A stretch of DNA of 64,000 nt from Sorex araneus (Eukaryota > Chordata > Mammalia > Eulipotyphla > Soricidae), in contig NC_073305.1 of the NCBI RefSeq assembly GCF_027595985.1, positions 171,396,672 to 171,460,671 of the forward strand. The letters are read 5' to 3'. The position numbers and the translations under genes are program-made. Position 1 is the stretch's first letter; each line of letters opens with the position of its first letter. Positions 1 through 64,000 of the stretch are shown one piece after another. The notes beneath the pieces are model-generated. The model worked only from the letters and a program-made list of their open reading frames with translations, did not search any database and was not told the origin of the DNA.

Positions 1-850
1 ATTTGCAGATATTCTTAGTGATACCAATAGGATAGCACCAATGGCTTGGAGGCAGAGCTGGGGTGTGGGTGCAGCTGCCAGAGCTTTGTCAGGGCTGGGA
101 GTCAGCTGACCCCTTCCCGAGGGTGCCCCAGAGTTTTCAGCTAGAGGACAAGTGCATCCATGAATTTTACCTGCTTGGTTTGCATCTCTTTGGAGATTTA
201 GTTCATGACTCTGAAAAGCAGAGCCAGTGACTACGGTGGCTGCAGGATGTGGGTGTGGCTTCCGGGGCTTCCGGAAGTCTGGGACTGGTATGAGGGAAGG
301 CTGGCCCCCTCCACTCCGAGAAGACCCCGGAGTTCTTAGCCCAACACAGGAGTATTTGAACTTTTCACAGCCTGGTGTCTTTGCAGAGATTCTTAGTGGA
401 GCTGGGTGCTTGGGCCGCTGGCCTGGGGGCAACAGTAGGGTGTGGGTGTGGCTTCTGGGACTTCAGAAGCTTGAAGACCAAGACCATCCCCTCCTGGGGC
501 TGCCCCAAACTTTAATTTTAGCTGCTTGGCTTGCATCTCCTTGGAGATTTCATTCGTGAATCTGTAGAGCAGGGTTGGCGGATGAGTTCACATGGCAGCA
601 GCTCTAAGAGGTCCCTGCTTCATTTCTATTTTTCCCCTTACTTTAGTTAGACACCGTGGTTTGCAAAGTTGTTTATGGCAATATGTTACAGGCATTCAGC
701 ATCTCAACACCAATCCCACCACCACTGTCACCTTCCCTCCACCATTTGTCTTCATTTCCCAAGCTTGTCCCCATAGCAGGCCACAATTATTTATTTCATA
801 CTGCATATTACCACTAATTATTGAAATAATTTTAAAAAAATTTCCGTAGA
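1..850 (-). mobile_element. Composite retroposon: tandem-repeat module plus L1-like 3' tail
   Basis: Read on the minus strand, a 3' module at about 610-850 (A-rich tail, then text equivalent to 'aacaccaatcccaccacc') is joined to a body at 1-600. The body contains about three degenerate copies of a roughly 190-bp unit, seen as recurring 'gtgggtgtggcttc'-type blocks near 60, 248 and 442. The same body type occurs at 19290-19760 and 43100-43400 and inside the chimeric elements at 8158 and 30967. The left end lies outside the window. Family name not recognised. Confidence 0.55.
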
Positions 851-1019
851 AGAAATTTTGAAAGTTGTTATATCTCACCATGGGGACATTAAGTCCTTGT
901 CTGAAGTTTAACTAAACTGTGTCATAAGTTAATATTTTTGTGTTAATGTTTGTTAGTCAAAATTGCCTGGCTTCTGTTATATCCCATCCAATCTGGTGTG
1001 CTACTCCTAGGATGTCAGT

Positions 1020-1225
1020 GTTGTGAATATGTTGCTCCAGAAAATGCAGAATATTTATTTCACTGGGCAGTCTGTGAGTTTCAGTCCTGAGGTGGTAGAG
1101 TCTGGCAGGAGGCAGGGTGGCAGCATTGACTTGTGGGTTGGCTACAGAGGCTTTGGTAGTGGTGGAGTTAGCCTAACCCTTCCCGAGTCCTCCACAGAGG
1201 TCTCAACTGGGAATAGGTGTCCAGA
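1020..1225 (-). mobile_element. Fragment of the same tandem-repeat retroposon module
   Basis: The text around 1130-1200 ('cttcccgagtcctccac' and neighbours) resembles the G-rich units of the element at 1-600. No ends or TSD were found, so it is probably a detached fragment. Confidence 0.35.
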
Positions 1226-1250
1226 AAATTTTATTTATCATTGATTTATT

Positions 1251-1411
1251 TGTTTTGGGGGGCCAAACCTGGTGATGCTCGGGGGTTACTCCTGGCTCTG
1301 CATTCAGGAATTACTCCTGTCGGTGCTCACAAGACCATATGGGATGGAACCTAGGTCAGTCGCATGCAAGGCAAATGCTCAACCTGAGTACTGAGTACTC
1401 TGGCTCTGTCC
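1251..1411 (-). mobile_element. tRNA-derived SINE, A-tailed type
   Basis: Reverse-complement copy of the common SINE: 'ggttactcctggctctgca' block, 'accatatgggatg' block, then a degraded head. Several small deletions suggest an old copy. Confidence 0.8.
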
Positions 1412-1480
1412 AAGAAATTTTAGTGGCTAGATGATACTTTTTTAGATTTTATTTGTAATTTTATTTGTTTAGTGTGTGTG

Positions 1481-1713
1481 TGGGCTGGAGCTATAGCACA
1501 GTGGTAGGGCATTTGCCTTTCTTGCGGCCGACCCGTGTTCGATTCCTCCGCCCCTCAGAGAGCCTGGCAAGCTACCTAGAGTATCATGCCCGCACGGCAG
1601 AGCCTGGAAAGCTACCCGTGGTGTATTGAATATGCCAAAAACAGTAACAGTAAGTCTCACAATGAGAGACATTACTGGTGCCCGCTTGAACAAATCGATG
1701 AGCAACGGGATGA

Positions 1714-1718
<5 letters not shown>
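1481..1718 (+). mobile_element. tRNA-derived SINE, CAGTG-tailed type
   Basis: Head 'gggctggagctatagcacag' and B-box-like 'gtgttcgattcc' lead into the alternative body (cctggcaagctacc, then 'gtgcccgcttgaacaaatcgat') ending 'gggatgacagtg'. The TG run before the element (about 1470-1480) and the longer one after it suggest that a short TG-containing TSD expanded into the microsatellite. Confidence 0.85.

Positions 1719-1755
<37 letters not shown>
1716..1755. repeat. (TG)n microsatellite
   Basis: About 20 uninterrupted TG dinucleotides directly at the 3' end of a SINE. Confidence 0.97.
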
Positions 1756-1757
<2 letters not shown>

Positions 1758-1942
1758 AGGTACTATGATTAACAACATTATTCATAGTGAAGTTCTGGCA
1801 TACTATGTTCCCATCACCAATCTTACCATCAGTGTCTGCTTTTCCTCCACCAGTGTCCCCTAGGTTTTCTCCTCATTGGCAGGCCCATATTTCAGTGTGG
1901 TTAGTGTAGTTTGGGTCTCATGCATACAGTGTTATTCTGGAG

Positions 1943-1984
<42 letters not shown>

Positions 1985-2180
1985 TCGATATATACATATA
2001 CCCTTTCTGTACTCCACATATGTGCCTGATGCACCCACCCCTGGTCCTGTTACCCCTGTTATCTCTTCTTATAATCCCCATTTATTTATTCCATGTTTCT
2101 TTTATTTCTAAAATATCTGGTCCACATTAATCTAGGTATCCCTCCTTTGAAGTCTTGTCCTGTTATTCTATATATCACAG
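1756..2180 (-). mobile_element. L1-type 3' UTR/tail fragment with internal (TA)n
   Basis: Reverse complement of the L1-style 3' end seen elsewhere in the window, with text such as 'cccatcaccaatcttacc' and 'cctccaccagtgtcccc'. A (TA)n run at about 1945-1981 interrupts it. Confidence 0.5.
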
Positions 2181-2186
2181 ACAAGT

Positions 2187-2445
2187 AGCACTGTAGCACT
2201 GTCGTATCACTGTCATTTGTTGTTCATTGATTTACTAGACCAGGCACCAATAACGTCTCCATTGTCAGACTTGTTGTTACTGTTTTTGGCATATCAAATA
2301 TGCCATGGGTAGCTTGCCAGGCTCTGCCATGCGGGTGGGATACTCTTGGTAGCTTGCCGGGCTCTCCAAGAGGGGTGGAAGGATCGAACCTGGGTTGGCC
2401 ATGTGCAAGGCAAATGCTCTATCCACTGTGCTATCGCTTCAGTCC
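2187..2445 (-). mobile_element. tRNA-derived SINE, CAGTG-tailed type
   Basis: Full-length reverse copy: starts with 'tagcactgtagcactgtcg', passes through 'gttactgtttttggcatat', and ends with the complement of the tRNA-like head (gtgctatcgcttcagtcc). Confidence 0.88.
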
Positions 2446-3185
2446 ATAGATATTATAAATAATGCTTTAATGAAATCTATTGTTGAAATGTTTGAAACTG
2501 TTTTCATTCTTTTGTGTCTATATCCAACTGTGGAATTGCTAAGTAATACATTTGTACTTTTAATTTGTTCTAGGAATCTTCATGTTATTTTTCAGTTTCT
2601 GCACCATTCCACAATCCCACCACATTCCTACCAGCAGTACACAAAAGTTCTCTTGGTGAAGTGCAATGTGTGAGGTGACATCTCACAGTGATTTTAATCA
2701 GCATATCCCTGGTTACTAATGTCTTATGTTTCTTAAAATCTTTTATGTCAATTTTTTAAAAATCATTTCTTTCTGATCACAGGTTTCTTTGGTATGATTC
2801 AACCCTTTAAAATTTATTTAGACTCGTTATTTTCCAGCATATGGTCTTTCCTGAAGAAATACCATGTCCCATGTGTAACTGAGGAGATTTTATTTCTGCT
2901 TTTGGACGCAAGAAACGTATGTTTTGTTAGTTGGTTTGCAGTGTTGTTCAAGTCTCCTGGTTCTTTCTAAGTTGGCCCAATTGCTCTAACCCTTATAGAA
3001 AGTAGGGAGTTAAAACTATCCAGTGATTATTATTGAGTATATGTTCAGTCCTTCAATTCTGTTGTTGCTTCATGGTTTTGGGGACTCTTGTCTATTTATG
3101 TTTATAATTGATTATATCTTTAGATAGTCACCCCTTTATCAGTATGGAATGTTTCACTCTTTAGTAATATTTTTTTATTTAAAAT
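2446..3185 (-). mobile_element. Old L1 ORF2 fragments
   Basis: The reverse strand carries decayed L1 ORF2 text. 2560-2740 matches the conserved C-terminal stretch ('ccacaatcccaccacattcc' on the plus strand), and 2790-3185 resembles the mid-ORF2 stretch of ancient L1 copies. No open frame survives. Confidence 0.6.
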
Positions 3186-3235
3186 TTTTTCTGCTTGCTA
3201 TTAAAAATAATTATCCCTGGATAGACAGGTGAAGA

Positions 3236-4630
3236 TTCCACTGAGTATCAGATTGCACCTGTAGACCCCAGAGGGCTCTGGACTGAGTCAACCCAGCTTC
3301 TTCTTCCCTCCAGAAGTGGGAGCAGAAAGCCCCCAGGGTCTGGCAGTCTCCTCCCATTGTTCTAGGCCAGCATTTTCCTTAGGCAAGTCTGTGAGGGGGA
3401 GGATGTTTGTCTTGGGTTGCCTCCCACCTGCCCTTCCTTCTGGTTTCTCCATTACAGCCGCTTCCCATCCACTGCCCAGGGCACTGAAGACCAGCTCGGA
3501 AACAACTGAGGACATTCATGAGTCTCCCTCCCTCCTCCCTGTTCGAGTTGCAGCCCTGCAGGCTTATTTCCTGATGCCCACCAGGCTAGACCTGGCTCTT
3601 GCACTAGCTTCCTGTTGCTCAGCTGCTGAGTTCATCCTCCTGAGACGTCCATTCTCTGTGCCAGTGCCGGGCAATCTTCTGCCCATCTGGTACATTGTTA
3701 CTCCAATCTCGAAGAATCTGTTCCCCAAAGCATAAAGACCGAACTTCTTGGCCAGGTGTTCAAGTTCTCCCACCTTTCTCATCCTCTCAGCTGTTGCCTC
3801 TGAGAAACTCCTTATGCCTCAAAGTGTTACATTAAGGACACAGCAGGTGCTTTGCTAAGGACAAAAGTCTTCAACAGGGCAGGTGTCAGCCTTCAACTTC
3901 CTGGATGCGATCCCAACACAGATTGCACAGAGATCAACCAAGCTGTAAGTTCGAGGAGGGCACAGCAGCTCAGCTAGGACAGCCCCAGAGCCCGTGTCCT
4001 GGCTGCATCCCCCTCTCCCTACCTCCTCTCTCTTCGGGGTCTCTTGAGAGACTGTGACTCCATCTTGACTGTTGGGTATGGGCGAGGTGGAAATTGGGAC
4101 TCCCCTTTCCGGTAGTTCCACCTTTCTCCTTATGGGAGATCACATCAACTCGCCTCAACTTGGTGAGCTTGAGCTTGTTTTCATGAGAAATCACACGTCT
4201 CTCACAACCACCGTGACTCCAACAAATTTCCCATCTCACAAACTCAGGCCAGTTTTTGCATGGTGTTGAGACTCAGGGAACTGCCTGGTTCCTTCATTCC
4301 AGGACAGATGGGTGTTTAATCTGGAGGCTGGAGTAAACAGCCTGGCCCATTTGTTTTTTTTTTTCCTATGCTTGATGTATTCTGGTCCCCCTTTGGTGTA
4401 CCAACTCCTTTCAAGGTGCTGGCAAAACAATGGCAATCCATAATCTCAACCATCATGGAAGTTCCATCCTCCAGTGGGAGATATTAAGAATGACACAAAA
4501 GTTAAACGACATGGGTGCCATAAAGGAGAGACACACAGAGTTTGCTATTCCCGGGACTTCCGGAGATGGAGCTGGCACACCTTTGGCACAGCTAGGCTGG
4601 GGGGATGCTGGGGGCCCTGCTTTCTTATGA
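3236..4630. other. Repeat-poor 5' flank of the GLYCAM1-like gene
   Basis: No SINE, L1 or microsatellite is recognisable over about 1.4 kb, in contrast to the rest of the window. Short open frames here (for example 3316-3735) have no recognisable domains or codon-level support. The lack of insertions fits a regulatory flank, but I identify no individual element except the STAT-like site and the core promoter listed separately. Confidence 0.5.
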
Positions 4631-4636
4631 ACTGGT

Positions 4637-4645
4637 TTCCCAGAA
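4637..4645 (+). promoter_or_regulatory. STAT5-type palindrome TTCCCAGAA
   Basis: A perfect TTCNNNGAA palindrome about 150 bp upstream of the inferred transcription start. Milk-protein promoters use such sites for prolactin/STAT5 control, and GLYCAM1 is a lactation-induced mammary product in other mammals. One 9-bp match is weak evidence alone. Confidence 0.35.
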
Positions 4646-4716
4646 TGTTCAGTTCCCCCAAAGAGACATTTTCAGAACAGGAAACTTGGGAGGAGAAACC
4701 TGGAACGCTCCCAGGT

Positions 4717-4768
4717 CCAATCACGAGTCAGGTTTCTCTGAGCCCACCCCATCCCCAAATAGATAAAA
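4717..4768 (+). promoter_or_regulatory. Core promoter: CCAAT box and TATA-like box
   Basis: CCAAT lies at 4717-4721 and ATAAAA at 4763-4768. This spacing predicts transcription starting near 4793-4799 and a 5' UTR of about 40-45 nt before the ATG at 4839. The spacing is typical of small, strongly expressed secreted-protein genes. Confidence 0.6.
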
Positions 4769-4838
4769 CCTCATCGCAGCTGCATCTTCAGCCACACTAA
4801 GCAGCACCCTGGAAAGCAGATCCTGCTCCAGCTCCATC

Positions 4839-6974
4839 ATGCGGCTCTTCATCGTCCTGCTGCTGGCCAGCCTGGCCTCCTCCTCTCCCATCTCTAGGGA
4901 GGAGACACAAAAACAAATCCACCTGGAGGCTCGTCACACAGATGCCACCCCAGCTGCTCCAGTTGCCAGCACCCGCCACCCTAGCGAACACACTGACAAG
5001 AAGCAAGTCTCCAGCGAGGATGCTCTGACCAAGTCTCCCATCTCCAATGAAGAGCCTGCTTCCAAAGAAGATGCTGCGATCAAATCTATCAAGAAACCAA
5101 AGAATTCTGAGGCTGAGCTGGTTTCTAGCAAGGCTGACCTGCAGAAGGCTGACCACCTGAAGGCTTCCACAGAGGCTGACCTCCAGAAGGCTGACACTCA
5201 GAAGGCTTCCAGAGAGGCTGACCTCCAGAAGGCTGACACTCAGAAGGCTTCCAGAGAGGCTGACTTCCAGAAGGCTGACACTCAGAAGGCTTCCAGAGAG
5301 GCTGACTTCCAGAAGGCTGACACTCAGAAGACTTCCACAGAGGCTGACCTCCAGAAGGCTGACACTCAGAAGGCTTCCAGAGAGGCTGACTTCCAGAAGG
5401 CTGACACTCAGAAGGCTTCCAGAGAGGCTGACCTCCAGAAGGCTGACACTCAGAAGGCTTCCAGAGAGGCTGACCTCCAGAAGGCTGACACTCAGAATGC
5501 TTCCAGAGAGGCTGACCTCCAGAAGGCTGACACTCAGAAGGCTTCCAGAGAGGCTGACTTCCAGAAGGCTGACACTCAGAAGGCTTCCAGAGAGGCTGAC
5601 CTCCAGAAGGCTGACACTCAGAAGGCTTCCAGAGAGGCTGACCTCCAGAAGGCTGACACTCAGAAGGCTTCCAGAGAGGCTGACCTCCAGGAGGCTGACA
5701 CTCAGACTTCCAGAGAGGCTGACTTCCAGAAGGCTGACACTCAGAAGGCTTCCAGAGAGGCTGACCTCCAGAAGACTGACACTCAGAAGGCTTCCAGAAA
5801 GGCTGACCTCCAGAAGGCTTCCAGTGAGGCTGACTTCCAAAAGGCTGATCCTCAGATGACTTCCACAGAGGCTGACTTCCAGAAGGCTGACCCTCAGAAG
5901 GCTTCCCGAGAGGCTGACCTCCAGAAGACTGACACTCAGAAGGCTTCCAGAAAGGCTGACCACCTGAGGACTTCCGCCGAGGCTGATCTCCAGAAGGTTT
6001 CCATTGCGGCTGACCTCCAGACGGCTTCCAACAAGGCTTACTCCCAGAAGGCTTCCAATGAGGCTGAATCACAGAAGGCTTCCAACAAGGCTGATTCCCA
6101 GATGGCTTCCAACAAGGCTGACTCCCAGAAGGCTTCCAATGAGGCTGACTCCCAGAAGGCTTCCAACGAGGCTGACTCCCAGAAGGCTTCCAACGAGGCT
6201 GACCACCAGAAGGCTTCCAACGAGGCTGACCTCCAGGTTTCCAGTGAGACTGAATCCCAGAAGGCTTCCAACAAGGCTGATCACCAGGTAGAGGCTGACT
6301 CCCAGAAGACTTCCAATAAGGCTGACCACCAGAAGGCTTCCAATGAGGCTGACTCCCAGAAGGCTTCCAAGGAGGCTGACTCCCAGAAGGCTTCCAACAA
6401 GGCTGACTCCCAGAAGGCTTCCAAGGAGGCTGACCACCAGAAGGCTTCCAACGAGGCTGACCTCCAGGTTTCCAGTGAGGCTGACTCCCAGAAGGCTTCC
6501 AGCAAGGCTGTCCACCAGAAGGTTTCTAGCAAGGCTGATTCCCAGAAGGCTTCCAGTGAGGTTGATACCCAAGTTTCCGGTGAGGCTGATCTCCAGAAGA
6601 CTTCCAGCGAGGCTGACTCTCAGAAGACTTCCAGCGAGGCTGAGTCTCAGAAGGCTTCCAGAAAGGCTAACTTCCAGAAGGCTTCCATCAGGGCTGTCCA
6701 CCAGACGGTTTCTAGAGAGGCTGACTTCCAGAAGTTCTCCAGTGAGTCTGACCTCCAGACATCTAGTGAAGCTGATCTCCAGAAGGTTTCCAGCAAAGCT
6801 AATCTCCATCTAGAAGAGAGTGAAGAACATGTCCCAGAGACCACAGCCGTCTCCGAGGAAAAACTGACCCAGTTTGGCCAGAAAATCAAGAAGGATCTGA
6901 AGCAAGTGTTGAAAAAGTACATTGACACTGTGAGCAAATTCTCCCCTTCTGCTGCTGTAGCTGCAAGGCCCTGA
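4839..6974 (+). CDS. GLYCAM1: GLYCAM1/lactophorin-like secreted protein with giant S-x-E repeat array
   Basis: An uninterrupted 711-codon frame. Residues 1-19 are a signal peptide (hydrophobic FIVLLLASLA core). Residues 20-95 follow the GLYCAM1/PP3 amino terminus: IHLEARHTDA, then SSEDALTKSPIS and SKEDAAIKS. Residues 96-657 are tandem repeats. Residues 658-711 resemble the family carboxyl end (SEEHVPETTAVSEEKL), with a lysine-rich amphipathic helix at about 675-701. GLYCAM1 is a secreted mucin-like glyco-phosphoprotein of milk and, in rodents, a lymph-node L-selectin ligand; usual length is about 150 residues. I see no cysteine. The bovine N-glycosylation site near the C-terminus is not preserved, but one N-A-S sequon occurs at residue 220. 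The ATG has A at -3. The four-exon layout of known GLYCAM1 genes is absent: N-terminus, array and C-terminus are co-linear in one frame. Family assignment is by recalled similarity, and a closely related member of the secreted cluster is the main alternative. Confidence 0.85.
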   Translation: MRLFIVLLLASLASSSPISREETQKQIHLEARHTDATPAAPVASTRHPSEHTDKKQVSSEDALTKSPISNEEPASKEDAAIKSIKKPKNSEAELVSSKADLQKADHLKASTEADLQKADTQKASREADLQKADTQKASREADFQKADTQKASREADFQKADTQKTSTEADLQKADTQKASREADFQKADTQKASREADLQKADTQKASREADLQKADTQNASREADLQKADTQKASREADFQKADTQKASREADLQKADTQKASREADLQKADTQKASREADLQEADTQTSREADFQKADTQKASREADLQKTDTQKASRKADLQKASSEADFQKADPQMTSTEADFQKADPQKASREADLQKTDTQKASRKADHLRTSAEADLQKVSIAADLQTASNKAYSQKASNEAESQKASNKADSQMASNKADSQKASNEADSQKASNEADSQKASNEADHQKASNEADLQVSSETESQKASNKADHQVEADSQKTSNKADHQKASNEADSQKASKEADSQKASNKADSQKASKEADHQKASNEADLQVSSEADSQKASSKAVHQKVSSKADSQKASSEVDTQVSGEADLQKTSSEADSQKTSSEAESQKASRKANFQKASIRAVHQTVSREADFQKFSSESDLQTSSEADLQKVSSKANLHLEESEEHVPETTAVSEEKLTQFGQKIKKDLKQVLKKYIDTVSKFSPSAAVAARP
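5124..5945 (+). repeat. 42-bp coding tandem array (14-residue units)
   Basis: Residues 96-369 resolve into 18 full units of consensus SREADLQKADTQKA, one 13-residue variant (at the QEADTQT unit) and one 9-residue unit. Units are near-identical at DNA level, with substitutions scattered and mostly single (Leu/Phe in ADLQ/ADFQ, Lys/Asn, Ala/Thr). This points to recent homogenisation by unequal exchange or slippage. All length changes are multiples of three. Confidence 0.95.
5946..6809 (+). repeat. 27-bp coding tandem array (9-residue units)
   Basis: From residue 370 there are 32 complete units of consensus SNEADSQKA plus a last partial unit (SSKANLH). They are more divergent than the 14-residue block, and several are shortened by one or two residues (for example ADLQV, ADHQV). 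The 14-residue unit reads as this 9-residue unit plus a five-residue partial copy (DTQKA), so the 27-bp unit is probably ancestral. Confidence 0.93.
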
Positions 6975-7099
6975 AAAGAGCCTTCTCACAGCCCAGCTAG
7001 GGCCAGGGGAGGCATCTACAGAACCTACCCTCTGTCCACCCTACCCACCCGTCTCAGCCCCCCTCCCAATTCCTTAAAGTGCTGCATCCTGAAAAAAAT

Positions 7100-7110
7100 A
7101 ATAAAATAAA
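7100..7110 (+). terminator. Two overlapping AATAAA polyadenylation signals
   Basis: AATAAA at 7100-7105 and 7105-7110, about 130 nt after the stop codon at 6972-6974. They give the gene a short 3' UTR typical of GLYCAM1-like transcripts. The surrounding A-rich stretch (7091-7118) could alternatively be the relic of a retrocopy poly(A) tail. Confidence 0.7.
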
Positions 7111-7350
7111 GTAAAATGAATTAATGATACCAGATGTTTGATTTGATTTTTTAAAAAAGGAATACTCTAGCCTAGAAGCAATGTAGAAATAAAGGCAATA
7201 TATGTATGTCAAACAAGTGGTAAAGAAAGAAAAGGCAAAATGAAACATACTCTCAGCAAATACAATGCTTTCAACAAAAAAGAAAGTAAAAGACAGAAAT
7301 GAATATACTGTAATGATAAAGGGGTCAATGTGCCAAAAAGCCATAACATT

Positions 7351-7353
<3 letters not shown>

Positions 7354-7385
<32 letters not shown>
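7354..7385. repeat. (CA)n microsatellite
   Basis: About 16 CA dinucleotides, followed by TA-rich sequence. Confidence 0.95.
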
Positions 7386-7387
<2 letters not shown>

Positions 7388-7444
7388 ATATATAGTTAAC
7401 ATAGGTATACCAAAAAATAAGGTAAATATTAATATTTCTATTTT

Positions 7445-7615
7445 TGGGGGGGGTTGGTTTGGGTTATGCCCTGCAATAAACAGGGATTACTCCTGGCTCT
7501 GCATGCAGAAATCACTCCTGGCAGTGCTTGGGGAACCATATGGGATACTGCGGATCAAACTCTGGCTGGCAATATGCAAGGAAACGCCCTGCCTGCTGTA
7601 CTATGGCTGCAACCT
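7445..7615 (-). mobile_element. tRNA-derived SINE, A-tailed type, diverged
   Basis: Recognisable blocks 'ggattactcctggctctgca' and 'gaaccatatgggatac'; the head is degraded. Confidence 0.75.
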
Positions 7616-7619
7616 TCTA

Positions 7620-8146
7620 AAGGGTAGAACATATAACAATAAAATAATAGGGAGTGTATGTGTGTGAGTGTGTGTGTTTATGTGTAGTTCCAAGGATTAT
7701 ACCAGGGACACATATATACAAATCAAGTATTTTGCTACTGAATTACATCCCAAGCTCAATAGTAGGGGAATTAAACAACTCACAACAATGTATGAATAAT
7801 CTAGAGAGAAATTATGTTAAAAAATTCAATGACTTTAAGTGCCATAAATAACAAATTGAATGTAATAAACATGTAGAATATATAACAGGATGTATATACA
7901 CACATATATACTTGAAAACAGAAGAACAGATACATTATCAAGTGCCATATAACATTCTCAAGGATAGACCATATGTTGGGATACAAAAAAAGACAGAACT
8001 TTTATAAAAATTGAAATCATAATATGCATTTTAAAAATCACAATCACAAAACTAGACATGAAAGCTGAAAGAAATGCAAATAGTTTTATAGTGTCATATG
8101 TCATTATTAAAAAGGCAGTATGCCAATTGTGAAGAGATATTTGTGA
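7620..8146 (+). mobile_element. Old L1 ORF2 fragment, left of the insertion
   Basis: Text at about 7940-8080 ('aggatagaccatatgttggg', then 'ttgaaatcataatatgcatt') is the L1 ORF2 segment after the reverse transcriptase. It continues at 8719, so a later element split it. Frames are broken. Confidence 0.6.
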
Positions 8147-8157
8147 CTATTATATAT

Positions 8158-8707
8158 TACCGTATAACGGTCGTCCCATTGCTCATCGATTTGCTTGAGC
8201 TGGTGCCAGTAGTGTCTCCATTTGTCCCTGTCATGTTCGGGGTCAGGGGAATGCGGCTCATTATTGTTACTGTTTTTGGCATATAGAATACACCACAGCT
8301 AGCTTGCCATGCTCTACCATGCGAAATTCTGCGTTGTTCTCATCCAGGAGCTTTGTTTTATAGTCTCTGGACCTTGGCTGTTGATGAGATTACATGGCAC
8401 CAGGGCTATTTGTGGGTGTGGTTGCTACACTATTGGAAAATGGGGTATCTGGGTGGAAGAAGCTTTAGTCCTGATCCGAGCAGGCTTGGAGATCTCAGCC
8501 ACGGGTCCCGCATACCTGGGGTCCTCGGTCAGTTCCTTCATGCGTGAGGCTCGTCCGAGCATGTAGAGAGTGGTCCTGAGCATGACTATGGCTGGGTTCT
8601 GGAGGTTTTTGGCTGCCGGGGCTTTGCTTGGGGAGGGGAGGGTGACTTAACCTGCCCCTCTCCGAGGGGGCCCTGGTGAAGACAGCCTGATGCGGGGATA
8701 GGAGGTT
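8158..8707 (-). mobile_element. Chimeric retroposon: tandem-repeat module plus SINE 3' end, TSD-flanked
   Basis: Flanked by a perfect 11-bp TSD, CTATTATATAT, at 8147-8157 and 8708-8718. Read on the minus strand, a GC-rich 5' module (sharing blocks with 30967-31750) leads into the body of the CAGTG-tailed SINE. It has no tRNA head and no poly(A). Relative to the 784-bp copy it lacks about 150 bp internally. Confidence 0.8.
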
Positions 8708-8718
8708 CTATTATATAT

Positions 8719-9660
8719 AATCAGAAGTTAATATCCAAAACTTATAAATAAAATATCCAAAACATAAATCTTATAAAAATCAATCAGAACCAAAAACCTG
8801 ATTAAAAAGTGCACAGGAGATCTGCTTAGACAATTCTCTGAGGAAGAGGTACAGACATCCAAGAAAAACATGAAAAGGTGTTACAGTTTGCTCATAATTA
8901 AGGAAATCTAGGCTAAAATCACAAAGGGATATATTCTAACATATGTTGGGATGGATTTTATTCAAAAGATAAGAAACACTAAATGTTAGTAAGTAGGAAA
9001 AGTAAAGAGAAACTGTGTACACTTGTTGGGAATGTAAATTTGTGTAATTAGTATGAAAAATAGTATGGAGATTTTTTCAATAAATTAGGACTATAATTCC
9101 ATATGATCCAGCTGTCTAAATGCTGGTATTTATCAGAAGAATATAAAGCACCAATTCAAAATGATGTATGCATCCCTTGTTCACTGCAGCATTGTTCGCA
9201 CTAGCTAAGGGTGGGAAACAATCTAAGAATCAATGGATGGGTGAATAAAGAAGAGTGCTTTATAAATATTAATATGTATGTAATGTAATATTAGTCATCT
9301 TGCCTGATATTATGGATGCACCTAGAAGGTATTATGCTAAATGAAATAAGGAAGACATAATACATATGGCATAATTTCATTCAAGTTGGAAGAGAAATGA
9401 ATCAAGAAGCAAAGCAAAACAAAAAACTCAACCGATAAGTAAAAATAATGAGGAAATGTGGGAATATAAAAAATGGGAAGGAAGGTGAATAAATTGTATA
9501 AATGAATTCAATTGGATGGTGAAAAATGGAAATGATTCTTTGGTAATGAGCATAATGTAGTTAGTGTAAGCAAATGGTTAAGTCTGTACATTTGAAACTT
9601 ATAAATGTTATAAGTTAAGGCTACTTTAATAACAAAGTATAAATCTAACTGTGGAAGCTT
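8719..9660 (+). mobile_element. Old L1, ORF2 C-terminal part
   Basis: Continuation of the copy ending at 8146. Typical decayed ORF2 C-terminal text includes 'caatggatgggtgaataaag' and 'atgctaaatgaaataagg' (the region of the conserved MLSE motif). No long frame remains. Confidence 0.7.
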
Positions 9661-9699
9661 ATATGTATACACATAGTGTCTTTATAAATCTGAGGGTTT

Positions 9700-10600
9700 T
9701 TTTGGTTAATAGTTTACAAGAGTTATATAATAATGCCAATTCTCAGCTTTTGTTTGATGAAGATTTCTCACAATTGGATACAATTGGTTTCATTTACTGA
9801 GTTTTATTGAGATGAAACTCTCATAACATAAAATTTACCACTTCAATAGACAAAATAACATTTTTTAATAAATTCTCAATATTATCCATCAATCACCTCT
9901 ATCTAGTTCCAAAATATTTTTATCATCTCCCAAAGAAAACTCTATACCCATTAAACATCCCTGCTATCCTGGCCCCTGGCAACTACTCATTTGTCTGTGG
10001 ACTTTTACTAAATTCTTTTTTTTTTGCTTTCTTTTTGGGGGGGAGTCACACCTGGCAGTGCAGAGGGGTTAGTCCTGGCTCTGCACTCAGGATTCACCCC
10101 TGGCGGTGCTCAGAGGACCACATGGGATGCTGGGAATTGAACCCGGGTCGGCTGCGTGCAAAGCAAATGCCCTACCCTCTGTACTATTGCTCCAGCCCCT
10201 ATACTGAATTCTTAATGTAACCAAATTTTTTTAAAAAGGTCACATGTCTGACTTTTTTTCACATAGCATTATGTTTTGAAGTTTAACCATGTTGTGGCAC
10301 ACCTTAACACTTCATTGTATGGATGTATCACAATTGTTGTTTGCTATCATTCATTTGTGGACATTTGAATTGTTTTCACCTTTTGCCTATTGTAAATAGT
10401 ATTTCTGTAAACATTTGCATACAAGAATTTTCTGGCTTCCTTGTTTTCAATTCTGAGTATATACTAAGGTGTATTTCTGAGTCACATGGTAAAATAATAC
10501 TTAACTTTTTTGAGAAATCACCAAATTATTTTATAGTAGCATGATCAATTTCTCATGAGGACTATGTGAGGGTTACAATTTTCTCACATCATTGTCTACT
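9700..10600 (-). mobile_element. Old L1 3' region, interrupted by a SINE
   Basis: The reverse strand carries L1 ORF2 C-terminal text (for example 10300-10420, 'acttcattgtatggatgtat'). The SINE at 10010-10200 lies inside it. Confidence 0.6.
10010..10200 (-). mobile_element. tRNA-derived SINE, A-tailed type
   Basis: Clean reverse copy, from T-rich tail through 'gattcacccctggcggtgct' and 'gaacccgggtcggctgcgtg' to 'actattgctccagcccc'. Confidence 0.93.
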
Positions 10601-10604
10601 CTTG

Positions 10605-10700
10605 TTATTTCCCTTTTTGGTTTGTTTTAGGGGGCCCATGTCCAGCTGTGTCCCAGGATTACTCCCAGCTCTGTGCTTGGGAATAGCTCCCAGGGGGGCT
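10605..10700 (-). mobile_element. Truncated A-tailed SINE
   Basis: Only the 3' half is recognisable ('ttactcccagctctgtgc'); the tRNA head is missing. Confidence 0.55.
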
Positions 10701-10887
10701 AGATTACTACCTAAGTATGTAGGGCTTCTACATATTTTCATAGAAATTCCAATATAACCTTGAATAAAAGTTGTAAAAATGGACTTTCCTCCCTTATTCC
10801 CAGTCCTAGAAGATATGCTCTCCATTTTTCACTGTTACATGTAATATTACCTATGTCATTTCCAGGGGTGTCTTTGATTACTTTCAG

Positions 10888-11730
<843 letters not shown>

Positions 11731-11755
11731 CATTCCAGTTTTGGTGTTTCTTTTT

Positions 11756-11920
11756 TTCTCTTTCTTTTGGGGGGCTCGGGGTGGGGGCACACCCAGAGGT
11801 ATACAGGGCTTACTACTTCTGGTGGTCTGGTGGTGCTTTGGGGATTATATGGGATGCTGAGAATAGACCTCAGGTGACAGGCAAGGCAAATGCTCTATCT
11901 TTCGTACTATCACTCAGGCA
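11756..11920 (-). mobile_element. tRNA-derived SINE, A-tailed type, diverged
   Basis: The CTTT tract lies at its tail side, so the microsatellite may have started in the SINE's A-rich tail. Blocks 'gggattatatgggatgctg' and 'caaggcaaatgctct' are visible. Confidence 0.7.
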
Positions 11921-11941
11921 CTAAGTCTTTGTTGTTGTTGT

Positions 11942-12020
11942 GTTTTATATATATATATATATACATATATATAATGAATATATAAATGAGAATATATAAT
12001 ATATATACATATATATATAA
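11942..12020. repeat. TA-rich microsatellite
   Basis: Imperfect TA/ATAC repeats directly upstream of the chimeric retroposon. Confidence 0.85.
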
Positions 12021-12021
12021 T

Positions 12022-12705
12022 GCAGAGTCTTTTGCTTCTGCACCTGGCTGTCTTCACCAGGGCCCCTCGGGGGGGGGGGGGCAGGTTGAGTTCCTCTCCC
12101 CACCCCAAGCAGAGCCCCGGCAGCCAAAGATCTCCGGAACCCAGCCACAGCCATGCTCAAGGCCACTCTCCACAAGTTTGGAAGAGCTTCATGCATGAAG
12201 GAACCTGCAGAGGAACCCAGGTGTATGGGACCCAGGGCTGAGATCTCCAAGCCTCCTCGGATTGGGACTGTGCTTCCTCCACCCAGATGCCCCATTTTCC
12301 AGTAGCTAGGCAGCCATACTCACAAACTGCTCCCAGTGCTATGTAATCCCATTAACAGCCAACATCCAGAGACTATTAAACAAAGCTCCCAGAAGTGAAC
12401 GATCTCGACTTCTTATTGTCTAGTTTTCCCTCTCGGAAAACCTGGCAAGCTACCGAGAGTATCCTGCTCACAAGACAGACAGAGCCTGGAAAGCTCCCCA
12501 TGGCAAATTCGATATGCTGAATACAGTAACAAATGGGTCTCATTCCTCTGACCCTGAAAGAGCCTCCAATGTGGCACCATTGGGAAGGACGGATAAAGAA
12601 AGGCTGCTAAAATCTTAGGGCTAGCATGAATAAGATGTTACTGGTGCCCGCTCGAGCAAATCAATGAGCAATGGTATAACAGTGATACAGTGATACAGCG
12701 GCATA
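12022..12705 (+). mobile_element. Chimeric retroposon, same family as 30967-31750
   Basis: From 'gcagagtcttttgcttctgc' through 'gctgtcttcaccagggcccc' and 'gccatgctcaaggcc' to 'gtgcccgctcgagcaaatc' and a (GTGATACA)-type end. It has the GC-rich 5' module, the roughly 80-bp insert around 12545-12625 and the SINE 3' body. A clear TSD was not found. Confidence 0.75.
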
Positions 12706-12837
12706 TCAGGTGTCAAATGCATTTTGTGTATTAATTGAGATGATCAGAAGACTTTCACCCTTTCATTTCATTAATGTAGTGTATTACATTGATTACATTG
12801 CATTCCTTGGCACATAGAGCATGACTCACTTTCACTG

Positions 12838-12992
12838 TTTTGGTTTTGTTTGTTTGGGGGCCACACCCAGTGATGCTCAGGGATTACTCCTGACTCTAGT
12901 CAGGATTCACTCCTGGGGCCGAAGGATGGAGGGAACCATATAGAATGCCAGGATGAAACCTGAGTCAGCTGTGTACATCACCTTCCCTGCTT
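12838..12992 (-). mobile_element. tRNA-derived SINE, A-tailed type
   Basis: 'gccacacccagtgatgctca' and 'actcctg' blocks with a degraded head. Confidence 0.75.
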
Positions 12993-13039
12993 AACCTCAC
13001 TTATACTTTTGAGAATATTTTTCTAGGTATAGAATTTTA

Positions 13040-13225
13040 GACTAATAATATCACTGTATCGCTGTCATCCAATTATTCGTCGATTCTCTTGAGCAGGCAC
13101 CAGTAACATCTCTATTCCGCCCAGCCCTGAGATTGTAGCAGCCTCTCCTTACTGTCTCTCCCAATGATTGGAGGCTCTTTCAGGCCCAGGGGAATGAGAC
13201 CTATCGTTACTGTTTTTGACATATC
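13040..13225 (-). mobile_element. 5'-truncated chimeric retroposon
   Basis: Starts 'tcactgtatcgctgtcatcc' and contains the family-specific insert ('ggaggctctttcaggcccag'), but stops at 'gttactgtttttgacatat'. Only the 3' part was inserted or retained. Confidence 0.75.
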
Positions 13226-13349
13226 ATATTATTATGAAAATATTATACTTTTATATTCTAGTTTGATTTTTCTCTTATATGACATCATCAATCCTTTTTC
13301 TCTCACTGCTTTATATATATTTTTTTCAGTAAGTTTTAACTGTTATATT

Positions 13350-13518
13350 TTAGTTTTTGGTTTTTATGTCATACCCAGGGATGCTCATGTCTCATTCCTA
13401 GCTCTGTCCTTAGGTATCACTCTTGGCACTCTTGGCAGGCTTGTTTGGTGCCAGGGATCAAACCTGGGTTGGCTCTGTGCAAGACAAGTACCTTACCCCT
13501 ATTCTATCACTCTGGCCC
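13350..13518 (-). mobile_element. tRNA-derived SINE, A-tailed type, diverged
   Basis: 'gggatcaaacctgggttggc' and 'tctatcactctggccc' identify the head region on the reverse strand. Confidence 0.8.
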
Positions 13519-13519
13519 A

Positions 13520-13985
13520 GTTTTCAGCTATTTTAGCAATGATATATCTGAATGTGATTTGTCTTAGTTTTTTTTTCTGCTTGAGGTTTGTTAATTTCTT
13601 TAATTTGTGAATTTATAACTTCAGTTATAGTAGGAAATTTTCTTTTTAACTTTTCAAACTGTTTTTTTCTACCCATTCCCTTCATCTGGGACTTAATTTC
13701 AGTCCATAATAATATTATGAAAATATTATGCCTTTATATTCTAACTTGATTTTTCTCTTATATGAAGTCATCAATCTTTTTTCTGTCACTGCTTTATACA
13801 GTATTTTTTCATTTGTTTTTGTCTTTTTTTATCTTACAGCTTTTAAGTTTTTATAGTATCAGAATAAAAAAAAAAGCAGTTCTTTTAGCATTATTTAAAA
13901 TTTTCCTTCGGTTTTACTTTGCATAGATTACTCTGCTATATTTTCAAGTCATGCTTATTTTTATATTGCATTTAATTTTCTCAAA
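13520..13985 (-). mobile_element. Old L1 ORF2 fragment
   Basis: The reverse strand resembles decayed mid-ORF2 L1 sequence (for example 'gatatatctgaatgtgattt' near 13540 and the 'tcttacagctttt' stretch near 13835). No coding capacity remains. Confidence 0.5.
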
Positions 13986-14013
13986 GCAGTGAGATACTGT
14001 TTTTGTTTATTTG

Positions 14014-14270
14014 GACTGGAGCACAGCGGGTAGGGCATTTGCTTGCACACAGTTGACCCGTGTTTGATTCCTCCATCCTTCTCAGAGAGACCGGAAATCA
14101 ACCGAGAGTATCTCGCCTGCACAGCAGAGCCTGGCAAGCTACCCATGGCGTACTTGATATGCCAAAAAAAAAAAAAAAAAAGAGACAACAGTAACAACAA
14201 GTCTCACAATAGAGACATTAGTGGTGCCCGTTCGAGCAAAGTGATGAACAACAGAGCTACAGTGCTACCT
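14014..14270 (+). mobile_element. tRNA-derived SINE, CAGTG-tailed type
   Basis: 'ggactggagcacagcgggta' head with a small A-box deletion, 'gtgtttgattcctcc', an A17 interruption at about 14165, and the usual 'gtgcccgttcgagcaaa' end. Confidence 0.85.
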
Positions 14271-14487
14271 GAGGTTTAGTCCACAAAGTGATTCCAAGCA
14301 GAAATTATAAGGCTATCTTTGATCCCTTTATCAGTGATCACAGTTTGATGATACCTATTATTTAGTGATTGAGTGCCTGAAAATAATTATTTCATATATC
14401 TTATCCACTTTTATGTTGCTTAAGATTTTAGGAATTTTAGTGTTAGCTACTGTATCATATTCAGAAACAAGTATCTTCTTTCGCCCG

Positions 14488-14608
14488 CCTTCCTTCCTTC
14501 CTTCCTTCCTTCCTTCCTTCCTTCCTTCCTTCCTTCCTTCCTTCCTTCCTTCCTTCCTTCCTTCCTTCCTTCCTTCCTTCCTTCCTTCCTTCCTTCCTTC
14601 TTCCTTTC
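14488..14608. repeat. (TTCC)n microsatellite
   Basis: About 30 TTCC units, nearly perfect. Confidence 0.98.
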
Positions 14609-14794
14609 TAATGCCTTTAACATTGTAATCTTTTACCTCAACACAGAGATCTTTAATTGGTTATTTGACTGTGAGATTTATCAATCAAATGATCTATGCC
14701 AATTGCTTACTGTTTCAAGTAGGAAGTACAGACTGCTAAATCCAAATTATAACACTAAACCAATGCAGAAATCTAATTTCCTGTCTAAGGTGTT

Positions 14795-15099
14795 TGGTAG
14801 AGGCAGAGCGTTGTGACTTAGATGCCAAGTACATGTCTCAACAGTGTAATGCCCTGGGTTTGATTTCTGGTGCTGGAGGGAGAGGAGGCATTAGGGGAAG
14901 AGAGATAGAGAGAAGGAGGGATGAAGAGAGGTAGAGGAGAGAGACGGGAGAGGAAGAGAGAGAAGGAAAGGAGGAGAGAGGGGGAGAGAAGGAGAGAGAA
15001 CAGTAAGGGAGGGATGGAAGAAGGAAGAAGAAAGAAAGAAAAGGAAAAGAAAAGAAAAGAAAAGAAGAGAAAAGAAAAGAAAAGAAAAGAAAAGAAAAG

Positions 15100-15130
<31 letters not shown>

Positions 15131-15145
15131 GAAAGAAAACAGAAT
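14795..15145. repeat. Purine-rich tract (GGGAGA)n to (AAAAG)n after a SINE remnant
   Basis: 14795-14880 has a degraded SINE-like segment ('ccctgggtttgatttctgg'). It runs into GA-rich sequence and a clean (AAAAG)n block at about 15030-15135. The tract probably grew from an A-rich SINE tail. Confidence 0.8.
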
Positions 15146-15149
15146 AGAT

Positions 15150-15570
15150 TCATTAAAAAAAATTCGTAGGTTCTCCTGACAACACAGTGATCTGCTTACA
15201 AATGGAAGGCAAAGTTCCAACTGTTACTAACAGGAAACTCTCAGTAGCCATTATTGTTCTGTTCCTACTCACACTTCATGTCTCTCTTGGTGGAGCACCA
15301 CAAGTAACTGAAATCAACACAATGCAGGATGAATGAAGAGCTACAATGTACAGGCATTGGAAAGCAGTATCAACAAAAATTAATTTTCACAACTACAACC
15401 CTTATTGTAGTTGTGGAGGTAAAATGTCTAGTCACTATTTTTGAGGCATTTTTTGAGGTATTTTGGCATATTAGGAGGGAAAATGTCTAATCACTTTTTT
15501 GAGGAATTTTGCTGATACACATTGAGATAAAATTCTTTCGAGTTTCCATACCATGTTACAGATGGATTTT
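15150..15570. other. No recognised feature
   Basis: Nothing coding is visible. A 10-bp inverted repeat (CACAACTACA / TGTAGTTGTG) sits at 15388-15415, and a phrase of about 35 bp (aaaatgtctaRtcactWtttttgagg) occurs twice between 15420 and 15510. Confidence 0.4.
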
Positions 15571-15574
15571 ATTT

Positions 15575-15805
15575 TTGTGGGGAAGGGGGTCTCTCAAGCA
15601 ATAATAGGGTCTTGGGGGACTTCTGGTGATTCCCAGACAATACTGGTGCAGATTTCAATGCTTAGCATGGTAATCTGGCTCTGGGGGCCATAGAGCCACT
15701 CCCATAGGACTTAAGGCCCGTGCAGCCATCAGGGCACTATGCAGTGACAGAACTCAACTTTGCATGCGTGCAAAACACGCATTTCTGGCCCCTGAGCTAT
15801 CTCCC
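15575..15805 (-). mobile_element. Ancient tRNA-type SINE
   Basis: Diverged reverse copy: 'tttctggcccctgagctatc' is the complement of the head, with 'gtgcaaaacacgc' before it. Longer than standard copies and probably an older subfamily. Confidence 0.5.
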
Positions 15806-16337
15806 TAATTTCTAGGGTCAGAATTTAAACTCTTATCAGATGTAGCATGAGAAAACTCTGAAAAAAAGAAAGTACAGAAGCAGAAGTTTTTATTTATTTC
15901 GTATTTTACATGCTGCAGAGGAATGATGCTCATTCTCCTCTCAGCAACAGCATCCCACTGGACAGATAGAACCACTTGATTCTCTTATTAAAGGCTCTGA
16001 TAGAATTCTTCTCCCGAGATTCTTATAGAAAATTTTAGTAAATTTTCCCTTTATGCCTCCTGGAGTGTCAGGAGTTCAGATCTCAAATATCATCCTCAGT
16101 AAGAATCCAGGTTCGCCAAGTCTTTTATCTCCTCAGCAATGACAATATTATTTACAGGCACCTGGATACCGATCACAGAGAAGCCCTAAAGACTTCCGTT
16201 TCAACATAAATGTTTGATACATGTGTTTCCTACAGTTAGAATCACCCTTTTTTCCAAATCTTCAAGTCAATAATCAAACTCACTCAAAGGAGAACCCAAA
16301 TACGTCCATTCCTCTCAGATAACGCTCCTGCAAAAAC
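15806..16337. other. No recognised feature
   Basis: Unique-looking AT-rich sequence. I see no repeat, no RNA gene and no sustained open frame. Confidence 0.4.
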
Positions 16338-16700
16338 ATGGTAAACGTATCAAAAACTCACTTGACGTTTTTGTAAGAAACGTGGCACACATAAGTACCA
16401 CAAAAGTCACACAGTACAAGAACGGCAAGGATTCCCTGTATGCCCCAGGGAAAGTGGCATTATGACGGGAAGCAGAGTGGTTACGGAGGTCCGACCAAGC
16501 CAACTTTCTGGAAAAAAAGGCTCAAACTACAAAGAAGATTGTGTTGAGACTTGAATGCATGGAGCCTAACCGCAGGTCTAAGAGAACGCTGGCCGTTAAG
16601 AGATGCCAGTGTTCTGAACTGACAGAAGATAAAAAGCGAAAGGATCAAGTGTTGCAGTTCCAAGCTTCATATTTTATTACGAAGACAGAAATCCTGGACT
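16338..16700 (+). pseudogene. RPL36AP: Processed pseudogene of ribosomal protein eL42 (RPL36A/RPL36AL)
   Basis: Translating across frames recovers the protein in order: MVNV.KT at the start, then [45 protein letters not shown], and the C-terminal [22 protein letters not shown] and QVLQF. At least two frameshifts (near 16371 and 16455) break the frame, and the natural stop is changed so that the C-terminal frame reads on (CAA at 16661-16663). Sequence after the stop resembles the short parental 3' UTR ('cttcatattttattacgaag'). The lack of introns indicates retrotransposition of the mRNA. The parent encodes a large-subunit ribosomal protein; this copy cannot make it. Confidence 0.9.
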
Positions 16701-16832
16701 GTGTTATACTGGGGGGACAATCAGTGCTTTAGAAGGGAAATTAAGTAGATCAAGAATAAACTCCCTGAGGGGAAGTTTTCTTGATTAAAAAAAAAAACAA
16801 ATAAGCAATTTTTGTTAATATAAGAAAATCAA

Positions 16833-17020
16833 GGGGCTCGAGCGATAGCACAGCGGGTAGGGTGTTTGCCTTGCACGTGGCCGACCCGGGTTCGATTCCC
16901 AGCATCCCAGATGGTCCCGTGAGCACCGCCTGGGGTTATTCCTGAGTGTAGAGCCAGGAGTGACTCCTGTGCATCGCCGAGTGTGACCCAAAAAGCAAAT
17001 AAATAAATAAATAAAATAAA
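16833..17020 (+). mobile_element. Young A-tailed tRNA-derived SINE with TSD
   Basis: Near-consensus copy flanked by a perfect 11-bp TSD, AAGAAAATCAA, at 16822-16832 and 17021-17031. The tail is (AAAT)n. It is a good reference copy for the family in this window. Confidence 0.96.
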
Positions 17021-17031
17021 AAGAAAATCAA

Positions 17032-17789
17032 TAAGCCTCTATAAACTTACTTCCTTGTAACTATGGTCGGGCAGCTTCAAGTTTATGTTCCTTTGCCTCT
17101 GAGTTGAAATTCAATGTGTGAATACAAAGATAATATTTAATAGCATTTTTAGTAACCTGAGATTGAAAGTATCCTACTTATAGAAAACAAATTAGGGCTT
17201 GTCTATACGATGGGTTTTGAAGTCTCTGTTCAAAATCTCTATTTTTTTTCTTTTCCCCCCAGTTCACAGAAATATTAGTTCTTGGCTTTTGTAAACATTT
17301 CATTTCCAGTTATCTTAGAAATGCCTGAAAGCAAAGACATAATATATTCCTTCCTACAAAAGAGACACTGAATTATTACTAGAAGTCTCTGAAAGGAAAA
17401 ACTGCTTCATTTTTATTATATATCAGCAATTCATTAGAACTAAAAATTGCATTTTGACCAGAGAAAATGAATTAAATTTTGAAATTATAAACATGTATAC
17501 TTATAATAACTTAAAGACATACAATTAGAAGATATAAATAGTATTTCTTTTGCCATCTCTTTTGCTTATTTAATATTGTCATCATTAGCTATTTTTAAAA
17601 TATACTTGCAAAATTATTTGTGTATGTGTACTATATTGATCTCTCTTCCATCTTTTAATATCCTTGATGCAAAAGCATGGAATCAGTTATTTTTGTCTCT
17701 CATGTAGTGTCTGAAATTGTAGTTTAAGAGTAATAGACTTTTGTAATTTTTATTTAAGTAAATTAAAGAATAATATCATTCAGTTCTTT
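17032..17789. other. No recognised feature
   Basis: AT-rich sequence without visible repeats, motifs or extended coding frames. Confidence 0.4.
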
Positions 17790-17955
17790 GGGACCAGAGT
17801 GATAGTACAGTGGGGAGAGCTTACTTGTGGACTCAGGTTTGATCCCTGGCACCATATTTGGTCCCCTAAGCATGCCAATAATTGATATAAGCACAAAGCC
17901 ACGAGTAAGCTCTGAGCAGAACTAGGTGTGGTCTAGAAATAAAACAAAACAAAAA
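17790..17955 (+). mobile_element. tRNA-derived SINE, A-tailed type, older
   Basis: 'gggaccagagtgatagtaca' head and 'gtttgatccctggcacc' B-box region; the body is diverged and ends in AAAACAAAAC. Confidence 0.8.
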
Positions 17956-18016
17956 AATTCTTTTAGTTCTTGTCTTTTTCTATTGCTAGCAAAATTTAAA
18001 AGTATTAATAAAACTT

Positions 18017-18182
18017 GGGGCTGGAGTGATAGCACAGCAGGTAGGGCATTTGCCTTACACAGGACCGACTCGCGTTCAATTCCCAGCATCCCATATGGTC
18101 CCCCAAGCACCACCAGGAATAATTCCTGAGTAAAGAGCCAGGAGTAACCCCTGTGCATCACCGGATGTGACCCAAAAAGCAA
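18017..18182 (+). mobile_element. tRNA-derived SINE, A-tailed type
   Basis: 'ggggctggagtgatagcaca' to 'gtgacccaaaaagc'; the tail has become a (TA)n/(CA)n microsatellite at 18183-18232. Confidence 0.92.
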
Positions 18183-18314
18183 TATATATATATATTATAT
18201 ATATATACACACACATATATGTGTGTGTATTAATGAAACTTAAGTTATCTTTTGTGGGATCCAAGAGACACAGCATAGGTGCTAATTTTTTTTTAGGGGT
18301 CAGTATCCTTTCTG

Positions 18315-18450
18315 TGGACCAGGAATATAGCACATATGGGTGATACAGTCAATCCTGCTTTGATTCCCAGAACCACATATGGTCTCCAGAGCACCTCCAG
18401 AGGTCACTCCTGAAAAAAGAGCTGAGAAAAGTCCCCAAACACCGCCCACC
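18315..18450 (+). mobile_element. Old A-tailed SINE
   Basis: 'gtggaccaggaatatagcac' and 'gattcccagaaccacatatg' mark a diverged copy. Confidence 0.65.
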
Positions 18451-18616
18451 CCCTGGTTTATCATTTCTGAAATGGGCTTGTGTATGTGTGCACACTTGTT
18501 TGTATTGTGTGTTTGTGTATTTGTTCTCTAGAGTATACTACATATAATAGCGTATGTTTTCATTACCCTAAAATTTTGATCCTGAAATCCATTATTTGCA
18601 TTACAGACCTTTTTTT

Positions 18617-18745
18617 CCCTTTTGTTTCATTTGTTTTGTTTTGGGGCCACACCTGGAAATACTTAGAGCTTACTCCTGCATTCACGAGTTATTCCTGGTG
18701 TTGCTTGGGGCATCATGTGGGATGCTGGGGATTGAACTGAGTTCA
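18617..18745 (-). mobile_element. tRNA-derived SINE, A-tailed type, truncated at head
   Basis: 'ggggccacacctggaaatac' and 'tgtgggatgctggggattga'; stops before the complement of the head. Confidence 0.75.
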
Positions 18746-18749
18746 ATCG

Positions 18750-19285
18750 TGCCTGGGAACAGCAGGACTTGACCAGTATTCAGGTAAATTCGTGTTGATT
18801 ATCACCTTCTGGCTGATTTTTATTTTATTGTGTACCTCCACTCCATTCTTACTTGATTAGTATATAATTTATTTAATTATTTAGTCAATAATCTGAATAT
18901 GTTATTCATCTTTCTGTTTATTGACATTGATATATCTGCAGTTGGCTTAATTCATTGTACTTAGCAATAGTTATTTCCTTTTTCAGGGTTTTAGTAGTGC
19001 AAATATATGGTAAGATGCACAAAAAGGTTTAAACATTTGTGTTTATCTTAGCTTGAGTGAAAAAATCCAAAACTTTATTCTCACTTTTATATATTTTATT
19101 AATTCTGGAAGATGTCTAGCTCTTCCTGGCCTCTTTACACTCCCCCTCTGAAGCAATGTTCAAGAAAACTAAAGTATACTACCATTCTGTATGCAATATT
19201 TCTTATTCTGTCTTAATCTCACATTACTTCTTTTTCATATTTTTAACAATTCAACTCTTTCAATTCATTTTCTTTTGTTTTTTAA
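18750..19285. other. No recognised feature
   Basis: AT-rich sequence; nothing supportable. Confidence 0.4.
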
Positions 19286-19289
19286 CTTT

Positions 19290-19760
19290 TCAATTTTATT
19301 TTGATAAAGTTGTTCACAATAATTGACTATACTATTTCAACACCAATCCAATCCCACCACTATTACACCTTCCCACCACCATTATTTCAAATTTTTCTGC
19401 CACCATCCAAGTCTGCTCAACAGACAGATATTACATAATTTATTTTGTACTGCTTGTTATGACTAGTATGAGATGTCATGTGGCTGGGAAAGTGGCCGCA
19501 CGCTCCTGGAATTCTAAAATTTTAAATAATTGGGATCCGAAGGCATTTCTGCAGCATGCTACTCTTTTCTGAGATTCATTTGTGAGCCTCTGGATCATGC
19601 CCATTAATGTGCTTGAATGGTGCCCAGAGGCAGTTCATGGGTGTGACTGCCTGGAAACTGGAAAGGTGGGGAGATGGTAGAAAACAACCCATTCCCGACT
19701 CCATGAAGCCTGGAGTTTTCAGTCACAGGTCTCGCATACCTGGGTTTTTCAGCATTTAAG
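19290..19760 (-). mobile_element. Composite retroposon (tandem-repeat module plus L1-like tail)
   Basis: The reverse strand starts with an A-rich 3' end and the 'ccaatcccaccactattaca' complement block, then a body with 'gtctcgcatacctgggtttt' that also occurs in the chimeric elements (compare 8500-8525). Same type as 1-850. Confidence 0.55.
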
Positions 19761-19769
19761 CAATTTTCT

Positions 19770-22250
19770 TAATCCCTCCCCACAGCCCTCAGGAACTGAA
19801 CTCAAAACCTCAACTGTGCCAGGTCTGACTTTCCTCACTTGAGCTTTCTCCCTGGTCCCTGAATTAATTTCTTGAAGTTAATATTCTACTTCATCAATGA
19901 TCTCATTCAAGTTGCAAACTAACTATTCAACTTGTCCATTGAGGATTTAATTTTATAAACCAATTTAAACCCTATGTATAAGTATTTACTCATTTTACTG
20001 CATTTGATCCTTATGTGGTCCCAAGTTCTTAGAGGGTTACGTTTGTTTTGGGTTGTGCCTGCTGGCATCTGCTTGTGATAAACTTGCCATCAGAGTGAAC
20101 TCATGTTTGGTGGCAGATGATTTGTCGGACCTTGTGCATTTCAAAGAAGGCAATTTCTTCCATATACTACATTTATTTTCTTATGTGCAGACTTTCACCC
20201 TCTTGGGACAACTTTTTTGTTGATTTCTCACCCTAGGCAATCTCAGATGGCATAGGCAAGTGTAAATTCAAACTGGAAAGTTGTGTGTACACAGGCATTA
20301 GTTCTCTGGGGAGAATTAGTTTTTACCTAGATACTAGCCCTAGGCAGACAAAAGACCATGTCAGTTCCCTGGGCCAGTGGGCATTTTTCTAATTCACTTT
20401 TATTTTATTTTTTTAATAAAAGGTGTCGACTGTTTTCTCCACAGAAAAGTCATTATTTCTAATTCTTTGACTCACATGAGCTTCGGGTCTCAATTACTTT
20501 GTACTGTGTGGTTATGAAACCCTAATCTCTTTCTTGATAATCAAGAAATGTATCTTCACCCCACCCTGCCATAAGATCAACGTCTGTTTGGTTCTTGATT
20601 TGAAGTCTTGTATTCATTTAAGCCCTTAGGAATGTAAAGTTATTAAGAGATATTTATTATATTTTCTAAATGTCTACAGTCTTTTTTTTTTTCTAGGAAA
20701 GTAGGTCCAGTTACTGCTAGTACAATATATTGCCAGAAAGCAATGTGTTCACTTTTTTATGTAGGTAGCAATAGTTTCTGTGTTGGATCACAATTTTATT
20801 TCTTTGTTTTTAGAATATTTATATTTTCTCTTTCTTTCCCTGTCTATTTTTCCCTTGCTTAGTTTTCCAAAACTTTTAGCTACGAACTTAGTAATCACTT
20901 CTTCATCAAGCATGATGATGTCAATAGATTTTACATAGTTTTCAGTCACATGAGAAAAGTTGTCTTCTAATCTCAGTTTACAAAGAGTTTCTTTAAAACC
21001 ATCAAGAAATAGGTTTGATTTATTATGTGCTTTTCCTACAAGTATTACAAATTATTATTGTCTTTTCCTTTAATGTTTGGAGTTTTAGAGTCACATTGAT
21101 AGCATTTAAAAAACTGAATTTTATGTTTTTATTTCTGGGAAGAATACAAACTGTTCACAATATAATTTTCAAAACCTTTTTATTTTGAAAAATTTCAAAC
21201 CTATAGAGAGGTTAAAAAGGCATAAAAAAGTGAACAATAACTTTGTGAGCAACCATATTCTTGACTGAGATTTGTTAACTTTTGAGTTTACCTTATTTAA
21301 ATGTCTATTATTCTCTTTTTGTACCTACATGTATACTTCACATACACACGCACACATGCAAGTGACAGATGACAGAAGACATCATCTAAAAATATGCCAC
21401 TTTGTATAATAATTATTTTGAAATGAAGAAATAAAAAATTAGCAGATACAAAAAATAATTCTCTGGCTTTCTCCTTATTTGCTTAAAAGCAAGCCATAGA
21501 TGCACAAAAGTGCCTCTTTCTCCTCCTTTTATCAGAACTGAGAGAAGTAAACTGCTAGAGACAATTTTAGACTCTTAAACCTAATGTGGTATCTGAGGGA
21601 TCAAGAGAAAAAACCATGCTAAAATAGCCATAAGCACCGCTGGATTTGCTGCTTCTAAGAAGCACAAGGTACTTTTGCATTCTTGCCATGTCTCAAAAAT
21701 TTTCTTTTAAAAAAGTAAGATAACATAAAACCTAAGTTCTTTCTACTCTCTTGTTTTGACTACTGCTGAATATTTTCATATGTATGATACAAATGTTGAA
21801 AAAAAACCCGTATTTGTCTTGTTGATCTGTCTTTGTTAGTCTAGTTGATAGAAGAGTAGAAAATCCAAGATAGAAAGAAGAAATCTTTACATAAAAACAC
21901 AACTAGTTTGTTTGAATGAGCTTTTTGAAAATAATTTCTAAATATTTTAACATGCATCTTCAAGAAAAGGATCAGCTTTGAGGTAACTAAGCAGTTGTTT
22001 GCTCAGCAATTTCACTCTATGTGCCACCCTTCATAATGAGCATTAAATACATTCTTTAACTTACATTTCAAGATTCAGCCATAGATATGGATGAGTCATT
22101 GGTGCTATAGCAAGGCCACAATTGACCCAGATCAGAAGAAAAAGTAAATAGAAACATTTAAAAATAAAATAGATTAGCACTTCAGTGGGAACATAGTGCA
22201 GACCTTGCCTTAATTTTCTCAAGATCTAGGTCACTGCTAAGCCTAAGAAG
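19770..22250. other. Long AT-rich stretch without recognised features
   Basis: Nearly 2.5 kb with no clear SINE, microsatellite or coding frame. Parts may be very old LINE sequence but I cannot show it. Confidence 0.35.
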
Positions 22251-22499
22251 GCCTACCCTAGATGGGTGACCGACATAAAAGCCACGTGGACTTCTGGCAA
22301 AAAAAAAAAAAAAAAGATTGGGAGAGGTGGAAGTAGCCAGATCAGGACCCTGCTTGAGAAACGTGGCCCTGTGAAGCAGAGAGATATATAGTGGCTGGAG
22401 TGGGAGTTGAATTCACAGAAACTCTCTTTCTTTTCCTGTTTTTTAACTTTACTTTTCTTGTGGGGCGGGGTTGGGGGTTGGAGGAGACATATCCAGAGG

Positions 22500-22755
22500 T
22501 GGTCACTGTCACTGTCACTGTCATCCAGTTGCTCATGGATTTGTTTGAGAGGGCACCAGTAATGTCTCTTATTGAGAGACTTATTGTTACTGTTTTTGGC
22601 ATATCCAATACGCACAGGTAGCTTGCCAGGCTCTGCCGTGCAGGCTCCATACTCTCAGTAGCTTGCCGGGCTCTCCGAGAGGGGCGGAGGAATTGAACAC
22701 GGGTCGGCTTCATGAAAGGCGAAAGCCCAACCACTGTGCTATCGCTCCAGCACAG
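22500..22755 (-). mobile_element. tRNA-derived SINE, CAGTG-tailed type
   Basis: Begins in a short (CACTGT)n run and ends 'ccactgtgctatcgctccag'; full length. The tail hexamer is expanded here. Confidence 0.92.
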
Positions 22756-22899
22756 AGGTTGTACTCAGGGAATATTCTCATCTTGGTGCTTGGGGGATGC
22801 TGCAGGTGGTGGTTAGGGTATTCTTATGCCAGGATTTAAAGCTGGGGTCCGCACTAGCAAACATGAGTTCTAACCCTTTTAGCATTCAGCCTAGCCATT

Positions 22900-23850
22900 T
22901 AAAAAAAATGAATTGTGTGGTACTAAAATATTTATATGCTTGTTGTAGTTATCCAGTATTATTAATATTGGCTAATCACTATTTAAGGTAAAGGCAGAGG
23001 GCTGTGAGCTGCACAGGTGATTTTTTTGAGAAACTGTCTGCAGTAGATGATAAGATAGATGATGTTAGGAGTAAAAGGTTAGTTCTGTCATTGGAGGATA
23101 AACCTATAAGAAAATGAGTCAGGTCCGAAGGGTTCAGAGGAAAATGAAATGGTTCTAGGTCAGGAGTAAACATGATTTTCCTGTGTGCGTCTAGAGAGTA
23201 AATATTTTAGGCTTTTTTGTTTTGTTTTGTCCATCTGGCAATGACTCACCTGTGACATTAACACGTGAACAAAAACAAGTGAGTGTGACTATGCCTTATA
23301 TCAAGTTCTTGATGGACCTTGAAATGTGCCATAATAGAATTTTTCTTTAGATTTATTTTAGAGTTAGATTCCCCTCATTTTAATTTTAATTTAGATTCCC
23401 CCACTCACTATAAAAGGTAAATCCCAAATTTCCAGTTCAGAGACCATATTGGAAGAAAGCTGGAACCTAGATTTGACTTACAGACTCCAGTTCGCAGACC
23501 TCTGTTCCATACTGATGGCAGCTATTCTTCACTTAGGTTTGAACCAGGGATGTCACCTCCAAGAACATGGGAGACGTAGGCTGTAATGCTAATTGGGACT
23601 GTTTAAAGAAAATCAGAGGCAGATGGTGGTTGAAGTGGTAAGATAGAATTTTAATCAGGAACTAGTACAGTAGGAGGATAGAGGTCTCAGCACAGAACTG
23701 GGCCCAATTCCAAATACAACAAAAGCAAATGGGAATTTAAAACTAAAGTACAGGGTTGGGGCAGGGATCGGTATCAGTGAATACGAAATTACTCAGAGGA
23801 GTCATTAAGCATAGGGAAATTTCTGGTTAAAAATGATCCAATGGGATACT
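22900..23850. other. Unassigned, repeat-like sequence
   Basis: No gene visible. 23440-23850 has the moderately GC, purine-rich look of an old LTR or DNA transposon, and similar text resumes after the L1 at 24805-25130. No terminal repeats could be defined. Confidence 0.3.
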
Positions 23851-23854
23851 TGCT

Positions 23855-24805
23855 AAAGACAGGCAGAACAAAAGCAACCACTGTTAGAGAGGATGTGGGG
23901 AGAAAGGGACCCTTCTACACTGCTGGTGGGAATGCTGACTGGTTCAGCCCTTCTGGAAAACAATATGGACGCTTCTCAGAAAATTAGAAATTGAGCTCCC
24001 ATTTGACCCAGCAATACCACTGCTGGGAATATATCCCAGAGAAGCAAAAAAGTATAGTTGAAATGACATCTGCACTTATATGTTCATCGCCAGCACTATT
24101 TACAATAGCCAGAATCTGGAAAAAACCTGAGTGCTCTAGAACAGAAGACTGGTTGAAGAAACTTTGGTACATCTATACAATGGAATACTATGCAGCTGTT
24201 AGAAAAAATGGGGTCATGAACTTTGCATATAAGTGGATCAGCATGGAAAGTATCATGCTAAGTGAAATGAGTCAGAAAGAGAGAGACAGACATAGAAAGA
24301 TTGCACTCATCTGTGGAATATAGAATAACAGAGTAGGAGATTAACACCCAAGAATAGTAGAAATAAGAACCAGGAGGTTGACTCCATGGCTTGGGAGCTG
24401 GCCTCACATTCTGGGGAGAGGGCAGCTCAGATAGAGAAGGGAACACCAAGTAAAATGTAGCTGGAGGCCATGCGGGGGAAGGGTGATGCGTGCTGAATGT
24501 AGACTAGAGACTGAACACAATGGCCGCTCAACACCCCTATTGCAAACCACAACACCTAATTAGAGAGAGAGAACAAAAGGGAATGCCCTGCCACAGTGGC
24601 AGGGTGAGGGGGGTGGGGGGTGGGAGGGGAGATGGGATTGGGGGTGGGAGGGATGCTGGGTTTATTGTTGGTGGAGAATGGGCACTGGTAAAGGGATGGT
24701 TCTCAAACATTGTATGAGGGAAACATGAGCACGAAAATGTATGAATCTGTAACTGTACCCTCACGGTGATTCACTAATTAAATAATAAATTAATTTTAAA
24801 AAAGA
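23855..24805 (+). mobile_element. 5'-truncated L1, ORF2 C-terminus and 3' UTR
   Basis: The frame at 23991-24323 reads the L1 ORF2 C-terminus (MEYYAAVRKNGVMNFAYKW, MLSEMSQKE). It is followed by a G-rich 3' UTR segment (24600-24655), 'gggcactggtaaagggatgg' and an A-rich end. 5' truncation is typical of target-primed reverse transcription. Confidence 0.9.
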
Positions 24806-25134
24806 GATGAAAGAAGATAAAAGAAATCGATCAGATATTGAGTTTCCTCAGCCATTAAGCTTGGGAGACACTCACTAAACTGACATAGCAGCATTCTTAC
24901 TAAAACTGGCCTAAACAAGGTGAGCATGAGGTCCTAGGGAGAGGTCTTGTTGGTAAACTAGCAAGTGGAATCTTTCTAAAGATTGATCAGGAGAGGTTCT
25001 TTATTGGGAGAAAAGATAGAACATTATCATTTAGAATTTTGGAAGATGAACTTTGCCAAAGAAATAGAACTTTGTCATTTAAAGTTTTTTTATTGTCTGT
25101 TTGAGATTTGTGACTAAAACATGGGGACAACTTG

Positions 25135-25290
25135 TCTAGATAAAAAAGCTTACCATGGGGAAGGTGTGGAGGGGGCTAAATTAAGGGGAGCACCTGGTGG
25201 AGGGGACTGGACTGTGGTGGAGACTGTGGTACTGGGGTGTTGGTTTATGCAACTCTACCACTAACAGAATTGTAAAACACAGTGCCAAAA
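25135..25290 (+). mobile_element. L1-type 3' tail fragment
   Basis: 'gaattgtaaaacacagtgcc' after a G-rich stretch follows the order of other L1-like 3' ends here; diverged. Confidence 0.4.
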
Positions 25291-25302
25291 ATAGAAGCAA
25301 GA

Positions 25303-25475
25303 ATTTTTTTCTTTTGGGTCATACCCGGTGATGCACAGGGGTTACTCCTGGCTCTGCACTCAGGAGTTACTCATGGCAGTGCTCAGGGTAACGATATGGG
25401 ATGCTGGGAATCAAACCCAGGTCAGCCGCGTGCAAGACAAATGCCCTACCTGCTGGGCTATCGCTCCAGCCCTCG
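25303..25475 (-). mobile_element. tRNA-derived SINE, A-tailed type
   Basis: Full reverse copy ending 'gctatcgctccagccc'. 'agaagcaagaattttttt' before and 'gaagcaagaattgttttaa' after give an imperfect TSD (GAAGCAAGAATT). Confidence 0.95.
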
Positions 25476-25479
25476 AAGC

Positions 25480-26880
25480 AAGAATTGTTTTAAAAATTGA
25501 AGTGACTCTGTTCAGCACCTGTGTGCATTTTCTCCAGGATCACTCAGATTCTTCCTGTGGAACGAGAGCAAGAAGGGTGCACACGGATACTCCCAGACCT
25601 GCCTATTGCTGAAGGAATTCAAAAGGGTGAGAGAGAAGGGGAAGGACATTAAAATGGCTTCAGACTGAATCCCAGATTGCAACAAGGGGAAGTGAGAGCA
25701 TTAATGCCAAATGTAGTAAAAAATAGAACATTATGGAAGGTCTTCGTGGGGGAAGATTAATGCTGGAGTGGAGTTAGCAGAATTGAGAATCGAAAAGAAG
25801 AAGTTTAAAATGATGGTTTCAAAATATAGGGTAAGGTACTGTCTGAGGTGGGGCTGAGAGAAAAACAACAAGAGCTGAAATCATCAAAAACCTGAGAAGT
25901 ATTGAAAGTGGATGCTAAAACACAATAAATGCTGGGGTGAATGGTGGAGAACTAGGTTTGCTGTTGCTTAAGTGGTCTGTGAGTAAGGGGGGATGATTAA
26001 ATGTCCATATATAAAGCAAGCAGTAATAGAATTTTTGAAATAAATGGGCGTGTAGTTCAAAGGAGCAGTAGAATATTTTTGTCTTGTTTTCTTTGCTACT
26101 GAGAACATGGAGGTTCTGTCCTGACAATCGTGAGTCATGTATTTACTATTTATTTTTGGTTGAATGCTCCAAGGAACTAGTGATTTTAGATAAAATGTGT
26201 TTCTTTGGACCCAGACATTTTTTTTTGTGTCTTCTTATTGATTATATTTCCTTTAGGGTCACAATTCTTCTTAAATGTGTCATGTAAAGAAGTGCTCCCT
26301 TTGACCCACATGTTGTTCCTGAGATGTTACGGAAATGCTCCCTGTTCTTGATATTTGAAATAAAATTAAAAAGAAAGTTCATAAAGCACAACATAGCTAT
26401 GTGTGTTTTTATTGGTCACCTGCTCATGAGATTCATAAGTCACTGAGAATGCAAAACAGAAGTGGAGAGAAATGTTTTTCTGTGGGTTGAAGTCATATTT
26501 CATCTTTTGGTAATTGGAGACTAAAAATCTCTCTAAAGAAGCTCTCTTTCAGCCATAAATCACAGGGCAAACATTATATTATATGATGCTCATTGACAAA
26601 TTTGAAAGTGTCAGGGTGGCATAATGATCTTGGTGGACAGTAAACACAAGCTGGTCTATATTAGATCTGGACAAGGAGAGTATTGAGCTGGTTAGTTATC
26701 ACAGTTTAAGCTCTTTTGAGAACTTGAGAGCAAAATAGCAAGGTAGAATCAGATTCATAATAATCGGGATAAAGAAGGTAATTTATAAAAAAACAGATGA
26801 ACATTTTAAAGAAAATAACTAGCACAATTAACTTTGGAGGAATAAAATCAGAAAACTTGAGTAGTAATCATTAGAGAAAT
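25480..26880. other. No recognised feature
   Basis: 1.4 kb of AT-rich sequence; no repeats or genes recognised on either strand. Confidence 0.4.
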
Positions 26881-26886
26881 GAAATC

Positions 26887-27068
26887 TTCTTTTTTTTTTT
26901 TTTTCTTTATGGGTCACACCTGGCGATGCATAGGGGTTACTCCTGGCTCATGCACCCAGGAATCACTCTTGGTGGTGCTCAGGGAACCATATGGGATGCT
27001 GGGAATCGAACCCAGGTCGGCTGCGTGCAAAGCAAATGCCCTACCCACCATGCCTATCGCTCCAGCCC
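26887..27068 (-). mobile_element. tRNA-derived SINE, A-tailed type
   Basis: T-rich tail, 'gggtcacacctggcgatgca', 'gctgggaatcgaacccaggt', 'cctatcgctccagcccc'. The short repeat 'agagaaat' on both sides (26873-26880 and 27070-27077) suggests a TSD. Confidence 0.95.
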
Positions 27069-27069
27069 C

Positions 27070-27440
27070 TAGAGAAATTATTTATTAATCAATGGATCCC
27101 CCTTATCTCTTCACTCTGTTCCAATATTCTATAGGTCAAGTTTATAAGCAAATTTTTGTAGAGTTGCAAGGAGTAGTTAAATAATATTTTATTGAAAGGT
27201 ACAGAAGGAGAATCTAAAAAAAGGAACTGAAGTATCTGAGGCATTTTTATTACTTTGATATAAAAACTGGACTAAGACAGCATAAGAAAATAAAATTGCA
27301 GGCCAAGAAATGGAATCTAACTGCATACTAAAAATAATGATCATAATCAAGTTGATCTATTTCAGGATTAAATCCAGATTCTGTGTTAGAATATCTATCA
27401 ATATGGTTTTGCACATTATCTGGAGATTTAAGAAGAAATA
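27070..27440. other. No recognised feature
   Basis: AT-rich; nothing supportable. Confidence 0.4.
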
Positions 27441-27443
27441 TGC

Positions 27444-27615
27444 AGGGACTAGAGTGATAGTCCTGCAGGTAGCATGCTTCTCTTGCATGCAGCTGACCCA
27501 GGTTTGATCCCCAGCATCCCATATGGTCCCTAGAGTCTGCCAGGAGTGATCCCTGAGTGCAGAGCCAGGAGTAAGCCCTGAGCACCTCCAGGTGTGGTCC
27601 CAAAACAAAACAATA
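27444..27615 (+). mobile_element. tRNA-derived SINE, A-tailed type
   Basis: 'gggactagagtgatagtcct' head, 'aggtttgatccccagcatcc', and an (AAAAC)n tail. Confidence 0.88.
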
Positions 27616-27629
27616 AGAAGGAACATGCA

Positions 27630-27810
27630 GATTTGTTTTGTTGTTGTCATTTGGGGGGTTGCAGGAAAAAGTTTATTCCCAGCTCAGAATTCTGCAGTCA
27701 CACTTTGCCCAGGCAGAGCTCAGGGCAATCATGTGGTGCAGGAATGAAACTGGACCTTCTTACTTGCAAAACATGTGCTCAGCCCATACTTCTAAGTCCC
27801 TGGCCAGTAT
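27630..27810 (-). mobile_element. Old A-tailed SINE
   Basis: Diverged reverse copy; 'ggaatgaaactggaccttct' and 'cttgcaaaacatgtgctcag' align loosely with the head side. Confidence 0.5.
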
Positions 27811-28179
27811 GAATTTTTTTTCCTAAAATAAGATTCAACATAAACTTATGGTAAATCTCTTTATCACTATAAGTAAGCAATGAAATCTCTCAGCAAACTA
27901 ATGTCAGAATGAAACTGCCTTAACTTAGAAAGGTATTTCAATTACCGTAAGTATATAAAGCATTTAATGATCAACTGTAAGAATGCATTTCACTATATTC
28001 AGGAATAAGACAATGTCTGCTGGTACAACAATTATTTACCCCCAAAGTATAGACCTTAGTTTTTCGAACGAGAAAAACAAAACTAATATTATGATATTAT
28101 GAAAGCAAGCAGTAAAACTGATACTGTCATGGCCACAAAATACTTGCATCTTCTAAACATTTTAAGATTAAAATAGTAA

Positions 28180-28664
28180 ACTTCTACCAAGAGCTGCTTC
28201 TTTGGAAATATTAACATCAATAAACCACTTGAAAGACTCATAGAGAGTGATAGAGAGAGCACCCAAATAAACCAAACAGGAAACGACAGGGGCTATCACA
28301 ACAGATAACATAGAAATTCAAAGGCATCATCCGAAATTATTATAAGAAACTTTATGCCATGAAACAAGGGAACCTTGAAGAAATAGATACATTACTACAT
28401 TCATATAACCTCCCAAGACTCAACCAAGAAGATTTGGAATACCTGAACAGACCTTTCAGTATTGAGAAAATTGAAATGGTAATCAAAAGTCTTCCCCAAA
28501 ACAAAAGCCTAGGCTCAGACGGACTCACTAGTGAATTCTTTCAAACCTTTAAAGAGGATCTACTGCCAATCCTTGTCAAGCTTTTCCAGAAATTGAAAAA
28601 CAGAAACATTCCCAAGCAGTTTCTATGAGGCAAATATCACCTTAATACCAAAAGCAGACAGACA

Positions 28665-28731
<67 letters not shown>

Positions 28732-30956
28732 GATATTCCTGATAAACACCGATGCAAAGATCCTCAGCAAAATACTAGCAAATAGAATTCAAAAATTCAT
28801 CAAAAATATACCTCATGACCAAGTGGGATCCATCCTAGGGATGCAAGGATGGTTTAACATATGCAAGTCGATCAATGTACACCATATCAATAAAAGAAAC
28901 ACAAATTATATCAATAGTTGGAGAAAAAGCAATTGACAAAATTCAGCACCTATTTATGATAGAAACTCAACAAAATAGTCATTGAAGGAACTTTTTCAAC
29001 ACATTTATCAACACATTTATCAACTTTTTCAACACATTTTGGTATCAGGGTGATATTTGCCTCATTTATCTCAAGCCACAGCAAACATATTCAATGGGAA
29101 AAACTAAAAGTTTTCCATCTGCGATCAGTCACAAGACAAGGTTGTAAATTCTTGTTACTTCTACTCAATACTGTCACACTCTTGCCATTTCTATATAGAA
29201 TGGAAGTGCTTTCTATAGCAATTAGGGAAAAAAAGATGTAAAGGGCATCCTGATAGGAGAGAGAGAAAATTTAGGAAATTTTTATTTAAAAAATTTAGGA
29301 AATCCTAAAAACTACCAAAAAACTCATTGAAGCAATATATTTGTATAGTAAAGTTGCAGGCTACAAAATTAATACACAAAAGTCCTTGGCTTTCCTTTGT
29401 GCAAACAATGGAAGAGAAGAGAAATATACTGAAAAAAATTCCATTCACAATTGTGCCTCAGAAAATCAAGAGCTCATAATTAGCTTAACCCCAGAAGTGA
29501 AAGTTCTATGTAAATAAAACTATAAAACACTATTTTGAGAAATAAAACAGGACATGAAGAAGTGAAAACACATACCCTGCAAATGAATTTGGAGGATTAA
29601 TATAATCAAAATGACAATACTCTCCAAGGCATTGTACAGATTCAAAGTAGCCCCTTTAAGGGTACCCATGACATTTTTTAAAGAATAGATCAAACACTCC
29701 TGATGTTAATATGGAACAATAAATCCCCTTTCTTGAGAGAAAAAAAGATGGGAGGCATCACTTTCCCCAACTTCAAACTGTACTGCAAAGTGGTAATCAT
29801 TAAAACAGCTTGGTACTAGAATAAAAACAGAACCTCAGGTCAATGAAATGCAATTGAATATCCAGAGACATATACTCAGGTATATGATCAGCTACTCTTT
29901 GATATAGAAACAAAAATATGAAGTGGAGCAAGTAAAATATCTTCAACCATTGGTGTTGGGAAAAATGGTCACAAGCAAGAAAGTGAATTTAGACCTCTTT
30001 TTGACATCATGCACAAAAGTCAAATCAAGAGTTATTAAAGACCTTGATATCAGACCTAAATTCAAATGGACATAGAGAAAAGCTTAGGCAGAACTCATCA
30101 TAACATTGAAGCTAAAGGCATCTTCAAGGATGAAACACCACTGAGCAGGCAAGTAAAAGCAAATATAAACAAATGGGACTTTTTGGTGTGTTTAGGAGTG
30201 CTTGTACCTCAGAGTAGCTCATGACCAGAATACAAAGACAGCCCATGAATGGGAGAAATTGTTTACCAAACACTCATCTGATAAGGGGTTAATATAAAAG
30301 ACATATATGGTACTGGTAGAACTACACAAGGAGAAAACATCCAACCTCATCAAAAAAAAAAAATAAGAAGAGATGAACAGAAACTTCCTCAAACAAGAGA
30401 TACAAATGACCAAAGGCACACAACAATTGCTCGGCGTCACTAATTATCAGGGAGATGTGCATCAAAACAACATTGAGATATCATTTCACACTACAGAGAC
30501 TGGCACACATCAAAAAGAACAAGGACAACCAGTGCTGGCATGGATGTCAAGAGTAAGAGACTCTCATTCACTGCTAGTAAGAGTGTTGACTGGCCCAACC
30601 TTTCTGGAAAACAATATGGACATTCCTAAAAAATCTAGAAATTGAGCTTCTATTTCACCCAGCAACCCCACTTTTTGGAATATACTCCAAAGATTCAGAA
30701 ATGAAATGGAGAAAAGATGTTTTCACCTCTACACTCCTTGCAGCACTACTCACAACAGACAAAATCTGGAGAAAAAAATGTTTAAGAATAGATGACACTG
30801 TATCAATGATAAAGAAAGTATGATACATATACACAATGGAATACTACTTGGCCACAAGAAAAGTTAATGTCAGGCAATTTGCTGTTATAGGAAGAGGCCT
30901 GGAGAGTATCGTGCTAAGTGAAATTGGTCAGTGGGAGAGAACATATGTCAGGTAGG
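28180..30956 (+). mobile_element. Damaged L1, ORF2 reverse transcriptase to C-terminus
   Basis: The frame at 28359-28628 reads an RT amino-terminal segment (LNRPFSIEKIEMVIKSLPQ, SLGSDGLTSEFFQ), followed by RT text at 28735-28960 and 29050-29240. C-terminal ORF2 text is at 30370-30920. Stops, frameshifts and a (CA)n insertion destroy it. The element resumes at 31761 after a nested insertion. RT copies RNA into DNA during retrotransposition; this copy is dead. Confidence 0.92.
28666..28730. repeat. (CA)n microsatellite inside L1 ORF2
   Basis: About 32 CA units starting at a natural 'gacaccacac' in the RT coding region. Confidence 0.97.
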
Positions 30957-30966
30957 TATAAGGAAA

Positions 30967-31750
30967 TATCACTGTATCACTGTCATCCCGTTGTTCGTCG
31001 ATTTACTCGAGCGGGAATCAGTAACGTCTTTATTACACACAGCCCTGAGATTTTAGCAGCCTCTCCTTACTTGTTTTTCCCAACAATTGGAGGCTCTTTC
31101 GGGGTCAGGGGAATGAGACCTATTGTTACTGGTTTTGGCGTATAGAACATGCCATGGGTAGCTTGCCAGGCTCTGCCGTGCGGGTGGCATACTCTTGGTA
31201 GCTTGCTGGGCTCTCTGAGAGGTATGTATGTATCTTTTACTGTATTTGGGATATGAATACACCATGGAGAGCAAGCAATGCTGCCCCACGTGGGCAATCG
31301 ACTCTTGGTAGCTTGTCAGGTTCTCCAAGAGGGAGAACGAGGCTCTTAGATGTCTTCGACGGGAGTTTGGTTTTATAGTCTCTGGATGTTGGCCATTGAT
31401 GGGATTACACGGCACCAGGGGCAGTTTGTGGGTGTGGTTGCCAAACTACTGGAAAATGGGGGGTCTGGGTGGAGAGGGCCCAGTTCCAATCCGAGCAGGC
31501 TTGGAGACCTCAGCCCTGGGTCCCACACACCTGGGTTCCTCTGCGGTCCCTTCATGCGTGAGGCTCATCTGAACGTGTGGAGAGTGGCCTTGAGCATGGC
31601 TGTGGCTTGGTTCCAGAGGTCTTCAACTTTCAAGGCTCTGCTTGGGGCAGGGAGGGAAAGACAACCCATCCCCTCCGAGGGGCCCCGGTGAAGACAGCCA
31701 GTCTCGGGGGGCAAGAGACTCTGCATCGCTCTCTTCAAGGAGCTTGGTCC
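30967..31750 (-). mobile_element. Full chimeric retroposon (784 bp) with perfect TSD, inside L1
   Basis: Bounded by TATAAGGAAA at 30957-30966 and 31751-31760, with L1 on both sides, so the 784 bp arrived as one unit. On the minus strand, a GC-rich module with two degenerate units ('gccatgctcaaggcc' and 'cttcaccggggcccc' blocks) precedes an intermediate segment. The CAGTG-tailed SINE body then follows, carrying an extra insert of about 80 bp (complement near 31020-31110). The end is a CAGTGATA-type repeat, not poly(A). There is no tRNA head. Confidence 0.88.
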
Positions 31751-31760
31751 TATAAGGAAA

Positions 31761-32175
31761 CATAATGCAGGAATAATGAATGCCCAAAGACACTGAAAAC
31801 AAATACATGAGAACTGGTATTCAGTAGAAAACATGCCACCTGGCAAAGGGCTGGCTAGGTAAGGGAGGAGGCAGTATCTATAGTGAAGGGAGGCGTTAAG
31901 TGGGAGGAGGTGACGCTGAAAGGTGGTAAAATAATATGTATAAAACTCTAATAGCAACAATTTCTCCATAAACCACAGTGCAAAAACTTATATATTAAAA
32001 ACTATGCCCCTCGAAGTGGCAGACTGGTGGGTAGAAGGTAAGTGGAGAAAGACAGGTGGTTGGTAGAAGTTGGCACAGGTAAAGGGATTGATGTTTAAAC
32101 ACTGTATGCCTGAAACCCAGTCGTAAATAACTTTCTAATCTCATGGTGACTAAAGTAAGGAAAAAAATGAAAAAT
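31761..32175 (+). mobile_element. 3' UTR of the same L1
   Basis: Continues the L1 interrupted at 30956: G-rich stretch at 31850-31920, 'gtttaaacactgtatgcctg', 'ctcatggtgactaaa', A-rich end. Confidence 0.75.
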
Positions 32176-32206
32176 AAAAAAATAAGACTAAAATAACAGA
32201 AATCTT

Positions 32207-32365
32207 TTTTTGCTTTTTGGGTAACACCCGGAAATGCACAGGTTTTATACCTGGCTCTGCACTCAGGAATTACCCCTGGTGGTGCTCAGGGGACCACATG
32301 GGATTCTGGGAATCGAACACAGGTCGGCCGCATGCAAGGCAAACGCCCTATCTTCCAGCCCCTAA
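32207..32365 (-). mobile_element. tRNA-derived SINE, A-tailed type
   Basis: 'ggcaaacgccctatcttcca' shows a small deletion in the A-box region; otherwise near full length. Confidence 0.9.
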
Positions 32366-32664
32366 AAGAACAGAAGTCTTTGAGCAAAAGGAGAACTCAG
32401 TGATATATAACATTTCATAATGTTTTATCATCACCCAAATAATAGCAAATAAAAGGTAGAAAAATGTGTTTTGAAGCCACAAAACTATGTATATCATTTT
32501 CAAGATAAGCATAGCTAGGATGAGTGTTTAAAAGCTGATCCTTACTTGCAGAAAAAACTTGGTGTTATAAGAGAGCTGAATACAACAAAAATGACAGAAA
32601 TGCTTTCAAAGATATTTTTAAATATATAAATCTGTGTTCTAGACTCATGGTTTTTATTTTCTAT

Positions 32665-32828
32665 TTATATTTATTTGTGGGGGGCAAGGGTTTTGTCACT
32701 CCTGGTGGTGCTCAGGGCTTACTCCTGGCTCTGTGCTTTGGGAGTCATGTGGCGTCCTGGGAATTGAACCAGCATCTGCTCACTCCAAGGAAATGCCCTA
32801 TTCGCTGGACTATTGCTTTGCCCGCTAG
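32665..32828 (-). mobile_element. tRNA-derived SINE, A-tailed type, diverged
   Basis: 'ggtgctcagggcttactcct', 'gcgtcctgggaattgaacc' and 'gactattgctttgcccg'. Confidence 0.82.
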
Positions 32829-32829
32829 A

Positions 32830-33290
32830 CATGTTTTTGGAGAACAAGATTCATTTTTCAATTCTAATTTTCACCCACAGACCCTTCCAATTCAAACCCC
32901 TTTCCTATTATCTGTTATTCTTCCAAACAGCATATCTGAAAATCAAATCCTTTACCATCACTCTGAATACTAACACAGAGAAACATGGACAGTTTTGTAT
33001 ATTTCTTGTGTAGTTGGTCATTTCACACAATTGAAAGTGTTTTAGTTTATTCATTTTTGTTTAGTTTATTCACTTGTTTTTTTCTTTATCACATATGAAT
33101 AATATCAGAAAATGTCTTTTTCTGACTTATTTCAGTTAAAATAATACTCTTTAAATACCTTCTTGTTGTTATAAATGCCATGATTTCCTTTTTTAAATAG
33201 CTGAGTAATATGATGAGACAGTTTTGAGAGGTAGGAAGACCTCTAGGGATAGGCAGAAAGAAAATCTGAAGCATAAAAATGTTAGATTGA
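32830..33290. other. No recognised feature
   Basis: Possibly old L1 (33020-33230 has the general look of reverse-strand ORF2), but not provable by eye. Confidence 0.3.
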
Positions 33291-33297
33291 AAGGGTT

Positions 33298-33475
33298 CAG
33301 GCCGGAGGGATAGTACAGTGGGTAGGGCATTTGCCCTGAACTCGGCCAACCCAGATTCGTTTCCCGGTATCCCATATGGTCTTCCGGGCACTACCAGGAC
33401 TAGCTCCTGAGCATAGAGCCAGGAGTAACCCCTGGGAATCTCTGGGTGTGACCCCAAAAGCAAAATAAATTAAAA
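33298..33475 (+). mobile_element. tRNA-derived SINE, A-tailed type
   Basis: 'ggccggagggatagtacagt' head through 'gtgtgaccccaaaagcaaaa'. Confidence 0.92.
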
Positions 33476-33644
33476 AGTGTTTTAATTGATGATGTACACA
33501 CAGTGAAGATTTCTAGAATAATATTATATCTGTCAGCTGAGAAATAATCAGGCTATACTCAAGAAACCCTTTATATAAACACATGACCTATGATTAAATA
33601 ATACAAACATTTAAAAAATACTTTATCCAATAATGGGGATTGTG

Positions 33645-33831
33645 GGGGCTGGAACAATAGCATAGCGAGTAGGGCATTTGCCTTGCACGTGGCCGACCCG
33701 GGTTTGATTCCCAGCATCCCACATGGTCCCCCAAACACCGCCAGGAGTTATTCCTGAGTGAAGAGCCAGGAGTTAATCCCTGTGCATCGCTGGGTGTGAC
33801 CCAAAAAGCAAAAAAAAAAAAAGAGAGAGAG
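33645..33831 (+). mobile_element. Young A-tailed SINE with perfect TSD
   Basis: Flanked by AATGGGGATTGTG at 33632-33644 and 33832-33844 (13 bp, identical). Near-consensus body and a pure A tail followed by AGAGAGAG. Confidence 0.97.
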
Positions 33832-33967
33832 AATGGGGATTGTGATCAGAACTCACCAGAGGCTGTCCCCGGGTGTTCTCTGGGGCTTTTAGTTCAGAGC
33901 CTGTCTAGAGGGTCACACAGAGATGTTCTGGGCTTAAATCATTTCTTTTGAAACTTTTAGATTGGTT

Positions 33968-34126
33968 CTTCTTTTGGGGGGTATGTGATACTTGGGGTTA
34001 CGCCTAGCTCTGCACTCAGAATCACTCCTGGTGGACTTGGCGAACGATATAGGATGCTAGGGATCTCCCCAGGTCGTCCACATGCAAGGCAAGTACCTTA
34101 CCCACTGTACTATCACTCTGGTCCCG
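33968..34126 (-). mobile_element. tRNA-derived SINE, A-tailed type, diverged
   Basis: 'tgcactcagaatcactcctg' and 'actgtactatcactctggtc'. Confidence 0.82.
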
Positions 34127-34129
34127 GGT

Positions 34130-34820
34130 ACTCGACTTGTAGTTTCTAGGGATTGACTGGCAAGAGTTTACAGTGTGGGGGGTTCTTGTCATAATTAACA
34201 GGTCCTCTTGTGTTTCTTTCATGTTCCCTAGTCAAGGGAAGTCATGGGGTTTCTAAGTCAGGTCACTCCTGCTCACCCTCGCACCCAGAGTCTCATCATA
34301 GCAGTCAGGACTCCAAGTCACAGTAGATTCTCTAGGTTGTCTAGCGTTCAAAGGAAACAACTCTGCAGAAATTTTAAGGACATCAGGACTGAGTTTGTAA
34401 CTCACTCTCTCCTGCCTTTTAAGAAGGCAGAACAGGGTTGTACTTAAAAAAGAAATCAGGCCTGTGGGCTAATAAAAACACACCCATTCAGACATTCTGG
34501 GTAGGCCCTTAACACTTTGATTGTGAATTACATACTTATTCATTTGGAGCCTTCTCCTCTCGGGCTTTTATGCTGAAGTAATCAAACCAAGATTGAGTCT
34601 CCGATTCCTGATTTCTTCTTAAATGATCTCTTTCAGCTGCTCTGAATAAAGATGGCTCTTTAGAAGCTGACTCATGGCAGGGTGTCGCTTCACGACCTAC
34701 CCTGCCCGCCAAGGCTGCGGCTTTGCTGCTCTCCTGGTTGCAGGACCTGGCAGGGAGGGAAACAGTAACGCCTCCGGAGCAGGCAAACACACACAGGCAG
34801 GGCTTCTGACACTGAGTTCA
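34130..34820. other. Unassigned single-copy-like sequence
   Basis: More GC-rich than its neighbours. The minus-strand frame at 34536-34790 (84 codons) has ordinary composition but no domain I recognise, so I do not call it a gene. Confidence 0.3.
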
Positions 34821-34833
34821 AGAGAAGTTTTTA

Positions 34834-34838
34834 TTTTT

Positions 34839-34881
<43 letters not shown>

Positions 34882-35055
34882 TTTTTGCTTTTTGGGTCAC
34901 ACCCAGCGATGCTCAGGGGTTACTCCTGGCTTTGCACTCAGGAATTACTCCTGGCAGTGCTTAGGGGACCATATGGGATGCCGGGGATCGAACCCGGGTC
35001 GGCTGCATGCAAGGCAAACGCCCTACCCGCTGTCCTATCGCTCTGGCCTCCCGAA
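34834..35055 (-). mobile_element. Young A-tailed SINE with long (TTTA)n tail and TSD
   Basis: Perfect 11-bp TSD AGAAGTTTTTA at 34823-34833 and 35056-35066. The tail is (AAAT)n of about 45 bp in element sense, and the body (from 34885) is near consensus. Confidence 0.95.
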
Positions 35056-35255
35056 AGAAGTTTTTAAATAAAGATGTGATTAAAGAAATCACTCTGTCAC
35101 TAACCCCAGAGTAGCCCCGGAGCACGAAGGTTAGACCTACAGCAACTGGGACCTAAAATACTCTAAATGGCACCTTACCAGCCCAGAGAAGGCTGGACCA
35201 CCTCGGAGAGGAGAAGCTGCAGAGGAACAAAATGCTAAGACAAGAACGTGAAAGT

Positions 35256-35437
35256 ATGGGACTGGAGCAATAGCACAGCGGGTAGGGCATTTGCCTTGCA
35301 CACGGCCGAACCAGGTTCAATTCCCAGCATCCCATAGGGTCTCCCATGCACCACCAGGAGTAATTCCTGAGTACAGAGCCAGGAGTGACCCCTGTGCATT
35401 GCCAGGTGTGACCAAAAAAAAAAAAAAGAGAGAGAGA
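35256..35437 (+). mobile_element. tRNA-derived SINE, A-tailed type
   Basis: 'gggactggagcaatagcaca' head, A14 tail, then AGAGAGAG. Flanks give a weak TSD (GAACGTGAAAGTA versus GAACATAAAGGTA). Confidence 0.93.
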
Positions 35438-35439
35438 AC

Positions 35440-36320
35440 ATAAAGGTAGACTAGCAAAATTTCAAAGCTTTCGTCCTTAATCACCCTACCTACAGACTCG
35501 TATCTACATAGAAAACCCAAAGTGAAGGTAGTTTGGGAGAAAACCACAGAACTGACTTGGCAAAGGCAAGTAGCATGCTTTCCCATCCTGAGGCTCACCT
35601 GCATCTGGCGATGTGTAATTCATTTCTTTCACCGTATGGGGTACCCTCCTTTTTCTCCTCTCTGGAGAAGTCTGTGCTGTCTCTTGAATGCAATGCTCTC
35701 TTTCTCTCCTCAACTTTCAAAATAAAACTTTTTTACTGCATGTTTTAAATTTCCTTCCTGAAATTGTTTCCTGTGAGGAAAAGCAACAGACTTGTAAAGA
35801 ATCTAGACAGATCGTAGGGCGGAGTTTCCTTTACTGCTGAGAACAATTTTTCACTCCTGCTTGATTTTTCAAGACTCCCCGAGAAATTGGGTGATGGGGA
35901 TTCATTCTTGCACCCTGATGATCAAGTGGGACTTGGATGCAACCTGATGATTGCTGAGTGGTTTCTGAGTGCAAGTACCCTCACTGAGTAGGTGCTCATG
36001 GCAGACATTATCAGTCTCGACACTCCTGCATTTCTGTGGATGACTGAAGAACGTAGAGAAAAGTATTGACCTACCTACTTTTACCCCACTTCACATTAAT
36101 GGCCTGCGACACCTTATATTTAAATATTGTTTTGTGGCTTACAGTTTTCTGATTTTTCAAGTAAGTTTTATTTTTTAAAAAATCTGTCTTCAAATAATAT
36201 CTTGTTTAGAATGCTACAGTGAATAACTGGATTTTGTGTCTGATATGCTCTGCTTAATATGTGTGTGGTTGAGGATGTGTGGCAAGTAAATTGCAGAGTT
36301 ATAAGCTCTCTGTCTTCTTG
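35440..36320. other. No recognised gene; possible LTR-like tail at about 35640-35750
   Basis: 35640-35750 combines pyrimidine-rich text with AATAAA (35719-35726 area), loosely like an R/U5 region. No paired LTR, primer-binding site or coding frame was found, so this is only a possibility. Confidence 0.25.
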
Positions 36321-36326
36321 GTTTTT

Positions 36327-38150
36327 TTTTAATTTTTTAAATTTTATTGAATCACTGTGAGATAGTTACACACTTTCATGTTTGGTTTACAATCTCACAA
36401 TGATCAAACACCCATCCCTCCACCAGTGCACATTCCCCACCACCAATATCCCGGGTATACTCCCCCTTTCTCACCCTCCCCTTGCCTCTAAGGCGGACAA
36501 TATTCCCCATACTCTCTCTCTTCTTTTGGGCATTATAGCTTGCAACACAGACACTGAGAAGTCATCATGTTTGGTCTATTATCTACTTTAGGCATGCATC
36601 TCCCATCCCAACTGGTTCCTCCAGCCATCATTTTCTTAGTGATCCCTTCTCTATTCCATCTGCCTTCTCCCCTCCACCCATGAAGCAGTCTTCCAGCTAT
36701 GGAGCAATCCCCCTGGCCCTTGTATCTACGGTCCTTAGGTGTCAGCCTCATGTGATACTACCCTACTATCCACAAATGAGTGCAGTCCCTCAATGTCTGT
36801 CCCTCTCTTTCTGACTCATTTCACTTAGCATGATACTCTCCATGTTTATCCATTTATGAGCAAATTTCATGACTTCATCTCTCCTAACAGCTGCATAGTA
36901 TTCCACTGTGTAGATGTACCAAAGTTTCTTTAACCAGTCATCTGTTTTAGGGCACTTGGGTTGTTTCCATATTTTGGCTATTGTGAACAGTGCTGCAATG
37001 AATATATAGGTACAGATGTCATTACTACGATGCTCTTTTTCATCCTTGGATATATTTTCAGAAGTGTTATTGCGGGGTCATGTGGAAGCTCAATTTCTAG
37101 TTTTTGAAGGACTGTCCATATTGTTTTCCAGAAAGGCTGGACCAGTCGGTATTCCCACCAACAGTGAAGGAGTATCCCTTTTTCCCCACATCCACACCAG
37201 CACTGGTTGTTTTTGTTCTTTTGAATGTGTGCCAGGCTCTGTGGTGTGAGATGATATCTCATTTTTGTTTTTATTTGCATCTCCCTGATGACTAGTGATG
37301 TGGAGCATTTTTTCATGTGCCTTTGGACCATTTGTATTTCTTTTTTGAGGAAACTTCTGTTCATTTCTTCTCCCCATTTTTTGATGGGGTTGGAGGTTTT
37401 TTCTTATACAATTCTACAAGTATCTTGTATATCTTGGGGGTTTATTGTTTTATATAAATTTTAGGAGTGTTTTGTCTATTTCTTTGAAAAATGTCATGGG
37501 TATCCTGATAGGGACTGGATTAAATTTGTATAGTGCTTTGGGCAGTATTGCCATTTTGATTATGTTAATTTTCCCTATCCATGAGCAGGGGATGTGTCTC
37601 CATTTCCTAGTGTCCTCCTTTATTTCTTGAAGTAGTGTTTTGTAATTTACCTTGTATAGATCCTTCACCTCTTTGGTTAAGCTGATTCCAAGGTACTTGA
37701 TCTTCTGAGGTACTATTGTGAATAGGATTGTTTTTTTAAAATCTCTTTCTTCTCTTTCATTATTTGTATATAATAAAGCCATGGACTTTTGGGTGTTGAT
37801 TTTGTAGTCTGCCACTTTACTATATCTACTTATTGTTTCTAGGAGCTTTTCTATAGAGTCTTTAGGGTTTTCCAAGTATAGTATCATATCATCTGCAAAT
37901 AGCGATAACTTGATCTCTTCCTTTCCTATCTGTATGCCCTTGATATCTTTTTCTTGTCTAACTGCTATGGCCAGGACTTCCAGTACCATATTGAATAGGA
38001 GTGGTGAAAGCCGGCAACCTTGCCTTGTGCCGGATCTTAGAGGGAAGGCTTTCAGTTTTTCCCCATTGAGAATGTTAATTGACGTGGGCTTTTGGTAGAT
38101 GGCTTTGATTATATTGAGGAAAGTTCCTTCAATGCCTCTCATATATATTA
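36327..38150 (-). mobile_element. 5'-truncated, internally deleted L1
   Basis: On the minus strand, 38142-37450 reads 230 codons of L1 ORF2 reverse transcriptase, including [19 protein letters not shown] and the catalytic [12 protein letters not shown]. 37364-36978 reads the C-terminal part ([39 protein letters not shown]). Between them the segment from 'KTLLKFI' to just before the C-terminal domain is missing. The 3' UTR continues to a poly(T) on the plus strand at about 36327. It is the best preserved RT segment in the window. Confidence 0.95.
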
Positions 38151-38154
38151 TTAC

Positions 38155-39260
38155 CTCAACTCTTCAAATAAGATGGGGCAGATATTTTCAATTCAAAAAT
38201 TTTAGGTAATGCAATTAAAAAGTTTGCCCAAGATATTGAACCAAGTAAGCAATAAATCCAAGGATGGGTTGCTATCTCTGGAAAGGCGCTCAGTACTCTT
38301 TTCAGATAAAAATGGGTTATTACAACCTGGGCAGAAGTGAATCTCACAATTGAAATGAGCAATGCTGTATGTATATCAAAGTTATATTCATAAATATTTT
38401 TCAACCAAAATTTTATCTGACCCACTAAGAAAATGATAGGAAATCCATTTAGTGAACAAATTTAATGAAATGAATAAATAATAAAATCATGAATCATAAT
38501 GAAAATGTACTAAGATAAATTTTTATTTAAAAGAAAATAATTATATAATTCAAAGAAATAACAGTGTCTTCAATAATTTTAGTGTGCTGTTGTCTGCTCC
38601 ATATAATTGTATGCTATGCATATGCCCAGAATATAATGGAACGATATGCCAGAAACTGTTTATACGAGCTCTTCCCAGGAGAGGTATAGAGTTTCTGGGG
38701 ATTGGGAGTATGAGAGAGAATTACTCTTCACAGTATATCAATTGGTACACATGGGGGTTGTACTGCTTACATTTTATCAAGATAAAAATGTACTTATATA
38801 AACACCTGCTCTATGAAAACATTTTTGCTAAGGGCTGCTTCCTGACCCTCGACAAATTAGGTTCCCTGTGAAATGTTCTTTCACGGGATACTATGAAAAT
38901 TTATTCATTATCTTGAAAATTTTCAAAAGCTTTGCGATAAGCTGATCAATATTGATAGTTTCCCATAATACTGTAAGTTCTAGAAGGTTCAACCATAACA
39001 ATTTTTAGCCTAAACTTCAGAAAAAGTTCTCTAAGACTTAAGAATGGGTGAAAGAACTTACTAGATATAGTTGCAGTTGAGCCTTCAAAGATTATCTGAT
39101 TTTCAAATGTTCTGCATTTTTAATTATCTTTTTATTGATGAAGCCACCTTAGGAATCTGCATGTGTGGAAGCTACAGAAAATGGAGACTTATGCAAATAA
39201 CTCATTTATAGTAATACAATGAATTGTCTAATATCTTTTGCCTTACTGAAAATCAACATC
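38155..39260. other. No recognised feature
   Basis: 1.1 kb AT-rich sequence; no repeats or gene signals that I can support. Confidence 0.4.
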
Positions 39261-39265
39261 CTTTG

Positions 39266-39446
39266 GGGGCTGGAGCAATGATATTGTGGGTAGGGTATTT
39301 GTTTGCCTTACAGGTGGCTCACCAGGGTTTAATCCTTAGCATCCCATATGGTCCCCAGAACTCACCAGGTATAATTTCCGAGTGCAGAGCCAGGAGTAAC
39401 CCCTGAGCACCACTGAATGTGTCCCCCAAACAAACAACAAAATAAT
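39266..39446 (+). mobile_element. tRNA-derived SINE, A-tailed type
   Basis: 'gggggctggagcaatgatat' head; the (AAT)n tail was the landing site of the next SINE. Confidence 0.9.
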
Positions 39447-39459
39447 AATAATAAAGTAT

Positions 39460-39706
39460 GTCACTGTCACTGTCATCCTGTTGCTCGTCGATCTGCTCAA
39501 GCGGGCACCAGTAACATCTCCTTTGTGAGACTAGTTGTTACTATTTTTGGCATATAGACTATGCCATGGGTAGCTTGCCAGGCTCTGCTGTGCAGGCAAG
39601 ATACTTTTGGTAGCTTGCTGGGCTCTCCGAGAGGGACAGAGCAATCAAACCTGGGTTGGACGCGTGCAAGGCAAACGCTGTACCCACTGTGCTATCACTC
39701 CAGCCC
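39460..39706 (-). mobile_element. CAGTG-tailed SINE with TSD, inserted in another SINE's tail
   Basis: Perfect 13-bp TSD AATAATAAAGTAT at 39447-39459 and 39707-39719. Full length from 'gtcactgtcactgtcatcct' to 'gctatcactccagccc'. It shows that this SINE class, which lacks poly(A), makes normal TSDs. Confidence 0.96.
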
Positions 39707-39764
39707 AATAATAAAGTATAAAAAAAAAAGAAAATTAACATCCAGATGTTTACATGATATTTTT

Positions 39765-39905
39765 GTTTGTTTGTTTGGGGGCCACACCCAGCATTGCTCA
39801 GGGCTTACTCCTGGCTGTGTTCAGGGATCACTTCAGGTGGGGACAGGGGCCAGTGTAGGGTGCTGGGAACTGTCAGCCAAGGGCAAAGCAAATGCCCTAC
39901 CAGCT
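39765..39905 (-). mobile_element. tRNA-derived SINE, A-tailed type, diverged
   Basis: 'gccacacccagcattgctca' and 'gcaaatgccctaccagct'. Confidence 0.8.
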
Positions 39906-39909
39906 ACAT

Positions 39910-40735
39910 TTAATGATTTTATTGTTATACTTTGTTGCCACATAGAATATTGACCAATGTTGCATCCATGAGTTAATTTCAGCATTCTTGATTATGCTCT
40001 GTGTGTGTAAGTACAGATTGACAGGTATATATGGTAGATAATTGGATAGATGGGCATTCTTCATTCCAGTTTCTCATACTTACTACTTCCCATTTAGTCA
40101 GAATCCATGAGGAATCTTAAGTGTTCCCTTACCTGCAGCAGCACCCGACTCTGACTGGAATATCCATACCTTTGTTATTCATGACAATAGTATTATAACC
40201 CTGATTTCTTGTGGTGGCACCCATGCACACGGGTGGCTTTGTTACAGGAAAGAAACTCCAAGATTATAAACTTCAGAGCTTATTTAAGAGCTTCCTCCCT
40301 GATCCCTCCTCCCCTCTAGAGAAAGAGAAATAATTTTTCACTCAGAATTGGCTCTGCGAGAGGAAAAAAAAACAATTTTATTAATCTTTGAGTGGTAACA
40401 AAAGATATCTCTACCATACAAGATACATAAAACATCATTTTGGGTGCGCTAAAAATGTGGAGATCAACTGGTTTGGGGATGGAATAAAAAGAGACATTTC
40501 CATTATTCTAGTATGCCAATTCCAATGCTGCAGAAGCTCGCACTAGAAATTCAGGGTTATACGGGAAGGATTATCTTCTAACAGTTCCCTCATTCAAGTC
40601 AGAATTGGAGTTCTTTGAAACCCAAGCTTTAGAAAACCAATCCTCTCTCACAGTAGCTGGTACCCAAAAGCCATTCAATAGATATTTATTGCACAAATAA
40701 GTAATATATAAAGCATTGATGTATGTTTTTCTATT
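39910..40735. other. No recognised feature
   Basis: Nothing supportable over about 800 bp. Confidence 0.4.
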
Positions 40736-40749
40736 TAAAATATTGTGGG

Positions 40750-41387
40750 ATTTGGTGGGCAGCACTGGCCCCGCTCTCCTCTGAGTTGTGATCCCGGGGG
40801 ACGCACGTGTGCGGCCTCTCTGCAGCTGCACGAGCATGATTCCAGAGGCCAGCTAAACTACTTTTGGTACCGGCAGCTCCTTGAAGAATGTCTCCAGACT
40901 GAGAACTAAGCCTCGGCCCCATGCCTGCCCAGGAGGGGAAAGGTTTTTCTCTCTCTTGCCTTTTCCTTGCTGGGCGGGGGGAGGGGAAGGGCATGGCGGC
41001 AGCCATATTATGAGGACCACAGATGAGAGTTACAAGCTTGCAATGATCCAATGTCTGAAAGAAATTTCCCTGGACTTAGTTGCTAAAATACAGAAATCCA
41101 AAACCTCATATCTCTTCACAACAGGTCTGACTCTAGTGGGGAACTCCTAATAGTAATAATGAGGTTTTTGTTGAAATATTGAATGTAACCAAAATGAAGA
41201 GAAAGTAAAGTGAAATTTATCAGTTACGGGGGCGGGGGGCGCGGTGGGATGGGAGGTATACTGTATTTTTTTGGTGGTGGTGGTGGAATATGGGCACTGG
41301 TGAAGGGATGGTTGTTTCAGCATTGTATAACTGAGACTTAAGCCTGAAAGCATTGTAATTTTCCACATGGTAATTCAATAAAATAAA
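40750..41387 (+). mobile_element. Discrete 638-bp non-autonomous retroposon with TSD
   Basis: Perfect 13-bp TSD AAAATATTGTGGG at 40737-40749 and 41388-41400. The 5' third is GC-rich with CpGs and a 'catggcggcagccatatta' block. The middle has 'gttgctaaaatacagaaatc', and the 3' end is the L1-like module ('gggcactggtgaagggatgg', 'gtaattttccacatgg', AATAAA, A-rich tail). There is no coding frame beyond about 100 codons. It is probably mobilised by L1 machinery. Confidence 0.85.
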
Positions 41388-41400
41388 AAAATATTGTGGG

Positions 41401-42010
41401 CTTTTAATATAAAAGTTATTTTACATAACATATCTGCCCTGTACCTTCCCTTTTCCAATTTTTACAGGTAGAACTTTTCTAATAATTATTATTGGTTGAA
41501 CTAACTTATAATAAAAATAGGTTTATTTCACTTTGCATGTTACCTCATGCATTCCTTCATTTCTTTTGGAAAGATTAGTCATAACACATCGTTGAGGCAG
41601 CTAGCAGTAAAGGAGGCCTTGATGAATGGCAATGATGCCTTGAGAAATAAAATGCATCTAAATAAGCAAGCTCCAAATTCTCTTGATTTTAGTGGATATT
41701 GATTAGGACTTGTTTGCTTGCAAATAATAGAAAATCAATTCAAATTTTCCTAAAGAAACAAAGAAAATGTATTGGAAGGTTAATGGACTATGTCATCGAA
41801 TTTGAGGACAATGAAGCAGCTAAACATTAGATACAAAATTTAAAGATTTCAGGGATTACAGGGAACCCAAAGAACATGTTCTCCATTGCTCATACCTGAA
41901 TCTCTCTGAGCATCTGTTTAATTACTCTCTATGGCAAATTTTCTATTAGCTTAATAGTGTGCTGGAAAATGACCAGTACCTCATGCTCCATAAACACTTA
42001 TTGCCTATGC
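41401..42010. other. No recognised feature
   Basis: AT-rich; nothing supportable. Confidence 0.4.
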
Positions 42011-42011
42011 A

Positions 42012-42190
42012 CTGTTACTGTTACTGTTTTTGGCATATTGAATACGCCAGGAGTAGCTTGCCAGGCTCTGTCATGCGGGCAGGATACTCTCTGTAGCTTG
42101 CTGGGCTCTCTGAGAGGGATGGAAGAATTGAACCTGGGTCGGCCACGTGCGAGGTAAATGTCCTACCCGCTGTGCTATTGCTCCAGACCC
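42012..42190 (-). mobile_element. CAGTG-tailed SINE lacking its 3' end
   Basis: Starts 'ctgttactgttactgttttt', so the CAGTG-repeat tail and adjoining body are missing, but the head complement (gctattgctccagacc) is intact. Confidence 0.88.
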
Positions 42191-42303
42191 ATTGCCAATA
42201 TACAGGTATATACATTTTAATTTGTTGAACCTGACAGTCATAATTCATATTGCCTATGTACAGGTATATAAATTATGACTGCCAGGTTTAACAAATAAAA
42301 ATG
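42190..42303. repeat. Direct-plus-inverted duplication (D-X-D-X')
   Basis: A 22-23-bp unit ('tacaggtatata' core) occurs at 42190-42212 and 42248-42270. The 33-bp segment after the first copy (42213-42245) reappears as its reverse complement after the second (42271-42303), with 30 of 33 bases matching. This can form a hairpin with a loop of about 25 nt. Confidence 0.85.
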
Positions 42304-42897
42304 CAGGTGATAGTTGAATTTGAATTTCTAGCAACAAATTGCTTTTTGGTATAAGAATATCCCATAAAATATTTATTCTATTATGCTGAAAGTTGATGCA
42401 TTATTATCTAAAAATTATATTTAAGTTGGCACCTGAAGCACAAATGTAGATTCTCTTCCTAAATAGTGATTTGTCTCTAGCTTAGCACCAGTCTTACCAG
42501 ATTTTATTTATTTAGTATTAATTGTTTAATGTTTTATAGTTTAAATGTTATGATTTCAGTAATGTTAAGGTTTATACTCTTGATTTACAAAGTTTTTGCA
42601 CCCTGGTTTTATATAAGGTACAACTTTATACAGAAGGTAAGACAGACTCAAAAGTTTCTTGATATCTTACTTACCATGCCTTTCTTTGCTTAGTTAAAAA
42701 AAAGTGTTGTAATAATTCTCATATGCGTCCCCCTACCACACTCCAAAGAATCTGACTTTTCCATAACCACACACTTCCTTTCTTCGTTCTCCAGTACCTA
42801 CTGCTCTTATATCATTTTGCTTATCTCTACTGAAGTTACTTTCTGAAGATTAACAGAGGAGTGTTGTAAAAATCTCTAGGCTTGCTGTTAAATATAC

Positions 42898-43090
42898 TTG
42901 CATTCAGGGCTCTGTTCACCATTTCTAACCAGGAAGTCTTGGGCAAGCAGTTAAATTCATCTCACTAACATCAGGCTCTTTCTCTGAAAAGAGGATAATG
43001 ATACCTGCCTTATAGAGTTACTGTGAAATAGTAACAATGCAAAAAAAAAGAGTATCAAAGCATTTTATAAGATGAGAACTGTAGTTAAAA
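42898..43090 (+). mobile_element. MIR SINE relic
   Basis: 'gtcttgggcaagcagttaaa', 'gaggataatgatacctgcct' and 'agagttactgtgaaat' follow the order of the MIR core and 3' part. Ancient, shared across mammals. Confidence 0.8.
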
Positions 43091-43099
43091 TGTATGGAT

Positions 43100-43561
43100 T
43101 TTAGAGTTGCATGTTCTTCTCTCGTGGAGGGGAGCATAACATGACACATGCCATAACCATGCCGCCGAACCCTGAGCTGGGCTGTTTCATGTGGGGTGCT
43201 CTGAAGGAGGGCAAGTGAGACCCCCTCCCTGCCCCAAGGGACCCAACCCAGGCAGCTGCTGAAATCTTCCAGAACTCAACCACCCTCATGTTCATGGTTG
43301 CTCTCCACACTCCACATGCTTGAGCTGAGCCTCATCCACAAGTGAACCTGTTCCTGAACCATGCGGCCACATGGCAACTCATACCTCATACCACCTATAC
43401 TCCAAGAGTACCACACCACAGTTGATGGGGTTTAAAGTGGGAGGCAACGAATCTTGGAAATATTTTTTTACATATACGTGTGTGTATATATAGATATATA
43501 TACATACATATGTATACACACATATATACATGGGCGTATATATATATACATATATATACAA

Positions 43562-43616
<55 letters not shown>

Positions 43617-43905
43617 TACACAAGACTCAACCTTTAACAACATGTTAGTGATCTCTTAAGGAAGGGTTTAATGGCCCCTGGGTGAAATACAATAGTTGTC
43701 ATAGTCTTTCGTCTAAGGAAACTTTTGGAGAATTTTCAGTGGTTTTTCATAATGAATAATACAAAATAAATTATTTTGATTCTACTTTGGGGCAGGAGTT
43801 GGGGTTCAGGATGGAAACATCTGAAATATGGTGGTGGAAAGGTGTAATGGTAGTGGGATTGGTGTCCAAATATTAAATGTAATCAAATATTGTGAACTAC
43901 TTTAG
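43100..43905 (+). mobile_element. Composite retroposon (tandem-repeat module plus L1-like tail)
   Basis: 43100-43400 resembles the sense-strand GC-rich module ('ttcatggttgctctccacac', 'gagcctcatccacaagtg'). 43785-43905 is an L1-like 3' end ('gtagtgggattggtgtcc'). A TA/CA microsatellite (43460-43615) lies inside. Same architecture as 1-850. Confidence 0.55.
43460..43615. repeat. Compound (TA)n/(CA)n/(TACATA)n microsatellite
   Basis: A pure (TA)n of about 40 bp at 43573-43613 preceded by mixed TA/CA repeats. Confidence 0.95.
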
Positions 43906-44125
43906 CACTGTAGCATTGTCGTCCCATTGTTCATCGATTTGCTCCAGCAGGCACCAGTAACATCTCCATTGTGAGACTTGTTATTGTTTTTGGCATATCA
44001 AATGCACCGTGCGGGCAGGATACTCTTGGTAGGTTGCCTGGCTTTCTGAGAGGGACAGAGGAATTGAGCCTGGGCCGGCCGCATGCAAGGCAAAAGCTTT
44101 ACCCACTGTGCTATTGCTCCAGTCT
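43906..44125 (-). mobile_element. tRNA-derived SINE, CAGTG-tailed type
   Basis: 'gcactgtagcattgtcgtcc' to 'gtgctattgctccagtc', with a small internal deletion after 'ggcatatcaaatgc'. Confidence 0.9.
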
Positions 44126-44129
44126 TTAC

Positions 44130-45200
44130 AAAATAAAAAAGGTATGGATTTGTTAGTATTATTCAATTACAGTTTAGTGTGATGAGTTAATTTCCTAGGG
44201 TTGAGCACATAGAAAGTACACAGAAAGTAGTTGATCAATGAAAAACCTGTCTCGAATAAATGAGGATAGCAAACTTCACTCCCCTTCCCTAAATCCCTTG
44301 AAGGAAATAAGTGACTGATTAACCTAAAAATGAAACCAGCTTCATCCTCCATTTTCTGAATGGATCCGTTCTTGCTTAAAAACTAGACTGCCTTGTTCTC
44401 AAAGCCATAAAACAGACTATAGCTTAGAGTTATAGAATTATAGGATGTTAAAGTAAAATAAATCCTTGGATATATTTTCCAAGGGCAGCACAATTGCCAC
44501 TTAAATCACCTCTCTCCAGATAGGACCATGGAAGACATTGTTTATTCATCAGAGTCTACTTTTGCACTAACACTTTATATAACATCTAAGTCCTTTTCCT
44601 TCTGGTACTTCATGTAGCCACTGCTGTTTTATTTTAGTGAGAAAATGCCATTTGCCAGCTGTGATTTAGTAAAATCCTCTCATTACATACATGGAAAGCC
44701 AAGGCCTTGAAAATTAACTTGTATGACTACATTTGATATTTAGCAAAGTGCTGAAAAATGGCAAACAGTTACAGTCCTATATGTATCAAACAATTGTTCT
44801 GGTTATGAAAGTGCATACCATTGTCCCATCATTCTCAGTAACACCTAAACACATACCAAAGATAGTTTCTTTGAGATCTTTTTCTTCCCAATAGAAGATA
44901 TCTCAAGAGAAGCTGCAAAAGGCATTCATTAACATATTTTTCTAGAACAAAACTGGCAGCATTGAAAGTCTATCATTTTAGAGCTATGGCTTGTGTCTTA
45001 TGCCTAATCATTCATTGTTAATCAAATGCTGTAGAAGCAAAGGCAAAGTTGGTTCAATTCTTGTAATCCATTATTTACTTACTGCATTACAACAAAGTTC
45101 TTCCAATCTTCAATCTCTTGAAAACTTTAAAAAAAAAAAAGGATAATTCTGTGCACTCTGCCCTCCCATCTTCTTCCCGCCATCTTTCCATGCAGCCACT
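44130..45200. other. No recognised gene
   Basis: AT-rich. 44640-44760 could be a faint MIR/L2 relic but is too diverged to call. Confidence 0.35.
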
Positions 45201-45609
45201 ATGGGATGCAGGAATGTCCTGCCCCACGCCCTCAAGAGCATTAATGATGCCAAGAAGCAAGACAAGCAAGACAAGTGCTCACCAGGCCATGCTCCAAGGT
45301 CATCATGAGCCTCCTAATTGCTATGACGAAGCACAGTTACATTGGCAAGTTTGAAATTACTAATGATCATAGAGTCAGGAAAATTACTGTGAATCTCGAG
45401 GAGAGTTGAACACATGAAGTGAGAGCAAATCCTTGGTCTCATGCACAGCTCCAAGGTCTAGGGAGAAAATGGCAGAATAACCTTCTTCCTGTTGTTTCAT
45501 ATCCTGTTAGTTTGGTTTCACTGTACTGTCAACCTCAGCTGGCATCATGGACCATGAAGAAGTAAGACAAAGACACAGAGAAGAGAAAATGCAGGGATTC
45601 TCTCCCTAG
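45201..45609 (+). pseudogene. RPS15AP: Processed pseudogene of ribosomal protein uS8 (RPS15A)
   Basis: Across frames the parent reads in order: [16 protein letters not shown] at the start, then [35 protein letters not shown], and the C-terminal [17 protein letters not shown] ending with TAG at 45607-45609. Internal stops (for example shortly after 'VNLEES') and a frameshift near 45285 disable it. No introns are present and 'taccctc'-type parental UTR is not clear. RPS15A is a 130-residue small-subunit protein; this is a dead mRNA copy. Confidence 0.9.
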
Positions 45610-45649
45610 GCTTATAATACCTATGAGCAAATAAAATACCTCAGTGGAA

Positions 45650-46370
45650 AAAAGAATTTAAAGAAGGCAAATGGGGTTGTTTTTTCTCTTTTGGTTTTCC
45701 TAAGGACAATGATTCATTAAGGGATCCTAGCACGTCTCTGGCTGCCAGAATATAACACTAGTAACATAGTTTGCTCTCTGAACATGCCATTCTTCCTACC
45801 ATATCTTCTCTTGACAAGATAATTATTTAACTTCTCCACAGGGGCCTTTAAATGAACCTTTCCATGTTTGTGCTAACTTTTGTTTCATTTAATTAACTGT
45901 ATGCATGAGCAGCACATGAAGGGGATTGCTTTCTTCTACCAGCAAAGGATACTGTTAATTCAATTCTAATGCTTGACAAAATTGATGGTGCCTCAGTTAT
46001 AGGAACGGACACTTTTATCTTGAGCTAAGTAATCTTTTAATATACAAGACCCCGAGTTACAGCATTGTTGTTGCCATGTAATTTCAGCCTATAAATTTTC
46101 ATATTGCTGATCAGATTGCTCTTGTTACAGAATATTAAGCAGGGATACTTTCTATTTCAATTGCAATTGAGGCCAAATACAATTGATGTCTGCTTCTAAA
46201 GTGAACTGTAAGTCATGTCATCATGATTGAATTCACTCTTAAACCACACCGAAGAATATAAAAATGTTCAGTTATTGAGTTTAAGAGCAAAAATATAAAG
46301 ATAACTTTGGAGTGATCAACTCTGGTGAAATTTTCCTTCTAAAACAGGGTTTGTGAGTGCACACATACTC
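45650..46370. other. No recognised feature
   Basis: AT-rich sequence; nothing supportable. Confidence 0.4.
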
Positions 46371-46375
46371 ACGCA

Positions 46376-46398
46376 AACACACACACACACACACACAT
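46376..46398. repeat. Short (CA)n microsatellite
   Basis: About 11 CA units. Confidence 0.9.
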
Positions 46399-46824
46399 GT
46401 ATGCACCCATGTGCAGACAGAATGCAATAACCTCCTAATCCTAGGTGTGATAAGATGGATTCTGAGGAGATCACCTTGATAGTCTTGATAGGTAAGTATG
46501 GAGTGTCTACAGGTAGAGAATATAGAAGTAGGATACCACGTTGGAAAACAATAAAGCAACAATGGTAAGCGAGGAGTCTGTCTCTGGAAAAGCTTCCTTC
46601 CCACTTCAGAGGGCATGAATATTAGGGGCCAGATATGGTACCCACTGTGATAATGTCAGCCTGAAATAATTTTTAAAATTGACTGTCCTAAGAGAATTTC
46701 TCATTATGGTAGTATCAAGAGGTTAGTGAATTGTCTCAAAATACTGGAAAAGATTTTTTGGGGGAAAATGTGCCTGGGTTCTCTTGACCATAGAGCCCAA
46801 ACTGTACATCATGATTTGAGAAGT

Positions 46825-47076
46825 ATGTAGCACTGTTGCACTGTCGTCCCATTGTTCATCGATTTGCTCAAGCGGGCACCAGTAACATCTCCATTGTGAG
46901 ACTTGTTGTTACTGTTTTTGGCACATAGAATACACCACACGTAGCTTGCCAGTCTCTGCCGTGCGGGTGGGATACTTTCAGTAGCTTGCTGAGCTCCCTG
47001 AAAGGTACAGAGGAATTGAATCCAGGTCTGCCACATGCAAGGCAAATGCCCTACCCACTGTGCTATCGCTCCAGTC
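46825..47076 (-). mobile_element. CAGTG-tailed SINE with TSD
   Basis: Perfect 10-bp TSD TTTGAGAAGT at 46815-46824 and 47077-47086. Full length, starting 'tagcactgttgcactgtcgt'. Confidence 0.95.
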
Positions 47077-47089
47077 TTTGAGAAGTCTA

Positions 47090-47615
47090 TGTAAATTAAT
47101 AAACCGTACCATTTCACATCAGAACCATAGAAATTTATATAAATTTAGCTCAGGCTACTTTCATTTCTTGCCTTCATCAATATGATTGAGAAGATTTATA
47201 ATTTCATCAACTCGGAATTGGATCCAAATTCCAGCAGCATTATTGCTTGAATGGGGAGGAATCAAAGTGGGGAAAGAGGGGAAAAACAGTTTCTAGAGTC
47301 ATGTTAGTTAAAAGTGGAATTTATTGCGGAAATGTGTAGCTTTGCTTCCTCAATTTTGTGGTCTAAGTTAGAGGGCTCAATGAACTAGCATATAACTTAT
47401 TAATGAGCTCCTGAAAAAGAGAGTAGTAAGATGACAGAGGGCTGAGGTAATCGGGCAGATACTGTTGGCTTACTGAGAGACTACATTTATCCAAGAGTGA
47501 TTATAACATCAATTTAAGGAAGATGTGGGAACTACTTATTGCTATGAATCTTGACATGTTCATCTTATCCAATATATAGATAATAGGCTGTTACTTACCA
47601 AGCTACACAGCCATA
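47090..47615. other. No recognised feature
   Basis: Nothing supportable. Confidence 0.4.
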
Positions 47616-47629
47616 AAAGTGACTGCTAA

Positions 47630-48068
47630 GATATGTCTATGGATTTAGTTACTAAAATACTAAAATACAGAAATACAAAACCTTTTGGCTGCTAGTGCGG
47701 CCGCTTGACCTCATATCTCTTCATTTTCAGCAATGGAAAACGAATTATCAAATGCTTCCTTTTCAGCAGGTCCGACTTTAGGGTGGAAAAACTCCAAACA
47801 ATAATATTGAGTCTTTTGTTAAAATATTGAATGTAATCAAAGTAAAGTGAAAGTAAAGTGAAATTTATCAGTTACACAGGCAGGGTGGGGGGGGCTGGGG
47901 AGGTGGGGGGTGAGGGGAGGTATACTGTGATTCTTGGTGGTGGAATATGTGCACTGGTGAAGGGATGGGTGTTTGAGCATTGTATAACTGAGACTTAAAC
48001 CTGAAAGCTTTGTAACTTTCCACATGGTGATTGAATAAAAGAATAAATTTTTTAAAAAAAGAAAAAAG
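47630..48068 (+). mobile_element. 5'-truncated sibling of the 638-bp retroposon, with TSD
   Basis: Perfect 13-bp TSD AAGTGACTGCTAA at 47617-47629 and 48069-48081. It begins within the middle of the 40750 element ('ttagttactaaaatac') and shares the 3' module. It carries a segment of about 45 bp around 47720-47770 that the 40750 copy lacks, plus a GCGGCCGC site at 47698-47705. Confidence 0.87.
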
Positions 48069-48081
48069 AAGTGACTGCTAA

Positions 48082-49545
48082 AAGCCCAAGTTAAGGCTGG
48101 TTGCACCATCATTCCAGGTGAATTTGCCTCTGGCAAATTAGCATCACCGAGTCTACTGTGGAACAGGAAGTAGAAACGTCTGCCTACTGGCTGGGTCTCA
48201 GAAGTCTGCAACCTGACCTGCATCAGATAAAGGAGCCCACACCACAGCTCCTGAAAACAGATCTACCCAACAAATTACACCCTGCTCACAAGTATTCTTC
48301 CAACATCAGCCTGCAGGAGATCTGATTATAGAGTTGTCTCCAGCACAGCGAGATCACTAGAAAACTAATAGTGAAAACACATAGCAACTCACCAAGTTCA
48401 ATGAGTGTACACAATATCACCAAACATACAAACAACACCAGTAAATCCTCAGTCCTCAGTGTTTCTAGTGACACTATGATGAGGCCGTTCAATGAGTTCA
48501 AAGAAATGATATCACCAGTATCAGCAAAGTACAAAAAAGTAAAAGCATCAAAATGGAAAAAAAAAACCCAACCCTCTACAATCAGAAACACAGAAATGAA
48601 CAACTTGGTAGATGACATAAAAACAAAATCAGTAGAAGACTCCTTGCTACTACACTTGAGTTACTGAGTTTTAGACAAAATCAACCTACTGAGTTGAGTT
48701 CCAGTTTAATCAGATTATCTCCTGCCTCAAACAGACCATTTGCACTGCTCGTGAAGAATGTTGTATGCTTCTGGCCAATTTCTTCTCTTATTTATTAATT
48801 TTAACCACTCTGTTGAAGCTCTAAATTCAACACCTGCTTTTTCCTCTTTTAGCTTCCATCGATATCCCAACGGTAATTAAAGTTGAAGTGGGGTAAACTT
48901 CTCCCTCACTCACGTCTCCTCTTCTTCCTTTCTAACCTACACGGGAGAGACTTCCCTCTCCTGCTGATCTTGAGCTTCCTCAGCCTCTCCCTTCCCTTCT
49001 ATATTTATTCCGCTTCCATATTTTTAAACTTCTGCTCTTCACTGTCTTCTCAACACCTTGTGAACACGTTAGAGCTGTTCTCACTTTTATATTAATCCTT
49101 CTGCCAGATCCTTACATTCCTACACTTAAAGTCCTATATCAGGGCACCCTTTCATAATCCAGTATTTTTAAAATGTGATCACTGTCATCTCTATTTTCAC
49201 TTCTCCAGAGCCCATTCACCATCTCTAGAAATGGATATTTATGTTTTCTAATTAACAAATGCAATTCTAATTTCTCATCAACCTGTGAGGTTTGATTGGC
49301 ATTGCTATTACCAGTCTCTTCTTGAAGATTCTTTCCACCCTTGGCTGCTAGAATACCACTCTCCCTTGCTTATTAATTCTTCCATGATGTTTTATCCTCC
49401 TACTTCATACTTTACTTATTTTATGATCATTCTCCTTTAATATTTTGATTATTTTTCTCCAGATTCTTCGTTATTCTTAACATATGAACATATAATTAAG
49501 GTTTTATTTTAATGAAGTAAAACACCAATGGGAAAAATCCAAGAG
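48082..49545. other. Unassigned; possible old L1 5'/ORF1-like segment
   Basis: 48370-48660 has an A-rich, Lys/Ser-rich frame with the look of L1 ORF1, but no diagnostic motif. The rest is pyrimidine-rich and unassigned. Confidence 0.3.
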
Positions 49546-49549
49546 TATA

Positions 49550-49745
49550 CATTTCAGGTTGAGATGTAGCTCAATCTCTAAGGTGGACAATACATTGTAC
49601 ACTATAAAAAATTAATGTCTTGGATGGGTAAATGATCACTGTATGAATGAGATGCAAACACAAAAGTTCCTAAGTTTGTAACAGTGATTCACTAATAAAA
49701 AAATTAAATAAAAAACCATAAAGTAAAAAAAATAAAATTAAAAAT
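49550..49745 (+). mobile_element. L1 3' end fragment
   Basis: 'gggtaaatgatcactgtatg', 'gtttgtaacagtgattcact' and an A-rich tail match the L1 3' UTR ends at 24700 and 56690. Confidence 0.7.
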
Positions 49746-50021
49746 AAGAGAAGGAATAAAAATATGTATGAAAAAATATGCAGGGCCCTGGAAAGATTAA
49801 CTTCTTCCCACCACAGACTCTAGGTTTATGTGTCCATAGTCACAACTTCTTTACTGTAGAAACACACCCTTCCTCTCTCTATATATAGGTCTACTTCAGG
49901 AACATTCAGTCATTACCCTACAGAGAGTAGGCATTATGTTGAAGAAAGTAACATATCCAAAGAGTAAGTTATGAGATGTTAATCTAGAATCCTAGGCTTG
50001 GAGAAATTTAAAAGGGGAAAT

Positions 50022-50185
50022 GCAGGCCAGAGAGATAGTACAATGTTGAAGGCTCTTGCCTTGAACACTGCCAACTCTGGTTCAATTCGCAGCACCATCT
50101 AATGTCCTTGAGCACTGCTGAGAGTGATCTCTGAACTCAGTGCCAGGAGTAAGCCCTGAGAACAGCTGTGTGGCCCCAAAACTAA
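50022..50185 (+). mobile_element. tRNA-derived SINE, A-tailed type, old
   Basis: 'caggccagagagatagtaca' head and 'gttcaattcgcagcaccat'. Confidence 0.82.
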
Positions 50186-50189
50186 ACCT

Positions 50190-51105
50190 AAAACAGTATT
50201 TGTTTAAAAGGAAAAGACTGCTGAACAATTGCCATATTTCTTTCCCCGTTTCTGCCACATGAAAGGCAATGTCATATGGAATTTTTCCTCTTATACATTT
50301 GAAGTGTAAAACACAGTTACTTAAAAGAACATAATGACATTTTTATTATTGTAATGTCTTTCTAAAGCTGATCCACTCTAAAGTTAATAATATCTCAACA
50401 TAATTATTTTACATTAATTTTAATCTAATTCAGGAAATTTGGAATCATGACTACATTTCTTGAAGTAACTTTAATATCTGCTCTTTCAGAAAAAGGAACT
50501 TATGACCATACATTAATGTGTATATATTTGCATAGATTGTATCACTTTATTTTGAATTAAAATATATGACTATTTTAACATATTCACAGTGACAGAATTC
50601 ATTTGTTATTTTGTGGGCCTAATTTTTAAAACAAAATTAATGAATTCTTGAATGTGATTTTTAAAACTATAATTATTAAAAAGCAAGATATCTAAAAAAA
50701 TAATGTGTTGGGTCAAGATGTGCAAATATTTAAGGGAAGATTGTCTGCATTCTCAAAGTTTTAACTGTGGACTCAAGATTGACTGAATCTCGAATTAAAA
50801 CTCTACATTTTTCATTAATACCCTCACTTGTATTTTTATTCCCCATGCTCAACAGACTTCATATATCTAGCACTATTATTACAGTTCACATGTCTTAACT
50901 GAGTGAATCACATCACCTATCATTTTGCTCTGCAAGTCAGTTGCCTCAGATATATTCTTCCCTATTTAATTTACTTCTTTTTTTACCCATACTACGTGAT
51001 TTTATATCTAACCCATACTTTTTGACCTCTTATAATCTCAAACTAGGCCCTCAGATTTCTCACGGACTATTGATATAAAATTTTTAATTCTGCAACTCTA
51101 GTAAT
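50190..51105. other. No recognised feature
   Basis: Very AT-rich; nothing supportable. Confidence 0.4.
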
Positions 51106-51109
51106 TATG

Positions 51110-51440
51110 TAAAAATGTACTTTCCTGCTTAAATATCTTTAATCCCTTAAACTTTCAAGTTGATATCCAAATTTCTTTTCAGACTTAGAGGGCTTTTATA
51201 ACACGGTCTGTGTCTCATTCTCAGCCATTATCTTATTTCTTAACTCCCAAATACTAAATGGCTATTTTCATCTTCACTGAACTTATTTTTCCCCCATTGA
51301 AATCTATGACATTTCACACTTTTGTCCCTTTGTTCAAGCTATCCCTATCATTTTTATGCCTTTCTATACTTGCTACTTACCTTCAAATGTTTTCTTATTT
51401 AGTCAAACTTAATCAAGCCCTCTTATTTTTTACTCTATTT
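51110..51440 (+). mobile_element. L2-like LINE relic
   Basis: 'ctgcttaaatatctttaatc' and 'ttgttcaagctatccctat' follow phrases of the L2 3' region. Ancient and heavily diverged. Confidence 0.45.
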
Positions 51441-51444
51441 TATA

Positions 51445-52575
51445 AAGACACTATTGTGCTAATTTGAATTTCAGTTGGGTTTTCTGTATATATAATTCTT
51501 GAGGAATGAATCTCATCTAATTTATAAACCCAATACACAAGTCAGAGCATATTGCTTAGTATTTAGAATTTCTTCACTAGTTGAACTAATAACAGTAAGT
51601 TGCTCTGTGACACCGAAGCTCATTTTTGGTCTTATCAAACTTATAAGTTCTTTGCAGAGGGTCATGAATGATGGCCCACACTTAAGCAGACCTAGTTGTA
51701 TTTCTTGAGGAAGCTGAGGAATGATCCAGGTTGCAGAAAGACATTTAGTTCTGTCTCTGTGTTTCTGTGCCAAGAAACTCCCGTGAGCCTCAGGATCATT
51801 AGTTGAAATGGAAAAGGTTACAACCATGATTAATTTTATTATTTCACAAGTTATTTAATTTTAAAATAATTTAAAAATACATGTAATGGCTTCAGTCAAC
51901 ATTCTAATGTTTTTCACAGTACAAGTCATCTAAGGTTCTGAAACTAATTGGGAAGCATAATCTAATATTTAATACTGTGTCATCAATTTTTTTAGGAAAA
52001 CAAAAGCATGTGAAAGGCCAAGAACTTGCCCAAGGAAGTTTTAGTAAATTGGAAAACTAGGTTTCCTTTTTTTCATATCCAGTTCTGTAACCCTCCCTGT
52101 GTTTTCTAAAGAAAATTAGAAAATGAAATAGGGTGTGATAGAGATGGATTTCTCAAATTTCTAGTTCTTTATGTATTATTTTATTTTCCTTTATTCACTT
52201 TGTTATCAACTAATCATTCACCTAGCCACCTTTTACATAAGAATCAGTGCTACATTTGAGACACCTGATCACAAGAATTACTCATAGGTCTCACTCTGCT
52301 AAACATCTAGAGAAACTAAACATACAGAAGCCTCAGTTTCTCAACAGTTAGAATTTGGAGGAAGTATAAAAGGAAAAGATAGACTCTGATTTATTTTTTA
52401 ACAGGACACATCACGATAATCCATTGACATTGCTACAGCATAAATTGTTCGCAGACTGAAATTCTGCATCAAGCACTAGTAGAAAGCAGGAAAGTAGATT
52501 AGTGAGAGTGGTGAACACAGATTCAAGCGAGGGTCAAACAAACCCCCCAAGGGGTGTGATTCATGGACTAAGATT
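51445..52575. other. No gene; faint MIR-like phrase near 52010
   Basis: 'agaacttgcccaagg' at about 52020 recalls MIR, but the flanks are not alignable by eye. Confidence 0.3.
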
Positions 52576-52615
52576 ATTTATTTATTTATTTATTTTTATT
52601 TATTTACTTATCTTT
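52576..52615. repeat. (TTTA)n microsatellite
   Basis: Imperfect TTTA repeats directly upstream of a SINE head. Confidence 0.9.
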
Positions 52616-52617
52616 AA

Positions 52618-52868
52618 GGACTGGAGCGATAGCACATCGGGTAGGGCATTTGACTTGCATGTGGCCAACCCGGGTTTGATTCCTCCAGCCCTTTCAGAGA
52701 AGCCGGCAAGCTACTGAGAGTATCCCACCTGCATGGCAGAGCCTGACAAACTACCTGTGGCATATTCAGTATGTCAAAAACAGTAACAAGTCTCACAATG
52801 GAGATGTTACTGATGCCTACTCGAGCAAATTGATGAACAATGGGATGAGAGTGATACAGTGACAGTAA
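52618..52868 (+). mobile_element. tRNA-derived SINE, CAGTG-tailed type
   Basis: 'ggactggagcgatagcacat' head to 'gtgatacagtgacagtaata' end. Confidence 0.93.
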
Positions 52869-52869
52869 T

Positions 52870-55015
52870 ACTTATCTTCAAAGAACTTACAGTATCTTCT
52901 TGAGTCAGTGAGTGTGGAAGAAACAGTCCTCTCTCTTCTTTTCCCACTGCAGTTTATCTCTAGTGTAGCTGTGGTGACAGGTATACTAATTAAGCAATAC
53001 ATGTATTTTATCTGGTGCTTATTTTTATGACTAACTTAAGGGTAAAAGCCATTGCTACAACATCCTTTAAAGTTAATGTTCATTTGGTGTAAACATACCC
53101 TTCAAATAGGATATCAGGTATGATATTACTGATGATACCAGAGTTTTTGTATGAGGTATATGTTAACCAAATATATGTATGAGTTTTTGTATTTAATACA
53201 TATAAACCAAACATCCTACTGAAGATAAAGTTCCTTCCATCTGCTTATTCATTTCTTATTTAGCCAACCATACTTTTGAAAACTGTCAAGAAATGTATAT
53301 TCTAGATGAAATGACTGTAATCCTGATGGGAGAAGTCTGCTTACAATTGCACCTGAGCTTTCTTTATTTGTCTGTTTTGTACCCGGTCCTGTCATCTCCC
53401 TTATTATCAAGAAGCAAAGCACTTAAGGCTTTGTTATTGAAACAAATGCCCTCTTTCTGTTGGGGTATGCTAAAGCCCTGTGCTATTTTTCAGTTGCACT
53501 AAAGATAGGAAACCAGAAGAAATTGTCCCAAGAACTGACCCACTTCCATGTATAAGCATGGTTGGTAAGTTGATGGCACTCTTGTCTGTTGGGAGACAGG
53601 GATTCTAAACAAGTGAAAGAAGGTTTGTTTCCAACTGCAACTGTCTTCCCAAAATAGAAATAAGCAAGACAGAAATCCTTAGATAGACCTTGGGAGAAAG
53701 TCAATAACCAAAATGTCAAACTTTATGTCAAATCATTGTTTGGGCTTTTAGTCTATAAAAAAATTCTCGGACTCCAGTTGGTGATGACTTTCAGGAATGT
53801 TTCTTCAGTTCCCAATGGACTCTGTGATTTGGGATCATTCTGTCATCATTGGCTGTAGAGTTGATGGTAAGAATTTTGTAATACTTTCTAAAAGGTTATA
53901 ATAGTGAGAATCATGGCATTGTAATCATAGGTACATGGTTTAAAGCAATGCATTGTAGAATTCAAGAATGTAAGAAATAATAAGGCTGAAATCACAGAAT
54001 TGAGAGGGAAAGTGCTGAAGGGATGATAGAATTAAAAAAAAGATGGCGCAAAATAGGAGCAAACTTTTCCGGAATTCAAGGACGAATGACCTGATAGGGA
54101 CAAGGACAAGCAAAACATAAAAACAAAAATAAAAAGGAAATATTGATTGAAGTAGTTGCCAATGAGCAGTGGGACATTTTTCAAACACGTTCACTGCTGT
54201 GATTCAAGGCCATCACAAATACCAATGACACTGAGATATGTCTGTGAATCATTCATGAAAAGACATTAAAGTGATCCCTTTAATTAGTGATGGCAACTGG
54301 CTGGCCGGTTTAGGGGCCTCAGTGGAATGGATTAGATTAAGTCCAGCAGGGGGAGTGTTCAGTGACCCAGCACTTGGACAAAAAGTCCTCCCATCTCTCC
54401 TCAGAGCTTCACTGAGCTGAGCAAGCTGATAAAACACTCCTCTGACTCACTGAAGAGGCTTGAAAAAGTGGGTATGACTGAAGCAATGTATTTTGTAGGA
54501 GAATGAGACACAAAGGGAATTGACTTTACAGAGAGTAAAGGCTTTTGTCATATTAGAGAAAGGTATGAAAGCATTGTGTCTGGTTCTCACAGGCCATTAG
54601 CAGATTCCGTCATTCAATTCCCTCTTCCAGAGAATTCAATAAGATGCTGTGTTTCTCAAATCCTGTATTTACTCCCAGGACACCAGGCTTTGTGTGATGG
54701 ATTTCTAAGCCCAAATTGAAAGTACCAGAATGATGTCTTTTATCCTTTGTCCTGTTTCTGCCTATAGTGCAAGATCTTTACTATGAATGATGAGAGTAGT
54801 AACTGCAAGTCCAAAGGACAAACTGCAGAAGGCAAGTGCCACTTAGATACTTGACTGAAATCTCAGTCCCTGAGGATATTGTGTGGCCAAACTAAACTTC
54901 TGAAATTCTGATCTCTCAGCTGAGGACTCAAAGGAACTGTTACGTGACCACCCAATTAAGTTGGAAATCCTTGGACCACTTCAGAGTGATCATATGACTT
55001 CTGTCATCTAAAATG
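52870..55015. other. 2.1 kb without recognised features
   Basis: Repeat-poor by local standards. No frame above about 85 codons and no recognisable exon. Confidence 0.4.
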
Positions 55016-55019
55016 TGTT

Positions 55020-55235
55020 CATCATCACTGTCACTGTTATCCTGTTGTTCATCGATTTGCTCGAGCGGGCACCAGTAATGTCTCCATTGTGAGACTTACT
55101 GTTATTGTTTTTGGCATATAAAATATGCCAGGGGTACCTTGCTAAGCTTACTCTGCCGTGTGGGCAGAATACTCTCGGTACTTTGCCAGGCTCTTTGAGA
55201 GGGGCAGAGGAATCGAACACAGGTTGGCCGCGTGC
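55020..55235 (-). mobile_element. CAGTG-tailed SINE, 5'-truncated
   Basis: Runs from 'catcactgtcactgttatcc' to 'ggttggccgcgtgcatcatc' and lacks the A-box head. Similar 'catcatca'-like text on both sides suggests a short TSD. Confidence 0.88.
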
Positions 55236-56445
55236 ATCATCATGGACACAAAATGTTGCACTATCAGCAATCTTTTCATTTTTTTTGTCTTATTATGTAC
55301 TTGTGAAAGTGAAGCAATATTGATACTGTATTGGCACGGACAGAATGACCCAAAATTCATAAACCGTTTCTCAAAACCTTAATTTTAGTTCAAGTCATGA
55401 TCAATTCTCTCCAGGATTATGTGTCATCTCTGATTGGTTCTTGTCTCTGATATTTGCCCCCTGGTGGTTTCTTTGACGAAGTGACAGATCTTAGCTTTAT
55501 CCTGATGTCACTTTGTTGGAGAGCCTTCAATGACTTCTTTTGTCATTATATTGAGAGTCAAATTTTTTATTAAGGTTTCCAAGGTCCAGATAGAACAGCA
55601 ACTCACTGAGTTTCTCTTTAGATACTATCCCTCTCCTCCATGCTGCATGTTCTTCTACTCCTTTAACCATAAGGGATTCTGTTTCCCTTCCCACTTCCCC
55701 CTACCTGAATTCTCTCTCTCTGTTATCCCCATGCCTGGCTAACTCATTTCCTACAAACATTTCTTCAAAAATACTTTTTTTTAGAGTACTTCCTGTCACT
55801 CTATTCAAAATGTCACTCAATGCCCAACATACAAAATACCATCCGTTCTCTCAAGTTACTTTCCCTTTTATCATTTATTACTATCATTTGAATTGCATTT
55901 ATATCTACTATACTATCAATTTTACTTGCACATTCTAAGTTATGAGAAGATAGAGTATCATCAAAGTATAGAAAGCATAGAATTCAACATAGTACTTGTT
56001 GAAATAATGGCTCATCCTGTTGTTATTAAGATCATCATTTCTCTGTTCTTAGGGATTCTCCCACTACTTCTTTTCCCCTGTTTGCTTTCCTTTCCAGGGC
56101 ATATCACAAAGTGAAATGCTTGGCTTCTTTGAAGCTCTTCTTCTCTGCTTTTTCAATTCTGGAGATATCTGTGTTCTGTTTTGAACAAGTATTCTTCTTT
56201 CTCTCCTCTCATGTGTCTCTAAATTATTTCAATAATACTATTCACTTCACTAAAAAATAAAATGCTTGAAGTTGCTGGCCCAGTAAAAATTATTGTTGTA
56301 TAATATTAACCGTGATAAGGGAAAAAGGAGAATGGGCATATAAGAGCAATTCCTTAAAAAAAAACCCACACAAATCCTTGCAAGTCTTTGAGTGCATTTA
56401 CTTGGACCTGACAGTATATGGAATTAAACTGCATGGAAATTCTTC
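55236..56445. other. No gene; possible L2 relic at 55720-55860
   Basis: 'gcctggctaactcatttcct' resembles the L2 3' region; otherwise unassigned. Confidence 0.35.
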
Positions 56446-56467
56446 ATAAAGATAGTGGGTTGTGGGT

Positions 56468-56774
56468 AGTGGAACATGAAGGCCACTCAGTGCCTCTATT
56501 GCAAACTACAACACCCAAAAGGAGAGAGAGAACAAAAGGGAATGCCCAGCTGCAGAGGCAGGGTGGGGTGGTGGGGGATGGGGTGGGGGTGGTGAGAGGG
56601 ATACTCGGAACATTGGTAGAGATGAATGGGCACTGGTGGAGGGATGGGTAAACAATCACTGCATGAGTGAAATGCAAACACAAAAATTTATAAGTTTGTA
56701 ACTGTACATCACAGTGATTCTCTAATAAAAATTTTAAAAAATAAATTGGATCAGCCTCTAAACAAACAAACAAA
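56468..56774 (+). mobile_element. 5'-truncated L1 3' end with 20-bp TSD
   Basis: Flanks 56448-56467 and 56775-56794 match in 19 of 20 bases (core GATAGTGGGT). The insert holds the L1 3' UTR: 'ggagagagagaacaaaaggg', G-rich stretch, 'gggcactggtggagggatgg', 'catcacagtgattctctaat' and an A-rich tail. Confidence 0.93.
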
Positions 56775-56794
56775 AAAGATAGTGGGTCGTGGGT

Positions 56795-57966
56795 CGATAT
56801 TTGTTTACTCTGTAAATGAAACAAGATTTTAAAAGCAAGCAACAAATTGGAGGAGAAAATGTAAAAAACACATGTTTGATAATAGACTGTTCTTTGAAAT
56901 TTGCATACAACCCTTAGAGCTGAAACAAACAACTAAATTTAAAATAAAAGTAAATGAACAGGTATTTCGCCAGAAAATACAGTTGGAAAAGAAGCATGTG
57001 AAAAGATGCTCAACTTTATACTGCAAATTAAGACACACACTAGGCAAATACTCCCTTACAACATTTATGCTTCTGATTTCACTGCACCAACCTCTATTCC
57101 TAGATATTTTGAAGAGTGTGATTAGTTCTAATTGGAACACAACAGGTTAAAATATAGGCAATCAGATGGGAGCCACACACTTGAGACCGTTAAATGATTA
57201 AGGGCAATTATCCATGGGGAAAATTATCACATACAGAGTGGCCCATAATTCGTTGATAATTTATCCAGTAGAAGGAAATGAGAGGACTTGGTGCCAGATG
57301 AAAAAGTAGAATGTCATCTCTTTCCTCAGATAGAATGTTGAAGATTAACGTTATCTCTAGATATGCTCCCTAACTAGTATTAGGACAAAACGGTAGTCTC
57401 TGAGGTAAGATGTCAGCACTCCCGGACTGGGATAAATACTTTATATATGTCAGCTGCATTTTCTCGGTTCAAATATTGAAGGGGAAATAAAAGTCTGTTT
57501 CATGAAAAAATGGTGCCGGATTTTTAACAGAACAATTTTTACAAGAAGAGCTTTGGCTTACGTTATAGGACAGATTATTAAGCCTCCAAGAATTTTATTC
57601 TATCCATAGTACACATCCATAACAATAAAAGGAAAGTAAGATTTCCATTCTTGTAAGAAATGGGTCTATGCCAGGCTATGACTCTATATATTCAGAAGAG
57701 CATTTTGAAAAATTGTTTACCTAACAGAGAGAATGGGTTGCCCTGTGATAGGGGCCCACATTTGCCCAGTTTATCCTTGTAGCTCAGCATTCCACCAGCA
57801 TTTTTTATACTGCTCTGAGAGAAAGCTTGTTTGCTCTTTAATAAGTATTGAGGAAAAACTTCAAACTGAGCACAGAGAAATCCTTAAAAACATTCTAGTT
57901 ATTTAGGACTCTAGCTTTATCATATAGCTTCCAAGTATTTCTAAAATTAGGTAAGAACAATGTTTT
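56795..57966. other. No recognised feature
   Basis: Nothing supportable. Confidence 0.4.
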
Positions 57967-57977
57967 AAAGGAGTTGA

Positions 57978-58044
57978 CTTTGTAGCTTTTCACGTGGTGA
58001 TTCAATTAAAAATAAATAAATAAATAAATAATAAATAAATAAAT
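57978..58044 (+). mobile_element. 67-bp micro-retroposon with perfect TSD
   Basis: Perfect 11-bp TSD AAAGGAGTTGA at 57967-57977 and 58045-58055. It holds only the last 30 or so bases of an L1-like 3' module ('cacgtggtgattcaatt') plus (TAAA)n. Confidence 0.85.
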
Positions 58045-58079
58045 AAAGGAGTTGAAGGTCATACACAGTCTGACTTCAG

Positions 58080-58270
58080 TCCACCATCTTGTTGTCTGCT
58101 ATGACATGTGCTCACATATATCCAGACAGAGTCTTATAACGTTCCTTGAACATTCCAAGCTGATAATTCCCCTGGCTGAAATTTCTTTCCCTGGAAACTC
58201 CTTCCTTTACACTCAGGTGAATACTTGACAGTATTTCCTCAAGTCTCCTGTTAAATAGTTACTTAGAGAA
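58080..58270 (+). mobile_element. L2-like LINE relic
   Basis: 'ttccttgaacattccaagct' followed by 'cctggaaactccttccttt' keeps the order of the L2 3' region. Confidence 0.5.
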
Positions 58271-58274
58271 GAAG

Positions 58275-59540
58275 CTCCTAGGATGTCAATAATCAAAGGC
58301 AAGATGACTAAGATTATTACTATATTTTGTAATTGCATAACCATCCTCAATGAGTCAACATTTAATCATTTTCTTCTTTATTATATGACAGGGTCGTGAG
58401 ATTAAGAGGTGTTTCTGCCTTAGAATGTGCTCAAACTCTAGGATCTGGAGCAAAGTAGGAGTACAGAAATTCTTTCTGAAAATTGATTTGTAACCATAAG
58501 CTATAAGTTTTCGTCTCATACTCAGCTTGTTGTGAAGTTTCATTGCCGGAAGATTCTTTTAAAGCAAATATTCCAAGCTTAGCAAAGGAATTCACCTTTT
58601 TAAGGTTAAAAAAAAAGTAATAGCAGAACTCTAGCAGAAATAAGATGACAAGGAGAATTTAGCTTTCATGCCAGAGAAAGCATACCAATCCCTATTTCAG
58701 GATGGTTGAAAGGTACTTCTTTTTCTTCGCTTGGAGAAATAATGCTGGCCGAGGTTACGAATATGCTGTTCTTCCTCTGAATGATCTTCAGTGTGGCCTG
58801 ATGGGTTTTTAAGTGACACCACAAAGGAAAGAGCACCCAGAACATTACAAACCAGGGCAATTCTATTCTCACCACCCCTGTGTCAGAAAAACATTCACTT
58901 TTCCAAAATAGATTTGGACGTAGCTAACTTGAGAGCTGAAAGATGCTTCTGAAAAGATTAGGCTCATGCCTAGCACCATGATCGCAAAGCCTAGTGTTCT
59001 GAGAAGAGTTTTTTTTTCCTCTAAATTAAATAAGAGAAAAACTCTTTTATTTCAGAGGAGAAAGTCTTAGAGTTTCCTATAGCCCATTGCTTAGAGACTC
59101 AAGGCTCCTTTTCATAAAATGAGTAAAATTCTTTCACCATTTTAGAATTCAGGACTACAACAAGATTTGTGATGAACTTTTCTGAGAGTCAGGGTTTAAT
59201 GCAAGATGATAATTTTTGTTTTAAGATGTGTTATATATTAAGTAGCTATTAACGTATCAGGTAGATATTTCATTATGCATCTTAAATATCTAATTAAGAA
59301 GTATATGTTTATATGTATGTGTATGTTTACTATCTATATTATTCATATGCTTACATGCATATTAACGGTATAAATGACACGTTCTCCTTATTTGGTAAAT
59401 CCAATGCTAAGAAGATAATCCATTTTTTCTTAAACATTAGATATGTTTCCCAACCTCTGTGCTATGGATATTCGTCTTTATTTGATAGAATTAATGATTT
59501 CAAATAGAGAAACTGAATAAAGGTTAGAATAAATATTTAC
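58275..59540. other. No recognised feature
   Basis: Nothing supportable. Confidence 0.4.
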
Positions 59541-59544
59541 AGAT

Positions 59545-59740
59545 CAGGGCCAGAGAGGTAGTACAGAAGGAAAGTTACTTGCCTTGCATGTAGCCAAAGC
59601 TCACTTGAAAGATTAGGATGGCACCACACATGGTCTGTCCCTGGAGCATGAACACTGCCAGGTGTCCCTTCCGAGAAGAGAGCCAGAAATAGCCCCTGAA
59701 CATTGCCTGGTATGGTTAAATAAACTCCAAAATTTTTTTG
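59545..59740 (+). mobile_element. tRNA-derived SINE, A-tailed type, old
   Basis: 'cagggccagagaggtagtac' head; the body is diverged. Confidence 0.75.
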
Positions 59741-60154
59741 CAGACCCAAGGACATACTCCAAAATTTACACATCAAGGTCTCTAAATTGCTAACATTAGT
59801 TTATTTTCTATTATTACTTTCCTTTAAAATTAGATGCCAAGAGAACTTCACTAGTCATTTAATTTGAGGAGGCCCATTTGGGGGGAGAAACTTGTCAAAT
59901 TTAAGACATGAAATAATTACTGAAACTTTGTTTGTGTTTCCTTCAGTATTACCATTCTTCAGAGATGACAATTATTTGGAATAAGTTTAGGAGAAGAAAG
60001 GAAAATAAAATTCACTAGACTTTTGGATGTGTAAGAGTTAAGAATTTTTAAAATCATGTCTAAGAGCTAGTTGGAAATACATAGGGATAAATCTAGCATG
60101 TAGGCATGCTTAAAGGTATTGTATTCCAAAAATTTCCAATTAAAAAACTTATTT

Positions 60155-60352
60155 CGGGGCTGGAGTGATAGCACAGCGGGTAGGGCATTTGCCTTGCACC
60201 TGGATGACCTGGGTTCGATTCCCAGCATCTCATATGGTTCCCCGAGCACCACCAGGAGTAATTCCTGAGTGCATGAGTCAGGAGTAACTCATGTACTTCA
60301 CTGGGTGTGACTCCCCCAAATAAAAATAAATAAATAAATAAATAAATAAACA
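60155..60352 (+). mobile_element. tRNA-derived SINE, A-tailed type
   Basis: 'cggggctggagtgatagcac' to a (AAAT)n tail at about 60319-60352. Confidence 0.95.
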
Positions 60353-60354
60353 TT

Positions 60355-60965
60355 TCATTTGTATTTTATTTTTATTGGATACATATTTTTATATAGGAAA
60401 TACACTCTTAGAACAATGTGCAGGCAGAATGCAAGTAGAAATAATAAAGATGATACCAAAGAGAAAAGAGATGAAGTTATTTCACTTATTTCCTAGCAGC
60501 AGAAGGATATATGCTTGCAGGTGATATACCATAAACATAAGACGTGAGCATGCCATAAGAAGGTAACACAATGTTGGAGATCTGCTATATGTGTGACATG
60601 ACACACACACAACTACTCCCTTCATCTCCACCCCCCACATACACCTACTTTGTTCAGTCTTTATGGCAGAGTTTGGAAGTAAATGTTCTTGCCAATAGTT
60701 TATGTATGTTAGATTGCTTGGCACAACATATACATCGAGAAGAGAATTCAGTGTAGAACTCTCTTACTGCTTAATATATTTTTATCATGTTTACTGCATG
60801 TACATGAAAATAATGCAAGTTTGAGCACCTTTAAAAATGAAGACACAGGAGAAAGCGCTTGTCTTAATTTTGATTCTGGGCTAAAAATGTAACCTTCTCC
60901 TGAAACTTCACAATAACAAGGTTACTTATGGTGTCTGAAAACATTAATCCCTGGGCCTAAACAAT
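60355..60965. other. No recognised feature
   Basis: Nothing supportable. Confidence 0.4.
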
Positions 60966-60969
60966 CAAA

Positions 60970-61135
60970 TGGTTAAAGTGATAATACAGCAAGTAGAGAG
61001 TTTGCCTTGTACATGGCCTGCCCGGTTTCGGTCATGGTACCCTGTATAGTCCCCTGAACACCTCCAGGGGTGATCCCTAAGCATAAACCCATGGCTTAAG
61101 ACCTGACCACTACTGAGTGTGACCTAAAAACATAC
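60970..61135 (+). mobile_element. tRNA-derived SINE, A-tailed type, old
   Basis: 'gtgataatacagcaagtaga' and 'cctccaggggtgatccctaa'. Confidence 0.8.
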
Positions 61136-61161
61136 AAAAAAATAAAACCACTCAAAACTCT

Positions 61162-61320
61162 GGCTGGAGTGATAGCACAGTGGGTAGGGTGTTTGCCTTG
61201 CACGCGGCCGACCCGGGTTCTATTCCCAGCATCCCAGCGCTTCCAGGAGTAATTCCTGAGTGTAGAGCCAAGAATAACCCCTGTGCATCGTTGGGTGTGA
61301 CCCAAAAAGAAAAAAAAACT
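61162..61320 (+). mobile_element. tRNA-derived SINE, A-tailed type, with internal deletion
   Basis: Head and tail are near consensus, but the 'atatggtcccccgagcacc' segment is missing after 'ccagcatccca'. Confidence 0.94.
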
Positions 61321-61740
61321 GTATAAGAAAACAAGGGATCACAAATGAGCACAAGGACAACCAATGGTCAGAAGCATGTAGGATCCCTCAGGCATTAAAA
61401 GAAACAAATTGAAAATATCAAAGAAACATATTGAGCATGGTTTAAAATTTAATAGCACTTTTAGAACATTAGCAAAGATCAAGGGACAATGAAAATGACT
61501 GAACTAGTTTGTCACAGAAACAACTGGAATGTATTGAAATGAAAAACACAATTGAAATGAAAGAGTCCACAGGTCAAACAGAGTCTTAGATACAGCTAAA
61601 GAAGGGTTCAAGAGAACACAGTTTTGAAGAAATAATCCATAATTCAATGCAGGGAGGAAAATAAGAAGGTTAATAAACTTGAAGCATAGAGTTACAACTT
61701 TTATAAACATCTAAGGTTAGATATAATATAAAGAAATAGG

Positions 61741-62459
61741 TTGTCACGCAGACAGAAAATGTCCCAGCTTCACAGCTTCAAGAGAACATGATATGCCAAA
61801 TCTTCCCAGGTTGAATGGTCTGGACTGAGGTCTCCGGGGCATCTAGGAATAGGCACAGGGATATTCCCCTTTCTGCCTGAAGGCCCAGGAAGCCACGGTC
61901 ATATTTAAGGCCTTCTGAGTAAGATATATCCCAGCTCCACCACTAAAACTCATCAAACTGCCAAGCTACCAAACTGTCCCAGATCTATAGCTCGTTTACC
62001 TCCCAGCCATGTATGTATGACACTTCTCAAGATTTCATCATACTATCAGCCCAGATCACAGTAAATCTGATGGCAACATGGCATAGAGGACCATGATAGA
62101 CCGCCAAACTCAATGAGACTAAACAATAACACAGAAGGCTCAACGAGCACTAACCAGCATGGTGGATCCTCAGTTTATGACTTTAGTAACTACACTCTGA
62201 GATGTTACAATGATCACAACTTGACTTTTATGGATCTAGTTTTGATAGTTCCATTTGCCTTTGTGTTGTAGCAAACAATATGAACTAAATTTGATTATGC
62301 CTGATAAGGGGCAGTCTGCGGTGGTGGTTGGGAAACTGGGGACCTAGGTGGAAGGAAGGTCACACTGGTGACAGGATTGGTGTTGAAACATCTAATGCCT
62401 GAAACAACTGAATTACGAACAGCTTGGTAAATCACAAGGTTATAATAAATTATTTTTAG
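61741..62459 (+). mobile_element. Discrete 719-bp retroposon with TSD
   Basis: Perfect 15-bp TSD ATATAAAGAAATAGG at 61726-61740 and 62460-62474. The 5' part ('cccagcttcacagcttcaag') is unlike the 638-bp family. The last 170 bp are the same L1-like 3' module ('gacaggattggtgttgaaac', 'ggtaaatcacaaggt'). No coding frame; family name unknown. Confidence 0.82.
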
Positions 62460-62474
62460 ATATAAAGAAATAGG

Positions 62475-63550
62475 GAAGTCAAAATACTTGAAAAGATGAT
62501 TGCTGAGCATTATGACAATTGTTAAAAGACATCAGACTTCAAATCTGTAATTATCAGCATGTAAAATCATACTTCACATCATTGTATAGAAACTCAAAGC
62601 GTAGATTTCAAATATTGAGAGAGAAAAGATTAAAAGATTAATCTGCAACTATGGGAAGGACTCAGAGGGTTAACAACTTACTGGCAACAAGAAAAGTGGA
62701 ATTTCATATGCCTGCCGAGGGAAAAAAATCACATGAAATTTTGAAATTCTAAACTCAAAAAAGTCACATTTTAGTCATGAGGGAACATTACTGACACTCT
62801 GTCAAGTTAAAAATGAAAATAATTTAGCACACTAAACACTTACTAAAGGTAATTCTAAAGGATATGTACTTTAGGTAGAAAGAAAATAATTTCTGCAGGA
62901 TGTTCTAAAATCTCCACAAGTGACAAGCAAAAGACTAATAAAATAAGGGATAAATGTAGCAAAATTTCTTCTTGTTTGTGACACTATAACGTTTTAAAAA
63001 TCTAAAATGAAGGACAAAAATAAAATACAGATTGGGAGGTTACCAGAATTAAAATATTCACAGGGCTTATATTTTTTAGGAACCTGAAAACAGTAGACCT
63101 TATGTTTATTAGGATGAATGTTAAAATTTCCATGGTAGAAAGTATTATTTGCATAGGAGACCAGAAAAGAATTGGGGAGAACTGGGAAAAATAATATCAG
63201 GAAGAACAGTGAGAAAACACAAAATATAACAATAGAAATAAATTTGAACTCTGACCATATAGAATTAAATAGTTTAGGTTTTTATTTTTAAAAATGGTTT
63301 GCTAGATAAGAAATCAAAGCTAGTTATCAAGCATTTTAAAAGAGAAATCTCTAATGTGCATGGATGCACCAGTGATTTTTCATCCATAACATCTTAAGGT
63401 TTTTTTACAAAATTATCATCACTAGGGAATGAGCAATGCTGTTGGTATCTAGTCATAGAGTTCAGAATGCTTTTAGAGTGTAGCTCATAGCAAAGAATAA
63501 TCCAGTTCAAATGTTAATAGTGCCAAGCATAAGAGACTTAAGAGAAAGAA
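62475..63550. other. No recognised feature
   Basis: AT-rich; nothing supportable. Confidence 0.4.
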
Positions 63551-63567
63551 TAAAAGTGAAATAATTT

Positions 63568-63812
63568 CACTTACTTATTTTTATTGAATCCTTGTGAGAT
63601 ATACAGTTACAAAGCTGTTCATGATCCAGTTTCAGTCATACAATGTTCCAACATCCATTGCTCCATCAGTGAACATTTCCCACTACCAATGTCCCCATTT
63701 TCCCTCCCCCGAAGCCTGCCTCTATGACAGGCACTTTTCTTCTCTTCATAATTTTTGAAATTATGGTTTGCAGTGCAGATACTGAGAAGCCATCATGTTT
63801 GTTCCTTTACCC
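63568..63812 (-). mobile_element. Young 5'-truncated L1 3' end with 17-bp TSD
   Basis: Perfect 17-bp TSD TAAAAGTGAAATAATTT at 63551-63567 and 63813-63829. The reverse strand carries the L1 3' UTR ending in an A-rich tail. Confidence 0.95.
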
Positions 63813-63844
63813 TAAAAGTGAAATAATTTAAAAATGTACCTCAG

Positions 63845-64000
63845 GACTGGAGCAATAGCACGGCGGTTGAACATTCGCCTTTCACGCGGCTGACCTGAGT
63901 TAAATTCCTCCGACCCTCTGGAGAGCCCGGCAAGCTACCGAGAGTATTGAGCCCGTGCGGCAGAGCCTGGCAAACTACCCGTGCATATTGGATATGCCAA
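63845..64000 (+). mobile_element. CAGTG-tailed SINE, cut by the window end
   Basis: 'ggactggagcaatagcacgg' head, through 'cggcaagctaccgagagtat', to 'attggatatgccaa' at the last base. Confidence 0.93.

Follow-up and report, generated by a model that had tools for sequence, protein, structure and literature searches.

Within the 64,000 nucleotides of Sorex araneus DNA analysed here, referred to as the window, an open reading frame at 4839-6974 (+) comprises 711 codons and one terminal stop, and the greater part of it is a tandem repeat. The locus raises the question of which family such a protein belongs to, how the repeat came to be there, and whether the enlarged product is functional. The preliminary description had called it a GLYCAM1-like protein expanded to 711 residues, with about 560 residues of repeat in the middle; its coordinates are exact, and the repeat array counts 556 residues. 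The parts of the gene and its flanking signals are presented in Table 1. Cysteine is absent from every part of the 711-residue protein. Over the array, the minus strand also holds open frames at 4797-6068 (423 codons) and 5125-6525 (466 codons), which are put down to the composition of the repeat and not taken as genes.

Table 1. Positions in the window of the gene's parts and of the candidate signals around it.
Feature	Position	Strand	Basis
STAT5-type GAS site TTCCCAGAA	4637..4645	+	202 bp upstream of ATG; pattern match, putative function
TATA-like box GATAAAA	4762..4768	+	77 bp upstream of ATG; putative function
Signal peptide, residues 1-18	4839..4892	+	Alignment with Sorex, Smutsia and Phodopus GLYCAM1 starts; predicted cleavage point
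N-terminal GLYCAM1 domain with four S-x-E motifs	4893..5132	+	PF05242 positions 3-66, 32.6 bits, cut-off 25
Array part 1, mostly 14-codon units (5+9), consensus ADLQKADTQKASRE	5133..5954	+	
Array part 2, more diverged, mostly 9-codon units near ADSQKASNE	5955..6800	+	
C-terminal GLYCAM1 domain with lysine-rich amphipathic helix	6801..6971	+	PF05242 positions 81-132, 33.0 bits, cut-off 25
Stop codon	6972..6974	+	
Overlapping polyadenylation signals AATAAAATAAA, A-rich stretch	7100..7110	+	Putative use

Family membership was judged against the Pfam GLYCAM-1 profile (PF05242), which has a gathering cut-off of 25 bits. The first 98 residues alone yielded 32.6 bits (E 1.1e-7) and the last 57 alone 33.0 bits (E 7.9e-8), so that the GLYCAM1 likeness claimed earlier for both termini is borne out at each end separately; residues 1-103 and 651-711, joined without the array, yielded 67 bits (E 2.5e-18). 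The unmodified 711-residue protein has no Pfam match at E up to 1, i.e., a Pfam scan of it misses the GLYCAM1 membership. The array alone likewise has none at that limit, and its candidacy as a known repeat family was rejected. The parts follow one another as in GLYCAM1 (signal peptide, acidic S-x-E domain, C-terminal amphipathic helix), as judged from the alignment, the motifs, the hydrophobic moment and the model helix. The best hydrophobic moment at the C terminus is 0.669 (P = 0.0005 against 2000 shuffles), compared with 0.713 in the Sorex araneus protein P0002. Given these results, we scarcely doubt that the gene is a member of the GLYCAM1 family.

Relatives were sought in a protein set of about 5.8 billion sequences, with a search that needs shared five-residue words and by which absence is not provable. 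Of 183 candidates for the joined ends, two had E up to 0.001, P0002 and P0003; of 2920 candidates for a three-row profile, four had E up to 0.1, namely P0002, P0003, one Smutsia gigantea protein and one Phodopus roborovskii protein. The nearest relatives found are the GLYCAM1-like proteins P0002 (146 aa) and P0003 (S. fumeus, 144 aa), with which the alignment is colinear. The signal peptide, the N-terminal S-x-E domain and the amphipathic helix that are common to GLYCAM1/lactophorin/PP3 are all present in the same order, and so is the LEESEEH of the Sorex GLYCAM1-like proteins. The window gene is 55% identical to P0002 and 53% to P0003 when aligned columns are counted (46% and 43% as BLASTP figures), whereas these two are 82% identical to each other, which places the window gene well outside the pair, as a gene of a more distant species or a paralogue would be. 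Following the signal peptide, a stretch of about 19 residues is present in the window gene and largely in the Phodopus protein, yet missing from both Sorex proteins and from the Smutsia protein; to judge from this sequence pattern, exon boundaries may flank the stretch in the relatives.

The length of the protein sets it apart. Reported lengths are 141 to 164 residues for eutherian GLYCAM1 (PMC5054531) and 137 and 122 for camel splice forms (PMC5944991), in contrast with 711 in the window protein, whose 556-residue array sits in the linker. No long relative was found, as, of 444 candidates with lengths of 391-1244 residues, none reached E 0.001 against residues 1-105; the earlier statement that no comparable GLYCAM1 expansion is known agrees with the protein searches, in which none turned up. 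The literature search returned nothing on GLYCAM1 in shrew and, among the matches listed for GLYCAM1/lactophorin, no title on repeat expansion of the gene. When the window was searched by tblastn with P0002, P0003 and the gene's own ends, no second GLYCAM1 copy appeared, the best match outside the gene having E 0.043.

The array spans residues 99-654 (nt 5133-6800), is built on the repeat unit ADTQKASREADLQK, and divides into 71 segments: 45 with nine codons, 19 with five, five with eight, one with six, and one with ten, the last being the final segment at the array end. In part 1, five- and nine-codon segments mostly alternate to form 14-codon units, the exceptions being one 13-codon unit at 5679-5717 and a lone nine-codon unit at 5802-5828; in part 2, the nine-codon unit stands on its own. 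Among other rows, Tandem Repeats Finder reports periods of 42, 84 and 126 with scores of 1243, 1115 and 1331 for 5131-5961, and periods of 27 and 81 with scores of 619 and 766 for 5929-6808. The segments deviate from the nine-codon unit by 3, 9 or 12 bases, whole codons in all cases, and the earlier observation that every repeat length change is a multiple of three is thereby confirmed. Adjacent nine-codon units are more alike (0.864) than units more than 20 apart (0.787), which is the pattern expected of unequal exchange.

The insertion point lies between positions 66 and 81 of the PF05242 profile (profile gap 67-80). The last unit reads QKVSSKANL and is followed by HLEESEEH, where P0002 has a single copy of QKVFKKVDL followed by KLEESEEH; this correspondence suggests that the linker segment matching QKVFKKVDL may have been the seed of the array. 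We hold with high confidence that a GLYCAM1 linker was amplified in frame. A 27-bp piece of the linker that joins the acidic phosphorylation domain to the C-terminal helix would have been multiplied, and a 15-bp half-unit interleaved with it would have produced the 42-bp units of part 1; in the simplest history, as the alignment reads, part 1 was probably homogenised later.

The coding homology is uninterrupted from the ATG to the array and from the array to the stop. According to PMC5054531, the GLYCAM1 genes of the four species compared (mouse, cow, devil and koala) have four exons each, whereas the window gene has no recognisable intron. A crude matrix finds no acceptor-like site above 8 bits in 4700-7100; it finds eight donor-like sites above 5 bits, the best with 9.1 bits at 6580, inside the array. 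A hidden intron inside the array was rejected, given donor-like sites without any such acceptor, and so was the polypyrimidine tract near 4898 that ends in CTCTAG, which lies inside the signal-peptide coding and is under the threshold. The gene is thus likely to be without introns, a feature that, like the S-x-E motif in the repeat unit, goes beyond the preliminary description.

The surroundings were also surveyed. The gene stands at the 3' end of a GC-rich block (3201-7080, about 49-56%) that adjoins low GC on both sides (33% at 2401-3200, 31-39% at 7201-8400), and further stretches near 50% GC are found at 1-800 and 8401-8800. At 10889-11730 there is a (TTCT)n microsatellite of about 840 bp, in which the GC and AT skews are both -1.0 over 11201-11600, i.e., that part is all pyrimidine. 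A 237-codon frame at 37450-38163 (-) contains an RVT_1 reverse transcriptase domain (E 1.6e-18) and is a LINE-type fragment; 28467-28613 (+) presumably resembles L1 ORF2, and 28314-28625 matches no Pfam family. When ten further frames of 89 were compared with Pfam, one matched a reverse transcriptase and the others matched nothing or fell under the cut-off. Short interspersed repeat families, about 70-91% alike within the window, occur at 1226-1386, 1481-1718, 2179-2462 and many further places, and one copy overlaps an Rfam tRNA match at 25397-25467 (-), as in tRNA-derived SINEs.

The missing introns would be accounted for if the locus were a processed retrocopy, i.e., an old GLYCAM1 mRNA copy inserted at a site other than that of the native gene, which kept its frame, gained length in its linker and is now a retrogene or a decaying pseudogene. 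The 50 bp after 7075 contain 28 A, in keeping with such an origin, but the A-rich stretch at about 7090-7125 overlaps the polyadenylation signals and is ambiguous as a poly(A) tail. The 53-55% identity to the Sorex proteins, set against 82% between the two species, also points that way, as does the neighbourhood. The GLYCAM1 locus lies beside PPP1R1A. PMC5054531 places it in the LACRT-DCD-MUCL1 cluster, and tblastn of the window with human PPP1R1A, LACRT, DCD, MUCL1 and PDE1B gave best E-values of only 0.28, 1.5, 0.17, 0.68 and 1.2, which leaves synteny unconfirmed. However, a comparison of 4690-4840 with 7095-7200 revealed no target-site duplication, lengths of 10, 12 and 15 doing no better than 150 control pairs, and the longest exact match between 4601-4840 and 7081-7260 is 8 bp. 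Sequences that we take to be a TATA box and a GAS/STAT5 site, GATAAAA and TTCCCAGAA, occupy promoter-like places; among three TATA-like patterns sought in 3801-4840, GATAAAA is the only match, while TTCNNNGAA occurs 26 times in the window, so that, by a hand estimate, any 250 bp would contain one by chance about 1 time in 10. The DNA remains at about 50% GC for some 1.6 kb upstream of the ATG, 2463-4838 has no stretch matched elsewhere in the window, and the frame is intact. We lean towards a native gene that lost its introns and consider the retrocopy unlikely; in its retrogene form, it is compatible with the protein mechanism proposed below. An assembly artefact in the number of units was weighed as well: several of the 42-bp units in part 1 are identical and could not be placed by short reads, yet 42 different DNA sequences are represented among the 71 segments and part 2 shows ample divergence, which makes the long array real in kind and its exact length doubtful. 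We give the artefact very little credence.

Whether the frame has been kept by selection is a separate question. The preliminary description had drawn on the frame being intact over its length; the frame is intact indeed, yet as an argument for selection this was overstated. The five other frames over the array contain 1, 4, 5, 22 and 82 stops, and at each end one other frame is likewise stop-free. Given the few stops in some of the other frames, an open frame is fairly cheap here. Both ends being stop-free was reached by 6 of 5000 shuffles; when the 155 end codons were simulated under neutrality without indels, however, 24 to 56% of runs stayed stop-free at 74 to 90% identity. With stop-free ends in 24% of neutral runs and stop-free alternatives at both ends, the ends by themselves fall short of proving selection. 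Better evidence than the open frame comes from the length changes by whole codons.

Substitutions among the repeat units give no sign of purifying selection. The 45 nine-codon units present 7 synonymous and 27 non-synonymous distinct single-base variants and no stops, where 8.4 synonymous variants and 1.6 stops are expected at random (P = 0.11 for no stop); the 19 five-codon segments present 2 synonymous, 2 non-synonymous and no stops, where 1.1 synonymous and 0.24 stops are expected (P = 0.77). It is somewhat unlikely, in our estimation, that the expansion was neutral, with the ends doing the work and the array being slippage or unequal-exchange drift tolerated in a fast-evolving gene. Synonymous variants are not in excess, the lack of stops is not significant, and neighbouring units resemble each other more than distant ones, all of which is consistent with drift. 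Segment differences of 3, 9 and 12 bases that are always whole codons argue against it, as does a serine slot retained in 51 of the 52 units having it; in the 45 nine-codon units the serine is unchanged throughout, which by a hand estimate is not significant over nine columns. The C-terminal helix, about as amphipathic as that of P0002, also counts in favour. Selection on the array is weakly supported, whereas a functional protein has fair though not conclusive support.

The composition of the array bears on what the product would be. The mucin-like character proposed earlier finds no support: only 2 of the 556 residues are Pro, Ser+Thr+Pro amounts to 20.3%, the charge is high (92 K/R against 106 D/E), and there is 1 N-glycosylation sequon. 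The array was accordingly rejected as a mucin domain, since its composition does not have the richness in Pro, Thr and Ser that defines one. An array carrying dense O-glycans, as in coding-repeat mucins, could still draw on its roughly 20% of Ser+Thr and on its tandem coding repeats, a general route to mucins being known from PMC12776774, but we find it very unlikely. The likeness to that route lies in the history: in the mucinisation of proline-rich proteins described there (PMC12776774), a small secreted glandular protein likewise gained an in-frame tandem array between its ends. In contrast with the coding-repeat mucins, the unit here is charged, rich in Ala, Ser, Lys, Gln and Asp and nearly Pro-free, with S-x-E instead of dense Ser/Thr/Pro. 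MUC7 is reportedly another case of coding-repeat mucinisation.

The motif of the unit would suit phosphorylation instead. The 51 retained serines stand in 37 S-x-E, 12 S-x-K, one S-x-A and one S-x-R motifs, and the mature chain has 43 S-x-E motifs in all. The array's 37, against 6.0 in shuffles, were not counted as evidence, because many copies of one unit produce such an excess. S-x-E is the target of the secretory kinase Fam20C, as stated in PMC8348777. If all 43 motifs were phosphorylated, the computed net charge of the mature chain would go from -15 to about -101. Caseins and osteopontin are acidic secretory phosphoproteins with many S-x-E sites on a Cys-free secreted chain. The window protein shares both features with them, a comparison made from general knowledge; it differs in that its charge is nearly balanced before phosphorylation, and sequence kinship, gauged by Pfam only, returned no such family. 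Phosphorylation may be the main role of the array, a reading suggested by the motif that we hold tentatively and rate slightly below even.

An AlphaFold model built on a five-row alignment has a mean pLDDT of 63.6 and a pTM of 0.24, with 243 of 711 residues under 50. It places long helices at residues 100-327, 352-476, 495-555 and 598-636 and a C-terminal helix at residues 673-701; for most of the stretch 111-320 the block means lie between 69 and 90. Ala-rich repeats tend to be modelled as long helices, and the modelled helices are therefore no proof of a rod; as far as the model goes, the array may be either a helical rod or a disordered chain. Three weak matches of the five-row profile to solved structures (E 0.077, 0.08 and 0.28) were judged to be chance.

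Taken together, we slightly favour the explanation that in-frame amplification of its linker turned a GLYCAM1 into a secreted, phosphorylatable polyampholyte that kept its C-terminal amphipathic helix. Its own TATA box would drive transcription, presumably under prolactin/STAT5 control; the protein would be secreted, and Fam20C would phosphorylate many of the 43 S-x-E sites. A near-neutral polyampholyte would thereby become strongly acidic and could act as a long hydrophilic spacer or a calcium-binding stalk. Bovine PP3/lactophorin is described in PMC8038340 as a phosphoglycoprotein, and its C-terminal peptide as one that enters lipid bilayers; as in lactophorin, the cationic C-terminal helix may still bind lipid or bacterial membranes. 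On the sequence as it stands, we think it probable that the gene encodes a functional secreted protein. A bolder and rather doubtful version is that, in a lineage of shrews, an intron-less GLYCAM1 became a casein- or osteopontin-like phosphopolymer, with dozens of Fam20C sites on a helical or disordered stalk and a membrane-binding helix, i.e., a new mineral- or membrane-binding milk or saliva protein whose length would vary between individuals.

If the favoured explanation is true, the gene is a clear example of a small milk or mucosal protein enlarged about five times through the in-frame multiplication of a single linker segment. Given that the unit suits phosphorylation and not O-glycans, the coding-repeat route to new secreted proteins would be widened beyond mucins, and in this one gene intron loss may be connected with the acquisition of a coding array.
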